Positions 1-43,488 of a stretch of DNA of 43,488 bases are shown here, in pieces (position 1 is the stretch's first letter; each line of letters opens with the position of its first letter). The notes beneath the pieces were generated by a model. The model ran no database searches, was not told the DNA's origin, and saw only the letters and a program-made list of their open reading frames with translations. The stretch is from IMG/VR virus record IMGVR_UViG_3300044695_004339, positions 1 through 43,488 of that record; one strand, given 5' to 3'. Both the position numbers and the translations under genes were made by a program. This DNA is from a virus.

Positions 1-1
1 A

Positions 2-124
2 ATGGCAAAAAACATCTCATCTATTGTATTTACACCAAAACCTAAAAAAGGTAAATCTAAATACAAAAAGAAATTAAACAAACATGAAAAAACTAACTAT
101 AAACCTTATAAAGGACAAGGATAG
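2..124 (+). CDS. Small basic protein (40 aa), C-terminal YKGQG
   Basis: A 40-codon frame runs from ATG to TAG. The product is very rich in lysine (about one third), has no hydrophobic segment, and ends in YKGQG. Short Lys-rich proteins with a Y(K/R)GQG-like tail occur in other crAss-like and Bacteroidota phages as far as I recall, but I know of no function. The composition suggests nucleic-acid binding (inference). A strong terminator begins about 25 bp after the stop, so this is the last gene of a unit entering from the left. The ATG at base 2 fits the MAK-type start of such proteins, but a start outside the window cannot be excluded. Confidence 0.6.
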   Translation: MAKNISSIVFTPKPKKGKSKYKKKLNKHEKTNYKPYKGQG

Positions 125-147
125 GTTTTAATAACACATTTGGTTTT

Positions 148-187
148 GATCCCTTTGTTGTAGTGATATAACTTAGGGATTTTTTAT
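148..187 (+). terminator. Rho-independent terminator after the small basic protein
   Basis: ATCCCT (149-154) pairs with AGGGAT (175-180). After a 2x2 U-U internal loop, GTTGTA (157-162) pairs with TATAAC (167-172, one G-U), closed by a GTGA loop. A run of six T follows directly at 180-185. It ends the transcript of the gene at 2-124. Confidence 0.8.
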
Positions 188-213
188 GTGTTTTAGTTAA
201 ATTTTGTTAAAAG

Positions 214-245
214 TTTGGAAATGTCAAATATTTGTTTTATATTGC
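214..245 (+). promoter_or_regulatory. Possible Bacteroidota-type promoter for the leader RNA
   Basis: TTTG at 214-217 is followed after 20 bp by TATATTGC at 238-245, which matches the Bacteroidota -7 element TAnnTTTG at 6 of 8 positions. The spacing is in the accepted 19-21 bp range. The predicted start point, about 5-8 bp downstream, falls just before the first helix of the structured RNA at 255. In such AT-rich DNA this match alone is weak; the position is what supports it. Confidence 0.4.
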
Positions 246-251
246 ATCACC

Positions 252-374
252 ATTGAAGTCGTACATTTAATGGAGCAATTAAAAAAATATTAATTTAGCT
301 ATATCCTGTAAAGGGTTAATATATAGTAAGCTCCAAGTAGAATGTACGAATTCTTTTGGGGCTTTTTCTTTTTA
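252..374 (+). ncRNA. Candidate structured leader or small RNA with two exclusive folds
   Basis: Two alternative structures are visible. Fold 1: 255-267 pairs with 341-353 (12 bp, one mismatch), enclosing TGGAGC (271-276) with GCTCCA (330-335). Inside these, CTATAT (299-304) can pair with ATATAG (321-326), or ATCC (303-306) with GGGT (313-316). Fold 2: AAGCTCCAA (328-336) pairs with TTGGGGCTT (356-364, one G-U), with an inner stem AGAAT/ATTCT (339-343/350-354), followed by a U-tract at 363-373, which is a classic intrinsic terminator. Both folds need 330-335 and 341-353, so they exclude each other, as in attenuators and riboswitches. It could instead be a free-standing small RNA ending at its terminator. 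I do not recognise a known RNA family. Confidence 0.5.
328..373 (+). terminator. Intrinsic terminator of the leader RNA
   Basis: A 9-bp stem (328-336 with 356-364, one G-U) is extended by a 5-bp inner stem (339-343 with 350-354) and a 6-base loop. It runs directly into TTTTTCTTTTT (363-373). It is the second of two competing folds of the leader. Confidence 0.65.
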
Positions 375-784
375 TACCTATACTCTGTTCAATCTTCCTA
401 ACAGATCAAAAAGGAATTAAATAATAGAATATATTGAGAAACAAAATGTTTAGTTAGATATTATATTACCGAAATAAAAATCTCGCAATGTCCTAACCTG
501 ACAACGAGTCCTGGGAGTAGAAAACATTTAAATCTGCTGAGTAATATAATAAATGAAAACTCCAATCCTGATGTAATCAAAGGGAGAATAAATAAGAATT
601 GGAAACAGGCAGAAGTGCTAACTAAGCTAAAGAGTAATTGCCCTCTTTTAATCCTAATACTCTCTTTAAAAAATAAAAGAGTATCCCAGGATAGAGGTTT
701 CCTATGTATACTCATTATTAACAATTTTTAACTATAATTTGGTTTATTCATATATTTTATTATATTTACATTTAAACTTTTATT
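375..784 (+). other. Non-coding gap with a G+C-richer island
   Basis: I see no convincing gene here. The part from about 481 to 710 is clearly richer in G and C than the surrounding DNA and has several self-complementary pieces. ATACTCT (657-663) pairs with AGAGTAT (678-684), extended past a bulged C. TCCTGGGA (509-516) is the exact complement of TCCCAGGA (684-691). GGAAAC (601-606) is complementary to GTTTCC (697-702). CTCC (560-563) and GGAG (583-586) enclose a small TGAT/ATCA hairpin. It could be a structured RNA, a decayed gene or a foreign insert; the sequence does not decide. There is no tRNA T-arm motif and no group I or II intron core that I recognise. The last 70 bp before the next gene are nearly pure A/T. 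Confidence 0.4.
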
Positions 785-1249
785 TTGGCTAAAAAACCAA
801 ACAAAAAATCTGTTAAAAAGAAACAAGATCCTGAAAAATTAAAAGAATTTTTAATTAAACAAGGAGATATATTTGCTGCTCAACTTAAAGAAAAAGCAAC
901 TGGTTGGGAAAAAATATTGTATAAAATTCTTAAAGACTTACATTACAATTTTAAATTTCAAGTGCCAATAGTAGTTCCTGTAGGAAAAAGTTATAAACTA
1001 TATATACTTGATTTCCTTCTTACAGATTATAACATATTTATAGAAGCAGATGGAAAAAGTACACATGGCTCTAAAGAACAAATAAAGAAAGATAACCTAA
1101 GATCAAAACATTTATTAAAATTAGGACTACACCCTTTAAGATTTAGTAATAAACAAATATCTGCATTTTCTTCAAAACAAATAAATGAAATAATAAAAGT
1201 TAGGCTTGAAATGTTAAGTAATGTTAACAAATTAGGAACTGACAATTAA
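785..1249 (+). CDS. DUF559/VSR-like PD-(D/E)XK endonuclease
   Basis: The 154-residue product has a lysine-rich N-terminus (1-20), a helical region, then a compact nuclease core at about 42-145. It resembles the DUF559/very-short-patch-repair fold: Asp76 in YILDF, then Glu87 in EADGK, followed by STHGSKEQIKKDN and a basic C-terminal helix. In this superfamily the acidic pair binds metal for DNA cleavage. DUF559 proteins are often stand-alone nucleases of unknown target, and phage copies may act in recombination, homing or host DNA attack. The frame opens after a TAA at 773, and TTG at 785 gives the natural-looking N-terminus MAKKPNKK. No ATG is available without losing the nuclease core, and ATT at 782 is a less likely alternative. 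It is the first gene after the leader RNA. Confidence 0.7.
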   Translation: MAKKPNKKSVKKKQDPEKLKEFLIKQGDIFAAQLKEKATGWEKILYKILKDLHYNFKFQVPIVVPVGKSYKLYILDFLLTDYNIFIEADGKSTHGSKEQIKKDNLRSKHLLKLGLHPLRFSNKQISAFSSKQINEIIKVRLEMLSNVNKLGTDN

Positions 1250-1273
1250 CTTGCTTTCCTTTACATAAAATTA

Positions 1274-1483
1274 ATGAAAATGACAAGAGATAAAGTAAAA
1301 GAAATTATAGAAAGTTTTTATGAAGGAGAGTGGAAAGAAAATCAATTTGTAAGTAATGGTTTTAAAGATAGAAATACACCTATTGATGATGTAACTGTAA
1401 TAAACTTGTTGCTTGAACAAAATTATATATCATTTGAAACTCAATCAGAAAGTGTATTTTTTCCAATAATTAATTTAAACTAA
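1274..1483 (+). CDS. Small hypothetical protein (69 aa)
   Basis: A short acidic protein with no recognisable domain, hydrophobic segment or cysteine motif. The N-terminal part (DKVKEIIESFYEGEW) looks helical, and the C-terminal part contains beta-like stretches (VTVINLLLEQNYISFET). It lies 24 bp after the nuclease gene and 7 bp before the next gene on the same strand, so it is probably co-transcribed. Even spacing and normal codon use support it being real. The function is unknown. Confidence 0.55.
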   Translation: MKMTRDKVKEIIESFYEGEWKENQFVSNGFKDRNTPIDDVTVINLLLEQNYISFETQSESVFFPIINLN

Positions 1484-1490
1484 AATAAAT

Positions 1491-1868
1491 ATGACAATAA
1501 AACAAAAAGTAGACAAATACCTAAAAGACAACTACGGAGATGTAGTATTTGAAACAAAAGTAAAAGGTTTTAGATGGCAAAAAATAGCAGACAAAATTGG
1601 TAAAGATATAAACAAAGATTTTGTAAAAGATAGATGGAAAGTAGTAAAGAAGAAAATGGAAGAAACTAATAATACAAAAAGTGGATATGATCCTATAATT
1701 ACTCAAGAATTAGAAAAAGAGAGAATATCAAATCTTAATAAAACACTTCCACAAAACCATACAATTTCTTTTGAAGTAACAAATCCTATAGTAAAAGAAT
1801 TATATACTCCTAAAAAACAACCTTGGAGTTTTATAACATTTCTTAAAAACTTATTTAAAAACCTATGA
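1491..1868 (+). CDS. Hypothetical protein sharing the N-terminal domain of the next gene
   Basis: The 125-residue product begins with a helical, basic domain (about residues 1-60) that aligns by eye with the start of the phosphoesterase encoded next. The shared pattern is YLK..Y, then G...W..(I/V)A..I, then an R followed by a KK-rich helix. After it come a polar linker and a short basic, aromatic C-terminus (PWSFITFLKNLFKNL). The domain looks like a small DNA-binding or protein-docking helical unit (inference). The stop overlaps the next ATG (ATGA), indicating translational coupling. It may be a truncated duplicate of the phosphoesterase that lost the catalytic part, or a partner competing for the same binding site. 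Confidence 0.6.
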   Translation: MTIKQKVDKYLKDNYGDVVFETKVKGFRWQKIADKIGKDINKDFVKDRWKVVKKKMEETNNTKSGYDPIITQELEKERISNLNKTLPQNHTISFEVTNPIVKELYTPKKQPWSFITFLKNLFKNL

Positions 1869-3217
1869 GTAAAATAAAAGAACTAACAGATGCTTATTTA
1901 AAAAAGCATTATCAAAAAATACAAGACCTAAAAGATTCTGGTAAAATTAAATGGTCTGAAGTAGCAAGAGAAATATTAAGCTCTACTAAACATGGAGAAG
2001 GTGTTGATCCTGAGTATATTAGAAAAAGATTTCTTCAACTGAAGAAGAGTGTTAAAGTTGTAAACACAATAAATAAAACAGCACAAGAACTATTCAATAA
2101 AGAAATAAGTAAATTTCAATATTCTTCAGGAAAAGAAAACAAAGAACAAGGAACAAAAGAATTTCATTTTACAGCCGATACAATACCTACAGAAGATGAA
2201 ATCATAGAACACTTTAACATTGACATTAAGAAGTTTAAAATAAGCCAAATATGGCATAAAACTACACCATCTGGTAAATACAGTATTTCTGTAAATCTTC
2301 AAGCTTTAAAAGATGAATATGCTATAGATTTTAAAAAAGAGTTTGAAAAATTTATAGAAAATTATAATGTTAAAAAATTAACACAACAATTTTCTCAAAA
2401 ACAAGAAAGTAAATTTCAGAAAAAAACATCTGTTCTTTTAAATCTTTCAGATTTACATGTTGGTAAATTAGCTTGGGATAAAGAAGTTGGTTCAGATTAT
2501 AATGTTGATTTAGCTAAAAAAGTATTTTTAGAAGCTTTAAAAAATCTTGTATATCAATCAGTTAGATGTTTTGGCGTAGAAGAATTTATATTAAATATAG
2601 GTGGTGATTTCTTTCATACAAACGGTTCTTTAAACCAAACAGCTAATGGGACTAATATGAATGATGTAGATACAAGGTATCAAAAAATTTATATTAAAGG
2701 ATTAGAAATTCTTACAGAAGCAATAGATTTTCTTGCTTCTTTTGAAGGAGTAAAAGTAAAATTATATGTAGTACAGGGAAACCATGATAAAGCTACTTCA
2801 TTTTATCTTGGAGAATCTTTAAAAGCTTTTTATAGAAAAGACAAAAATATAGAAATAGTAAACGATCCTCATATAAGAAAATATCATAAATATGGAGTGA
2901 CTTCTTACATGCTTACTCATGGAGATTGTAAAGACGATGGATTACCACTTACTTTTGCTACAGAAAAACCTGATTACTTTGCAAGTTCAGAATACAGATA
3001 TATATTTTTAGGACATCTTCATAAATCTTCAAGAAAAGTGTATCTTACTGAAAATGAGGTTGGTGGAGTAGTTTCAAGAAGATTAAATTCTTTATCTGTT
3101 ATGGATGCATGGCATAATGAAAACAATTATTATGGAGCTAAAAGAATGGCTAATGCTTTAATATTTGATAAAGAAAATGGACAAGTAGCTGAATTTAACT
3201 ATATAGTAAAAAAATAA
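1865..3217 (+). CDS. Calcineurin-like metallophosphoesterase
   Basis: The 450-residue protein carries the full metal-binding motif series of the calcineurin-like/Mre11-SbcD superfamily: SDLH (D196, H198), GDFFH (D248, H251), GNHD (N306, H307, D308), THGD (H352) and GHLH (H384, H386). Residues 1-65 form a helical N-terminal domain also present in the preceding gene, followed by a linker and an unassigned domain at about 100-180. Family members hydrolyse phosphodiesters or phosphomonoesters with two metal ions. Substrates range from DNA ends (Mre11/SbcD) to nucleotides, and the substrate here cannot be told from sequence. It is the last gene before a terminator, so it belongs to the left group rather than the virion block. 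Confidence 0.88.
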   Translation: MSKIKELTDAYLKKHYQKIQDLKDSGKIKWSEVAREILSSTKHGEGVDPEYIRKRFLQLKKSVKVVNTINKTAQELFNKEISKFQYSSGKENKEQGTKEFHFTADTIPTEDEIIEHFNIDIKKFKISQIWHKTTPSGKYSISVNLQALKDEYAIDFKKEFEKFIENYNVKKLTQQFSQKQESKFQKKTSVLLNLSDLHVGKLAWDKEVGSDYNVDLAKKVFLEALKNLVYQSVRCFGVEEFILNIGGDFFHTNGSLNQTANGTNMNDVDTRYQKIYIKGLEILTEAIDFLASFEGVKVKLYVVQGNHDKATSFYLGESLKAFYRKDKNIEIVNDPHIRKYHKYGVTSYMLTHGDCKDDGLPLTFATEKPDYFASSEYRYIFLGHLHKSSRKVYLTENEVGGVVSRRLNSLSVMDAWHNENNYYGAKRMANALIFDKENGQVAEFNYIVKK

Positions 3218-3242
3218 ATCGTTAACAAATTTAACTTAATTT

Positions 3243-3272
3243 AGTGAGAGGTTTCTACTTCTCACTTTTTTA
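3243..3272 (+). terminator. Terminator closing the left gene group
   Basis: AGTGAGA (3243-3249) pairs with TCTCACT (3260-3266) around a 10-base loop and is followed by TTTTTTA (3266-3272). It separates the phosphoesterase gene from the long block starting at 3300. I see no consensus host promoter in the remaining 28 bp, so the block is either read through or starts at a promoter type I cannot recognise. Confidence 0.7.
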
Positions 3273-3299
3273 TTTTATATTATCCCCCAAATATCTCTA

Positions 3300-4055
3300 A
3301 TGTATACTTTTAGACAATTTTATGCCGATATAACCACTAATATTAAAGCTATTAGTGCAGATAGTTATATTCCTGCAAGATACATTTATAATGAAGCTCA
3401 ATCTATTATAGCTGACTACCTCAAAAAAGATAATGATGCAAAAAAGAAACTATCAAGATTAAAATCTGGATGGAGTGAACTTACATGTATAGATTTAGAA
3501 GAAGTACCTGTAATAGAATGTGGAGATATAGATGTAAGACTTTGTGATAAAATGATGAAATCTACACATAAGATTCCAGATATATACACTTATTCTTATG
3601 GAGATATTATAGAATATGTAGCTTCTCCAAACTGGGGATTGTTTTTTAAATGGACTACTCCTGAAGTATGGAAAGCTATACAAACAAGAAGATATAAAAA
3701 ACAAAACGAATATTACTTTTTTATAATAGAAAATTATTTGTATTTACCAATACCTAAAAATGTAGACCTTCCTATAGAAAAACTAAGAATGAAAGCTTAT
3801 TTTAAGGACAAGAAAGAAGTAGACATTTTTAATAACCTTAAAGATTGTCTTGATTGTGCTAAAGCTCCAACAATATGTACATCACCTTTAGATTATGAAA
3901 TGGTAATTCCTTCTTACCTAATTAATGCAGTTAAATTAGAATTATTAAATAGAATAGCTCAAACATACTTAAAAATACAATTGGATAGTTATCCTAATTT
4001 AAATAGTAATGATTTAAATAATGTTAAAGATTTAAATACTTACGGAGCACCATAA
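3300..4055 (+). CDS. Probable neck/ring protein (P22 gp4-like head-tail connector)
   Basis: The 251-residue protein begins with a helical N-terminus (TFRQFYADIT... SYIPARYIYNEAQSI) and ends with a helix (about 205-235), with beta-rich sequence between. This layout, its size, and its position at the head of the tail module upstream of the muzzle gene match the 'tail stabilization / ring' proteins of crAss-like phages. Those stack below the portal and lead into the tail tube. The assignment rests on size and order more than on a residue motif. The adjoining 314-residue protein may be a second ring protein. No signal peptide or membrane segment is seen. Confidence 0.5.
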   Translation: MYTFRQFYADITTNIKAISADSYIPARYIYNEAQSIIADYLKKDNDAKKKLSRLKSGWSELTCIDLEEVPVIECGDIDVRLCDKMMKSTHKIPDIYTYSYGDIIEYVASPNWGLFFKWTTPEVWKAIQTRRYKKQNEYYFFIIENYLYLPIPKNVDLPIEKLRMKAYFKDKKEVDIFNNLKDCLDCAKAPTICTSPLDYEMVIPSYLINAVKLELLNRIAQTYLKIQLDSYPNLNSNDLNNVKDLNTYGAP

Positions 4056-4074
4056 AAACCAAAAAAAAAACCAA

Positions 4075-4686
4075 ATGGCTACTACACAAGATAACACAGG
4101 AAAAAAATATAGAAAACTTCCTCACAAAAATATAATTTCTACAGAGTTTTGTAACAAAGTAAGAGAAAGATTGAATTTAACAAATAAAGAACTTCCTGAT
4201 TCAAAAATAAAACAGGTATGTCATCTTTCAAATCAATTAATAGGAGATTGGGTAATTAACAATGCTGATGGATTTCATATTAAAGATAATGGAAGAATAG
4301 TAGTTTCAAGATGGCTTCCTAAAGCACTAAGAGGAGATAAGGAAGAAAAAATAGAAGAAATTATAAATAATCCTAAGAATGATGATTATATGAAAAGGAT
4401 TTTAGTAGCAAGATACCAAAAATCTTTAGAGCATTTTAAGAAATTTAGGAATGGTAAAAAAGTAGGATATTATACAAACATTGAATCATTCTTTTATTTA
4501 TATAGAATAATATGGTTTAATTCAAGAAATTGTAAGTTTGACAAAGCTGAAATATATCAACTTAAAATTGGAAAATCAATAACAAAAAAACTTTCTAAAA
4601 AAATATTAGAAGGAAAGCAATACTTTGAGTGGCAATTTTCGGATTTTCGTCAGAGAAAAAAAGATAATAAAAGAGACAAAAAATAA
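4075..4686 (+). CDS. Conserved-type phage protein of unknown function (203 aa)
   Basis: A basic protein with an N-terminal helical region (CNKVRERLNLTNKELPDSKI), a central INNADGFHI turn followed by a strand, and an aromatic-rich C-terminal half (YYTNIESFFYLYRIIWFN) ending in a Lys-rich tail. The layout reminds me of a family found among structural genes of Bacteroidota phages whose role is not known. The gene sits between two neck/ring candidates with gaps of 19 and 6 bp, so it is made with them. A role in virion assembly or as a small DNA-binding protein is possible but not shown. Confidence 0.55.
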   Translation: MATTQDNTGKKYRKLPHKNIISTEFCNKVRERLNLTNKELPDSKIKQVCHLSNQLIGDWVINNADGFHIKDNGRIVVSRWLPKALRGDKEEKIEEIINNPKNDDYMKRILVARYQKSLEHFKKFRNGKKVGYYTNIESFFYLYRIIWFNSRNCKFDKAEIYQLKIGKSITKKLSKKILEGKQYFEWQFSDFRQRKKDNKRDKK

Positions 4687-4692
4687 AATAAA

Positions 4693-5637
4693 ATGGTATC
4701 TGAATATACAATGACTACAACAGATGGATTGTTTGGAAAAATTTCTGAACAATTATCCCAATATACCACCAATGGTTTGTTAGATACTTCTATGTTTTTT
4801 GAAGAAGTTAGGATTATTATAACAAAACTTGACATTGCTGCTTATGAAATGGGAGAATCTATTGTAACATTGGAAGATTACAAAACACCCCTTCCTTGTA
4901 ATTTCTATATGTTAGATAGTGCATGGCTTTGTGATACAAATTCTGTAAATTCAATAGATATTCTACAATCTAATTTTATAATGTATTCTGAAACTACTAA
5001 AGAAGTAATTTCTCAAAAGTATTGTAATACAAATGATCAGATTGTAAGAGATGTTATTTCTAATGGAGTGGTTATACAATCTACTCCTTGTAACAATAAC
5101 AACGAAAATGTATTAGATAAAATTACTATAAAAGAATATATGGAAGGTGGAGGAAATCCTATTACATGGAAGAATCCAATTCTTTTGACTTTAAAGAGTA
5201 AAAAATCAATAGGTCAACAAGTATGTACAGATAAATGTAAAAATTTATTTGCAAGAAGTCCATATGAAATTTCTATAGCACAACAAGGTTTTAATAAATT
5301 TCTTTATTCTAATTTAGAAAAACCAGTAATATATTTAAAGTATTGGCTTTATCCAGAAGATCCTGTTACAGGACTTCCTTTAATTCCAGATAATCCAATT
5401 ATTCTAAGAGCTATAGAGTATCATTTAATGCATTACTTTTTTTATATGACTTGGCTTAATTCTAATGATGTAAACATTGAAAGAAAAGTACAAGATCTTG
5501 AAATAAAAAGAGATAAATATTTAAGAGAAGCTATTAACTATTGTCTAATGCCATCATTCCAAAAAAATATTGAAATGGCTCGTAGAACAAGAAGAAGATT
5601 TAATAGTTATGAAATAATGAGCAGTCGTCACTTATAA
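4693..5637 (+). CDS. Probable neck/tail ring structural protein
   Basis: The 314-residue protein has an N-terminal helical segment (about 10-60), a central beta-rich part with several cysteines (C50-C200 region, including VCTDKCKNLF), and a long C-terminal helix rich in charged residues (about 245-300) ending in ARRTRRRFNSYEIMSSRHL. Long helices next to a beta domain are typical of phage ring/adaptor subunits. Its place just before the giant muzzle gene agrees with a tail-tube ring. The assignment is by context. The gap to the muzzle gene is 6 bp. Confidence 0.5.
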   Translation: MVSEYTMTTTDGLFGKISEQLSQYTTNGLLDTSMFFEEVRIIITKLDIAAYEMGESIVTLEDYKTPLPCNFYMLDSAWLCDTNSVNSIDILQSNFIMYSETTKEVISQKYCNTNDQIVRDVISNGVVIQSTPCNNNNENVLDKITIKEYMEGGGNPITWKNPILLTLKSKKSIGQQVCTDKCKNLFARSPYEISIAQQGFNKFLYSNLEKPVIYLKYWLYPEDPVTGLPLIPDNPIILRAIEYHLMHYFFYMTWLNSNDVNIERKVQDLEIKRDKYLREAINYCLMPSFQKNIEMARRTRRRFNSYEIMSSRHL

Positions 5638-5643
5638 TAAAAT

Positions 5644-8600
5644 ATGTCTGAATTTAATATAAACGTACCGCAGTCTGGGATGAATTTTGCAAATCCTTCT
5701 ACATTAAAAGAAGGGCAATTTTCATTAATTTTAAATGGCATTCTACAATCAGTAGATGGAAACTTTTTAATGGCTTCTAATGACCATAGCAATATTCTTT
5801 TAACAAGATTTAAAGATGGATATAAAGTAATAGGTACTTTTGTAGTACCTGCATTATCTGTTACTTTTTTGTTTCTTACAAATCCTGCTACATCAGATTC
5901 AGAAATAGGATTTATATTTGATACAAACTCTCCAGATAAACCAGATATAACAGGAGCTAATGGAAAAATACTAGAACAAGATCCATTAGAAACAAGAGTT
6001 CAAACTCCTATTTCTCAATATTATACTTTTGTAAATGCAAAATGTTTAAATTTTGATATAGATCACCCCGTATCTTCTTGGGTTAAAATAGATGACTGTA
6101 ATGTAAGAATATATTTTAATGATTTTAAAAATCCTCCAAGATATATAAACTATAAAGATTTTCAGAAAATAGACATATCAAACTGTCCATTAATTGAGAC
6201 AGACCAATTAGATTGTGATAAAATACAAATATTTCCTGAATCCTGCTATCCTAAAGTAGAAGTAATAGATGTAGTTTCTGGAGGACAGAATAAAGCAGGA
6301 GTATATCAATTTGCTGTTTGTTATTCAGATGTAAATAGTAATAAAATTACAGATTACTTTTATGTAACAAATCCAACTCCTTTATTTGATCAACCTATTA
6401 CGGTAAATACTGATTATACTGTTTATAAGTCATTTAAGTTAGAAATAACTAATCTAAATACAGATTTTAAATATTTTAACTTAGTTGTATTAAAAACTAT
6501 AAACAATGTTACAACTCCTCAATTAGTAGAAACATTTGAAGTTAATTCTTCAAATTTTACATATGTATATACAGGAGTAGATAAAAACATACAACAAGAC
6601 TTAGCATTAGATGAAATTTTAGTAAAAAGACCTTTATATAATAAAGCAAAACTTACTACAGAATCTAATGGGTATTTAATACTAACAAGTCTTGAAGAAC
6701 CAAGAATATTAAACCTTCAACCTGTAGTAAAAGATATTCCTCTTTATTGGCAAACAGTAGAAATGAATGAAGGAGATTATTCAAATCCAATTATAGCTCA
6801 AAACAATGTAGGGTATTTAGGAGATGAAACATATGCTTTTGGTATTTCATTTACATATAGAACAGGAAAACAATCAAATGTATTTGCATTTGTAAATAGA
6901 GAAGCTACTCCTTATGATTTAGAAGATGTAGGAACTATTTCTGGAAAACCTAATCCTGATGTTATAGGTAGTTCAGTTTGTGATACAACAAATCCTCCTT
7001 CAGGAAGATGGGAAGTTTATAATACAGCAGAAAGTAAAGATATTGTTGTTTGTATAGATGAAGTTACTGAAGGGGCAACTGTTCAAACAATAGTAGATAA
7101 TATTGATTGTTTATCTGATATTATTTTATATAAAGATGTACCTAATCCAGAATTTCCAACTTTTTATTTTAATTTACCACAAGGAACACAATATCCACCA
7201 ACAAATAAAGATGAAGCTGAATTTATAATTAATTGGGTTAATAACATTGATAATGGTTTACCTGATCTTGCTACTGATCCAGTTAAACAATCAGCTATAA
7301 ATCTTTGCGATTGTGATAGTTTTTTACCATCATTTCCTCCAGGTGCAATAGCTTTACCTGCTGATCCAATTATAATAGATCTTACTAATCCAGATTCATC
7401 TGTTGAAACAATAGAAGAACCAACTACATTTGACATAAATACTTATGCTTTATTACCTCCATCAGAAGCAAATGATAAACTAATAAAACCAACAGGTGCT
7501 CCACCGTCTGCTCCAGACCCTTGTAAAAATTATGCAGGTGATAATAATGATGATGAAACAAAAGGTTTTTTAGCTTGGATAGATGCAAAACAAAATAATA
7601 CTTTTTCTGGTGCTGAAACATTAGCTCAATCAGTTAATGATAGATGTGCTCAAGATACTTATGGAGCTTTTATAGGAAATGGTGGAGGATACACTGAGTC
7701 TTGGTATCAATTTTATGCATCAAACAAAGATGGAGTAGCAGCAATATTACTTTCTACAGACAGAGGTTCATGTAGGGGTAACTCTAATAATTCAGATATT
7801 GAAGTATTTAAAACAGATCAATTTGGAAATCCAGGAATGTCTTTATCTCCATTGCAAAAACAAGTTTCTGTTAATGGTAATGGTATTTATGTTTTATTAG
7901 AAGGATTAACTCCTTCTCATCTTTATTATATAAAAGTAACAGGAGGGTATGATAACCCAACTGGTCTTGCAAGAGAATGTTGCAAAAATAGAAGTTTTAA
8001 AATTTGTGTTACTTCTCCAAAACCTCAAGACACAATTTCATATCAAATTCCAGGAACTGCAAGAATAATAAAAACTTGCAATATTCAATATGAAGGAGTA
8101 CCTGAAAATTCATGTAAACCAAAAGCAGATGAATATGGAATTTTTGCTTATTGGAAATCACAAGAAACATATCCTTGTAATGAGCAAGTATGGAGAGAAT
8201 TAGCAGGACAACCAATAAGACATTTTAAATTTCCTGATCATAAAGTAAAACCATTTTTTAAATCAGTTCCAGGTGCAGCAAATTCTCTTTCTTTACAAAT
8301 AAATAAAATATACCCTAAAGGAATAAGAGTAAATATAGAAGACATTAAATTTGCTTTAGAAAAAGCTGTAGCAGAAGGACTTATTACTTTTGAAGAACAG
8401 CTTCAAATATGTGGTTATAGAATTTATAGAAGTAATAGAAGAGGTAATCAATCTATTATAGCTAAAGGTCTTATTTATGATGTTTGGGAATATAAGGATA
8501 ATATATATGATACAGGAAATAAAGTGTTGTTTCCTAACTTTCCTTATAATGATAATAGAACAAATGAATTTATAAAAACAAAACCTCTTAGAAATAAAGC

Positions 8601-11520
8601 AGCAGTAGATAGTTCTGATTATTTACCACATCCTTTTTCAGGAACACAAAACAATAAATACACTTTTGATAGTCCTAATACATCATTTAATAATCCAGGA
8701 TTAGGAACAGAATTAAAATTAGAGTGTGAACAATATGGTATATCTATAGGTAATTATAATGAATTAAAAAATAATGCAAATTACCAATATATAGGAGCAG
8801 GAATAATATCAGCTGCTGTAGGTTTTGCTGGATTAGAAACTGCTTTTGAAAGTATTTCTACTGTAATAAATGCTACATTAACTTTAAATTTAGAAATATT
8901 TGGAAGTGGTTCATCAATTCCATTAGGATTAATTTTGGCTTTAATAGGTGAAAATTTAGTAGCTCCTGTAAGACTTTATTCTCATTATGCTGAATGGTTT
9001 GAAATCATAAAGAAATTTGCTCCATTTAGAAACTATGGGGTTACATATTCAAGCGTTGGTGTATATAATCAAAATAAAAATGAAGTTGAAGGAAATATAA
9101 GAAGAACTATAGCAAATGCTCAATATACAAAACAAGGTATTATTAATGTAAAAACTACAAGAGGTAATACAAGATTTAATAATTTTAAAAGAGAATCTTC
9201 TGTATTTATTGAATTAGCTGATAATTCTTTCTTTAATTCTACAACAGAAATAGATAATAGTAGAGTGCTTCCTGAATGTGATAAATCAAATGGTATAAAA
9301 ACTAATATAGCTTCTCATTATGCTTCTTTAAAAAACCAAAACCTATCTCAATATGGACAAATAGATAACATCCAATGGATAGATACAGGATATAATGGAG
9401 TGATAGATTGGACTAATCCTAATCAAGATACTTCTTGTGATACAATATTTGGAGGAGATACCTTTATAAATAGATTTACAAAGAAAAGAAAAGTTCCTAT
9501 GTTTATGGATGATAGAGTTGTACCTTCCTCAGCTACACAACTTAGTCCATTAAATCTAGATATTCAAATGTCTTTATTATCTAATATTGGATATTCAAGA
9601 TATTTTATGAACTTTCCTACAACATTTGATTATACAGGAATAGAAGGAGGATTATTTGGAGATGTAGCTGTTGTTAATAAAAACAGAGCAGATTATAATT
9701 TTTATTGTTTTTCTTCTTCAGGACAATCTTGGAAAGATGCAGGATTAGCTACAGCAATTATAGGGGGAATAGCAGCAGGAGCAATAGGAGTAATTTCATT
9801 GCCTATTGCAATTGGTGTAGCTTCTGGACTTGTAAAAAGAGATTTAGGAAATGATTTATTTCTTAATGGAAGATATATACATTCTTTTTATGGAATTATT
9901 TCTTTTCTTTGTGAATCAGATTATAATCTTGATTATAGACATGGAGAAAACTTTAGAGAAAAAGATTTCTATCCTAATGTAGGAGATACAAATGAATGGA
10001 CACAAGAATACAATGTTCCTATGTCTTTTGATAATTTTTATTATTACAATAGAGATTACTCAAAACAAAATAATGAAAACCCTAACTTCGTATTAAACAA
10101 TGATTTTAAACAAACTAAAGAAGATTGTAAAATCTCTCATCCTAACAGGCTTATTTACAGCTTACAGGATAATGATCAAAATGACAAATTTGACGGAAAC
10201 CTCATTTTTCTCGCTAACAATTATTATGACTTTCCTAAGTCAGGAGGTAAGGTTAATATTGTAAAAGGTTTACAAAATGGTAAAGTATTAGTAGTACAGG
10301 AAAATCAATCTTCTGTATTTAATTCTTTTATATCTTTAGAAACAAACATTGCTACATCAGCAGTTGGTTCTAATACAATATTTAATAGTTCTATTCCTGC
10401 TCAATACATTAAAACTGATTTAGGATATGGTGGTAGCCAAACTAATGCTTGTATAACTACAGAGTTTGGAACTTATTGGGTAGATAATAAAAGAGGACAA
10501 ATAATTAGTCTTGGAGATGGTATTTCAAATATAATACAACCACAAGAAGAATGGTGGTTTAAACAAAATTTACCTTTTCAAATTTTAAATGATTTTCCTG
10601 ATTTTGATATAACCAACAATTTTAAATATGTTGGAATGGCTATTACTTATGATGCCAGATACAAAAGAATTATATTTACTAAAAGAGATGTTGAACTAAA
10701 ACCAGAATATAAAGGACATGTAACTTATGATGGAAATCTTTTCTATTTAGGAGATAATACATTTACAGTAGAAAATGACAAATATTTCTGCAATAAATCT
10801 TGGACTATTTCTTACAACCCTCTTTTAAAATCATTTGTTTCATTTCATAGTTTTGTACCAAATTATTATATTCCTAATCAAGCATATTTTTCTTCAGGTA
10901 TAAATTATTCATTTAATTCTTTTTCTGAAGAATATGGATTATGGGGACATAATTTAACTAATCAAAGTTATCAAGTATATTATGGAAAAATAAATCCTTA
11001 CATTCTTGAATATTCTGTTCCTACAAAATATCAAAATAAACAATTAGAATCAATAAGATATGTCACTGAATTTTATAGATTCCAAGATAATATATCTTCA
11101 GGATTAATTCCAGAAAAAACATTTAACAAAGCAATTGTTTATAATCAAAAACAATCTTCTGGATTATTAGAATTAATTCTAAAAGAAAAAAATAACAGAC
11201 AACAATCATATCAGTATTCTTCAGGAAAACAAAATCAAAACTCAAGAAGTATTTTAGTTGAAAAAGTTAATAACGAATGGTCTTTTAATAATTTTTATAA
11301 TGTAGCAATTTATAATTCTGGTCAGCCCCTCATGCAATTTTCTTGTGATAACATAGCATATAAAAACCTAAATCCAGAAGCTATTAGCTATAAACCCCAG
11401 TATATAAAAGAAAAAATGGTATCTGATTATCATATTGTTAGACTAATAAATGATAAATATAGTAATTATCATATATTGAATAGATTTTTTATTACAAGAA
11501 CTCAAAACTATGATTCATGA
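5644..11520 (+). CDS. crAss-like tail 'muzzle'/stabilization protein
   Basis: This 1,958-residue protein starts with NINVPQSGMNFANPSTL, a form I associate with the large tail stabilization ('muzzle', nozzle-type) protein of crAss-like phages, which closes the tail tip and is often compared with T7 gp12. It is beta-rich almost throughout and unusually rich in cysteine. Residues about 678-782 look like an inserted beta-sandwich of the PPC type (WYQF... LEGLTPSHLYYIKV). Two hydrophobic, glycine/alanine-rich stretches (about 1050-1110 and 1367-1402) could enter a membrane. The C-terminal third has YWVDN/YDARY-type repeats suggestive of a propeller, as in nozzle proteins. The stop overlaps the start of an inserted homing endonuclease gene (ATGA). 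Confidence 0.72.
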   Translation: MSEFNINVPQSGMNFANPSTLKEGQFSLILNGILQSVDGNFLMASNDHSNILLTRFKDGYKVIGTFVVPALSVTFLFLTNPATSDSEIGFIFDTNSPDKPDITGANGKILEQDPLETRVQTPISQYYTFVNAKCLNFDIDHPVSSWVKIDDCNVRIYFNDFKNPPRYINYKDFQKIDISNCPLIETDQLDCDKIQIFPESCYPKVEVIDVVSGGQNKAGVYQFAVCYSDVNSNKITDYFYVTNPTPLFDQPITVNTDYTVYKSFKLEITNLNTDFKYFNLVVLKTINNVTTPQLVETFEVNSSNFTYVYTGVDKNIQQDLALDEILVKRPLYNKAKLTTESNGYLILTSLEEPRILNLQPVVKDIPLYWQTVEMNEGDYSNPIIAQNNVGYLGDETYAFGISFTYRTGKQSNVFAFVNREATPYDLEDVGTISGKPNPDVIGSSVCDTTNPPSGRWEVYNTAESKDIVVCIDEVTEGATVQTIVDNIDCLSDIILYKDVPNPEFPTFYFNLPQGTQYPPTNKDEAEFIINWVNNIDNGLPDLATDPVKQSAINLCDCDSFLPSFPPGAIALPADPIIIDLTNPDSSVETIEEPTTFDINTYALLPPSEANDKLIKPTGAPPSAPDPCKNYAGDNNDDETKGFLAWIDAKQNNTFSGAETLAQSVNDRCAQDTYGAFIGNGGGYTESWYQFYASNKDGVAAILLSTDRGSCRGNSNNSDIEVFKTDQFGNPGMSLSPLQKQVSVNGNGIYVLLEGLTPSHLYYIKVTGGYDNPTGLARECCKNRSFKICVTSPKPQDTISYQIPGTARIIKTCNIQYEGVPENSCKPKADEYGIFAYWKSQETYPCNEQVWRELAGQPIRHFKFPDHKVKPFFKSVPGAANSLSLQINKIYPKGIRVNIEDIKFALEKAVAEGLITFEEQLQICGYRIYRSNRRGNQSIIAKGLIYDVWEYKDNIYDTGNKVLFPNFPYNDNRTNEFIKTKPLRNKAAVDSSDYLPHPFSGTQNNKYTFDSPNTSFNNPGLGTELKLECEQYGISIGNYNELKNNANYQYIGAGIISAAVGFAGLETAFESISTVINATLTLNLEIFGSGSSIPLGLILALIGENLVAPVRLYSHYAEWFEIIKKFAPFRNYGVTYSSVGVYNQNKNEVEGNIRRTIANAQYTKQGIINVKTTRGNTRFNNFKRESSVFIELADNSFFNSTTEIDNSRVLPECDKSNGIKTNIASHYASLKNQNLSQYGQIDNIQWIDTGYNGVIDWTNPNQDTSCDTIFGGDTFINRFTKKRKVPMFMDDRVVPSSATQLSPLNLDIQMSLLSNIGYSRYFMNFPTTFDYTGIEGGLFGDVAVVNKNRADYNFYCFSSSGQSWKDAGLATAIIGGIAAGAIGVISLPIAIGVASGLVKRDLGNDLFLNGRYIHSFYGIISFLCESDYNLDYRHGENFREKDFYPNVGDTNEWTQEYNVPMSFDNFYYYNRDYSKQNNENPNFVLNNDFKQTKEDCKISHPNRLIYSLQDNDQNDKFDGNLIFLANNYYDFPKSGGKVNIVKGLQNGKVLVVQENQSSVFNSFISLETNIATSAVGSNTIFNSSIPAQYIKTDLGYGGSQTNACITTEFGTYWVDNKRGQIISLGDGISNIIQPQEEWWFKQNLPFQILNDFPDFDITNNFKYVGMAITYDARYKRIIFTKRDVELKPEYKGHVTYDGNLFYLGDNTFTVENDKYFCNKSWTISYNPLLKSFVSFHSFVPNYYIPNQAYFSSGINYSFNSFSEEYGLWGHNLTNQSYQVYYGKINPYILEYSVPTKYQNKQLESIRYVTEFYRFQDNISSGLIPEKTFNKAIVYNQKQSSGLLELILKEKNNRQQSYQYSSGKQNQNSRSILVEKVNNEWSFNNFYNVAIYNSGQPLMQFSCDNIAYKNLNPEAISYKPQYIKEKMVSDYHIVRLINDKYSNYHILNRFFITRTQNYDS

Positions 11521-12545
11521 AAATAGAAGAAATATCAGCAATTTATAAAATTACTAATCCTATTGGGGAAATTTATATAGGTCAAACTACAGATTGGAAA
11601 AAAAGATTTAAATCTTATTCAAAATTACATTGTCACACTCAAAAATTATTATATCGTTCAATTAAAAGGCATGAATGGAAAAATCATAAAATAGAATTAT
11701 TAGAATACTGCACAAGTAATTTAGCTGATGAAAAAGAAATTTTGTATATTGAGAAATATAAATCTTATTACAAAAATAATCAAAATGGATTAAATTTGAC
11801 AAGAGGTGGAAAATATACAATTGCTCAATTTACAAAAAAATCAAGAACATTAAGTGCCAAAAGTCATAAAAAACCAATTCTACAATATGATCTTAATGGT
11901 AATTTTATTAGGGAGTGGGAAAGTCTAATTGATTTAGTTAAAAAAAATAACTATAACCATTCATGGGTACATTCTTGTTTGAGGGGCAAGTCAAAAAGAG
12001 CTTATAATTATATGTGGAGTTTTAAAACTCTAAATTATCCTACAAAAATAGAACCATTTGTTTTTGAAATAAAAGAGTTTATAAGAAAAAAAGGTATTAA
12101 TCCAAAATCTAAAAAAGTTTTGCAATACGATTTAGATGGAAATTTTATTAAGGGATGGGAAAATATCAGACAAGCAGCTATAAGTTTAAAAATATACGAG
12201 CAAGGTATACATAAAAATTTAAAAATGGATAGTTTACATGCAAAAAATTTTCAATGGAAATATTGGAAAGAAGATTATCCATTAAAAATAGATAAAGTTG
12301 TTCCATTAACAATAGAGGAGATAAGAAAAAAAGCAAATCAAAATTCTGTAAAATCAAATAATAAAAAAGTCTCTGTTTATAAAGAAAATGGAGAATTTTA
12401 TAAAACATTTGACTCTATTAAAAATGGAGCAATTGAATTGGGAATTAATATTAAATCGTTAGGTTCTATTTCAGATGGAATTAAAAAAAATAAAATAAGA
12501 TATGGATATTATTGGAGACTTAAAACAAATAATATAAATCAATAA
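11517..12545 (+). CDS. GIY-YIG homing endonuclease with NUMOD1-like repeats
   Basis: The N-terminal GIY-YIG nuclease domain is clear: AIYKI at 8-12, YIG at 20-22, the conserved Arg30, and a downstream Glu in KEILYIEKY near 74. It is followed by three copies of a roughly 50-residue NUMOD1-like module (about 120-170, 200-250, 285-338), each opening with a (Q/V)YDLxGxF-type strand and followed by a helix. These modules give DNA sequence specificity. Free-standing genes of this type cleave intron- or insert-less alleles and copy themselves by repair. The gene is placed exactly between the muzzle and the amidase, overlapping the muzzle stop by 4 bases and ending 1 bp before the amidase ATG, so it disturbs neither gene. 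Confidence 0.9.
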   Translation: MKIEEISAIYKITNPIGEIYIGQTTDWKKRFKSYSKLHCHTQKLLYRSIKRHEWKNHKIELLEYCTSNLADEKEILYIEKYKSYYKNNQNGLNLTRGGKYTIAQFTKKSRTLSAKSHKKPILQYDLNGNFIREWESLIDLVKKNNYNHSWVHSCLRGKSKRAYNYMWSFKTLNYPTKIEPFVFEIKEFIRKKGINPKSKKVLQYDLDGNFIKGWENIRQAAISLKIYEQGIHKNLKMDSLHAKNFQWKYWKEDYPLKIDKVVPLTIEEIRKKANQNSVKSNNKKVSVYKENGEFYKTFDSIKNGAIELGINIKSLGSISDGIKKNKIRYGYYWRLKTNNINQ

Positions 12546-12546
12546 A

Positions 12547-13095
12547 ATGAGAAAAATATTTATTTCAGCAGGACACAGTATTTCTAAAGGGGGTGCAAGA
12601 GGAAATGGCTACAAAGAAGAACTTTTAGCTATTGAATTAAGAGATTTAATTGTAAAAGAATTAAAACTTTTAGGGGTTTCACCTACAATAGATAGTAATG
12701 ATAATGCACTTGTGCATACAATGGCTTTTTTTAAAAACTTAGTTTCTTCTAATTCAATTTTGGTTGACATTCATTGGAATGCTGCTACACCACAAGCAAC
12801 AGGAACAGAAACATTAATCCCTAAAACATACACAACATTTGAATATAATCTTGCAGCAGAACTTTCAAAAGTAATAGGAGACACATTAGGATTAAAACTA
12901 AGAGGATATAATGGTGTAAAAACAGAAGCAGAATCACATCATGGTTCATTAGGATGGATGAGACTTACAGGAGAAAACATTCTTCTTGAAATATGTTTTA
13001 TTACAAATGCTTCTGATATGGAAAAATATCAAAAAAATAAACTATCTTTAGCTAAACAATTAGCATTAACACTTAAAAAACATTTAGAAAAATAA
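12547..13095 (+). CDS. N-acetylmuramoyl-L-alanine amidase (Amidase_3)
   Basis: The 182-residue protein is a single Amidase_3 (AmiC/CwlV-type) domain. Zinc ligands are His10 in SAGH, Glu24 or Glu25 in YKEE and His76 in DIHWN, with the catalytic Glu148 in LLEICFITN. It cuts the bond between N-acetylmuramic acid and L-alanine in peptidoglycan. There is no signal peptide and no holin next to it, and it lies inside the tail module. It is therefore as likely to be a virion-bound wall-opening enzyme used at DNA entry as the lysis enzyme. Full length for the domain, with no cell-wall binding module. Confidence 0.93.
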   Translation: MRKIFISAGHSISKGGARGNGYKEELLAIELRDLIVKELKLLGVSPTIDSNDNALVHTMAFFKNLVSSNSILVDIHWNAATPQATGTETLIPKTYTTFEYNLAAELSKVIGDTLGLKLRGYNGVKTEAESHHGSLGWMRLTGENILLEICFITNASDMEKYQKNKLSLAKQLALTLKKHLEK

Positions 13096-13107
13096 AAATA
13101 AAACAAA

Positions 13108-13584
13108 ATGAAAAATCCCCAGCCATTTACATTTAAAGATACAAATACAACATCTTTAATAAAACCTCTAAAAAAAGAGGAAACTCCTTTAGCAAAAACT
13201 AATTCTGTAGATACAATGGTAGCAAACATTGTTACAGAACTTATGAATGCCGCAACATCATTTCATAAACTACATCTAAAAGTAACAGGTGCAGGAAGCT
13301 ATGCTTCGCATAAAGCACTTAATGAGCTTTATGATGCACTTCCTGATCATGCAGATGATATAGCAGAAGGTTATCAAGGAGCAGCAGAAGTTCTTTTAAA
13401 ATATCAAGAACCATCTACAAGAATTCTTGAAACAGTAGAAGATGCTATTTGGTATATTAAAGATCTTAAAGAAATGGTAACAAAACTTCAAGATGTTCTT
13501 CCATATTCTGAAATTGTTAATGATTTGGATAATGTAAAATCTACTTTAAACGGAGTAAAATACAAGCTTAAATTTCTTTCTTAA
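13108..13584 (+). CDS. Dps/ferritin-like helical protein
   Basis: The 158-residue protein has a polar N-terminus (1-35) followed by a four-helix pattern close to Dps/bacterioferritin proteins: FHKLHLKVTGAGSYASHKAL, then LYDALPDHADDIAEGY. It mirrors the Dps helix pair with conserved H...H and D/E positions. Dps binds DNA and oxidises ferrous iron. Some of the expected metal ligands appear present (His and Asp/Glu in the second helix), but the Dps WN motif is replaced by LK. Similar small proteins are found in crAss-like genomes next to the tail genes (possibly DUF5856; recalled, not checked). A role in the virion or in protecting DNA is inference. It overlaps the next gene by TAATG. Confidence 0.6.
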   Translation: MKNPQPFTFKDTNTTSLIKPLKKEETPLAKTNSVDTMVANIVTELMNAATSFHKLHLKVTGAGSYASHKALNELYDALPDHADDIAEGYQGAAEVLLKYQEPSTRILETVEDAIWYIKDLKEMVTKLQDVLPYSEIVNDLDNVKSTLNGVKYKLKFLS

Positions 13585-14117
13585 TGAATGTTAATTTCCA
13601 ACACTTTTATGCAAATGTACAAGGAATAGATGAAAACAATACTATTTATCCTTGTGCAGTTCATGCTGCAAGGTCAAGAGCTGGAAAAATAATGACATTT
13701 CATGTTCATCTTGAAAATCATGGAGCACATTATTCATTAGCTCCATTGCATAAATTATCACATTCTAAAGTAGATAACCCATTAGAACCTAATGAGTTAC
13801 AACCTTGGGATTGTTTTTCAGATGAAGTAGAAGCTATAAAATATAGTTATTTTGAATTTAAAAAAGTGTATGTTATTTCTTTAAAAATGTGGGGAGAATA
13901 TGTTTTAACATTTGATTGGTTAAATAATTCTTATTCAGATTACACTATAGAATTTAAACAAGGTCACTTAATTAAGTTAAAAAACGGACAGTTTGGGATA
14001 TATCCAAATAATTTTTTATTATTCCATGACAAAACGTATACTAAAATAGACACTAACAATATTCCTAAACTTAAAAGACAAGAACCTGAAGATTATCCTT
14101 CAGTAGAGAATTTATAA
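13584..14117 (+). CDS. Hypothetical beta-rich protein of the tail module (177 aa)
   Basis: Short beta-strand-like stretches dominate: MTFHVHLENHGAHYSLAPLHK, VYVISLKMWGEYVLTF, HLIKLKNGQFGIYPNNFLLF. Histidines cluster at about 40-60. There is no signal peptide, membrane segment or known catalytic motif. The ATG overlaps the Dps-like gene stop by one base and the end lies 2 bp before the next gene, so it is tightly coupled to virion genes. A role as a virion or assembly protein is likely from position only. Confidence 0.6.
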   Translation: MNVNFQHFYANVQGIDENNTIYPCAVHAARSRAGKIMTFHVHLENHGAHYSLAPLHKLSHSKVDNPLEPNELQPWDCFSDEVEAIKYSYFEFKKVYVISLKMWGEYVLTFDWLNNSYSDYTIEFKQGHLIKLKNGQFGIYPNNFLLFHDKTYTKIDTNNIPKLKRQEPEDYPSVENL

Positions 14118-14119
14118 TA

Positions 14120-16303
14120 ATGGCAAAGATTAAACCTAAACTTTCTAAATCTAAATCATCTCAATGGGAAATAATTGATGATATTTCTACTATGGGATAT
14201 AGAGATGATAGTCCATACAGAAACAGAGAAAGCATAGATATAAATACACTAAATGGTTTAATTGATATGTCAGAAACAGGAATGCCAATTCTTGCTAATG
14301 GAAGATATTTGCCTCCATATTCAGGAATGCATCAATTTGAACCAGGTGTAGTGAGAGAAGAAAGGATAATGCAAAGTGGAGGAAGAGCACCTTTAGGTAT
14401 TAGTAGTACAAGTATGAGTTTAAGTCTTCCTACAACTATTCCTACATTAACTGGTTTAGATTTAGCTTTTTCAAGACAAGAACGTATACCTATTAAAGGA
14501 AATGAAGAATTATATAATTATGTTAAAAATAATTCAGAGTATGATTTTAGAATTGTAGATAGTAATTTTTTTAATGCTCTCCCAAAAAATATACAAATAA
14601 AACCTACACAACAACAAATTTCTCAAGAACAACCACTACAACAATTAGAATTTAACAATATACCATTTAAAAAAGGAAGTTATTTCACAGTAGATAGAGG
14701 AGGACAACAATCAGGTGGTGCAGGTTTTTCTGATAGAAGAACACAAATGACAGATTATTATGACAGAGGTACAGGAAAGAAATTAGGTGCATATCCAAAG
14801 AAGAAATTTGGAGGAAACATTGAAACAGAAAGTGAATGGGAAATTCTTCCAGAAGCAGAAGATGGAAAGAAAATATCTCTTGAAGATTTTCAACCAAGAA
14901 ATCCTAATTCAAATGAAAGAATACAACAGGAAATAATAAATAAAGATAACCTAAATAGATTAACAAAAGGAACAAATCAAAACCCTGTTAATCTTCCTGA
15001 AATAGAAGTAGTAGCTCCAAGAAATAGAAATCCTGCAACAGCACAAGCAGCAGCTACAAGATGGAAAGAAGAAAACCCTGAACTACAAGGAAGTTCTGCT
15101 GATGTAGCTTCTGCTTTGTTTTTAGCTCCAGTAACAGAATTTCTTCATACACCTTCAAGAGTTGTAAATCAAGGTATTAGATTAGGACAAGGTAAAGGAT
15201 TTGGTGATTACTCCTCTGAAATATCAGAAACACTTGGATTAAAAACAGACCCTAATAACGCTTGGCATTCTGTAAGAAACTTTTTTGTAGATAATGCTGC
15301 TGATGCAATAGTTCCAATGGAAATGTTAGGTGTAGGAACAAGAGGCGCTAAACCTTTTGCTGGAATGAATTTTAAGAAAAGTGCTTCTCAACAACTACCT
15401 GATTTTGGTGCAACTTCTTTTATAGATGATGTTGGTAGAGGTTTAACAAGAAATACAAATGAATTGCCTCCACCGCCACATGAGATTATTTTAGATGAGC
15501 ATGCATTTAATTTAGAAAGATTGGCGCCTAAAAATAAAAGAAAAATGAGGTCTTTTGATGATTCTGACATAGGTAGTGGTTTAACTTTAAGAAATAATCC
15601 ATCAAGAGTTGAAAATGTAGAAGATATATTAGGTAAAAATAGGAGTATTAAATCTGTTATGAATAAAGAAACAGGTGAAAGTATTGATTTAAAAACTTGG
15701 AGAGATGCTGATGGAGAGTTATATTATTATATGTCTGCTAATATGCCTTCAAGTAAAATAAAAGCTGGAAGAGCATACATGGAAATTGAAAAACATATTC
15801 CAAAAGGGGCTTCTTTATTAGAAAATTCTAGTTTAAGTTATGATAGTTTTTTAAACATATTAAAACAAACAAAAAATCCTAAATTTGAAACTTTTGTAAA
15901 GGGGAGTGTTCCTATGAATAATGCAGCTAAAAATGCATCGTTTAAAACTAAACCAAGAGAAACAGCACCTTTAGTAGAATTTGCTAATAAAAATCATGCA
16001 GACGATGCTGTCAATGAACTAAATTTACTTTTAGATAAATACAATTTACCTAAAGCTTCTGTAACTAATGAGTATGGGAATTACTCAATACAATTACCAA
16101 ACATAGGTTTAAAAAAATTATACTCTATTATAGGAATAGGAGGAGCAGGAGCATTAGGAGCAACACAAGCAAAAAATGAACCTTACAAAAACGGAGGAAA
16201 AATAAACACAGAATGGGAAATAATAGAAGATTTTGATGAAATTCCAGAATATAAACATGGAGGTAAAACTCCAGCTTGGCAAAGAAAAGTAAGAAATAAA
16301 TAA
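14120..16303 (+). CDS. Virion/cargo-type protein with WEI(I/L) repeats and KHGGK tail (727 aa)
   Basis: A mostly polar, low-complexity protein with long unstructured parts. A short motif of the form (S/T)xWEI(I/L) followed by acidic residues occurs three times, near residues 16, 238 and 697. The last two lie beside glycine-pair motifs (FGGN, NGGK, HGGK). The C-terminus, KHGGKTPAWQRKVRNK, resembles that of the 1,217-residue protein encoded downstream. Residues about 680-700 contain a glycine/alanine-rich hydrophobic patch (SIIGIGGAGALGATQA). Such proteins in crAss-like phages are packed in the capsid or tail and ejected with the DNA (family-level recollection). No enzyme motif is seen. The stop overlaps the ATG of an HNH gene by one base. 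Confidence 0.55.
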   Translation: MAKIKPKLSKSKSSQWEIIDDISTMGYRDDSPYRNRESIDINTLNGLIDMSETGMPILANGRYLPPYSGMHQFEPGVVREERIMQSGGRAPLGISSTSMSLSLPTTIPTLTGLDLAFSRQERIPIKGNEELYNYVKNNSEYDFRIVDSNFFNALPKNIQIKPTQQQISQEQPLQQLEFNNIPFKKGSYFTVDRGGQQSGGAGFSDRRTQMTDYYDRGTGKKLGAYPKKKFGGNIETESEWEILPEAEDGKKISLEDFQPRNPNSNERIQQEIINKDNLNRLTKGTNQNPVNLPEIEVVAPRNRNPATAQAAATRWKEENPELQGSSADVASALFLAPVTEFLHTPSRVVNQGIRLGQGKGFGDYSSEISETLGLKTDPNNAWHSVRNFFVDNAADAIVPMEMLGVGTRGAKPFAGMNFKKSASQQLPDFGATSFIDDVGRGLTRNTNELPPPPHEIILDEHAFNLERLAPKNKRKMRSFDDSDIGSGLTLRNNPSRVENVEDILGKNRSIKSVMNKETGESIDLKTWRDADGELYYYMSANMPSSKIKAGRAYMEIEKHIPKGASLLENSSLSYDSFLNILKQTKNPKFETFVKGSVPMNNAAKNASFKTKPRETAPLVEFANKNHADDAVNELNLLLDKYNLPKASVTNEYGNYSIQLPNIGLKKLYSIIGIGGAGALGATQAKNEPYKNGGKINTEWEIIEDFDEIPEYKHGGKTPAWQRKVRNK

Positions 16304-16833
16304 TGAATACATATATTGTAAAAACTTGCACAAAATGCAATAACGTTTTAGAATTATCTAATTTTTATACAACAGGTAAAAAAGTAGATGGTTCTCCAAA
16401 ATATAATTCTTGGTGTAAAAATTGCATATCTTTTAAAATGAAAAGTTATCATAAAAAGACATGGGGAGAAAAAAATTTACAATTTAATGCATTTAAAAGA
16501 ACAAAGTCAGTTAGAGCCTATATTACATATCTTAGGTCAAAAGCTATTAAAAGAAAAAATAATTGTATTTCTATAGATAAGTTAGAAGAAATTTGGAATA
16601 AACAAAATGGAAAATGTGCTTTAACTGATTGGGATATGACAATGATTTTAGGAAAAGGAAATATAAATACTAATGCTTCTATAGATAGAATAGACTCTCA
16701 AAAAAATTATGTAGAAGGAAATGTACAATTTGTATGTAGGGCTATTAATAGTTTTAAATCTAATATGAAAGAAGAAGATTTAATTCATCTTTGTAAAGCC
16801 ATCATAAATAAAAATATAAAAAATGCTAATTAA
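16303..16833 (+). CDS. HNH homing-type endonuclease
   Basis: The 176-residue protein has an N-terminal zinc knuckle (CTKC at about 9-12, paired with CKNC at about 39-42) and a C-terminal HNH-type core: a CALTDW strand, ASIDRIDSQKNYVEGNVQFVC, then a helix with N and K (INSFKSNMKEEDL). The SIDRID...NYVEGNVQ signature is typical of phage HNH endonucleases of the free-standing homing kind, which nick or cut DNA near their own site. It is inserted exactly between the two cargo-type genes, with a TAATG overlap upstream. Composition is as AT-rich as its neighbours, so the insertion is old or came from a similar phage. Confidence 0.87.
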   Translation: MNTYIVKTCTKCNNVLELSNFYTTGKKVDGSPKYNSWCKNCISFKMKSYHKKTWGEKNLQFNAFKRTKSVRAYITYLRSKAIKRKNNCISIDKLEEIWNKQNGKCALTDWDMTMILGKGNINTNASIDRIDSQKNYVEGNVQFVCRAINSFKSNMKEEDLIHLCKAIINKNIKNAN

Positions 16834-16860
16834 CAAATAATTGAAAATCAATAATATATA

Positions 16861-19800
16861 ATGAAAACTTATCAAATTAAAAACAAATCAGGAGAAACAA
16901 AAATTGTTACAGAAGATGAACTTGTTGATTATGGTTTATCTCCTGAAATGAAATCTGGTGGAAGTATTAAAATTAAACCTTCTAAAAAAGGAACATTTAA
17001 AGCTCAAGCCACTAAAATGGGTATGGGAGTACAAGAAGCTGCTTCTAAAATATTAAATGCTCCTGAAGGAAAATATAGTCCAGAAATGAGAAAAAAAGCA
17101 AATTTTGCTAGGAACTTTGCAAAACAAGATGGGGGTGAAATAGAATATAATGAAGAAGAATTCTACTATCCTTATATGGGAGAAGAAATGAAATCTGGAG
17201 GAATGCTTAAAAGAGCTGATGGTTCATATTCTAAAAGAGGATTATGGGATAACATTAGAGCTAACAAAGGCAGTGGTAAAAAACCCACAAAAGCAATGTT
17301 AAAACAAGAAAAGAAAATTAGAGCTGCTGAAAAAGCTTATGGTGGATATATGAAAGATGGAGGAGGAATAGATAATCCTGGATTTAATGCCCTTCCTTAT
17401 TATGTACAACAAAACATCATAGACAATATGGCTATGGGTGGTTATATGGAATCAGGTGGTAAACTTCCAACAGAAATATTAAGAGCAAGACTTGAATCTC
17501 ATATGTCTCCAAATGAAACAAATGATTATTTAAGTGAATATGGAATGGGAGGTTATTTACCAAAAGCATTAGGAGGAGTAAGAGTGCCAAAAAATAAAAC
17601 TATATATGAAGATGTTTATAATCAAGGAAATACACAATCATCAAATACAGGTTTAGGATATAATCCATATCCACTTAAATATAAAAAAGCTCCAACTATA
17701 CAAACACCAGATATGAGTTTACCTGGTTCTAAAAATACATCTCAAGCAACAGATCAAAATGGTGTACCTACACAATTTTCAAATTATTATTCAAATTTAA
17801 ATATGAATGATGCTGCACAAACAATAGCAAATCAAGCATCAAAAAATCCTTCAAAACCTCAATATTATAAGTTTAAAAGTCTTCCTTCTTATGTAAATCC
17901 TATGACAAATGATAGAGATTTAAATGAAGCTATTGGTGGTTTAAATACGGCAATTGCTGGAGCAACAAGATTAGGAATGAATTCAGATAAACAAGGTAAT
18001 AAAAAACTATTTGGAACACCTTGGCAATTAGGATATTCTGAATATAACAATCCTGTTTCAATAGATAATACCGCAGAAAAATGGTACACTCCAACAGCAA
18101 GATATGGAATGCATTTACCAATGGCTGCTGATGGAATAGATTTAGGACAAAATACTACAGGAGTAGATATGTTTTCAAATGATCCTATAGGTGCACAACA
18201 ATCACAAGGTTATCTACAAGCACCTGCTGTACAAAACCAATATCAAGTAGACCCTAATCAAGGTCAACAAATGATCAATGAAGAACCATCTTCACAAGAT
18301 CAATATTATAACCCAAATGATAATCAACCACAACAAAATCAACTACAACAAAATCAAACAAAAAAGAAACGTAAAACTTTTGATGAATTGAGAAAAACAG
18401 ATAAAGGGTATAACACTCTTTCTGGTTTACAATTAGCAGGAGGAGTAGGTACATTTGGAACAAATGTTGCAGAATCTGCACTAAATAGAATTGGAACTTA
18501 CGGAGAAAATCAAAGAGCTAATACTACAAAATCTGAATATTTTAGACAAGCAGCAGCTTATAAAGGATCTAATTACAGACCATTAAATTCACAATATGAT
18601 AAAAATGCTTTAAGTGCAGCTTATGGTAGAATGATACCTGAAGGAACAGATGAGATTGATACAAAATTTACAGGTCTTTCTCATGAAAATGGAGGTATTC
18701 CAATAGATCCTGATAAACAAGGATTTAATGCAAATGATACAAAAACAAACAGAAATAATGCTAAAATTGAAGTAGAAGGTGGAGAGTATTATTTAAAAAA
18801 TATTAAAAAGTTAAGTAAAGGGGGTAATTCAAATGAAAAATCTTCTGATTTTATTCTTTCTCAAAGAAAAATGGGGGGTAATAAAAAAAGTCATTCTCAA
18901 ATGTTTGATGATATGGTAAAATCTGAAATAGGATACACATCAGATCAAGTGTCAAAAATAGTAAATAAACCAGCAGAAATATATAAAAAAACTAATGGAA
19001 AATATGGCACAGATAATATTTCTGTTTCATCACAAGAACTATCTAAAAAATTAATAAAACCTATTCAACAAAATATAATAAATCCTGCAAAACAAGCAAT
19101 TGTTTTTGATCAAGAATTAACAAAATACAATCTTGGAATGGAAAATAATTTAATGGATTTAATAGGACAACAAGAACAACAAACACAACAACCTATGGCT
19201 AAATATGGAATAAAATTACCTAAAGCACAATCAGGAAAATCTATGAAAGATGTTTATCCAATGTTTAAAACAAAAATACAAAAAGAAACAGAAACAAAAA
19301 AAGATATAAGTTTACCTCCACCAACTTCAGAAGATTGGTATAGTTCAATTATACCAAATGTAGAATCAAGATACCCAGATCTTAGAAGACTTGCAGAAGA
19401 AGGAGCAACAGGTGATGCATATAAAGGAAAAAACTTTGCAAGTGCTGTATTGCAAGAAACAATGTATGATGATTTACTTGATGCTATAGAAGGTAAAGGT
19501 AAATACGAAGGACTTCCTGATTCAGAAAAAAAGAAAGCTTTAGGAGAATTTAAAAGAATGTGGGGAGAATACGGAAGAGTTAAACAAAATTCTCCAGGAA
19601 AATATCCTGATGTTTTAAAAAATATTGACAAATGGGATGTAAATAATGAAACTATAGCTGATTTAAAAAGATTAAGAGGTAGTTTTACAGATGCTAAATT
19701 AGAAAGAAGACATTTGTTAAACCCTGTACCTGCTGATTGGAATAAACAAACACCTGCTACACCTATTACTCCTGAAACACCTGCTACTAAGGAAACACCT

Positions 19801-20514
19801 GCTACACCTGTTACTAAAACAGAATATATATATGAAAAACCAGAAATAGGATTTGATTTAAGTATACCTCTTCCAGGTAATGTATATGGAAGATCCCCTT
19901 TAAATTATTATCAAATAGAACCTGATTATATTGATCCAAGATATTTAAATATATTACCTCAACTAAACAGAAATGTAAGGTCTACAAGAGCATTAGTAGA
20001 TAATTTTACTAATCAAACAGGTGCAGGAATAGCTAATAGATTAATGGGACAAGCTAATCAAATGCAAGCTGATTCTGAAATATATGGTCAAAAATATAAT
20101 TATGACAGAGCACAAGATGCTGCTGCACAACAATATAATGCAGATATGAAAAGCCGAACAGATATGTTCAATCAAGGAACTTGGTTTAATCAACTTGAAA
20201 ATCCAATAAGACAAAGAGAAGGAGCTATTGACACTCAGCAAAGAACTGATATGCAAAATGCTATAGAAAATATGAGAAAAGCTAATGCTTTTTATACAAA
20301 TCGAAATTTCATAAATGATGTTTATAAAGGATTGCAAAATTTAACTCCTGAACAAAGAAACGCTATGATATTTGGAAGTAACACCTTTCCTTATGGAAAT
20401 AAAAAAACAACAACAAAAACAGATGAACAAGGTAATGTTACAACAACAAAAACAGATGAAGTAAAAAAACATGGAGGAAAAATTAAATTAAAATATAAAC
20501 TAAAAAGAAAATAA
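16861..20514 (+). CDS. Large virion/cargo-type protein with repeated GG motifs (1,217 aa)
   Basis: Residues 1-90 hold a helical motif (IKPSKKGTF..., KYSPEMRKKANFARNFAK) that I recall from many phage-packaged proteins, followed by a GLWDNIRANKGSGKK segment. Glycine-pair motifs recur through the first half (MKSGG twice, KDGGG, ESGGK, MAMGGY, GMGGY). A central stretch reads FTGLSHENGGIPI, then EVEGGEYYLK. Q/N-rich linkers lie at about 465-505, a Pro/Thr-rich repeat linker at about 960-990, and helical sequence in the last 200 residues. The C-terminus is KHGGKIKLKYKLKRK, similar to that of the 727-residue protein. No catalytic motif is recognised. Probably an internal virion protein ejected with DNA (inference from position and composition). 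Confidence 0.55.
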   Translation: MKTYQIKNKSGETKIVTEDELVDYGLSPEMKSGGSIKIKPSKKGTFKAQATKMGMGVQEAASKILNAPEGKYSPEMRKKANFARNFAKQDGGEIEYNEEEFYYPYMGEEMKSGGMLKRADGSYSKRGLWDNIRANKGSGKKPTKAMLKQEKKIRAAEKAYGGYMKDGGGIDNPGFNALPYYVQQNIIDNMAMGGYMESGGKLPTEILRARLESHMSPNETNDYLSEYGMGGYLPKALGGVRVPKNKTIYEDVYNQGNTQSSNTGLGYNPYPLKYKKAPTIQTPDMSLPGSKNTSQATDQNGVPTQFSNYYSNLNMNDAAQTIANQASKNPSKPQYYKFKSLPSYVNPMTNDRDLNEAIGGLNTAIAGATRLGMNSDKQGNKKLFGTPWQLGYSEYNNPVSIDNTAEKWYTPTARYGMHLPMAADGIDLGQNTTGVDMFSNDPIGAQQSQGYLQAPAVQNQYQVDPNQGQQMINEEPSSQDQYYNPNDNQPQQNQLQQNQTKKKRKTFDELRKTDKGYNTLSGLQLAGGVGTFGTNVAESALNRIGTYGENQRANTTKSEYFRQAAAYKGSNYRPLNSQYDKNALSAAYGRMIPEGTDEIDTKFTGLSHENGGIPIDPDKQGFNANDTKTNRNNAKIEVEGGEYYLKNIKKLSKGGNSNEKSSDFILSQRKMGGNKKSHSQMFDDMVKSEIGYTSDQVSKIVNKPAEIYKKTNGKYGTDNISVSSQELSKKLIKPIQQNIINPAKQAIVFDQELTKYNLGMENNLMDLIGQQEQQTQQPMAKYGIKLPKAQSGKSMKDVYPMFKTKIQKETETKKDISLPPPTSEDWYSSIIPNVESRYPDLRRLAEEGATGDAYKGKNFASAVLQETMYDDLLDAIEGKGKYEGLPDSEKKKALGEFKRMWGEYGRVKQNSPGKYPDVLKNIDKWDVNNETIADLKRLRGSFTDAKLERRHLLNPVPADWNKQTPATPITPETPATKETPATPVTKTEYIYEKPEIGFDLSIPLPGNVYGRSPLNYYQIEPDYIDPRYLNILPQLNRNVRSTRALVDNFTNQTGAGIANRLMGQANQMQADSEIYGQKYNYDRAQDAAAQQYNADMKSRTDMFNQGTWFNQLENPIRQREGAIDTQQRTDMQNAIENMRKANAFYTNRNFINDVYKGLQNLTPEQRNAMIFGSNTFPYGNKKTTTKTDEQGNVTTTKTDEVKKHGGKIKLKYKLKRK
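20407..20460 (+). repeat. Pair of 21-bp direct repeats in the 1,217-aa gene
   Basis: Bases 20407-20427 and 20440-20460 are identical, 33 bp apart and in frame. They encode TTTKTDE twice, just before the basic KHGGK tail. The identical DNA points to a recent duplication or to constraint on a flexible linker. Confidence 0.85.
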
Positions 20515-20519
20515 TAAAT

Positions 20520-20537
20520 TTAACAAAATTTTGTTAA
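20520..20537. promoter_or_regulatory. Perfect 18-bp palindrome before the endonuclease VII pair
   Basis: TTAACAAAATTTTGTTAA is a perfect inverted repeat in the 64-bp gap between the 1,217-residue gene and the first endonuclease VII gene. It contains AATTTTGTTAA, which also occurs in the same orientation in two other non-coding gaps (200-210 and 41388-41398). It could be an operator, a promoter element or a weak hairpin. Confidence 0.4.
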
Positions 20538-20578
20538 TCATTTTTATTATTAATAATAAATACTTATAATTACAAACT

Positions 20579-21052
20579 ATGGGGAAAACTAAAAATGGTA
20601 AATGGTGTGATGTGTGTAAAAAACAATGTAATTGGGATCATTTTACAGAAAGAACTTTTAAAACAGGAAGAAAATATTTTGTGTGTAAATCTAATTTTGA
20701 AAAAAATAACTTTAAATCTTCTTCAAGAAAAGGAAAATTTCATCCAAGATCTAAAAGTTTAGATTATATTTTAAATTCTTTAGAATATAAAAGAGATAGG
20801 TATTTAGAAACAAAATATGGAATAAATTTAAAATATTATAATTTTTTACTAAATTATCAAAACAATTGTTGTGATATATGTAATATACATAAAGATAAGT
20901 TAAAATATAATTTATGTGTAGACCATTGTCACATTACTAGTAAAATTAGAGGTTTATTATGTAGGAAATGCAATAAAGCATTGGGTCATTTTAAAGATAG
21001 TATTGATATTATTGAAAAAGCAATATGTTATTTAGAGCATCATGAAAGATAA
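20579..21052 (+). CDS. Endonuclease VII-type homing endonuclease, copy 1
   Basis: The 157-residue protein has an N-terminal zinc knuckle (CDVC at 10-13; VC further on) and a C-terminal phage T4 endonuclease VII/HNH-like core: CDIC, VDHCH, KIRGLLCRKCNKALG, then a helix (IIEKAICYL). Two CxxC pairs bind structural zinc, and the DHCH segment carries the metal-binding catalytic residues. T4 endonuclease VII resolves branched DNA, but stand-alone relatives inserted between structural genes usually behave as homing nucleases. It is the first of a tandem pair with the same layout. Its stop overlaps the frame-shifted start of copy 2. Confidence 0.87.
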   Translation: MGKTKNGKWCDVCKKQCNWDHFTERTFKTGRKYFVCKSNFEKNNFKSSSRKGKFHPRSKSLDYILNSLEYKRDRYLETKYGINLKYYNFLLNYQNNCCDICNIHKDKLKYNLCVDHCHITSKIRGLLCRKCNKALGHFKDSIDIIEKAICYLEHHER

Positions 21053-21090
21053 AAAAAAAACAATGTTATTTATGCCATAAAAGTTTTACA
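21042..21090 (+). other. Frame-shifted 5' end of endonuclease VII copy 2 at a run of ten A
   Basis: An ATG at 21042 reads MKDKKK into a run of ten A (21051-21060) and then stops after six more codons. In the next frame, directly after the run, the DNA encodes QCYLCHKSFT and continues without a break into the open frame starting at ATG 21091. With nine A the reading would be MKDKKKQCYLCHKSFTMDHF, which restores the CxxC knuckle seen at the same place in copy 1 (WCDVC...WDHF). Either one extra A is a sequencing or assembly error, or the gene is mutated, or slippage on the A run restores the frame. Confidence 0.75.
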
Positions 21091-21471
21091 ATGGATCATT
21101 TTGTTTTAAAAAAAGATCAATACGGAAAAGATAAATATTATTGTAAAATAAATTTAGAAAAACCAAAAATAAAAAAAGAAGTAAAAGGAGTTAAAAGACA
21201 TTTAAAAATTAAAGACAAAAATTCAAAATATTTAAAATATAAATACAATATTACAAAAGAATATTTTGAAAGTCTTTATTTATTACAAAATAATAAATGT
21301 GCTATTTGTAAAAATAAATTTTTAGAACATATGATAGATATAGACCATTCCCACAAAACTAATAAGATAAGAGGATTACTTTGTCCTAATTGTAATGCTG
21401 GATTAGGATTATTGGGAGATAATCTTAATTTTTTACAAAAAGCTATTGAGTATTTAAATAAATATAATTAA
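21091..21471 (+). CDS. Endonuclease VII-type homing endonuclease, copy 2 (5' end out of frame)
   Basis: The open frame gives 126 residues with the same core as copy 1: CAIC, DIDHSHKT, KIRGLLCPNCNAGLG, and a terminal helix (LQKAIEYL). The ATG at 21091 lies inside the conserved N-terminal region, because the codons before it encode the missing zinc knuckle (CYLC) paired with KYYCKINLEK. The complete protein would start at 21042 and needs a one-base shift at a run of ten A. The catalytic core is intact, so the short form may still be active. Copies 1 and 2 are diverged, so the duplication is old or the two arrived separately. It ends 1 bp before the next virion gene. Confidence 0.82.
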   Translation: MDHFVLKKDQYGKDKYYCKINLEKPKIKKEVKGVKRHLKIKDKNSKYLKYKYNITKEYFESLYLLQNNKCAICKNKFLEHMIDIDHSHKTNKIRGLLCPNCNAGLGLLGDNLNFLQKAIEYLNKYN

Positions 21472-21472
21472 A

Positions 21473-23026
21473 ATGAGTTTTACAAATTTTAGTCAAATCG
21501 TTCAACCTGCTCCTTGGGTAGATCCAATAAATTTGGATTTACTTAGACAAGGTAATATGTACAAAGAAGAGATAGCTAGACAAAACTTATTAAATCTTTC
21601 TGAATCTTTTCAAGCATTAGCTAGTACTCCTGCATATGGAAAAGATGCAGAAAAACTACAAGAAAAATTACAAGAATTAAAAAGTCAAATTAGTGGTTTA
21701 AATCTTTCTGATGTAAGTGATTATAACACAATGGGACAAATAAAAGGTGTTATTAATCAATTTAGTAGTAATGCTGATATAATGGATATTGCTCAAAAAT
21801 GGACTCCTGTACAACAAGAGCAAGAAAGAAAAAGAAAAGCTGAAGAAAAAGGTGAAATGTTTATTTCTCCTTTACTTGATAGTGCAAATGAATATATTCA
21901 ACAAGGAGAATATAAAAAAGGTGTAAGATTTGGTAGTTCTGGTTGGTTATCTCCAAACACAGAAAAAATGAAAACTGAAGCTTTAAAGAATATTAAACCA
22001 GATAAAAAAACTGTTAAGGTTGGTAATTATTGGCAAGAACAGGAATTTCTTTCTAAAGAAAAAGTAAAACCTGTATTAGATGAAATATATTCTAATCCAG
22101 CAGTTATCAAAGATATGGAATATAAAATAGAACAATCAGCTAAAAGAGAAGATGTAAATTTTGCAGACTATGGTAGAAAAAGTATTGAAAAAGCAATTAG
22201 TGAACAACAAGCACTTGTTGATGCAAACCCAAACAATCAAGATGCAAAAAATAAAGTTCAATTGTATTCTACTATTTTAAACGATCCTAATAGATTAGCT
22301 GCTTCTGCAAAACAAATATATTTAAATGATAAAATAGAAGAAGAAAAACAAAAAGATTTAGCTCAACTTACCTATGTACAAGAAGGTAAAATGGATGCTG
22401 ATAATTTTGCTTTAAATCGTCAACAACAATCAGATAGAATTGCTTTAGAAAATTTAAAATATGCTCAAAATACAGGAGTAGATTGGAATACAGGACAAGC
22501 AACAGGAAGACCTATAGAAACATCTTCTTCTGGAAGTATTACTGTAGGAAATGATGTATTAGATGCTCCTACTTATGTACAAGTTATAGATAAAGCTTTT
22601 GAAGATACAAATAATCAAGCAGAAAGAGATAAACTTAAAGAATGGGCTGTAGAAAAATATAATAAAGTAAATCCAAATAGTCAAATAGATGCTAATGAAG
22701 CTACATTAGAAAAAAATTCTAATGGTGATTTAGTACTTAGTTTTAAAAAAAGAGTAACAAACCCTCAAGGAGAAATGGAAGTTAAACAAGTTCCTGTAGC
22801 TACATACAATAAAGAAACTATTTCCGTTTCTCTTCCTACATCTGGACAAAAGATAGTAGAACAGTACAATAAAGCTAAAAAAGCAAACGAAAACTTACCT
22901 GCCACTCCAAATAATTATAAACATAAAGCAACCTCAAACGGTATTACTTTATATTCTCAAGATAAGAAAAAATGGTATGATGCAAATGGAGGAATGTATG
23001 ATAAAGATGGTAAAAAAATACAATAA
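21473..23026 (+). CDS. Internal virion/cargo-type protein, helical (517 aa)
   Basis: The protein is predominantly alpha-helical and polar, with the N-terminus NFSQIVQPAPWVDPINLDLL followed by coiled-coil-like stretches (about 25-110 and 220-320). The last 150 residues are more beta-like and end in KKKWYDANGGMYDKDGKKIQ. There is no signal peptide, membrane segment or catalytic motif. It lies between the endonuclease pair and the two giant genes, and its stop overlaps the next ATG (TAATGG). By position and composition it is likely a tail or capsid internal protein of the ejection apparatus; the specific role is unknown. Confidence 0.55.
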   Translation: MSFTNFSQIVQPAPWVDPINLDLLRQGNMYKEEIARQNLLNLSESFQALASTPAYGKDAEKLQEKLQELKSQISGLNLSDVSDYNTMGQIKGVINQFSSNADIMDIAQKWTPVQQEQERKRKAEEKGEMFISPLLDSANEYIQQGEYKKGVRFGSSGWLSPNTEKMKTEALKNIKPDKKTVKVGNYWQEQEFLSKEKVKPVLDEIYSNPAVIKDMEYKIEQSAKREDVNFADYGRKSIEKAISEQQALVDANPNNQDAKNKVQLYSTILNDPNRLAASAKQIYLNDKIEEEKQKDLAQLTYVQEGKMDADNFALNRQQQSDRIALENLKYAQNTGVDWNTGQATGRPIETSSSGSITVGNDVLDAPTYVQVIDKAFEDTNNQAERDKLKEWAVEKYNKVNPNSQIDANEATLEKNSNGDLVLSFKKRVTNPQGEMEVKQVPVATYNKETISVSLPTSGQKIVEQYNKAKKANENLPATPNNYKHKATSNGITLYSQDKKKWYDANGGMYDKDGKKIQ

Positions 23027-26000
23027 TGGAAGAGGAATTTGTACCAAAAGGTTTTACATTAATAGAAACTCCTCAAGATAGTGAAGAATTTGTACCAAAA
23101 GGTTTTTCTCTTGTAGAAGAGAATGGAAAATCTGTAACTCAAAATCAAAGTGTACCTTTTACTAATCAAGTATTAGCTACAGACTCTATGATAAACGATT
23201 TAAAACAAAACCCTGGTTATCCTGAAAAATCAAAAGACGCTGTAATTAGAGAAGCTAAAGAAATAAAACCATCAAATCCTTTAAAAACTATTTCGGATTC
23301 TTTTGGTCTTTCAAATAATGAAACATTTATTAAAAATGTACAAATTGAAGTAGAAAAAAAGAAAGCTGAACAAGCAATAAAAGATAGTGCAAAACTTGAA
23401 CAATCTTTATATACAGTAGCAAAAGCACAAACAGGAGTAACAGATGAACTTCTTAATTATGAATATGAGAATGGTGCAGATCCAATGTTTAATGCTACAA
23501 AAACTATTACAAGTGAAGTAGAAAAAACAAAACAATTTCTTGCTAATCCAGATTTAACTAGAGAAGATTTAGAAACAGATTTATCTATTAAACTAAAGGG
23601 TATTAATGAAGAAAAAGAAAAATTAAAACTTCAATTAAAAGAAGATATTTCTAATTCTAAAATGCTTTTAGGACAAAATGCAGAAGAAGGTGCAGATGCA
23701 TTTAAATCTCAAGTTGAAACAAATAAAAAAATACAAGAACTTGATGAAGCTTATATAAATTTAAAAAGAATATATGTAGATGAACCTCAAAGACTAAAAA
23801 TTAACCCTCTTGTAAAAATTTATGATGAAAATCCTGAATTTCTTTATACATTACCAGAAACAGATTTTGATAAAATGACTTCTAATTATGGAGCATTTTT
23901 ACAATTTCCAGGAGAAGAAGAATTAAGAGTTGCTTATTTAAAAAATAGAGACCTTACAAACAAAGGAGACGATAGAAACTACTTTCAAAAAGTAGCAGAT
24001 ACAAAAATACAAGGAGATGCAGCATTAGGACTTACACAAAGTTTAATAGAAAATGCAATAAACTCTCCTATAGATAAAAGAGAAATACAGAAAGTAGATA
24101 GAATTGGATATATGGCTACATTAGATGATTTATCTAATAAAGCTTTAACTCAAACAGAATCTGTAAGTAAAAAAGTAGAAGAACTAAATAAAAAATACGA
24201 AGGTAAATTAACAACAGAAAAAGTTTATAATGAATATAAACAAGAATTTGATTTACTACAACCTGAAATAGATAATGTTAAAAAATTTGAAGAATTTATA
24301 AAACAAAAAGCTCTTGAAGCAAAAGATAAATTTAAAGATTTAGAATATACAGAAAGTGTACAAAAATTAATAAATCACTATGATAGATTAAGTGGACACT
24401 CTTCTGGTGTGGGTTGGGCTATAAAAGAAAATGTAGGTAATTTTGTTCCAAGATTAACAACAGGATTAAAACAATTATACAGACTTACACAGTCAGAAGA
24501 AGATCAAAACACATATGGTTTTCAAGATATTGTAAATTATAAATGGAATACTACACAGATTCCAGATTATTATAAACAAACTCCTGCTGTAGAAAGAGAT
24601 AAGGATGCTTTATTTGGAATTAAGGTAAATTCTTCAGCTTTTTATAATATAGCTAAAGTATCTTTAGAGTCTACAGAACTTTTAGTTGCTGCATATTTAA
24701 CAGGAGGTACAGGATTAGCAGCAGAAGCTGGAGTAGGTTCTCTTTCAGCAATTGGAGCAGGGTTAGGTAGTGCAAGTACAATTGTTCTACCTACAATGAT
24801 TATGACTTCTGCTGATGCCACATCAAGTTATTTAGAAAAAGGAATGCCTCCTTCTTTAGCCAATAAATTAGGTATTATTACAGGACTTATAGAAGGTTTA
24901 ACAGAAGTGCTAAATCCAATAGAATTAACAGGACTTTCTAAACTCACAACACTTACAAATAGACTTTCTAATAAAGGAGCTTATAGAGCATTACTAAATG
25001 ATGTATTTAAAAAGACTACAGGTAAAACCCCTTCTAAAGAATTAGCAAAAATCTTATTAGGAGATTTTAAAACTTTTGGAAAAGAGTTTGCATGGCAAGG
25101 TATTATGGAATCTGTAGAAGAAGAAGTAGGACTTGGTTTAAATGCTATAAAAAACTATGTAGCAAAACAACAAAAACCTGATTTAAAAATAGGAGAAGAT
25201 GAGGAATTAACATGGGAAAATGCTGCAATGACAGCAGCTAATACTATTATTTCCATGCCTGTTTTAGGAGCTTTTGGTGCAGGAGTACAATTATATCAAG
25301 AAAGAAATTCTGTACTTCCTACAGCAAGATTTATAGCAGGACAAAATTTAGATGCTTACTTACAACAATTAGATACTGATTTTGCAAATAAAAAAATGCC
25401 AAAAGAAGTATATGATGCTACAAAACAAGAATTAACTAAACTTGGAGAAAACTACAAAGCAAATAAATTTACTGTAGATAATCTTGTAGAAGAAGATGAT
25501 CAAATTAAATTCTTTAATCTTGTAAATTTACAACAAGAACAAGCTAAAAAAATACTTCCTGAAGCAGATAATGATGAAGCATTAGAACAATTAGATAACA
25601 CTACACAGGAATTAACAAGATATAAGCAAAAAGCTCTTTTAAATTCAGCTAAAACTCCACAGGAAAAATTTAAAGTGGTGGAAAATATTGTTCTTGAAAA
25701 TATAGACAAACAATATACACCTGAATTTATAAAAAGTGTAAATGATTCTAATAGAGATGCTGTAAAAAAAGATTTAATACAAAGACTTGAATTTATTAAA
25801 TCTCCTAAAGTAGCTCAAAAAGTAAATGAAATTCTACAACAAGTAGAACAAAAACAACAAGTAGAAGAAGAAATAAAAGAAACAGAAAAAGAAGATAATG
25901 TATATTTAGAACAAAAAAAACAAGAAACTCTCCTAACTTCTGTATTATCTAAATTACAAAACCCTGAAAATCAAGAACTTACAGAAGAAGAAAGTGTTTT

Positions 26001-29000
26001 TCTTGAAGAAAATGAAGGATTAGTTACACAAAAATTACAAGAATTAGAAACTCCAGAAGAACAGACACCAGAAGGATTTACAGGTCAAGAAGGATTAGAT
26101 GAAGTTTTTAATATAAAAAGAATAGAAGAGCCTACTCAGGAAGAAATTCCTACAGAAGATATAGAGATTGAGAAAGTTCAATTAACTAAACAAATAGATG
26201 AAGCTGAAGAAGATTTGTTTAGATTTAGTAGTGTTGTAGATCAATTCCCTTCAAATTCTCCAGATTGGAATGAGGCTGTTTTAGAATATAATTCTAAACA
26301 ATTAAAATTAAATGATTTAAAACAACAATTAAGAGATTTAGGTACAGAATATGTACCAGAAGGATTTGGATTACCTACAAGAAAAGAAGAAAAAATACAA
26401 CAAAAATCTGTTACACAAACAGAACAAACTAAATTAGAAATAGAAACTAATCCAAATACCAATTTAACATTAGAACAAGAAAAACAACAATTAGAACAAA
26501 CAGAGAATGATATAAACAAATCAAACAAAAGTTCTAATGAATTTATTCTTAAATTAGCAAATCTTGAAAAACCTTTAGAAGAAACACCTTCTTTATTTAA
26601 TTTTGCAAATAAATTATTAATTTCAGTATTTGATAAAATAGCTTATCTTTCAAGAAGTTTTAATAGGGAGACGTTTAAAGAAGATAGTGATACATTAAAT
26701 GCAGAATTTGCATTTTTAAATTCTCCAGAAATAGAAGAAGGGTATGAAATACAATTTAAATTATCTGATAGTAATAGTTTTTACAATGATAGTGTAAAAC
26801 AATTTCAAGATAATATAGCTCGTCTATTAGAATTAGGTGTAATTACAGAAGAAGATTCTCAAAAACTATTAAATGATTCAGATAATTTTATAGAAATTTC
26901 TATTACAGATAGTAAAGGCAAAAACTTTGGAAGCGTACATACAATAGATTATATTAGAGAAGATAGAGTATTACCTATTGTAGGAGAATTACAAGAATAT
27001 GGAGATAATTTAAAAGAAAATCTTACAAATCTTATTGCTTTTAGACAGGAATTAATTTTCCAGCTAAAAAAAGGAATTACTCCAAAAGCTAAAATTACAA
27101 AGAAAACAATAGGCTCACTGTCTATTAAATCAGACAGAACTTATATTCCTTTAACAGAAGCAATTAAAAACAAAGAAGTATTAGATACATTACAAGTAGT
27201 ATTAAAACCAAATGAGGTAGTAAAATCTAATAAAGAAACAATAAATAAAAAAATATTAGCTAATTCTCTTGGTAATGTTGTAGTATTATTACCAACACCT
27301 ACAGGAGATAATTTTGCATTCTCTGTAAAAAGAACAGAATTAGGTACAGAGTTAGCACAATCTGTAGGAAATTCTATTAGACTTTTTTCAGAATATCAAA
27401 AAGCATTACTTAGTTCAGATATACAAAGACAACAAGAATTAAATAATATTGCAGACAGTATTACAGAAACCCTTGGAGCAGAATATGATATTAGAGAATT
27501 TATAGGACTTAGAAATTACATATCTTTGTTTGTATTTAATGGAGCTAAAACGTCATCTTTTACTTCAGCAGATAATAGAATAGAAAGACAAGAAATACCT
27601 TTCATAGATTTTGATGAAAAAAATCAAGCTATAACTTATTCAAACAAAAGATTTTTTGGTACTGTAGAATCTACAGAAGATATATCTTCTTTTGAAAAGT
27701 TAAAACAAGTAGGAATATTTAAACAATTCCTTAATTCAGAAAAAGCAGATTTAGATAAATTTCTTCCTGATTTTGAGAAATTCTTAGCTGACAGAAACTT
27801 AGCTGTAAAATCCAATCTTTTTGAAAAAGAAGAACCTTTTGAAATACCACTACTTGATGAAAATTTTGAATTTGTTGACAATGAAAGAACAAAAGCTCCT
27901 ACATATAAGGAGTTTATAATCAATAATTCAGAAACAAATATACTTGAACATGAAATAAAATCACCTTCAGGTAAAAAAGAATTTTCTTATTTTCAACAAC
28001 CTACATTTAGTTTTGAAATAGAAAAACCTGTAAAGCAAAAAAAGAAAACTAAAACTCAATTATATAAAGAATCAGAAGAGTTTAAAAACAAAACAACAGG
28101 ATTTACAAGTTTACCAATAGGAGATAAAGAGTATTTTTATCAATTAAATGGTAGTAAGATAACAATTCTTAATACAAGAGGTAACAAATTAAAACCTTCC
28201 ACTAAAAAATATCCTGAAGTATTAGAAAAAGTATTGTTACTAAACTATGAAAATTTAAGACCTGATATTCGTCTAATTAATAGAGAATTAACAAGTCTTG
28301 TGACTGTAGACGAAGATCAACTTACAAATAGGGAAGGTAGTTTAGAATGGTATATTTCTCAAATAGGAAAAATATATTTTGAAAGAGATATAAATGGTAC
28401 AGGTAGAAATTCTCCTTATTTTCAAGAAATATTAGATCAACTTGATATTCAATTAGATGCAGGTATAACTGTAGAAAAACAATTAAAAGCAAATAAAGTA
28501 TTTAAAAATTGGCTCACTGTAGATAAGAAGAAAGGTGCAACTATTGATGAATGGGCAAGACAAATAGAAGAATCACTTCCTTCTTCAAAAGGAGAAAATG
28601 TTATAGAAGAAATTCTTGAATTTATATTTAGATTTCCTGGAGGAATGACAGAATATGAAAAATATTCAAAAAAAGATGAAGCAATAGGAGGAATTCTTGT
28701 AGATTTAGGAAAAATCTTTGATATTTACATTAGACCTGTATCTTTAAATAAAATTTCTACACCATTTTTTAATGTAGAATATGAAATAGAAGGAGAAAAA
28801 CCTGAAAAAATAGAAGATATAGATTTAACAGAAGAAGAATTAGAGCAAATAAAACAAGAAGCAGATGCTAATTTTACAGATGAAGAAGAATTTAAATATT
28901 TAGATGAATTACAACTTAGTCAAGAATTTCAAGAAGCTCAACAAGAATATATAGAATATGAAAATAAAGTTCAACAAACAGAAGACAATCAACTGGATGA

Positions 29001-29280
29001 TAGCAGTGAAGAAGAAGAAGAAACTACAGGAGAAATTGAAGAGTCAGAAGAAGACTTAGATGATTTTTCATTTTATAATGAAGAAAAACCATTAGAAAAC
29101 TTACAATTAGATATAAAAAATCAATATAATTCATTATCTTTGTTATATAATTCATTAACAAAAGAAGAAAAAATGAATATAGGTAGTCTTCAAGGGTTTA
29201 TAGATAGTTATAAAAACTCAGAAATAGAACCAACAGAAGAATTTTTAATAGAAGAATTAAAATGTAGAAAAAACAAATGA
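23026..29280 (+). CDS. Giant internal virion/ejection-type protein (2,084 aa)
   Basis: The N-terminus carries a tandem 17-residue repeat (EEFVPKGFTLIE, then EEFVPKGFSLVE); related forms recur near 1015 and 1107 (TPEGFTG, EYVPEGFGL). Long charged coiled coils follow (about 100-460). Residues about 546-635 and 733-758 are hydrophobic and Gly/Ala-rich (LVAAYLTGGTGLAAEAGVG; IISMPVLGAFGAGVQ), suited to membrane entry. The region 800-1200 is again coiled coil, with E/Q-rich parts. The C-terminal 250 residues are very acidic. This pattern fits a large cargo protein of crAss-like virions that crosses the host envelope during DNA delivery (inference). The stop overlaps the polymerase start by ATGA. 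Confidence 0.6.
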   Translation: MEEEFVPKGFTLIETPQDSEEFVPKGFSLVEENGKSVTQNQSVPFTNQVLATDSMINDLKQNPGYPEKSKDAVIREAKEIKPSNPLKTISDSFGLSNNETFIKNVQIEVEKKKAEQAIKDSAKLEQSLYTVAKAQTGVTDELLNYEYENGADPMFNATKTITSEVEKTKQFLANPDLTREDLETDLSIKLKGINEEKEKLKLQLKEDISNSKMLLGQNAEEGADAFKSQVETNKKIQELDEAYINLKRIYVDEPQRLKINPLVKIYDENPEFLYTLPETDFDKMTSNYGAFLQFPGEEELRVAYLKNRDLTNKGDDRNYFQKVADTKIQGDAALGLTQSLIENAINSPIDKREIQKVDRIGYMATLDDLSNKALTQTESVSKKVEELNKKYEGKLTTEKVYNEYKQEFDLLQPEIDNVKKFEEFIKQKALEAKDKFKDLEYTESVQKLINHYDRLSGHSSGVGWAIKENVGNFVPRLTTGLKQLYRLTQSEEDQNTYGFQDIVNYKWNTTQIPDYYKQTPAVERDKDALFGIKVNSSAFYNIAKVSLESTELLVAAYLTGGTGLAAEAGVGSLSAIGAGLGSASTIVLPTMIMTSADATSSYLEKGMPPSLANKLGIITGLIEGLTEVLNPIELTGLSKLTTLTNRLSNKGAYRALLNDVFKKTTGKTPSKELAKILLGDFKTFGKEFAWQGIMESVEEEVGLGLNAIKNYVAKQQKPDLKIGEDEELTWENAAMTAANTIISMPVLGAFGAGVQLYQERNSVLPTARFIAGQNLDAYLQQLDTDFANKKMPKEVYDATKQELTKLGENYKANKFTVDNLVEEDDQIKFFNLVNLQQEQAKKILPEADNDEALEQLDNTTQELTRYKQKALLNSAKTPQEKFKVVENIVLENIDKQYTPEFIKSVNDSNRDAVKKDLIQRLEFIKSPKVAQKVNEILQQVEQKQQVEEEIKETEKEDNVYLEQKKQETLLTSVLSKLQNPENQELTEEESVFLEENEGLVTQKLQELETPEEQTPEGFTGQEGLDEVFNIKRIEEPTQEEIPTEDIEIEKVQLTKQIDEAEEDLFRFSSVVDQFPSNSPDWNEAVLEYNSKQLKLNDLKQQLRDLGTEYVPEGFGLPTRKEEKIQQKSVTQTEQTKLEIETNPNTNLTLEQEKQQLEQTENDINKSNKSSNEFILKLANLEKPLEETPSLFNFANKLLISVFDKIAYLSRSFNRETFKEDSDTLNAEFAFLNSPEIEEGYEIQFKLSDSNSFYNDSVKQFQDNIARLLELGVITEEDSQKLLNDSDNFIEISITDSKGKNFGSVHTIDYIREDRVLPIVGELQEYGDNLKENLTNLIAFRQELIFQLKKGITPKAKITKKTIGSLSIKSDRTYIPLTEAIKNKEVLDTLQVVLKPNEVVKSNKETINKKILANSLGNVVVLLPTPTGDNFAFSVKRTELGTELAQSVGNSIRLFSEYQKALLSSDIQRQQELNNIADSITETLGAEYDIREFIGLRNYISLFVFNGAKTSSFTSADNRIERQEIPFIDFDEKNQAITYSNKRFFGTVESTEDISSFEKLKQVGIFKQFLNSEKADLDKFLPDFEKFLADRNLAVKSNLFEKEEPFEIPLLDENFEFVDNERTKAPTYKEFIINNSETNILEHEIKSPSGKKEFSYFQQPTFSFEIEKPVKQKKKTKTQLYKESEEFKNKTTGFTSLPIGDKEYFYQLNGSKITILNTRGNKLKPSTKKYPEVLEKVLLLNYENLRPDIRLINRELTSLVTVDEDQLTNREGSLEWYISQIGKIYFERDINGTGRNSPYFQEILDQLDIQLDAGITVEKQLKANKVFKNWLTVDKKKGATIDEWARQIEESLPSSKGENVIEEILEFIFRFPGGMTEYEKYSKKDEAIGGILVDLGKIFDIYIRPVSLNKISTPFFNVEYEIEGEKPEKIEDIDLTEEELEQIKQEADANFTDEEEFKYLDELQLSQEFQEAQQEYIEYENKVQQTEDNQLDDSSEEEEETTGEIEESEEDLDDFSFYNEEKPLENLQLDIKNQYNSLSLLYNSLTKEEKMNIGSLQGFIDSYKNSEIEPTEEFLIEELKCRKNK
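23035..23106 (+). repeat. Tandem 21-bp identical repeats encoding EFVPKGF
   Basis: Bases 23035-23055 and 23086-23106 are identical and 51 bp apart, in frame, at the very start of the 2,084-residue gene. They encode two copies of a 17-residue unit with the core EEFVPKGF(T/S)L(I/V)E. Confidence 0.85.
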
Positions 29281-32200
29281 TAAAAAGTTTTGAAAGATGT
29301 ATTAATGTTAAGAGTCCAGAATTTATAAAGCTGTCCAATACTTTTGGATATGCTACTTCTTCTCTATTGACAAGACTTAATAATATGGAAATTCCTTCTG
29401 AAAATAAAGCAAAGGAAATTCTATTAAAAGAAAGACAAAAACAATTTGATGATATTATTAATTACATTAATTCTTCACAAATAGTTGATATTGTAGGACT
29501 TAACAAACATTTAAAAAAATTCATGACTCCTAATCATGGATTATATATTGTAAATCATACAGATACACAAAATGTAAGTAAATATTCTTTTTCGGAAAAA
29601 ACTTTTGGAAAATATAAAGATAAACAAACTAACTTCTCTAAAGAAGTACACGATAAAAATGTAAAAGCTCTTACAGAAATACAAAGAAAACTACAAGAAG
29701 TAGGTTATTCAGATGTATTTAAAATAGAATCAAACAAAACAACTATTGGTTCTCAAATAAAATACAATAAAGAAAAAATAGATGAAATAAACACAAAAAA
29801 AGCTGAATACATAGATGATGAAATAGAATATTTTAATGAAAAAGAAACAGGAAAACAAGGAAGTTTTTTTAAACTTTCTCCAATTCAAAATCAAGATAAA
29901 TATGATGCTGCAAAAGGAGAATGGAAATTTTCACCAAAATTTAATGAACCACAGCAATTAAATATAATAAACACATTAACAGGTTTAACATTTCAATATA
30001 TTTCAAAAGCAATATTAGATGGTAAATCTGTAAATATATTTACAAAAGATATTGTAAATGATATTCCTCAGATAGCTACAAAAAAAGTATATCAAAAGAA
30101 ACTTAATGAATTAATAAAACAAAAAGATTTAAGTTTACAAGATACAGAATTAAAAAACAAACTACAAGAATTACTTAAACCAGAAGTATGGAATAAGTTT
30201 CAAAATTCTGTTTTAAATAATATAAAACAATTTGGATTTCAAATAAATAAAAAATCTGGAGATGTAGTACAAATGGATGTAAAAGATGAGGATTTTGAAA
30301 CACCTATTACTACAGAAGAAGATGAGCCACAAGATGTACTATCAGAAAATGAATCTACAGGAAAAGCTAAAAACTTTTCAGATTATGGAGAATATACTAT
30401 TTTTACAAAAGATAAATTAAGTCCAAGATTAAAAGTATGGCTTTCTTCTATTCCTTCTACAGAAGAGTCTTTTATAGCTGTTAATTTTCCAAACCTTTCA
30501 GTTACAACTACTTATGTTCCTATTGATGTTGTTATTAATGCTATAAATGAAGCTACTGTAGGTAAAAGAACTCCAGAGACAATAATAGCTTCTTTAGAAA
30601 AATATGCAAAAGAAAACCCTAATGCTTCATTTTTAAATGAAGTGGTTAGAAGATTAAAATTAGAGCAAAATCAAGATTCTACAATACCTAATGAATTTTT
30701 TTCAAAATTTAATCAAACCAAAAATGAAATGGTTATGGTTAAAACTTTTACAACACCAAAAAGAATAAATGGTGAAATTGTAAAAGATGAAAATGGAGAA
30801 ATTACATATGATATTCACAGTCAAGTAATTAATATAAATAGAAATGATATTCCTAACAATTTAAAAGATGCATGGTTTCAAGATTTTTCATTTGAATATT
30901 CAGAAGAAAAAGATGAAGAATTAGTAGTATCAAGAGATAGTTATAAAAAAGTATACGATGGATATACTAAATTTAAAGATAGTATATTAAAAAACTTTGA
31001 TAGTTTTGGTAATTTAGCCAATGAAGCTGTAAGACCAGAAGTAATACAAAATATAAATAAGCTATTTGCTTCTATAGGAGTAGAATTAAATACAGAAGTA
31101 GTAAATAAATTAATAAACGGAGGTTTTAAAGGAAGTAGATTTAAAATAGGAAATGATTCTATATTCACAGAAAAGTTTGGAATATTAGGACAGATATTTT
31201 CTGAATTTAAACCTGATATTCAAAATGCTGAAAGAGGTTTTGGTTCTACAGGGATGAATAAAATAGCTAATGAACAAGCTAAATATGTAGATAATTTTAT
31301 GAATACTTCTGCCAAAGATGGTAAAAATAGAAGTATATGGGCTTATGGGTTAAATAATCCATTTACAAGAGAAATGTTTGATATTCTTGCATCTGCAAAA
31401 GAGTTAGCTGCTCAAAAGGAAGCTATTAAACAAGGAGCAAATATTAATCAAAATGCTGAAATATTAGATTTATTACAAACACACTATTCTAATAAGTCAG
31501 AAATATTAACATTACTTTCTACACTAGAGGGAGAATCATTAGAAACTTTTATGAATAATCTTTCATGGAGTATATTTAATGTAACAAAATCTTCTGTGAA
31601 AGGAGCAAAAGGAAAAGAACTTAAAAACATGAATGAAAGAGAATTTATTAATTCTCAATTACATTTGTTTACAAATAATACATTAAGCTCTAAAGTAAAT
31701 GGAGTAGAAAAAAAATGGAGTTATAAATTTCTTACTACACCTTCTGATAAAACAACAATGTTTGTTGTAAGAACTCCAGATCATACTGTTAGCTTATTTA
31801 ATGATTTGATTTCTGTTAAACCAGAAACAGTAAATGTTTTTTATAATAAATTTTTAGGAGAATATAATAAAATAAAAGCATATTTAGAGGGTACAGAAGA
31901 GTATAAAAAATCTATAGATGATATAGAAACTTATGAACCAAAAGTATTTTATAATTTTTCTCAATTTAATGTAAAGTCTAAATTTTTATGGGAAGATAAA
32001 ACAAAATTAAGAAATTTAGATGAAGTAGTAGATGGTATAAAAGTTGAAACCTATATTAAAGATAAAATAAAAGAGCAAATAGAACAAGATATTGCTCAAA
32101 CAAGACTTGATTGGGAAAAATATGGATTAATTGAAAATGGTAAATTAGTCGCAGGAATAAATCAAAACTATTTAGAATCTATACCAAGAGGTATTTCTAA

Positions 32201-35200
32201 TATAGGAAATATTTCTGTATTACAAAAAGCTGTAAAAGATAAACCTGAATTAAAAGTACAGTTAGATGAATTAATATCTGAAGCAGATAGAAAAACTACT
32301 TCTTATCTTATTGCTGATTTTGCTATAAATAAACATTTACATAATATAGAAATGTCAATGTTTGTTCTTGGAGACCCTACAATGTTTTTAAAAAATGCAA
32401 ATCAAAAAATAACAGAAGAACAATTTAAAAATTCAAATTTAGAATTTTGGAAAGATTGGGGAAATAAAGTAAGAGACAACCTTTCTAAAAGAATGGCTGG
32501 ACTACAAGGTAGTGGCACAGAAGCTGTATGGAAAACAGAAACAGCTAATACAATTGTAATTAGAGATCCTAAATTTACATCTAAAGCTATTGAGGAACTT
32601 GTTAAATTTAATCCAGAACTTGCTAAAAAATATCAAGAAATTGATAGTTTAGATGGTCAAGAGTTAGTTACACCACAAGAAGATTTAGCTTTAAAATTAG
32701 CTCAAGGTAAAATAAAAGAATCTGAATACAACGATCTTTTAAAAAAGGTTGAAAAACAAGAACAAGATATTGAAAAACAAGGGTTTATATCTGAAGAAAA
32801 CCTATTCGATGAAAATGAAACATATATTGCACAAGCACAAAAACCATTGGTTTGGGCTTTAATTCCAGATACTTTTTCAAAAATAAGAAAAGTTACATAT
32901 AATAAACCTTCAGCATTTGGTTTATACCCCCAATTCACACAAGGTTTAGAAATAGATAAGATTAGACAATCTATTTATAAACATAATAAAGATAATACAA
33001 GGGTAGATAGAATTGTAATGTTATCTGCTGCTAAATTAGGAGCTAAAGCTCCTATATCAGATGTATTTAATCAAGATGGTACAGTTAATGAATTCACTGT
33101 AAATCAAGAGTCTATAGACGAAATTCCAAGAAAGTATTTTAGAATACAATTAGAAGTACCATACAAGAAATCAGAAGAAATTAGAATACTTACACAATCA
33201 GTAAAATTGATGTTTACTGAATCCTTGGATACTACTTTTGATACAAGTAGTTTAAACATAGATAATAAAGAACTTTCTGGACAAGAATTAAAAGATTATC
33301 ATGATTCTATATATCAAGAAACTTTTAATTTACATTATGAAAATTTTTTAATTGATACAGGAGCTGAAAAAACACCTTTAAATAATTATGCATATAAAGA
33401 CTATAAAAAGTTACAAGAAACATTAAAAGAACATGCTATAACTCAAGGGTATGATTTAAATGAATTAGAAGGACTTGAATTAAATGAAGATAACAATTCT
33501 TTTAAATTACCATTAGCATTTTCAGCTAAAGCTGATAAATATGAAAAATTACTTCTTTCTTTAATAAATGATATAATACTACAAAAAATTCATGGTAGAA
33601 GTTTTGTTCTTGCTACAGAAGCAGGATTTAAATTATCTAAAACAGAAGTAAAAGAAGGAACTGAAGCTAATGATTGGGTAAATTATAATAAATCTAATCT
33701 TGTATTTACAGAAACATATAATCCAGAAACAGGACTTTTACCACAGAGACCAGACCCAAATAATCCAGGAAAAACACTTCCTGCACAGGTAATGATTTCT
33801 TTTAAGTTCTTTGATGCACAAGGAAATAAATTAAACTTAAAAGATTTTACATATGAAAAAGATGGTCATACATTTTTAAATACTAAAAAACTATCACCAG
33901 AACTTCTTAAAATAATAGGAATCAGAGTACCTACACAAGCACACGCTTCAATGGCAGATATTGAAGTTGTAGGTTTTATACCTGATTTTATGGGTGATTT
34001 GATTATAGCTCCACAAGATTTTACAAAACAAATGGGATCTGACTTTGATATTGATAAATTATACAGTTATATGTATAATTATCAGTATTATAATGGTAAA
34101 TTAAAAAGATTAAAGTTTGATGAAGAATTAGTAAGAAAAAATAAAGAAAGTAAAAGAGATGAATCTACAGAAAAACGTTTAAAAGCTATTTTTGGAGAAG
34201 ATTATATTGAATCAGAAATAGAAAATAAAGAAAACTTTGAAAAGTTTATTAATAAACAAAAAATAAAAATTCTTCAAAACCAATTACAAGATATTTATCA
34301 TGTTGTACTTTCTAATATAGAAGTGTATGAAAAAATGATAGAAGGTATTACAGAAGGTAATCTTCCAACTCTTGCAGAAGAACTTTCTAAAATAAATAAA
34401 AAGTCAGATACTCAATTACCATCTTTAGCTTCAGATAGATATAAAGTTACAGAATATTTTGATAATGCGGCAGGTAAAATGGGGATTGGTGTTTATTCAG
34501 CAAATTCTACATTTTTTTCTCTTATTGAAGGAAAAGAAATACAACTACAAAAACAAAAAACTATTATTGTAAATGGTAAAAAAACAAAAGGAACTTTACC
34601 AAATCCTTTTATAGTTAAAGATATAAATGGTAAAGATCACGAATATTTAAAATTATCTGGAAAAGGTTTTAATAAGTTAATTTCAATGTTTCAATCTGCA
34701 TCTGTAGATAATGCAAAATTGAAAATTCTTTCTTTGCTTAATATTGATATTAATACAATGGGAATTAGTGCTGTAATGGCATCTATATCAGATGATAATA
34801 TTAAAGTGGATGGTAAACCTGTATATAATGAAGATTATATTATTAAGTTTATTTCACAACCTGTTATTGTAGAATACCTTGAAGGACTTAAAAAAGGTTC
34901 AGACGATGTAAAAAAGAATCCTGATAAAAATTGGAAAATTACATTATTTGATTCTATTAAAAAGAAATATACACAAAAATTAATAGATGAAATAGGAGAA
35001 GATCAAGCATTTGCATTAATTTCTCAAGATTATAAAGGATATTCTATTGAGGATTTAGATTTTGGTATTATTGAAAATAAATTAAACACTAATACAGATA
35101 ATGCAAAGTATTTAAAAATGCAATTAGATATTGCAGACCAATTTAGATATTTTGAAGATGTTTCTAAATTAGTTAGAAAAGTGCAAAATTTAGTAAATAC

Positions 35201-38200
35201 AGATAGTAAAGGAACTTCTCAAACTATACAAGAATCTATATTTAAACAACAAAAACTTACAGATTTATTAGAATCTTCTTTAAACAGTTCTTCACCATTG
35301 GTTTTATCCAACTTAAATGAAATATTTAATGGTGTAACTAATAGGTTGTTTGAATTAGGAGTGGATTTACCTATTGCAATATATAAAGGAAATACAACAA
35401 ATAGTCCTGTTCTTCCTTATGGAACAACAAAATATGAATCTTTTATTAAAGATTTTAAAATACTTCAAAATAAATCAGAAGAAGAGGACTTTTTTAATTC
35501 TCAAGAAGCTTCTAATTTATGGAATGGTTTTCTTTCTTATATATGGAGTTACCCAGAATTAAATATTGCTGATAAAAATCTATCAGAAGAAAGATACTCT
35601 TTAATAAAAGATGATAATACAAATAAATCATTAGCTACACAAATAGAAGAGTTTAGAAATACAGCATTGTTTATAAACAATCCTATATTAAAACCACTAT
35701 TAAATTCATTAAAAGCAAAACCTTCTAAAAAAGATCCAACACTTAATTTTACAGAATTTTCTGTTTCTGTAGGACTTATTAATCCAGATACAGAAATAAT
35801 ACTATCTTTAGAATATTTAAGACAGATAAATGAACCATTGTTTAACAATCTTATTAAATATACATTATTAGTTACTCCTGCAAATTCCCCTACATCTTTA
35901 AGAAAGTTTATTCCTAATTTTTATTTAGAAGCTATTGGTGCAACAAAAACATTAAATACTATAAATAAGCAATTAAATATTCCTTATTCTAAAGCAGAAG
36001 ATAATGTTTCTATAAGTGAACAATTTCCACCTATATCAAAACAGCATTATCAAATATTTCAACATTATCCAAATCATGCATTTAATATAGATATAAAATC
36101 TAATTTGTTTAATGAAGATAAATCAAAAATATCTATCCCACAAACAAATAAAAATGAACAATTTACACAAGTATATTCTAATCAAGATTCTAAACCAGCA
36201 CAAGTACCTTTACAATTTTTATCAACATTTGATAGTGAATTAAAAAAATGGAGACTTTATACGTTAAAAGAATATATAAAAGAAGATCTTTCCACTATTG
36301 CTAATTATGAAGAAATTCCTACATTAGGGGATTATAATCTTTCAGAATTTGATATAGATGGAGATATAAACAAACCTTCTATTTTAACTAAAAATAATCC
36401 TAAAAATTACAAATACATTCCTTCTATAAAAGAACAAAAAGTAATAAAACAACCAATAATAGAAGAAATAAAACCTGCTACAGAAGTAGTAGTAATTAAC
36501 CCAATAGGATCAAACACAGGACATTTAGAAAATAACTATGGATATTCAAACAGCAATACTTCTAAACAAAATGTGTCTAATATATTAGACAATATTATGA
36601 ATAACTCTACAAATAAGAGTTATAAAATATTGGCTAAAATACTATTAGAAGTAAATAAAAATCAAAATATATTAAGTGGTATTAATTTTGTTCTTGGAAA
36701 TGTAAATCAATATCAGTCAAATGATAATACTATTATTATTAAAACAAATGATGATAGTAAAACATTTCAAAAAACATTTCAGTACAATTTTTTACATGAA
36801 ATAGTTCACTACTATACAGTTAAAAAATTAACAGATGGTTCTCAAATAGGTAAAACTGTTTTAAGAAACATTGAAGGTTTAATCCAAGAACTTGAAAAAC
36901 CAGAGAATTTACAAAAAGCAATAGATTTATTAAATCTTAAAACTACTTCTCAAGAACTATTAAGCAAACTTACACAATTAAGAAACGAACAAGAAATTTC
37001 AGCAGAAGAAAGTTTAGTAGGTTTTTCTTCAGAAGAAGAAAGAAGTATTCTTAACCCTTTAATTAATTCTTTTGAGTTTATATCATCTATAATGAATGAT
37101 GAAAATACTCAAAAATGGATGAATGAAATAAACTATCCTGAATCAAAACTAAATATTTTTGAAAAAGTAGTAGATTATTTAAAAGGTTTGTTTAATAATT
37201 TTATAAGAAGTTTAAACATAAACTTAAAAACTTCTGAAAAAACAGCATTAAATCAAGGAATTGAAAATGTAATGCAGTTGTTAAATAGTTCTAAATCAGA
37301 AGGACAGTTAGATTTATTTACACTATTAAAACCAATATCTAAACTTACAGAAATAAAACAAGCAGAAATAGAAGTAAAAAGAGAAGCTGTTTTAAGAATG
37401 GAAGATAGGCGAAATTTACTGTGGAATGAACATAATAAGATACTTCTTAATGAAAAACTAACAAAAGAAGAAAAATCTACATTATTAGAACCTCTTTTTA
37501 AAAGAATTGAAAAGATGAATAATTCTATAGAAAAGCTTAAAAATAATTTTAATGTTAGTTTATTAGAAGAAGAATCTTTAAAATCATTAGAATATGTAAA
37601 AAATATTCTTGATAAAGAAGAACCTACAGTATCAGAACTACAAGAAGCAAGACTTGTATTAAATACAATGCAATCTTTAATAGAAGTAGGTGTACAAAAT
37701 AAAGAATCCCTATCTTCAGATTTAAAACAAGTATTGATTAATATTAATAAGGATATTTCTGCACAACAAACATTATTAAATGATTTTTCAAAAGAATCTG
37801 TAACAGCACATTATAATACACTTTCAGGACAAACATATACTCCTGAACAAATGTTTAATGCTAATATAGAAGGAGGAACAAGAAGTACATGGTTAAATGG
37901 AGAAGATAATCATAACCCTTTAGTGCAATATACATCATTAGTTGCAGGAGATATGACATTAAAAACTGAAGCTGAAATAACAGATAGGACTATAAACGAA
38001 ACTCCAGAATTAACCAAATTTACAAATAAATTTGATTTTAGAAATTTATTACAAATTACAGATGTAAAAGATGAATTAACAGGAATTATTAAAAAAGTTA
38101 AAAATTTTAAAACAAGACTTACCCCTAAATTCTTTGAAGCAAAAAGAGAAATATTTCAAAAAGCTAAAAATATAACAGGAGCTAATAAAACAGCTAATAT

Positions 38201-41123
38201 TAGATCAAAACTTAATGAAATAGAATTTGTTATAGATTTGAGATATTTATTCCCAGAAGAATTTAATAAAGATATGGGAGAATCTAAATTGAAAGAAACT
38301 GATAAAACTAAATATCTTGAAAATCTTACAAAGTTTATAGAAGAAGAATATTCAGAATATTCAAAAGAATATGCAAAATATAGACTTGATGAAGTAATAG
38401 AACAAACTCAAAAAAGATTTGAACCCTATATAGAAAAAAGAAATTATGCTTTTGAGCTTATAGAAGAAGAGTATCCAGGAGATGATGCTGTACAAACTCT
38501 TCTTAAAAACAATTGGTTAGCTTATAATAGTCCTTTTTTACTATTAAATGAAAGGTTTGCACTATCTCCAGAAAATATGAAACTTAAAGTTCAAGCTCCA
38601 TATTCTAAATTTACTGCAAAAGTAATAGAAGACAATCAAACTATTAATGTACCTTGGGTTAAAATTAATCTAATAACAGGAAAAGAAGAAAAAGTAAGAA
38701 TTTCTGAAAGATATACTACTAATAAACCAAGAAGAAAAGATTTTAATGGAAATATTACAGGATATATCAATGATGAATATACAGGATGGGAAGTAGAATA
38801 TTTTGAAAAAGTAGTTCCTGCAATAGAAAAAGGAAAACAAGAACCTCCAACAATGTTAGGGTTTTTAAAATATGTACAGGAATTACAACAAGAATACTTA
38901 GGTCTTTTACCAAGATATTTGAATAAAGATGTTTCTTATTTTTCTATGTTAGATGTCCCTAAAGATTGGAAAGAATTAATAGATGATGCAAAAGGATTTC
39001 AAAAATTAACATTACTCCCTATTTTAGCATGGGATAGTGTAGTAAATGCTGTATCTAAACCATTTATAGAAAAAGAAGAAAAAAGACTTTCTTTAATTAC
39101 TAAACAACAAGAAAAAGAATTTAATCCTAAATTTCAACATGATAGCTTTAATCAAAAAGGTTATGGAGATCTTAAAACAGATGATGTATTTAGATATTTT
39201 GATTTTATAAGAAATGTAACAGTAACTTATAAATATAAAGCAATAGCTGAACAAAATTTAAAAGAAGCTCAAGCTCTTTATTCTCAAGGTGTTTTAACAA
39301 ATGCAAACAAAGAAGCTTTTACTAAAGATAAAGATTTACATGACTGGATTATTAATCATAAACTTTATGGACAACAAAAAGATTCTAAACAACCTTCAGA
39401 TTATAACATAAAAGGGGATAAGTCATATCAATTAACAAAATCTGAAAGAGATAGGGTAAATATTTTAAAAGCTCAAATAAAGCAATTAGAAGATAAATAT
39501 CCAGACTTTGTACCAGAGGATGTTAATGAAGAACTTTTTAAAATTCAAGAACAAATAAGCAAAATACAAAGAACTATAACTCCAGGTACTGTATATGATG
39601 CTTCTGAATCTTATTTAAGACTTAAATTTTTAGGATGGTCAGCCCTAGGAAGACTTTATGATACAGTAGCTACAGCTTATATTGGAAATATTTCAGAAGC
39701 TATAGATGGTAGAATATTTAAACAAACAGATTTATTGAACTCTTTAGGAGTTGTAAATGCTTCCTATGGAGCAGGTTATGTAGGTTCTTTAGGTGTTACA
39801 TCAGCAGGTGTTGTTGCAGCAGGTTCATTATTACCTGGAGCAGCCCCTATATTAGGAATTGCTGGATATTTAGGTGTTGGTGGAGCTATAGGACTTGGAA
39901 CACAAAAAATAGTAGACCAAACACAATTAAAACAAAAAGTATCCCAATTGCTTCTTAGAACAGGAGCATTAGATCATTTTGATTTTCTTTCAGAAACAGA
40001 CCAAAGAAATATACTTTCTGGAACATTAGAGATATTAAATCCTTATAATCTTTTACAACAAGCAGACGTTTATAACAAAGCCACTACAGTAATTGCTGTA
40101 ATATATGGAACAAAAATAAAAGATAAATCTGGAAATACAAGACCATTGTGGGATGCTTTTGTTACAGAAAATGGACAATTAACTTGGAATAATGAAGAAT
40201 TTGATTCTCAAGAGTCTTTGAATATGAACTTTACAGGTGAAAATAGTGAGGTTTGGTTTAAATTAAGATTTAAAACAGAGAGGGCTTTAAAATCTGTACA
40301 TGGCGATATGGCTTCTGATTTTGGAACATCTTTATCAAGAAAAAATACAGGACAAAGAATGTTGTTATTTATGAAAACATATATAACACAAGCAATAAAT
40401 AAACAATTTAGTATGGATATTTATGATCCATTGTCACAACAAAGGTATGTAGGAAAAACAAAAGGATTTGTTTCAACAGTAATTAAATCTGTAAAAGGAG
40501 AAGAATACACAGAACAAGAATTAGCAGCTTACAGACAATTTCAATTTCAAATGAGTTTATGGATGGGTTTTGCTGTAGCTGCAAAAATAATATACAATTC
40601 CATAAAAGAAAATAAAGATGATAATCAATGGTGGTGGACATTATTAAATATTACTAATAGAATTGGTTCTGATCAAGGGGTTACTTTAGATCCAGATTTA
40701 GGAAGATATAGACAGGTTACACAAATATTCCCACATGCTAATTATGGATCTCAAATTTTTGATGTTTCAAATGCTTTATCTAAAGCAGCATTTGGAGATG
40801 AGTTTCCAACATTTGAACAAAGAGACTACATGACAAGACAAGAAATGATTAGGAATAAATTAATTCCTAAAAATGAAATTGTAGATATAGATGTTCAATG
40901 GGAATGGAATGAAAATAAAGAAAAATTTGAAGAAGTTAAAAAATATAAAGTTTTTGATCCTACAACAGGAAAAACTTCAAAATTTTTAAAAGAGCCTAAG
41001 TGGTATAATGAAGAATATGAAAAACAATCAAGAACTTTTTATAAATTAAAAAAAGTATTACCTTTTACAAGTGCGTATAAATCTATAGAAAATTCAAGAA
41101 AACCAAATAACTTAATAAAATAA
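29277..41123 (+). CDS. Giant crAss-like virion RNA polymerase with a metallopeptidase-like domain (3,948 aa)
   Basis: The sequence GSDFDIDK (D1589, D1591, D1593) is the metal-binding DxDxD loop of the double-psi-barrel, single-chain RNA polymerases known from crAss-like virions and YonO-like proteins. It is preceded by the expected RVPTQAHASMADIEVVGF(I)P context. Such enzymes are packaged, ejected with the DNA, and transcribe early genes. The characterised relative from phage phi14:2 is about 2,200 residues as I recall, so about 1,700 extra residues lie here, mainly C-terminal. Within them HEIVH (H2507, E2508, H2511) followed by EFISS (E2600) has the form of a zinc peptidase site. Coiled coils follow (about 2700-2860), and a Gly/Ala-rich hydrophobic stretch lies at 3489-3540. 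It ends the 38-kb block; one intact frame, no break seen. Confidence 0.8.
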   Translation: MIKSFERCINVKSPEFIKLSNTFGYATSSLLTRLNNMEIPSENKAKEILLKERQKQFDDIINYINSSQIVDIVGLNKHLKKFMTPNHGLYIVNHTDTQNVSKYSFSEKTFGKYKDKQTNFSKEVHDKNVKALTEIQRKLQEVGYSDVFKIESNKTTIGSQIKYNKEKIDEINTKKAEYIDDEIEYFNEKETGKQGSFFKLSPIQNQDKYDAAKGEWKFSPKFNEPQQLNIINTLTGLTFQYISKAILDGKSVNIFTKDIVNDIPQIATKKVYQKKLNELIKQKDLSLQDTELKNKLQELLKPEVWNKFQNSVLNNIKQFGFQINKKSGDVVQMDVKDEDFETPITTEEDEPQDVLSENESTGKAKNFSDYGEYTIFTKDKLSPRLKVWLSSIPSTEESFIAVNFPNLSVTTTYVPIDVVINAINEATVGKRTPETIIASLEKYAKENPNASFLNEVVRRLKLEQNQDSTIPNEFFSKFNQTKNEMVMVKTFTTPKRINGEIVKDENGEITYDIHSQVININRNDIPNNLKDAWFQDFSFEYSEEKDEELVVSRDSYKKVYDGYTKFKDSILKNFDSFGNLANEAVRPEVIQNINKLFASIGVELNTEVVNKLINGGFKGSRFKIGNDSIFTEKFGILGQIFSEFKPDIQNAERGFGSTGMNKIANEQAKYVDNFMNTSAKDGKNRSIWAYGLNNPFTREMFDILASAKELAAQKEAIKQGANINQNAEILDLLQTHYSNKSEILTLLSTLEGESLETFMNNLSWSIFNVTKSSVKGAKGKELKNMNEREFINSQLHLFTNNTLSSKVNGVEKKWSYKFLTTPSDKTTMFVVRTPDHTVSLFNDLISVKPETVNVFYNKFLGEYNKIKAYLEGTEEYKKSIDDIETYEPKVFYNFSQFNVKSKFLWEDKTKLRNLDEVVDGIKVETYIKDKIKEQIEQDIAQTRLDWEKYGLIENGKLVAGINQNYLESIPRGISNIGNISVLQKAVKDKPELKVQLDELISEADRKTTSYLIADFAINKHLHNIEMSMFVLGDPTMFLKNANQKITEEQFKNSNLEFWKDWGNKVRDNLSKRMAGLQGSGTEAVWKTETANTIVIRDPKFTSKAIEELVKFNPELAKKYQEIDSLDGQELVTPQEDLALKLAQGKIKESEYNDLLKKVEKQEQDIEKQGFISEENLFDENETYIAQAQKPLVWALIPDTFSKIRKVTYNKPSAFGLYPQFTQGLEIDKIRQSIYKHNKDNTRVDRIVMLSAAKLGAKAPISDVFNQDGTVNEFTVNQESIDEIPRKYFRIQLEVPYKKSEEIRILTQSVKLMFTESLDTTFDTSSLNIDNKELSGQELKDYHDSIYQETFNLHYENFLIDTGAEKTPLNNYAYKDYKKLQETLKEHAITQGYDLNELEGLELNEDNNSFKLPLAFSAKADKYEKLLLSLINDIILQKIHGRSFVLATEAGFKLSKTEVKEGTEANDWVNYNKSNLVFTETYNPETGLLPQRPDPNNPGKTLPAQVMISFKFFDAQGNKLNLKDFTYEKDGHTFLNTKKLSPELLKIIGIRVPTQAHASMADIEVVGFIPDFMGDLIIAPQDFTKQMGSDFDIDKLYSYMYNYQYYNGKLKRLKFDEELVRKNKESKRDESTEKRLKAIFGEDYIESEIENKENFEKFINKQKIKILQNQLQDIYHVVLSNIEVYEKMIEGITEGNLPTLAEELSKINKKSDTQLPSLASDRYKVTEYFDNAAGKMGIGVYSANSTFFSLIEGKEIQLQKQKTIIVNGKKTKGTLPNPFIVKDINGKDHEYLKLSGKGFNKLISMFQSASVDNAKLKILSLLNIDINTMGISAVMASISDDNIKVDGKPVYNEDYIIKFISQPVIVEYLEGLKKGSDDVKKNPDKNWKITLFDSIKKKYTQKLIDEIGEDQAFALISQDYKGYSIEDLDFGIIENKLNTNTDNAKYLKMQLDIADQFRYFEDVSKLVRKVQNLVNTDSKGTSQTIQESIFKQQKLTDLLESSLNSSSPLVLSNLNEIFNGVTNRLFELGVDLPIAIYKGNTTNSPVLPYGTTKYESFIKDFKILQNKSEEEDFFNSQEASNLWNGFLSYIWSYPELNIADKNLSEERYSLIKDDNTNKSLATQIEEFRNTALFINNPILKPLLNSLKAKPSKKDPTLNFTEFSVSVGLINPDTEIILSLEYLRQINEPLFNNLIKYTLLVTPANSPTSLRKFIPNFYLEAIGATKTLNTINKQLNIPYSKAEDNVSISEQFPPISKQHYQIFQHYPNHAFNIDIKSNLFNEDKSKISIPQTNKNEQFTQVYSNQDSKPAQVPLQFLSTFDSELKKWRLYTLKEYIKEDLSTIANYEEIPTLGDYNLSEFDIDGDINKPSILTKNNPKNYKYIPSIKEQKVIKQPIIEEIKPATEVVVINPIGSNTGHLENNYGYSNSNTSKQNVSNILDNIMNNSTNKSYKILAKILLEVNKNQNILSGINFVLGNVNQYQSNDNTIIIKTNDDSKTFQKTFQYNFLHEIVHYYTVKKLTDGSQIGKTVLRNIEGLIQELEKPENLQKAIDLLNLKTTSQELLSKLTQLRNEQEISAEESLVGFSSEEERSILNPLINSFEFISSIMNDENTQKWMNEINYPESKLNIFEKVVDYLKGLFNNFIRSLNINLKTSEKTALNQGIENVMQLLNSSKSEGQLDLFTLLKPISKLTEIKQAEIEVKREAVLRMEDRRNLLWNEHNKILLNEKLTKEEKSTLLEPLFKRIEKMNNSIEKLKNNFNVSLLEEESLKSLEYVKNILDKEEPTVSELQEARLVLNTMQSLIEVGVQNKESLSSDLKQVLININKDISAQQTLLNDFSKESVTAHYNTLSGQTYTPEQMFNANIEGGTRSTWLNGEDNHNPLVQYTSLVAGDMTLKTEAEITDRTINETPELTKFTNKFDFRNLLQITDVKDELTGIIKKVKNFKTRLTPKFFEAKREIFQKAKNITGANKTANIRSKLNEIEFVIDLRYLFPEEFNKDMGESKLKETDKTKYLENLTKFIEEEYSEYSKEYAKYRLDEVIEQTQKRFEPYIEKRNYAFELIEEEYPGDDAVQTLLKNNWLAYNSPFLLLNERFALSPENMKLKVQAPYSKFTAKVIEDNQTINVPWVKINLITGKEEKVRISERYTTNKPRRKDFNGNITGYINDEYTGWEVEYFEKVVPAIEKGKQEPPTMLGFLKYVQELQQEYLGLLPRYLNKDVSYFSMLDVPKDWKELIDDAKGFQKLTLLPILAWDSVVNAVSKPFIEKEEKRLSLITKQQEKEFNPKFQHDSFNQKGYGDLKTDDVFRYFDFIRNVTVTYKYKAIAEQNLKEAQALYSQGVLTNANKEAFTKDKDLHDWIINHKLYGQQKDSKQPSDYNIKGDKSYQLTKSERDRVNILKAQIKQLEDKYPDFVPEDVNEELFKIQEQISKIQRTITPGTVYDASESYLRLKFLGWSALGRLYDTVATAYIGNISEAIDGRIFKQTDLLNSLGVVNASYGAGYVGSLGVTSAGVVAAGSLLPGAAPILGIAGYLGVGGAIGLGTQKIVDQTQLKQKVSQLLLRTGALDHFDFLSETDQRNILSGTLEILNPYNLLQQADVYNKATTVIAVIYGTKIKDKSGNTRPLWDAFVTENGQLTWNNEEFDSQESLNMNFTGENSEVWFKLRFKTERALKSVHGDMASDFGTSLSRKNTGQRMLLFMKTYITQAINKQFSMDIYDPLSQQRYVGKTKGFVSTVIKSVKGEEYTEQELAAYRQFQFQMSLWMGFAVAAKIIYNSIKENKDDNQWWWTLLNITNRIGSDQGVTLDPDLGRYRQVTQIFPHANYGSQIFDVSNALSKAAFGDEFPTFEQRDYMTRQEMIRNKLIPKNEIVDIDVQWEWNENKEKFEEVKKYKVFDPTTGKTSKFLKEPKWYNEEYEKQSRTFYKLKKVLPFTSAYKSIENSRKPNNLIK

Positions 41124-41132
41124 GTTATTTTT
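41105..41132. terminator. AT-rich hairpin at the convergent end of the polymerase gene
   Basis: AAATAACTTA (41105-41114) is perfectly complementary to TAAGTTATTT (41121-41130), with a 6-base loop and a T-run (41128-41132) on the plus strand. It overlaps both the polymerase stop and the stop of the small minus-strand gene, the place expected for a terminator shared by convergent genes. All but two of its ten pairs are A-T or similar, so its strength is uncertain. Confidence 0.5.
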
Positions 41133-41310
41133 GTTCTTTAATAAACTTTTGTATTCCTACAGGTAAGTCTTTTAATTCTAATTCATTGTAGGTGTTATCA
41201 CCAAGTTTTTCTAAATACATGGGAAAATGTATGTATTTTCCGTTTATTACTTTTCCAAATATTTCAACAAATTCATTTTGCTGACGGGTTAAATTAAGTT
41301 TTTGTTTCAT
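41125..41310 (-). CDS. Small hypothetical protein (61 aa)
   Basis: The product begins with a basic helix (KQKLNLTRQQNEFVEIFGKV), then a short beta-like middle (KYIHFPMYLEKLG) and a charged C-terminal helix. No known domain. It stands alone on the minus strand, convergent with the polymerase gene. A consensus Bacteroidota promoter lies directly before its ATG: the -7 element ends only 4 bp upstream, so the mRNA should be leaderless or nearly so. Its own strong host-type promoter and operator-like sites suggest it is expressed separately from the virion block, perhaps early. The function is unknown. Confidence 0.6.
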   Translation of the reverse strand: MKQKLNLTRQQNEFVEIFGKVINGKYIHFPMYLEKLGDNTYNELELKDLPVGIQKFIKEQK

Positions 41311-41314
41311 AATA

Positions 41315-41345
41315 CAAATATAGTAGTTATTTTTAAATTTTCAAA
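41315..41345 (-). promoter_or_regulatory. Consensus Bacteroidota promoter for the 61-aa gene
   Basis: On the minus strand TTTG (41342-41345) is followed after exactly 19 bp by TATATTTG (41315-41322), a perfect match to TAnnTTTG. The gene's ATG starts 4 bp beyond the -7 element, so transcription would begin at or beside the start codon. Confidence 0.75.
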
Positions 41346-41350
41346 TTTTA

Positions 41351-41387
41351 GTTTACAGTAAACACGTTTTTTATAGTTACTGTAAAC
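41351..41387. promoter_or_regulatory. Paired operator-like palindromes in the divergent promoter region
   Basis: GTTTACAGTAAAC (41351-41363) is a perfect 13-bp inverted repeat around a central A. Centred 24 bp away, GTTACTGTAAAC (41376-41387) repeats the same half-sites, with the core TTAC-N-GTAA perfect. The first site lies 5 bp upstream of the -33 element of the minus-strand promoter. Two spaced palindromes between divergent genes are the usual layout for a dimeric repressor. The pair can also form one 12-bp hairpin with each other, so an RNA or cruciform role is an alternative. Confidence 0.55.
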
Positions 41388-41411
41388 AATTTTGTTAATA
41401 AATGTTAATGC

Positions 41412-41443
41412 CTTGTTTATGTCAATAATATGCCTTATAATTG
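41412..41443 (+). promoter_or_regulatory. Possible promoter for the small plus-strand genes
   Basis: CTTG (41412-41415), 20 bp, then TATAATTG (41436-41443) matches the Bacteroidota -33/-7 pattern with one mismatch in each element. It lies 28 bp before the ATG at 41472. Confidence 0.4.
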
Positions 41444-41471
41444 TGTATTAATAAACAAAATTTAAAAACAA

Positions 41472-41627
41472 ATGGAAAACTACACAAAAACCAGGTTTGA
41501 CAACATTTACAAGGTAAATGGAAAGTACAGAGTAAGAGTAATGAGAAATGGAAAGAAATATTCCAAATATTGCTCAACATGCAAAGAAGCTATTAGTTAC
41601 AGAAATGAAATAGTAAACAATGGCTAA
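41472..41627 (+). CDS. AP2-like small DNA-binding protein (51 aa)
   Basis: The 51-codon frame encodes a small basic protein whose core, IYKVNGKYRVRVMRNGKKY followed by CSTCKEAISYRNEI, has the three-strand-plus-helix pattern of AP2-like/integrase-arm DNA-binding domains: G-K-Y-R-V, then a strand with GKK, then a helix starting at a threonine with EA. Members bind DNA in the major groove. It could be a regulator of the adjacent divergent promoters, or the DNA-binding remnant of a homing endonuclease or integrase. Its stop overlaps the next start (ATGGCTAA), so the two are coupled. It follows a plausible promoter. Confidence 0.6.
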   Translation: MENYTKTRFDNIYKVNGKYRVRVMRNGKKYSKYCSTCKEAISYRNEIVNNG

Positions 41628-41928
41628 GAAAAAAATTGAAGAAAAAGAAGAAAAGCCTGTTTTAGGTTTTGTAGCAAGAAATAAAAATCATGTAGATTAT
41701 GATAAATTTCAAGTACAACTACCTCCAGAAGCATTCTTTGATTTAATGGCATCATTAGACAAAGTAAATAACATAATGTTATGGGTAAAACAGAAACATT
41801 TTGAATCAGATCATTTTAGGTATTATACAGAAAATGATTTTATTGAACAAAAAGATGAACAAGGTAATCCTATTTTAAATTCAGATGGAACACCTCTAAA
41901 AGATTTAAGAGCAGATTTTTGGGACTAA
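41620..41928 (+). CDS. Hypothetical protein (102 aa)
   Basis: The product has a charged N-terminus (AKKKIEEKEEKP), a helix (PPEAFFDLMASLDKVNNIMLWVKQKHFESDHF) and an acidic C-terminal part with the strand-turn QGNPILNSDGTPL. There is no catalytic motif. It is translationally coupled to the AP2-like gene (8-base overlap) and ends just before a bidirectional terminator. Because it is polar and has no signal peptide, it is likely cytoplasmic. The function is unknown. Confidence 0.65.
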   Translation: MAKKKIEEKEEKPVLGFVARNKNHVDYDKFQVQLPPEAFFDLMASLDKVNNIMLWVKQKHFESDHFRYYTENDFIEQKDEQGNPILNSDGTPLKDLRADFWD

Positions 41929-41938
41929 ACCTAAATAG

Positions 41939-41977
41939 AAAAAGGAGTGAATTAATTTTCACTCCTTTTTTTTATTT
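41939..41977. terminator. Bidirectional terminator between convergent genes
   Basis: A perfect 13-bp stem (41939-41951 with 41958-41970; core AGGAGTGAA/TTCACTCCT) and a 6-base TTAATT loop are flanked by an A-run on one side and TTTTTTTTTATTT on the other. It serves the plus-strand gene ending at 41928 and the minus-strand gene ending at 41972, whose stop codon lies inside the T-run. Confidence 0.85.
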
Positions 41978-42190
41978 CATCAATTTAAGCCATTCTTGCT
42001 TTTGTTTTAAATCATCTAATGTTAATTGTGTAGATTCTTCCCATTCTTCCTTAGAAGTAAGATGCCAGCTATTGCATTCTGGACATTCATATATTCTACA
42101 TTCATTTCTATATTTTTTTCCTTTTTCTTTTTTACAATGATTTAAAGCTGTTTTTGCTAATTTTTTTTCATATCTTTGTTTTGTACACAT
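41972..42190 (-). CDS. Small zinc-ribbon-like protein (72 aa)
   Basis: The N-terminal half is strongly basic and helical (KQRYEKKLAKTALNHCKKEKGKK). A CxxC knuckle follows (YECPECNSWHLTS), with C31 (CRIYECPEC) and His43 as further possible zinc ligands, then an acidic helix. YxCPxCxxWHLTS is a pattern common in very small phage zinc-ribbon proteins that copy the end of a transcription-factor-type ribbon. The specific role is unknown. The ATG lies inside the end of the acyltransferase gene (34-base overlap), so it is the last gene of that minus-strand unit and ends in the shared terminator. Confidence 0.7.
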   Translation of the reverse strand: MCTKQRYEKKLAKTALNHCKKEKGKKYRNECRIYECPECNSWHLTSKEEWEESTQLTLDDLKQKQEWLKLMK

Positions 42191-42819
42191 AAATCATTTA
42201 GTTTTACATATTTAGCAGGATTACCCCACCAAACTTCTCCATCAGGAACATCTTTATTTACTAAAGAACCCATTCCTATTATACAGTTTTTACCTATTTT
42301 AATACCATCTTTAACATTAGTGCCTATTCCAATTAATGTTCCTTCTCCTATTATACAATTTCCAGCTATATTACATCCAGGATTAATTGTAACAAAATCT
42401 TTAAGAATAGTGTGATGTCCTACACTTGCATTTCTGTTTATAGTTACATGATTACCTATTTTTGTATGAGCAGCTACAGAAACAAGAGAATTAATAATTA
42501 AACCATATCCTGTTTCTATTGTAGAGGATAATTGAGCACTTTGATGTATAGCATTTATAAATTGACTATTTTCAATTTTAAAATATTCATAAATAGCTTT
42601 TTTGTTAAAAGGTTTTGTAGCACCTATTATAAATATTTTATTTTTTGTATTTAATTCATATTTTTCAAAATAATTAAATTGAGAATTTTTATATTCTTTT
42701 GTAGTAGGTATTTTTAAATTATTTATTATTTCTATTTCACTAAACCATTTTTTACTTTCTAAATTATCAGTAATCATGGTTATAGTTGCTTCAGATTTAC
42801 CTAATATTGTTATTGCCAT
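42157..42819 (-). CDS. NeuD/PglD-like hexapeptide-repeat acyltransferase
   Basis: The 220-residue protein has an N-terminal alpha/beta domain (about 1-85, with FIIGATKPFNKKAI) and a C-terminal left-handed beta-helix of hexapeptide repeats (about 88-205: [LIV]-G-x-x-x-x turns such as IGNHVTI, IAGNCIIGEGTLIGIGTNV, IGKNCIIGMGSLV). It ends in VPDGEVWWGNPAKYVK, the typical C-cap of sugar O/N-acetyltransferases. NASVGHHT matches the histidine pair region of the PglD/NeuD active site. Such enzymes move an acetyl or acyl group from a CoA thioester to an amino sugar or hydroxyl, usually for surface glycans. The start overlaps the end of the BKACE gene by 23 bases. The acceptor substrate is unknown. 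Confidence 0.85.
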   Translation of the reverse strand: MAITILGKSEATITMITDNLESKKWFSEIEIINNLKIPTTKEYKNSQFNYFEKYELNTKNKIFIIGATKPFNKKAIYEYFKIENSQFINAIHQSAQLSSTIETGYGLIINSLVSVAAHTKIGNHVTINRNASVGHHTILKDFVTINPGCNIAGNCIIGEGTLIGIGTNVKDGIKIGKNCIIGMGSLVNKDVPDGEVWWGNPAKYVKLNDLCVQNKDMKKN

Positions 42820-43488
42820 TTTTTATCCATTTTTTAAATTCTGAAGGAGACATTGTTTTAAAATCTAATTTACTTAATAAATATTGATTTGTTGTTTTGT
42901 TTTTGTTTTCATCATGAATATTATCTTCTAAACCAATTCTAATACCATCTACTTTTTCTATAAAAGGAAGTATTTTAAATTGATTTTTTCCTATTCCTCC
43001 TAAACATAAATAAGAATCTTTTGGTTTATAATGTAATAAATGATTTACAGATATTTCATCTGCTTGAGCATTTGTCAAATTTCCTAATATCATATTAATA
43101 TAAATAGGTTTTCTAAGTATATTTTTAGAAATTAAGTAATTAGTATAGTTTAGCATTCCTGAATCAAAACATTCTATTTCTGGAACTATATTTAAATCAT
43201 TCATTTTTTCAGCTAATTTAATAATCATTTCTGGACTATTAATATTTACTCCTGTTGTATAATTCCAACTACTCATTGTTAAACTACCCATATCAGGTTT
43301 TAATTCTAATACCTCACTTCTTGCTTCAAAAGTATTATTATGTCTACCACTTAAACTTGTACAAATAGTTAATTCAGGACAATAGTTTCTAATTCCTTCT
43401 ACTATAGGAGCAAAATGCTCTATTTTATTACTTGGTTTACCATTTTTATCTCTTGCATGAATATGAACTAATGTAATTAAATCTTCAT
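42797..43488 (-). CDS. BKACE-family (DUF849) beta-keto acid cleavage enzyme, 5' end beyond window
   Basis: The frame stays open to the right edge, so the gene is partial; 229 codons are visible and about 40-50 N-terminal residues should be missing. I translated the edge sequence by hand. It contains VHIHARD (43448-43468), the two zinc histidines of the family; TSLSGRHNN and LELKPDMGSLT; and IRIGLEDN (about 42921-42950), which supplies the third ligand (Glu) plus the catalytic Arg and Asp. BKACE enzymes (prototype Kce of lysine fermentation) condense a beta-keto acid with acetyl-CoA to give acetoacetate and a new CoA ester. All recalled active-site positions are kept, so it is likely active; the substrate is unknown. 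It is the first visible gene of an overlapping minus-strand cassette with the acyltransferase. Such a gene is unusual in a phage. Confidence 0.88.
   Translation of the reverse strand, partial: EDLITLVHIHARDKNGKPSNKIEHFAPIVEGIRNYCPELTICTSLSGRHNNTFEARSEVLELKPDMGSLTMSSWNYTTGVNINSPEMIIKLAEKMNDLNIVPEIECFDSGMLNYTNYLISKNILRKPIYINMILGNLTNAQADEISVNHLLHYKPKDSYLCLGGIGKNQFKILPFIEKVDGIRIGLEDNIHDENKNKTTNQYLLSKLDFKTMSPSEFKKWIKNGNNNIR

Follow-up and report, generated by a model that had tools for sequence, protein, structure and literature searches.

A stretch of about 120 nt upstream of a nuclease gene in a crAss-like phage can adopt two competing folds, and this two-state RNA is real both as sequence and as computed structure. 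Our computations yield three mutually exclusive helices, end states of near-equal energy, an excess over chance, and a high barrier. We read the element, with roughly even confidence, as an orphan small RNA of ~120 nt that resembles an attenuator under kinetic control and would carry its own promoter and a conditional intrinsic terminator; that it works as a switch is plausible but not proven. A first-pass annotation of the same DNA had described a two-state RNA with a promoter-like element and a competing terminator, a description that stands and exceeds chance, but its further proposals, that the element leads a nuclease gene group and may be a riboswitch, are not supported.

The window, by which we mean the whole 43,488-nt stretch of DNA that was analyzed (the 43.5-kb contig IMGVR_UViG_3300044695_004339), belongs to a crAss-like phage (Crassvirales). 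Pfam matches to CrAss_Ring_2 (2.5e-15) and CrAss_Ring_1 (1.1e-7) mark tail ring proteins 1 and 2, the muzzle protein matches crAss_MUZ (3e-48), and giant proteins of 2084 and 3948 aa are encoded further along. Judged by the muzzle protein, the nearest deposited phage is Leptolyngbya phage Lbo-JY46, at 36% identity. The nuclease-phosphoesterase group consists of the DUF559 nuclease gene, two small ORFs, and a gene for a calcineurin-like phosphoesterase/exonuclease (1865-3217). Elsewhere, the window carries a homing-endonuclease-like gene with NUMOD domains (11517-12545) and two neighboring endonuclease VII-type genes amid virion genes (20579-21052 and 21091-21471). A 164-aa ORF of the beta-keto acid cleavage enzyme family (42797-43291, minus strand; Pfam 1.1e-22) adjoins a same-strand hexapeptide-repeat protein at the contig end and is odd cargo for a crAss-like phage. 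Further, an 11-bp perfect inverted repeat (GTTTACAGTAA / TTACTGTAAAC) in the spacer at 41311-41400 adjoins, on the minus strand at 41345, a perfect promoter match of the form TTTG-N19-TATATTTG, an arrangement with an operator-like look.

All of the helices claimed in the first-pass annotation were recovered at their coordinates (Table 1). The closing helix, described as 12 bp between 255-267 and 341-353, pairs at 12 of 13 positions but is interrupted by a G258/A350 mismatch; its core is 10 unbroken pairs (259-268/340-349). The inner helix forms all six of its pairs, and the 14-bp terminator is composed of nine pairs at 328-336/356-364, one of them G-U, and five at 339-343/350-354. This hairpin, at -16.5 kcal/mol, is followed by the U-tract TTTTTCTTTTT. 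As proposed, the two folds are mutually exclusive: positions 330-335, 340-343, and 350-353 are used in both. Folding of 245-375 in each state gave near-equal energies, -31.0 kcal/mol for the junction state versus -30.8 kcal/mol for the terminator state, with the former weakening to -27.9 kcal/mol once a clamp of 3 bp with the 3' arm of the terminator is left out. Within 250-374, the junction state is a three-way junction closed by P1 and P1b, with hairpins P2 and P3. Two features of an attenuator are thus found in the element, namely, an intrinsic terminator with a U-tract and an alternative helix that takes the terminator's 5' arm and, by computation, is able to form first. A generic sigma-70/terminator scan did not flag T2 because of the scan's rule on stem/loop shape.

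Table 1. Features of the element and its surroundings (window coordinates)
Feature	Positions	Strand	Remarks
Upstream terminator T1 (GATCCCT...AGGGATT + T6)	148-184	+	-15.1 kcal/mol, U-tract; predicted to end the preceding small-ORF transcript
Promoter-like element TTTG-N20-TATATTGC	214-245	+	consensus match; predicts +1 at ~250
P0 hairpin	250-273	+	-6.3 kcal/mol; predicted to form first; occupies the P1 5' strand
P1 5' strand (antiterminator closing helix)	255-268	+	pairs with 340-353
Minimal ORF ATG..TAA (MEQLKKY)	270-293	+	inside P1b and P2; possible, unsupported leader peptide
P1b 5' strand TGGAGC	271-276	+	pairs with GCTCCA at 330-335
P2 hairpin	277-295	+	277-282/290-295, A/U-rich; predicted in junction state
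P3 hairpin	298-327	+	298-304/321-327, 305-307/312-314; predicted in junction state
Intrinsic terminator T2	328-375	+	hairpin 328-364 and U-tract 365-374
P1b 3' strand GCTCCA	330-335	+	doubles as part of the terminator's 5' arm
P1 3' strand	340-353	+	overlaps upper stem and loop of the terminator
Spacer 3' of T2	376-760	+	no credible gene; longest plus-strand ORF 38 aa from GTG
Promoter-like TTTG-N19-TATATTTA	738-768	+	24 nt 5' of the nuclease start
DUF559-family nuclease gene	785-1249	+	TTG start; PF04480 8e-12; first gene 3' of the element

The alternative pairing exceeds chance in comparisons that were run on a feature already noticed and that gave large margins. Region 250-375 scores z = -3.8, and when 100-850 was scanned on each strand (background mean -0.5, sd 1.2) the lowest values fell at start 250 (-4.2 on the plus strand, -4.3 on the minus strand). 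When the terminator was held fixed and the upstream sequence shuffled, the energy of the competing duplex of 245-327 with 328-354 (-24.6 kcal/mol; shuffle mean -8.8) was reached in none of 2000 shuffles. The best fold that leaves the terminator's 3' arm free lies 3.1 kcal/mol above the best fold overall; the shuffle mean for this difference is 12.7, and a difference of this size or smaller arose in 1 of 600 shuffles. Among 148 intergenic terminator-like hairpins from ~100 crAss-like loci, the element's alternative pairing ranks first (score -22.3; mean -10.0, sd 3.8).

Our analysis added a third mutually exclusive helix, P0 (250-257/266-273), whose energy is matched by 3% of shuffles of 245-275. 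The P0 loop (258-265, GUCGUACA) contains UCGUAC at 259-264, the exact complement of GUACGA in the terminator loop (344-349), so that P1 can be viewed as an extended loop-loop contact. When folding was followed step by step, with the polymerase covering 12 nt, P0 lasted until the polymerase was at ~354, and P1 was complete by ~362, ahead of full emergence of the terminator's 3' arm. To convert to P1, P0 must cross an estimated barrier of 6.7 kcal/mol when the exposed RNA ends at 350-355 and of 11.4 kcal/mol when it ends at 360, and the end states lie ~18-20 kcal/mol apart by barrier, both being rough path estimates that exclude pseudoknot energy. A separation of this size means that the choice of state would be kinetic.

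The promoter, transcription, the direction of control, any signal, and the regulated output are inferred, and the proposed course of events is as follows. Transcription would start at ~250, and P0 would be the first helix to fold. On emergence of 340-353, the P0 loop could pair there, and P0 would convert to P1/P1b. By capturing the terminator's 5' arm, P1/P1b would let the polymerase continue into the spacer and possibly into the nuclease-phosphoesterase genes. If P0 were held, or if the polymerase ran ahead of the conversion, the terminator would form and an RNA of ~120 nt would be released.

The promoter-like element that had been noticed just 5' of the first helix is best read as being of Bacteroidota type. 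It is the sole plus-strand match to TTTG-N19-21-TAnnTTGY in the 43 kb, in a setting of A/T-rich DNA where promoter-like matches are common. In Flavobacterium psychrophilum, TAnnTTGY placed at -12 to -5 has been mapped as promoter motif SM5 (PMC9723704). The -7 box fits this motif and, if the phage's host uses promoters of this type, would place +1 at ~250, the first base of P0. On the upstream side, T1 isolates the element from the preceding small ORF.

The element matches no known family, as had been noted: there was no Rfam match at the gathering threshold, and permissive matches were noise. Neither tRNA nor tmRNA was detected by ARAGORN nor a T-box by Rfam, and no DNA similarity was found in the phage collection. 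The sole close relative identified via the phosphoesterase, nuclease, and muzzle proteins is IMGVR_UViG_3300021121_000001 (L002), and a genome-contig search for relatives returned one distant MAG contig. L002 has the same gene order as the window, with phosphoesterases 68-69% identical and nucleases 49% identical (L002 4533-4967); its spacer (3966-4532) is similar in length to the window's (125-784) and has a terminator at the place equivalent to T1 (3981-4022). Local alignment of the two spacers was no better than that of shuffles (P = 0.47 and 0.20), the L002 spacer has no alternative pairing comparable to that of the element (P = 0.2-0.3), and Rfam found nothing in it. A covariance model of the junction matched the window alone among 86 crAss-like loci and nine other related phage records and had no match in 70 further loci. 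Similarly, two pattern scans of IMG/VR (P1 strands; P1b plus the terminator arm) returned chance matches that lacked a U-tract terminator.

The L002 spacer instead carries an oppositely oriented candidate small-RNA unit of ~150 nt (4442-4259, minus strand). Its promoter match, TTTG-N20-TAAGTTTG at 4442, is perfect, and its terminator hairpin, CCCCAAGTACATACTACTTGGGG near 4289-4259, has a T6 run behind it. The spacer may be a place where small noncoding units come and go. A 14/15-nt stretch, CCAAGTAGnATGTAC, common to window positions 333-347 and L002 positions 4269-4283, at first looked homologous; we dropped it because the spacer alignment was no better than shuffles and the T-run of the L002 hairpin lies on the other strand. 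The idea of an operator acting at the DNA level was likewise set aside: the two P1 strands are the sole exact occurrences of TCGTACATT, and the one-mismatch matches, somewhat above expectation (13 versus 6), are scattered through genes.

A separate hairpin, GCCAGRGG..GAGGAT..CTC..ATCCTCTGGC, is strongly conserved at L055:3928-3960, L022:3899 onward, L074:3286 onward, and 30 further crAss-like loci. Its end base pairs vary yet still pair (TATGCC/GGCATA, TAAGCC/GGCTTA), and it lies ~20-30 nt 5' of an ORF of ~188 aa (virion structural family phrog_31752 in L074). It scored with no Rfam family at the gathering threshold and has the appearance of a genuine RNA element conserved among environmental crAss-like phages.

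Possible, though on balance unlikely, is that the element is an autonomous phage small RNA, trans-acting or a decoy, running from the promoter-like element to T2, whose alternative fold is a mature or inactive shape with no part in transcription control. Its own promoter-like element and its intrinsic terminator at the 3' end, the ~400 nt free of genes that follow, and the other candidate unit in the L002 spacer all favor this interpretation, and high-confidence intergenic small RNAs of Bacteroidota have been defined by a transcription start site plus an intrinsic terminator (PMC7366714). However, an ordinary small RNA does not need a near-isoenergetic fold that disables its own terminator, and a target search over 21 gene starts gave no convincing target. 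The best site in that search, at the nuclease start (-23.3), had an uncorrected P of 0.03, and none was significant after correction.

The downstream spacer bears directly on the claim that the element leads the nuclease-phosphoesterase group. No credible ORF was found in 375-784, and ~415 nt separate the terminator from the start of the nuclease gene at 785. Both the window and the relative have a TAnnTTTR promoter-like box 23-24 nt ahead of this start; in L002 it is a TAAGTTTG box (4510), placed 23 nt before the start of the homologous nuclease. The nuclease thus probably has its own start site, judging from these boxes, which weakens the leader reading, although read-through from the element could add to the nuclease transcript. 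In an attenuator, the gene under control follows immediately on the same transcript; here, the gene-free gap takes that place.

In one classical riboswitch layout, the antiterminator helix that closes a three-way junction overlaps a terminator. The element shows this layout, and the first-pass annotation read it as the architecture of a riboswitch or attenuator in front of the nuclease-phosphoesterase genes. We regard control of those genes by a metabolite riboswitch, or by a leader that binds a protein, as very improbable. A riboswitch label calls for a conserved ligand-binding core, but Rfam gave no match, no homologue was found in the searched sets, L002 does not have the element, and the junction strands are A/U-rich with no recognizable binding core. 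The distance to the first gene, behind another promoter-like box, argues against it as well.

An equally slim chance attaches to a neutral overlap, in which an ordinary terminator happens to lie beside an accidental or decaying inverted repeat and nothing is regulated. Local copying can yield a perfect 10-bp inverted repeat, and the element is not kept in the nearest relative and has no homologue in any search; against this stand both shuffle tests, the first rank among terminator-like hairpins, and P0 as a third matched helix. Least probable of all is ribosome-mediated attenuation, in which translation of the seven-codon leader peptide would block P1/P1b and favor the terminator: the ATG ORF sits exactly in the P1b 5' strand and P2, so that an initiating ribosome would prevent P1, but chance alone is expected to produce short ATG ORFs in a sequence of this kind and length (120 nt), the codons show no bias to one amino acid, and there is no homologue for comparison.

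The attenuator-like reading is supported by the near-equal folds, the shuffle results, the rank among the 148 hairpins, the step-wise folding, the barriers, and the promoter match at the start of P0. It is weakened by the absence of a homologue in our searches, by an L002 spacer without comparable pairing, by a gene ~415 nt off with its own promoter-like box, by the frequency of promoter-like matches in A/T-rich DNA, and by the post hoc nature of the chance tests. We regard the element as a well-formed candidate, not a discovery. CrAss-like phages are abundant gut and environmental viruses, and our literature search on their cis-regulatory or small RNAs found nothing. A compact conditional terminator placed between the tail-gene group and the transcript of the small ORF would offer a concrete, testable way into phage gene timing. 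A bolder and improbable extension is that the element represents a new class of Crassvirales RNA switch: a free-standing ~120-nt transcript in which contact between the P0 and terminator loops would lead to a terminator-cancelling junction, and in which the outcome, release of the small RNA or continued transcription into the nuclease and tail genes, would be set by how fast the polymerase moves or by a factor from host or phage.

The element resembles known systems in part. Like attenuators and terminator-type riboswitches, it has three exclusive helices (anti-antiterminator, antiterminator, and terminator), a U-tract terminator as output, and an antiterminator able to fold before the terminator's 3' arm emerges; unlike them, it comes with no identified ligand, leader peptide, protein, conserved core, or homologues, and its first gene is far downstream with a promoter-like box of its own. 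It shares with the intergenic small RNAs of Bacteroidota, such as those mapped in Bacteroides thetaiotaomicron (PMC7366714), a free-standing intergenic location and an intrinsic terminator, and its putative promoter is Bacteroidota-like. It differs from those RNAs in being phage-borne, in lacking an Rfam match, and in having a fold able to disable the terminator it carries. Among bistable RNAs, plasmid copy-control RNAs and kissing-loop switches begin with a loop-loop contact. As in these, hairpins with complementary loops (UCGUAC/GUACGA in the element) are convertible to one long duplex, whereas in the element both hairpins belong to one molecule.
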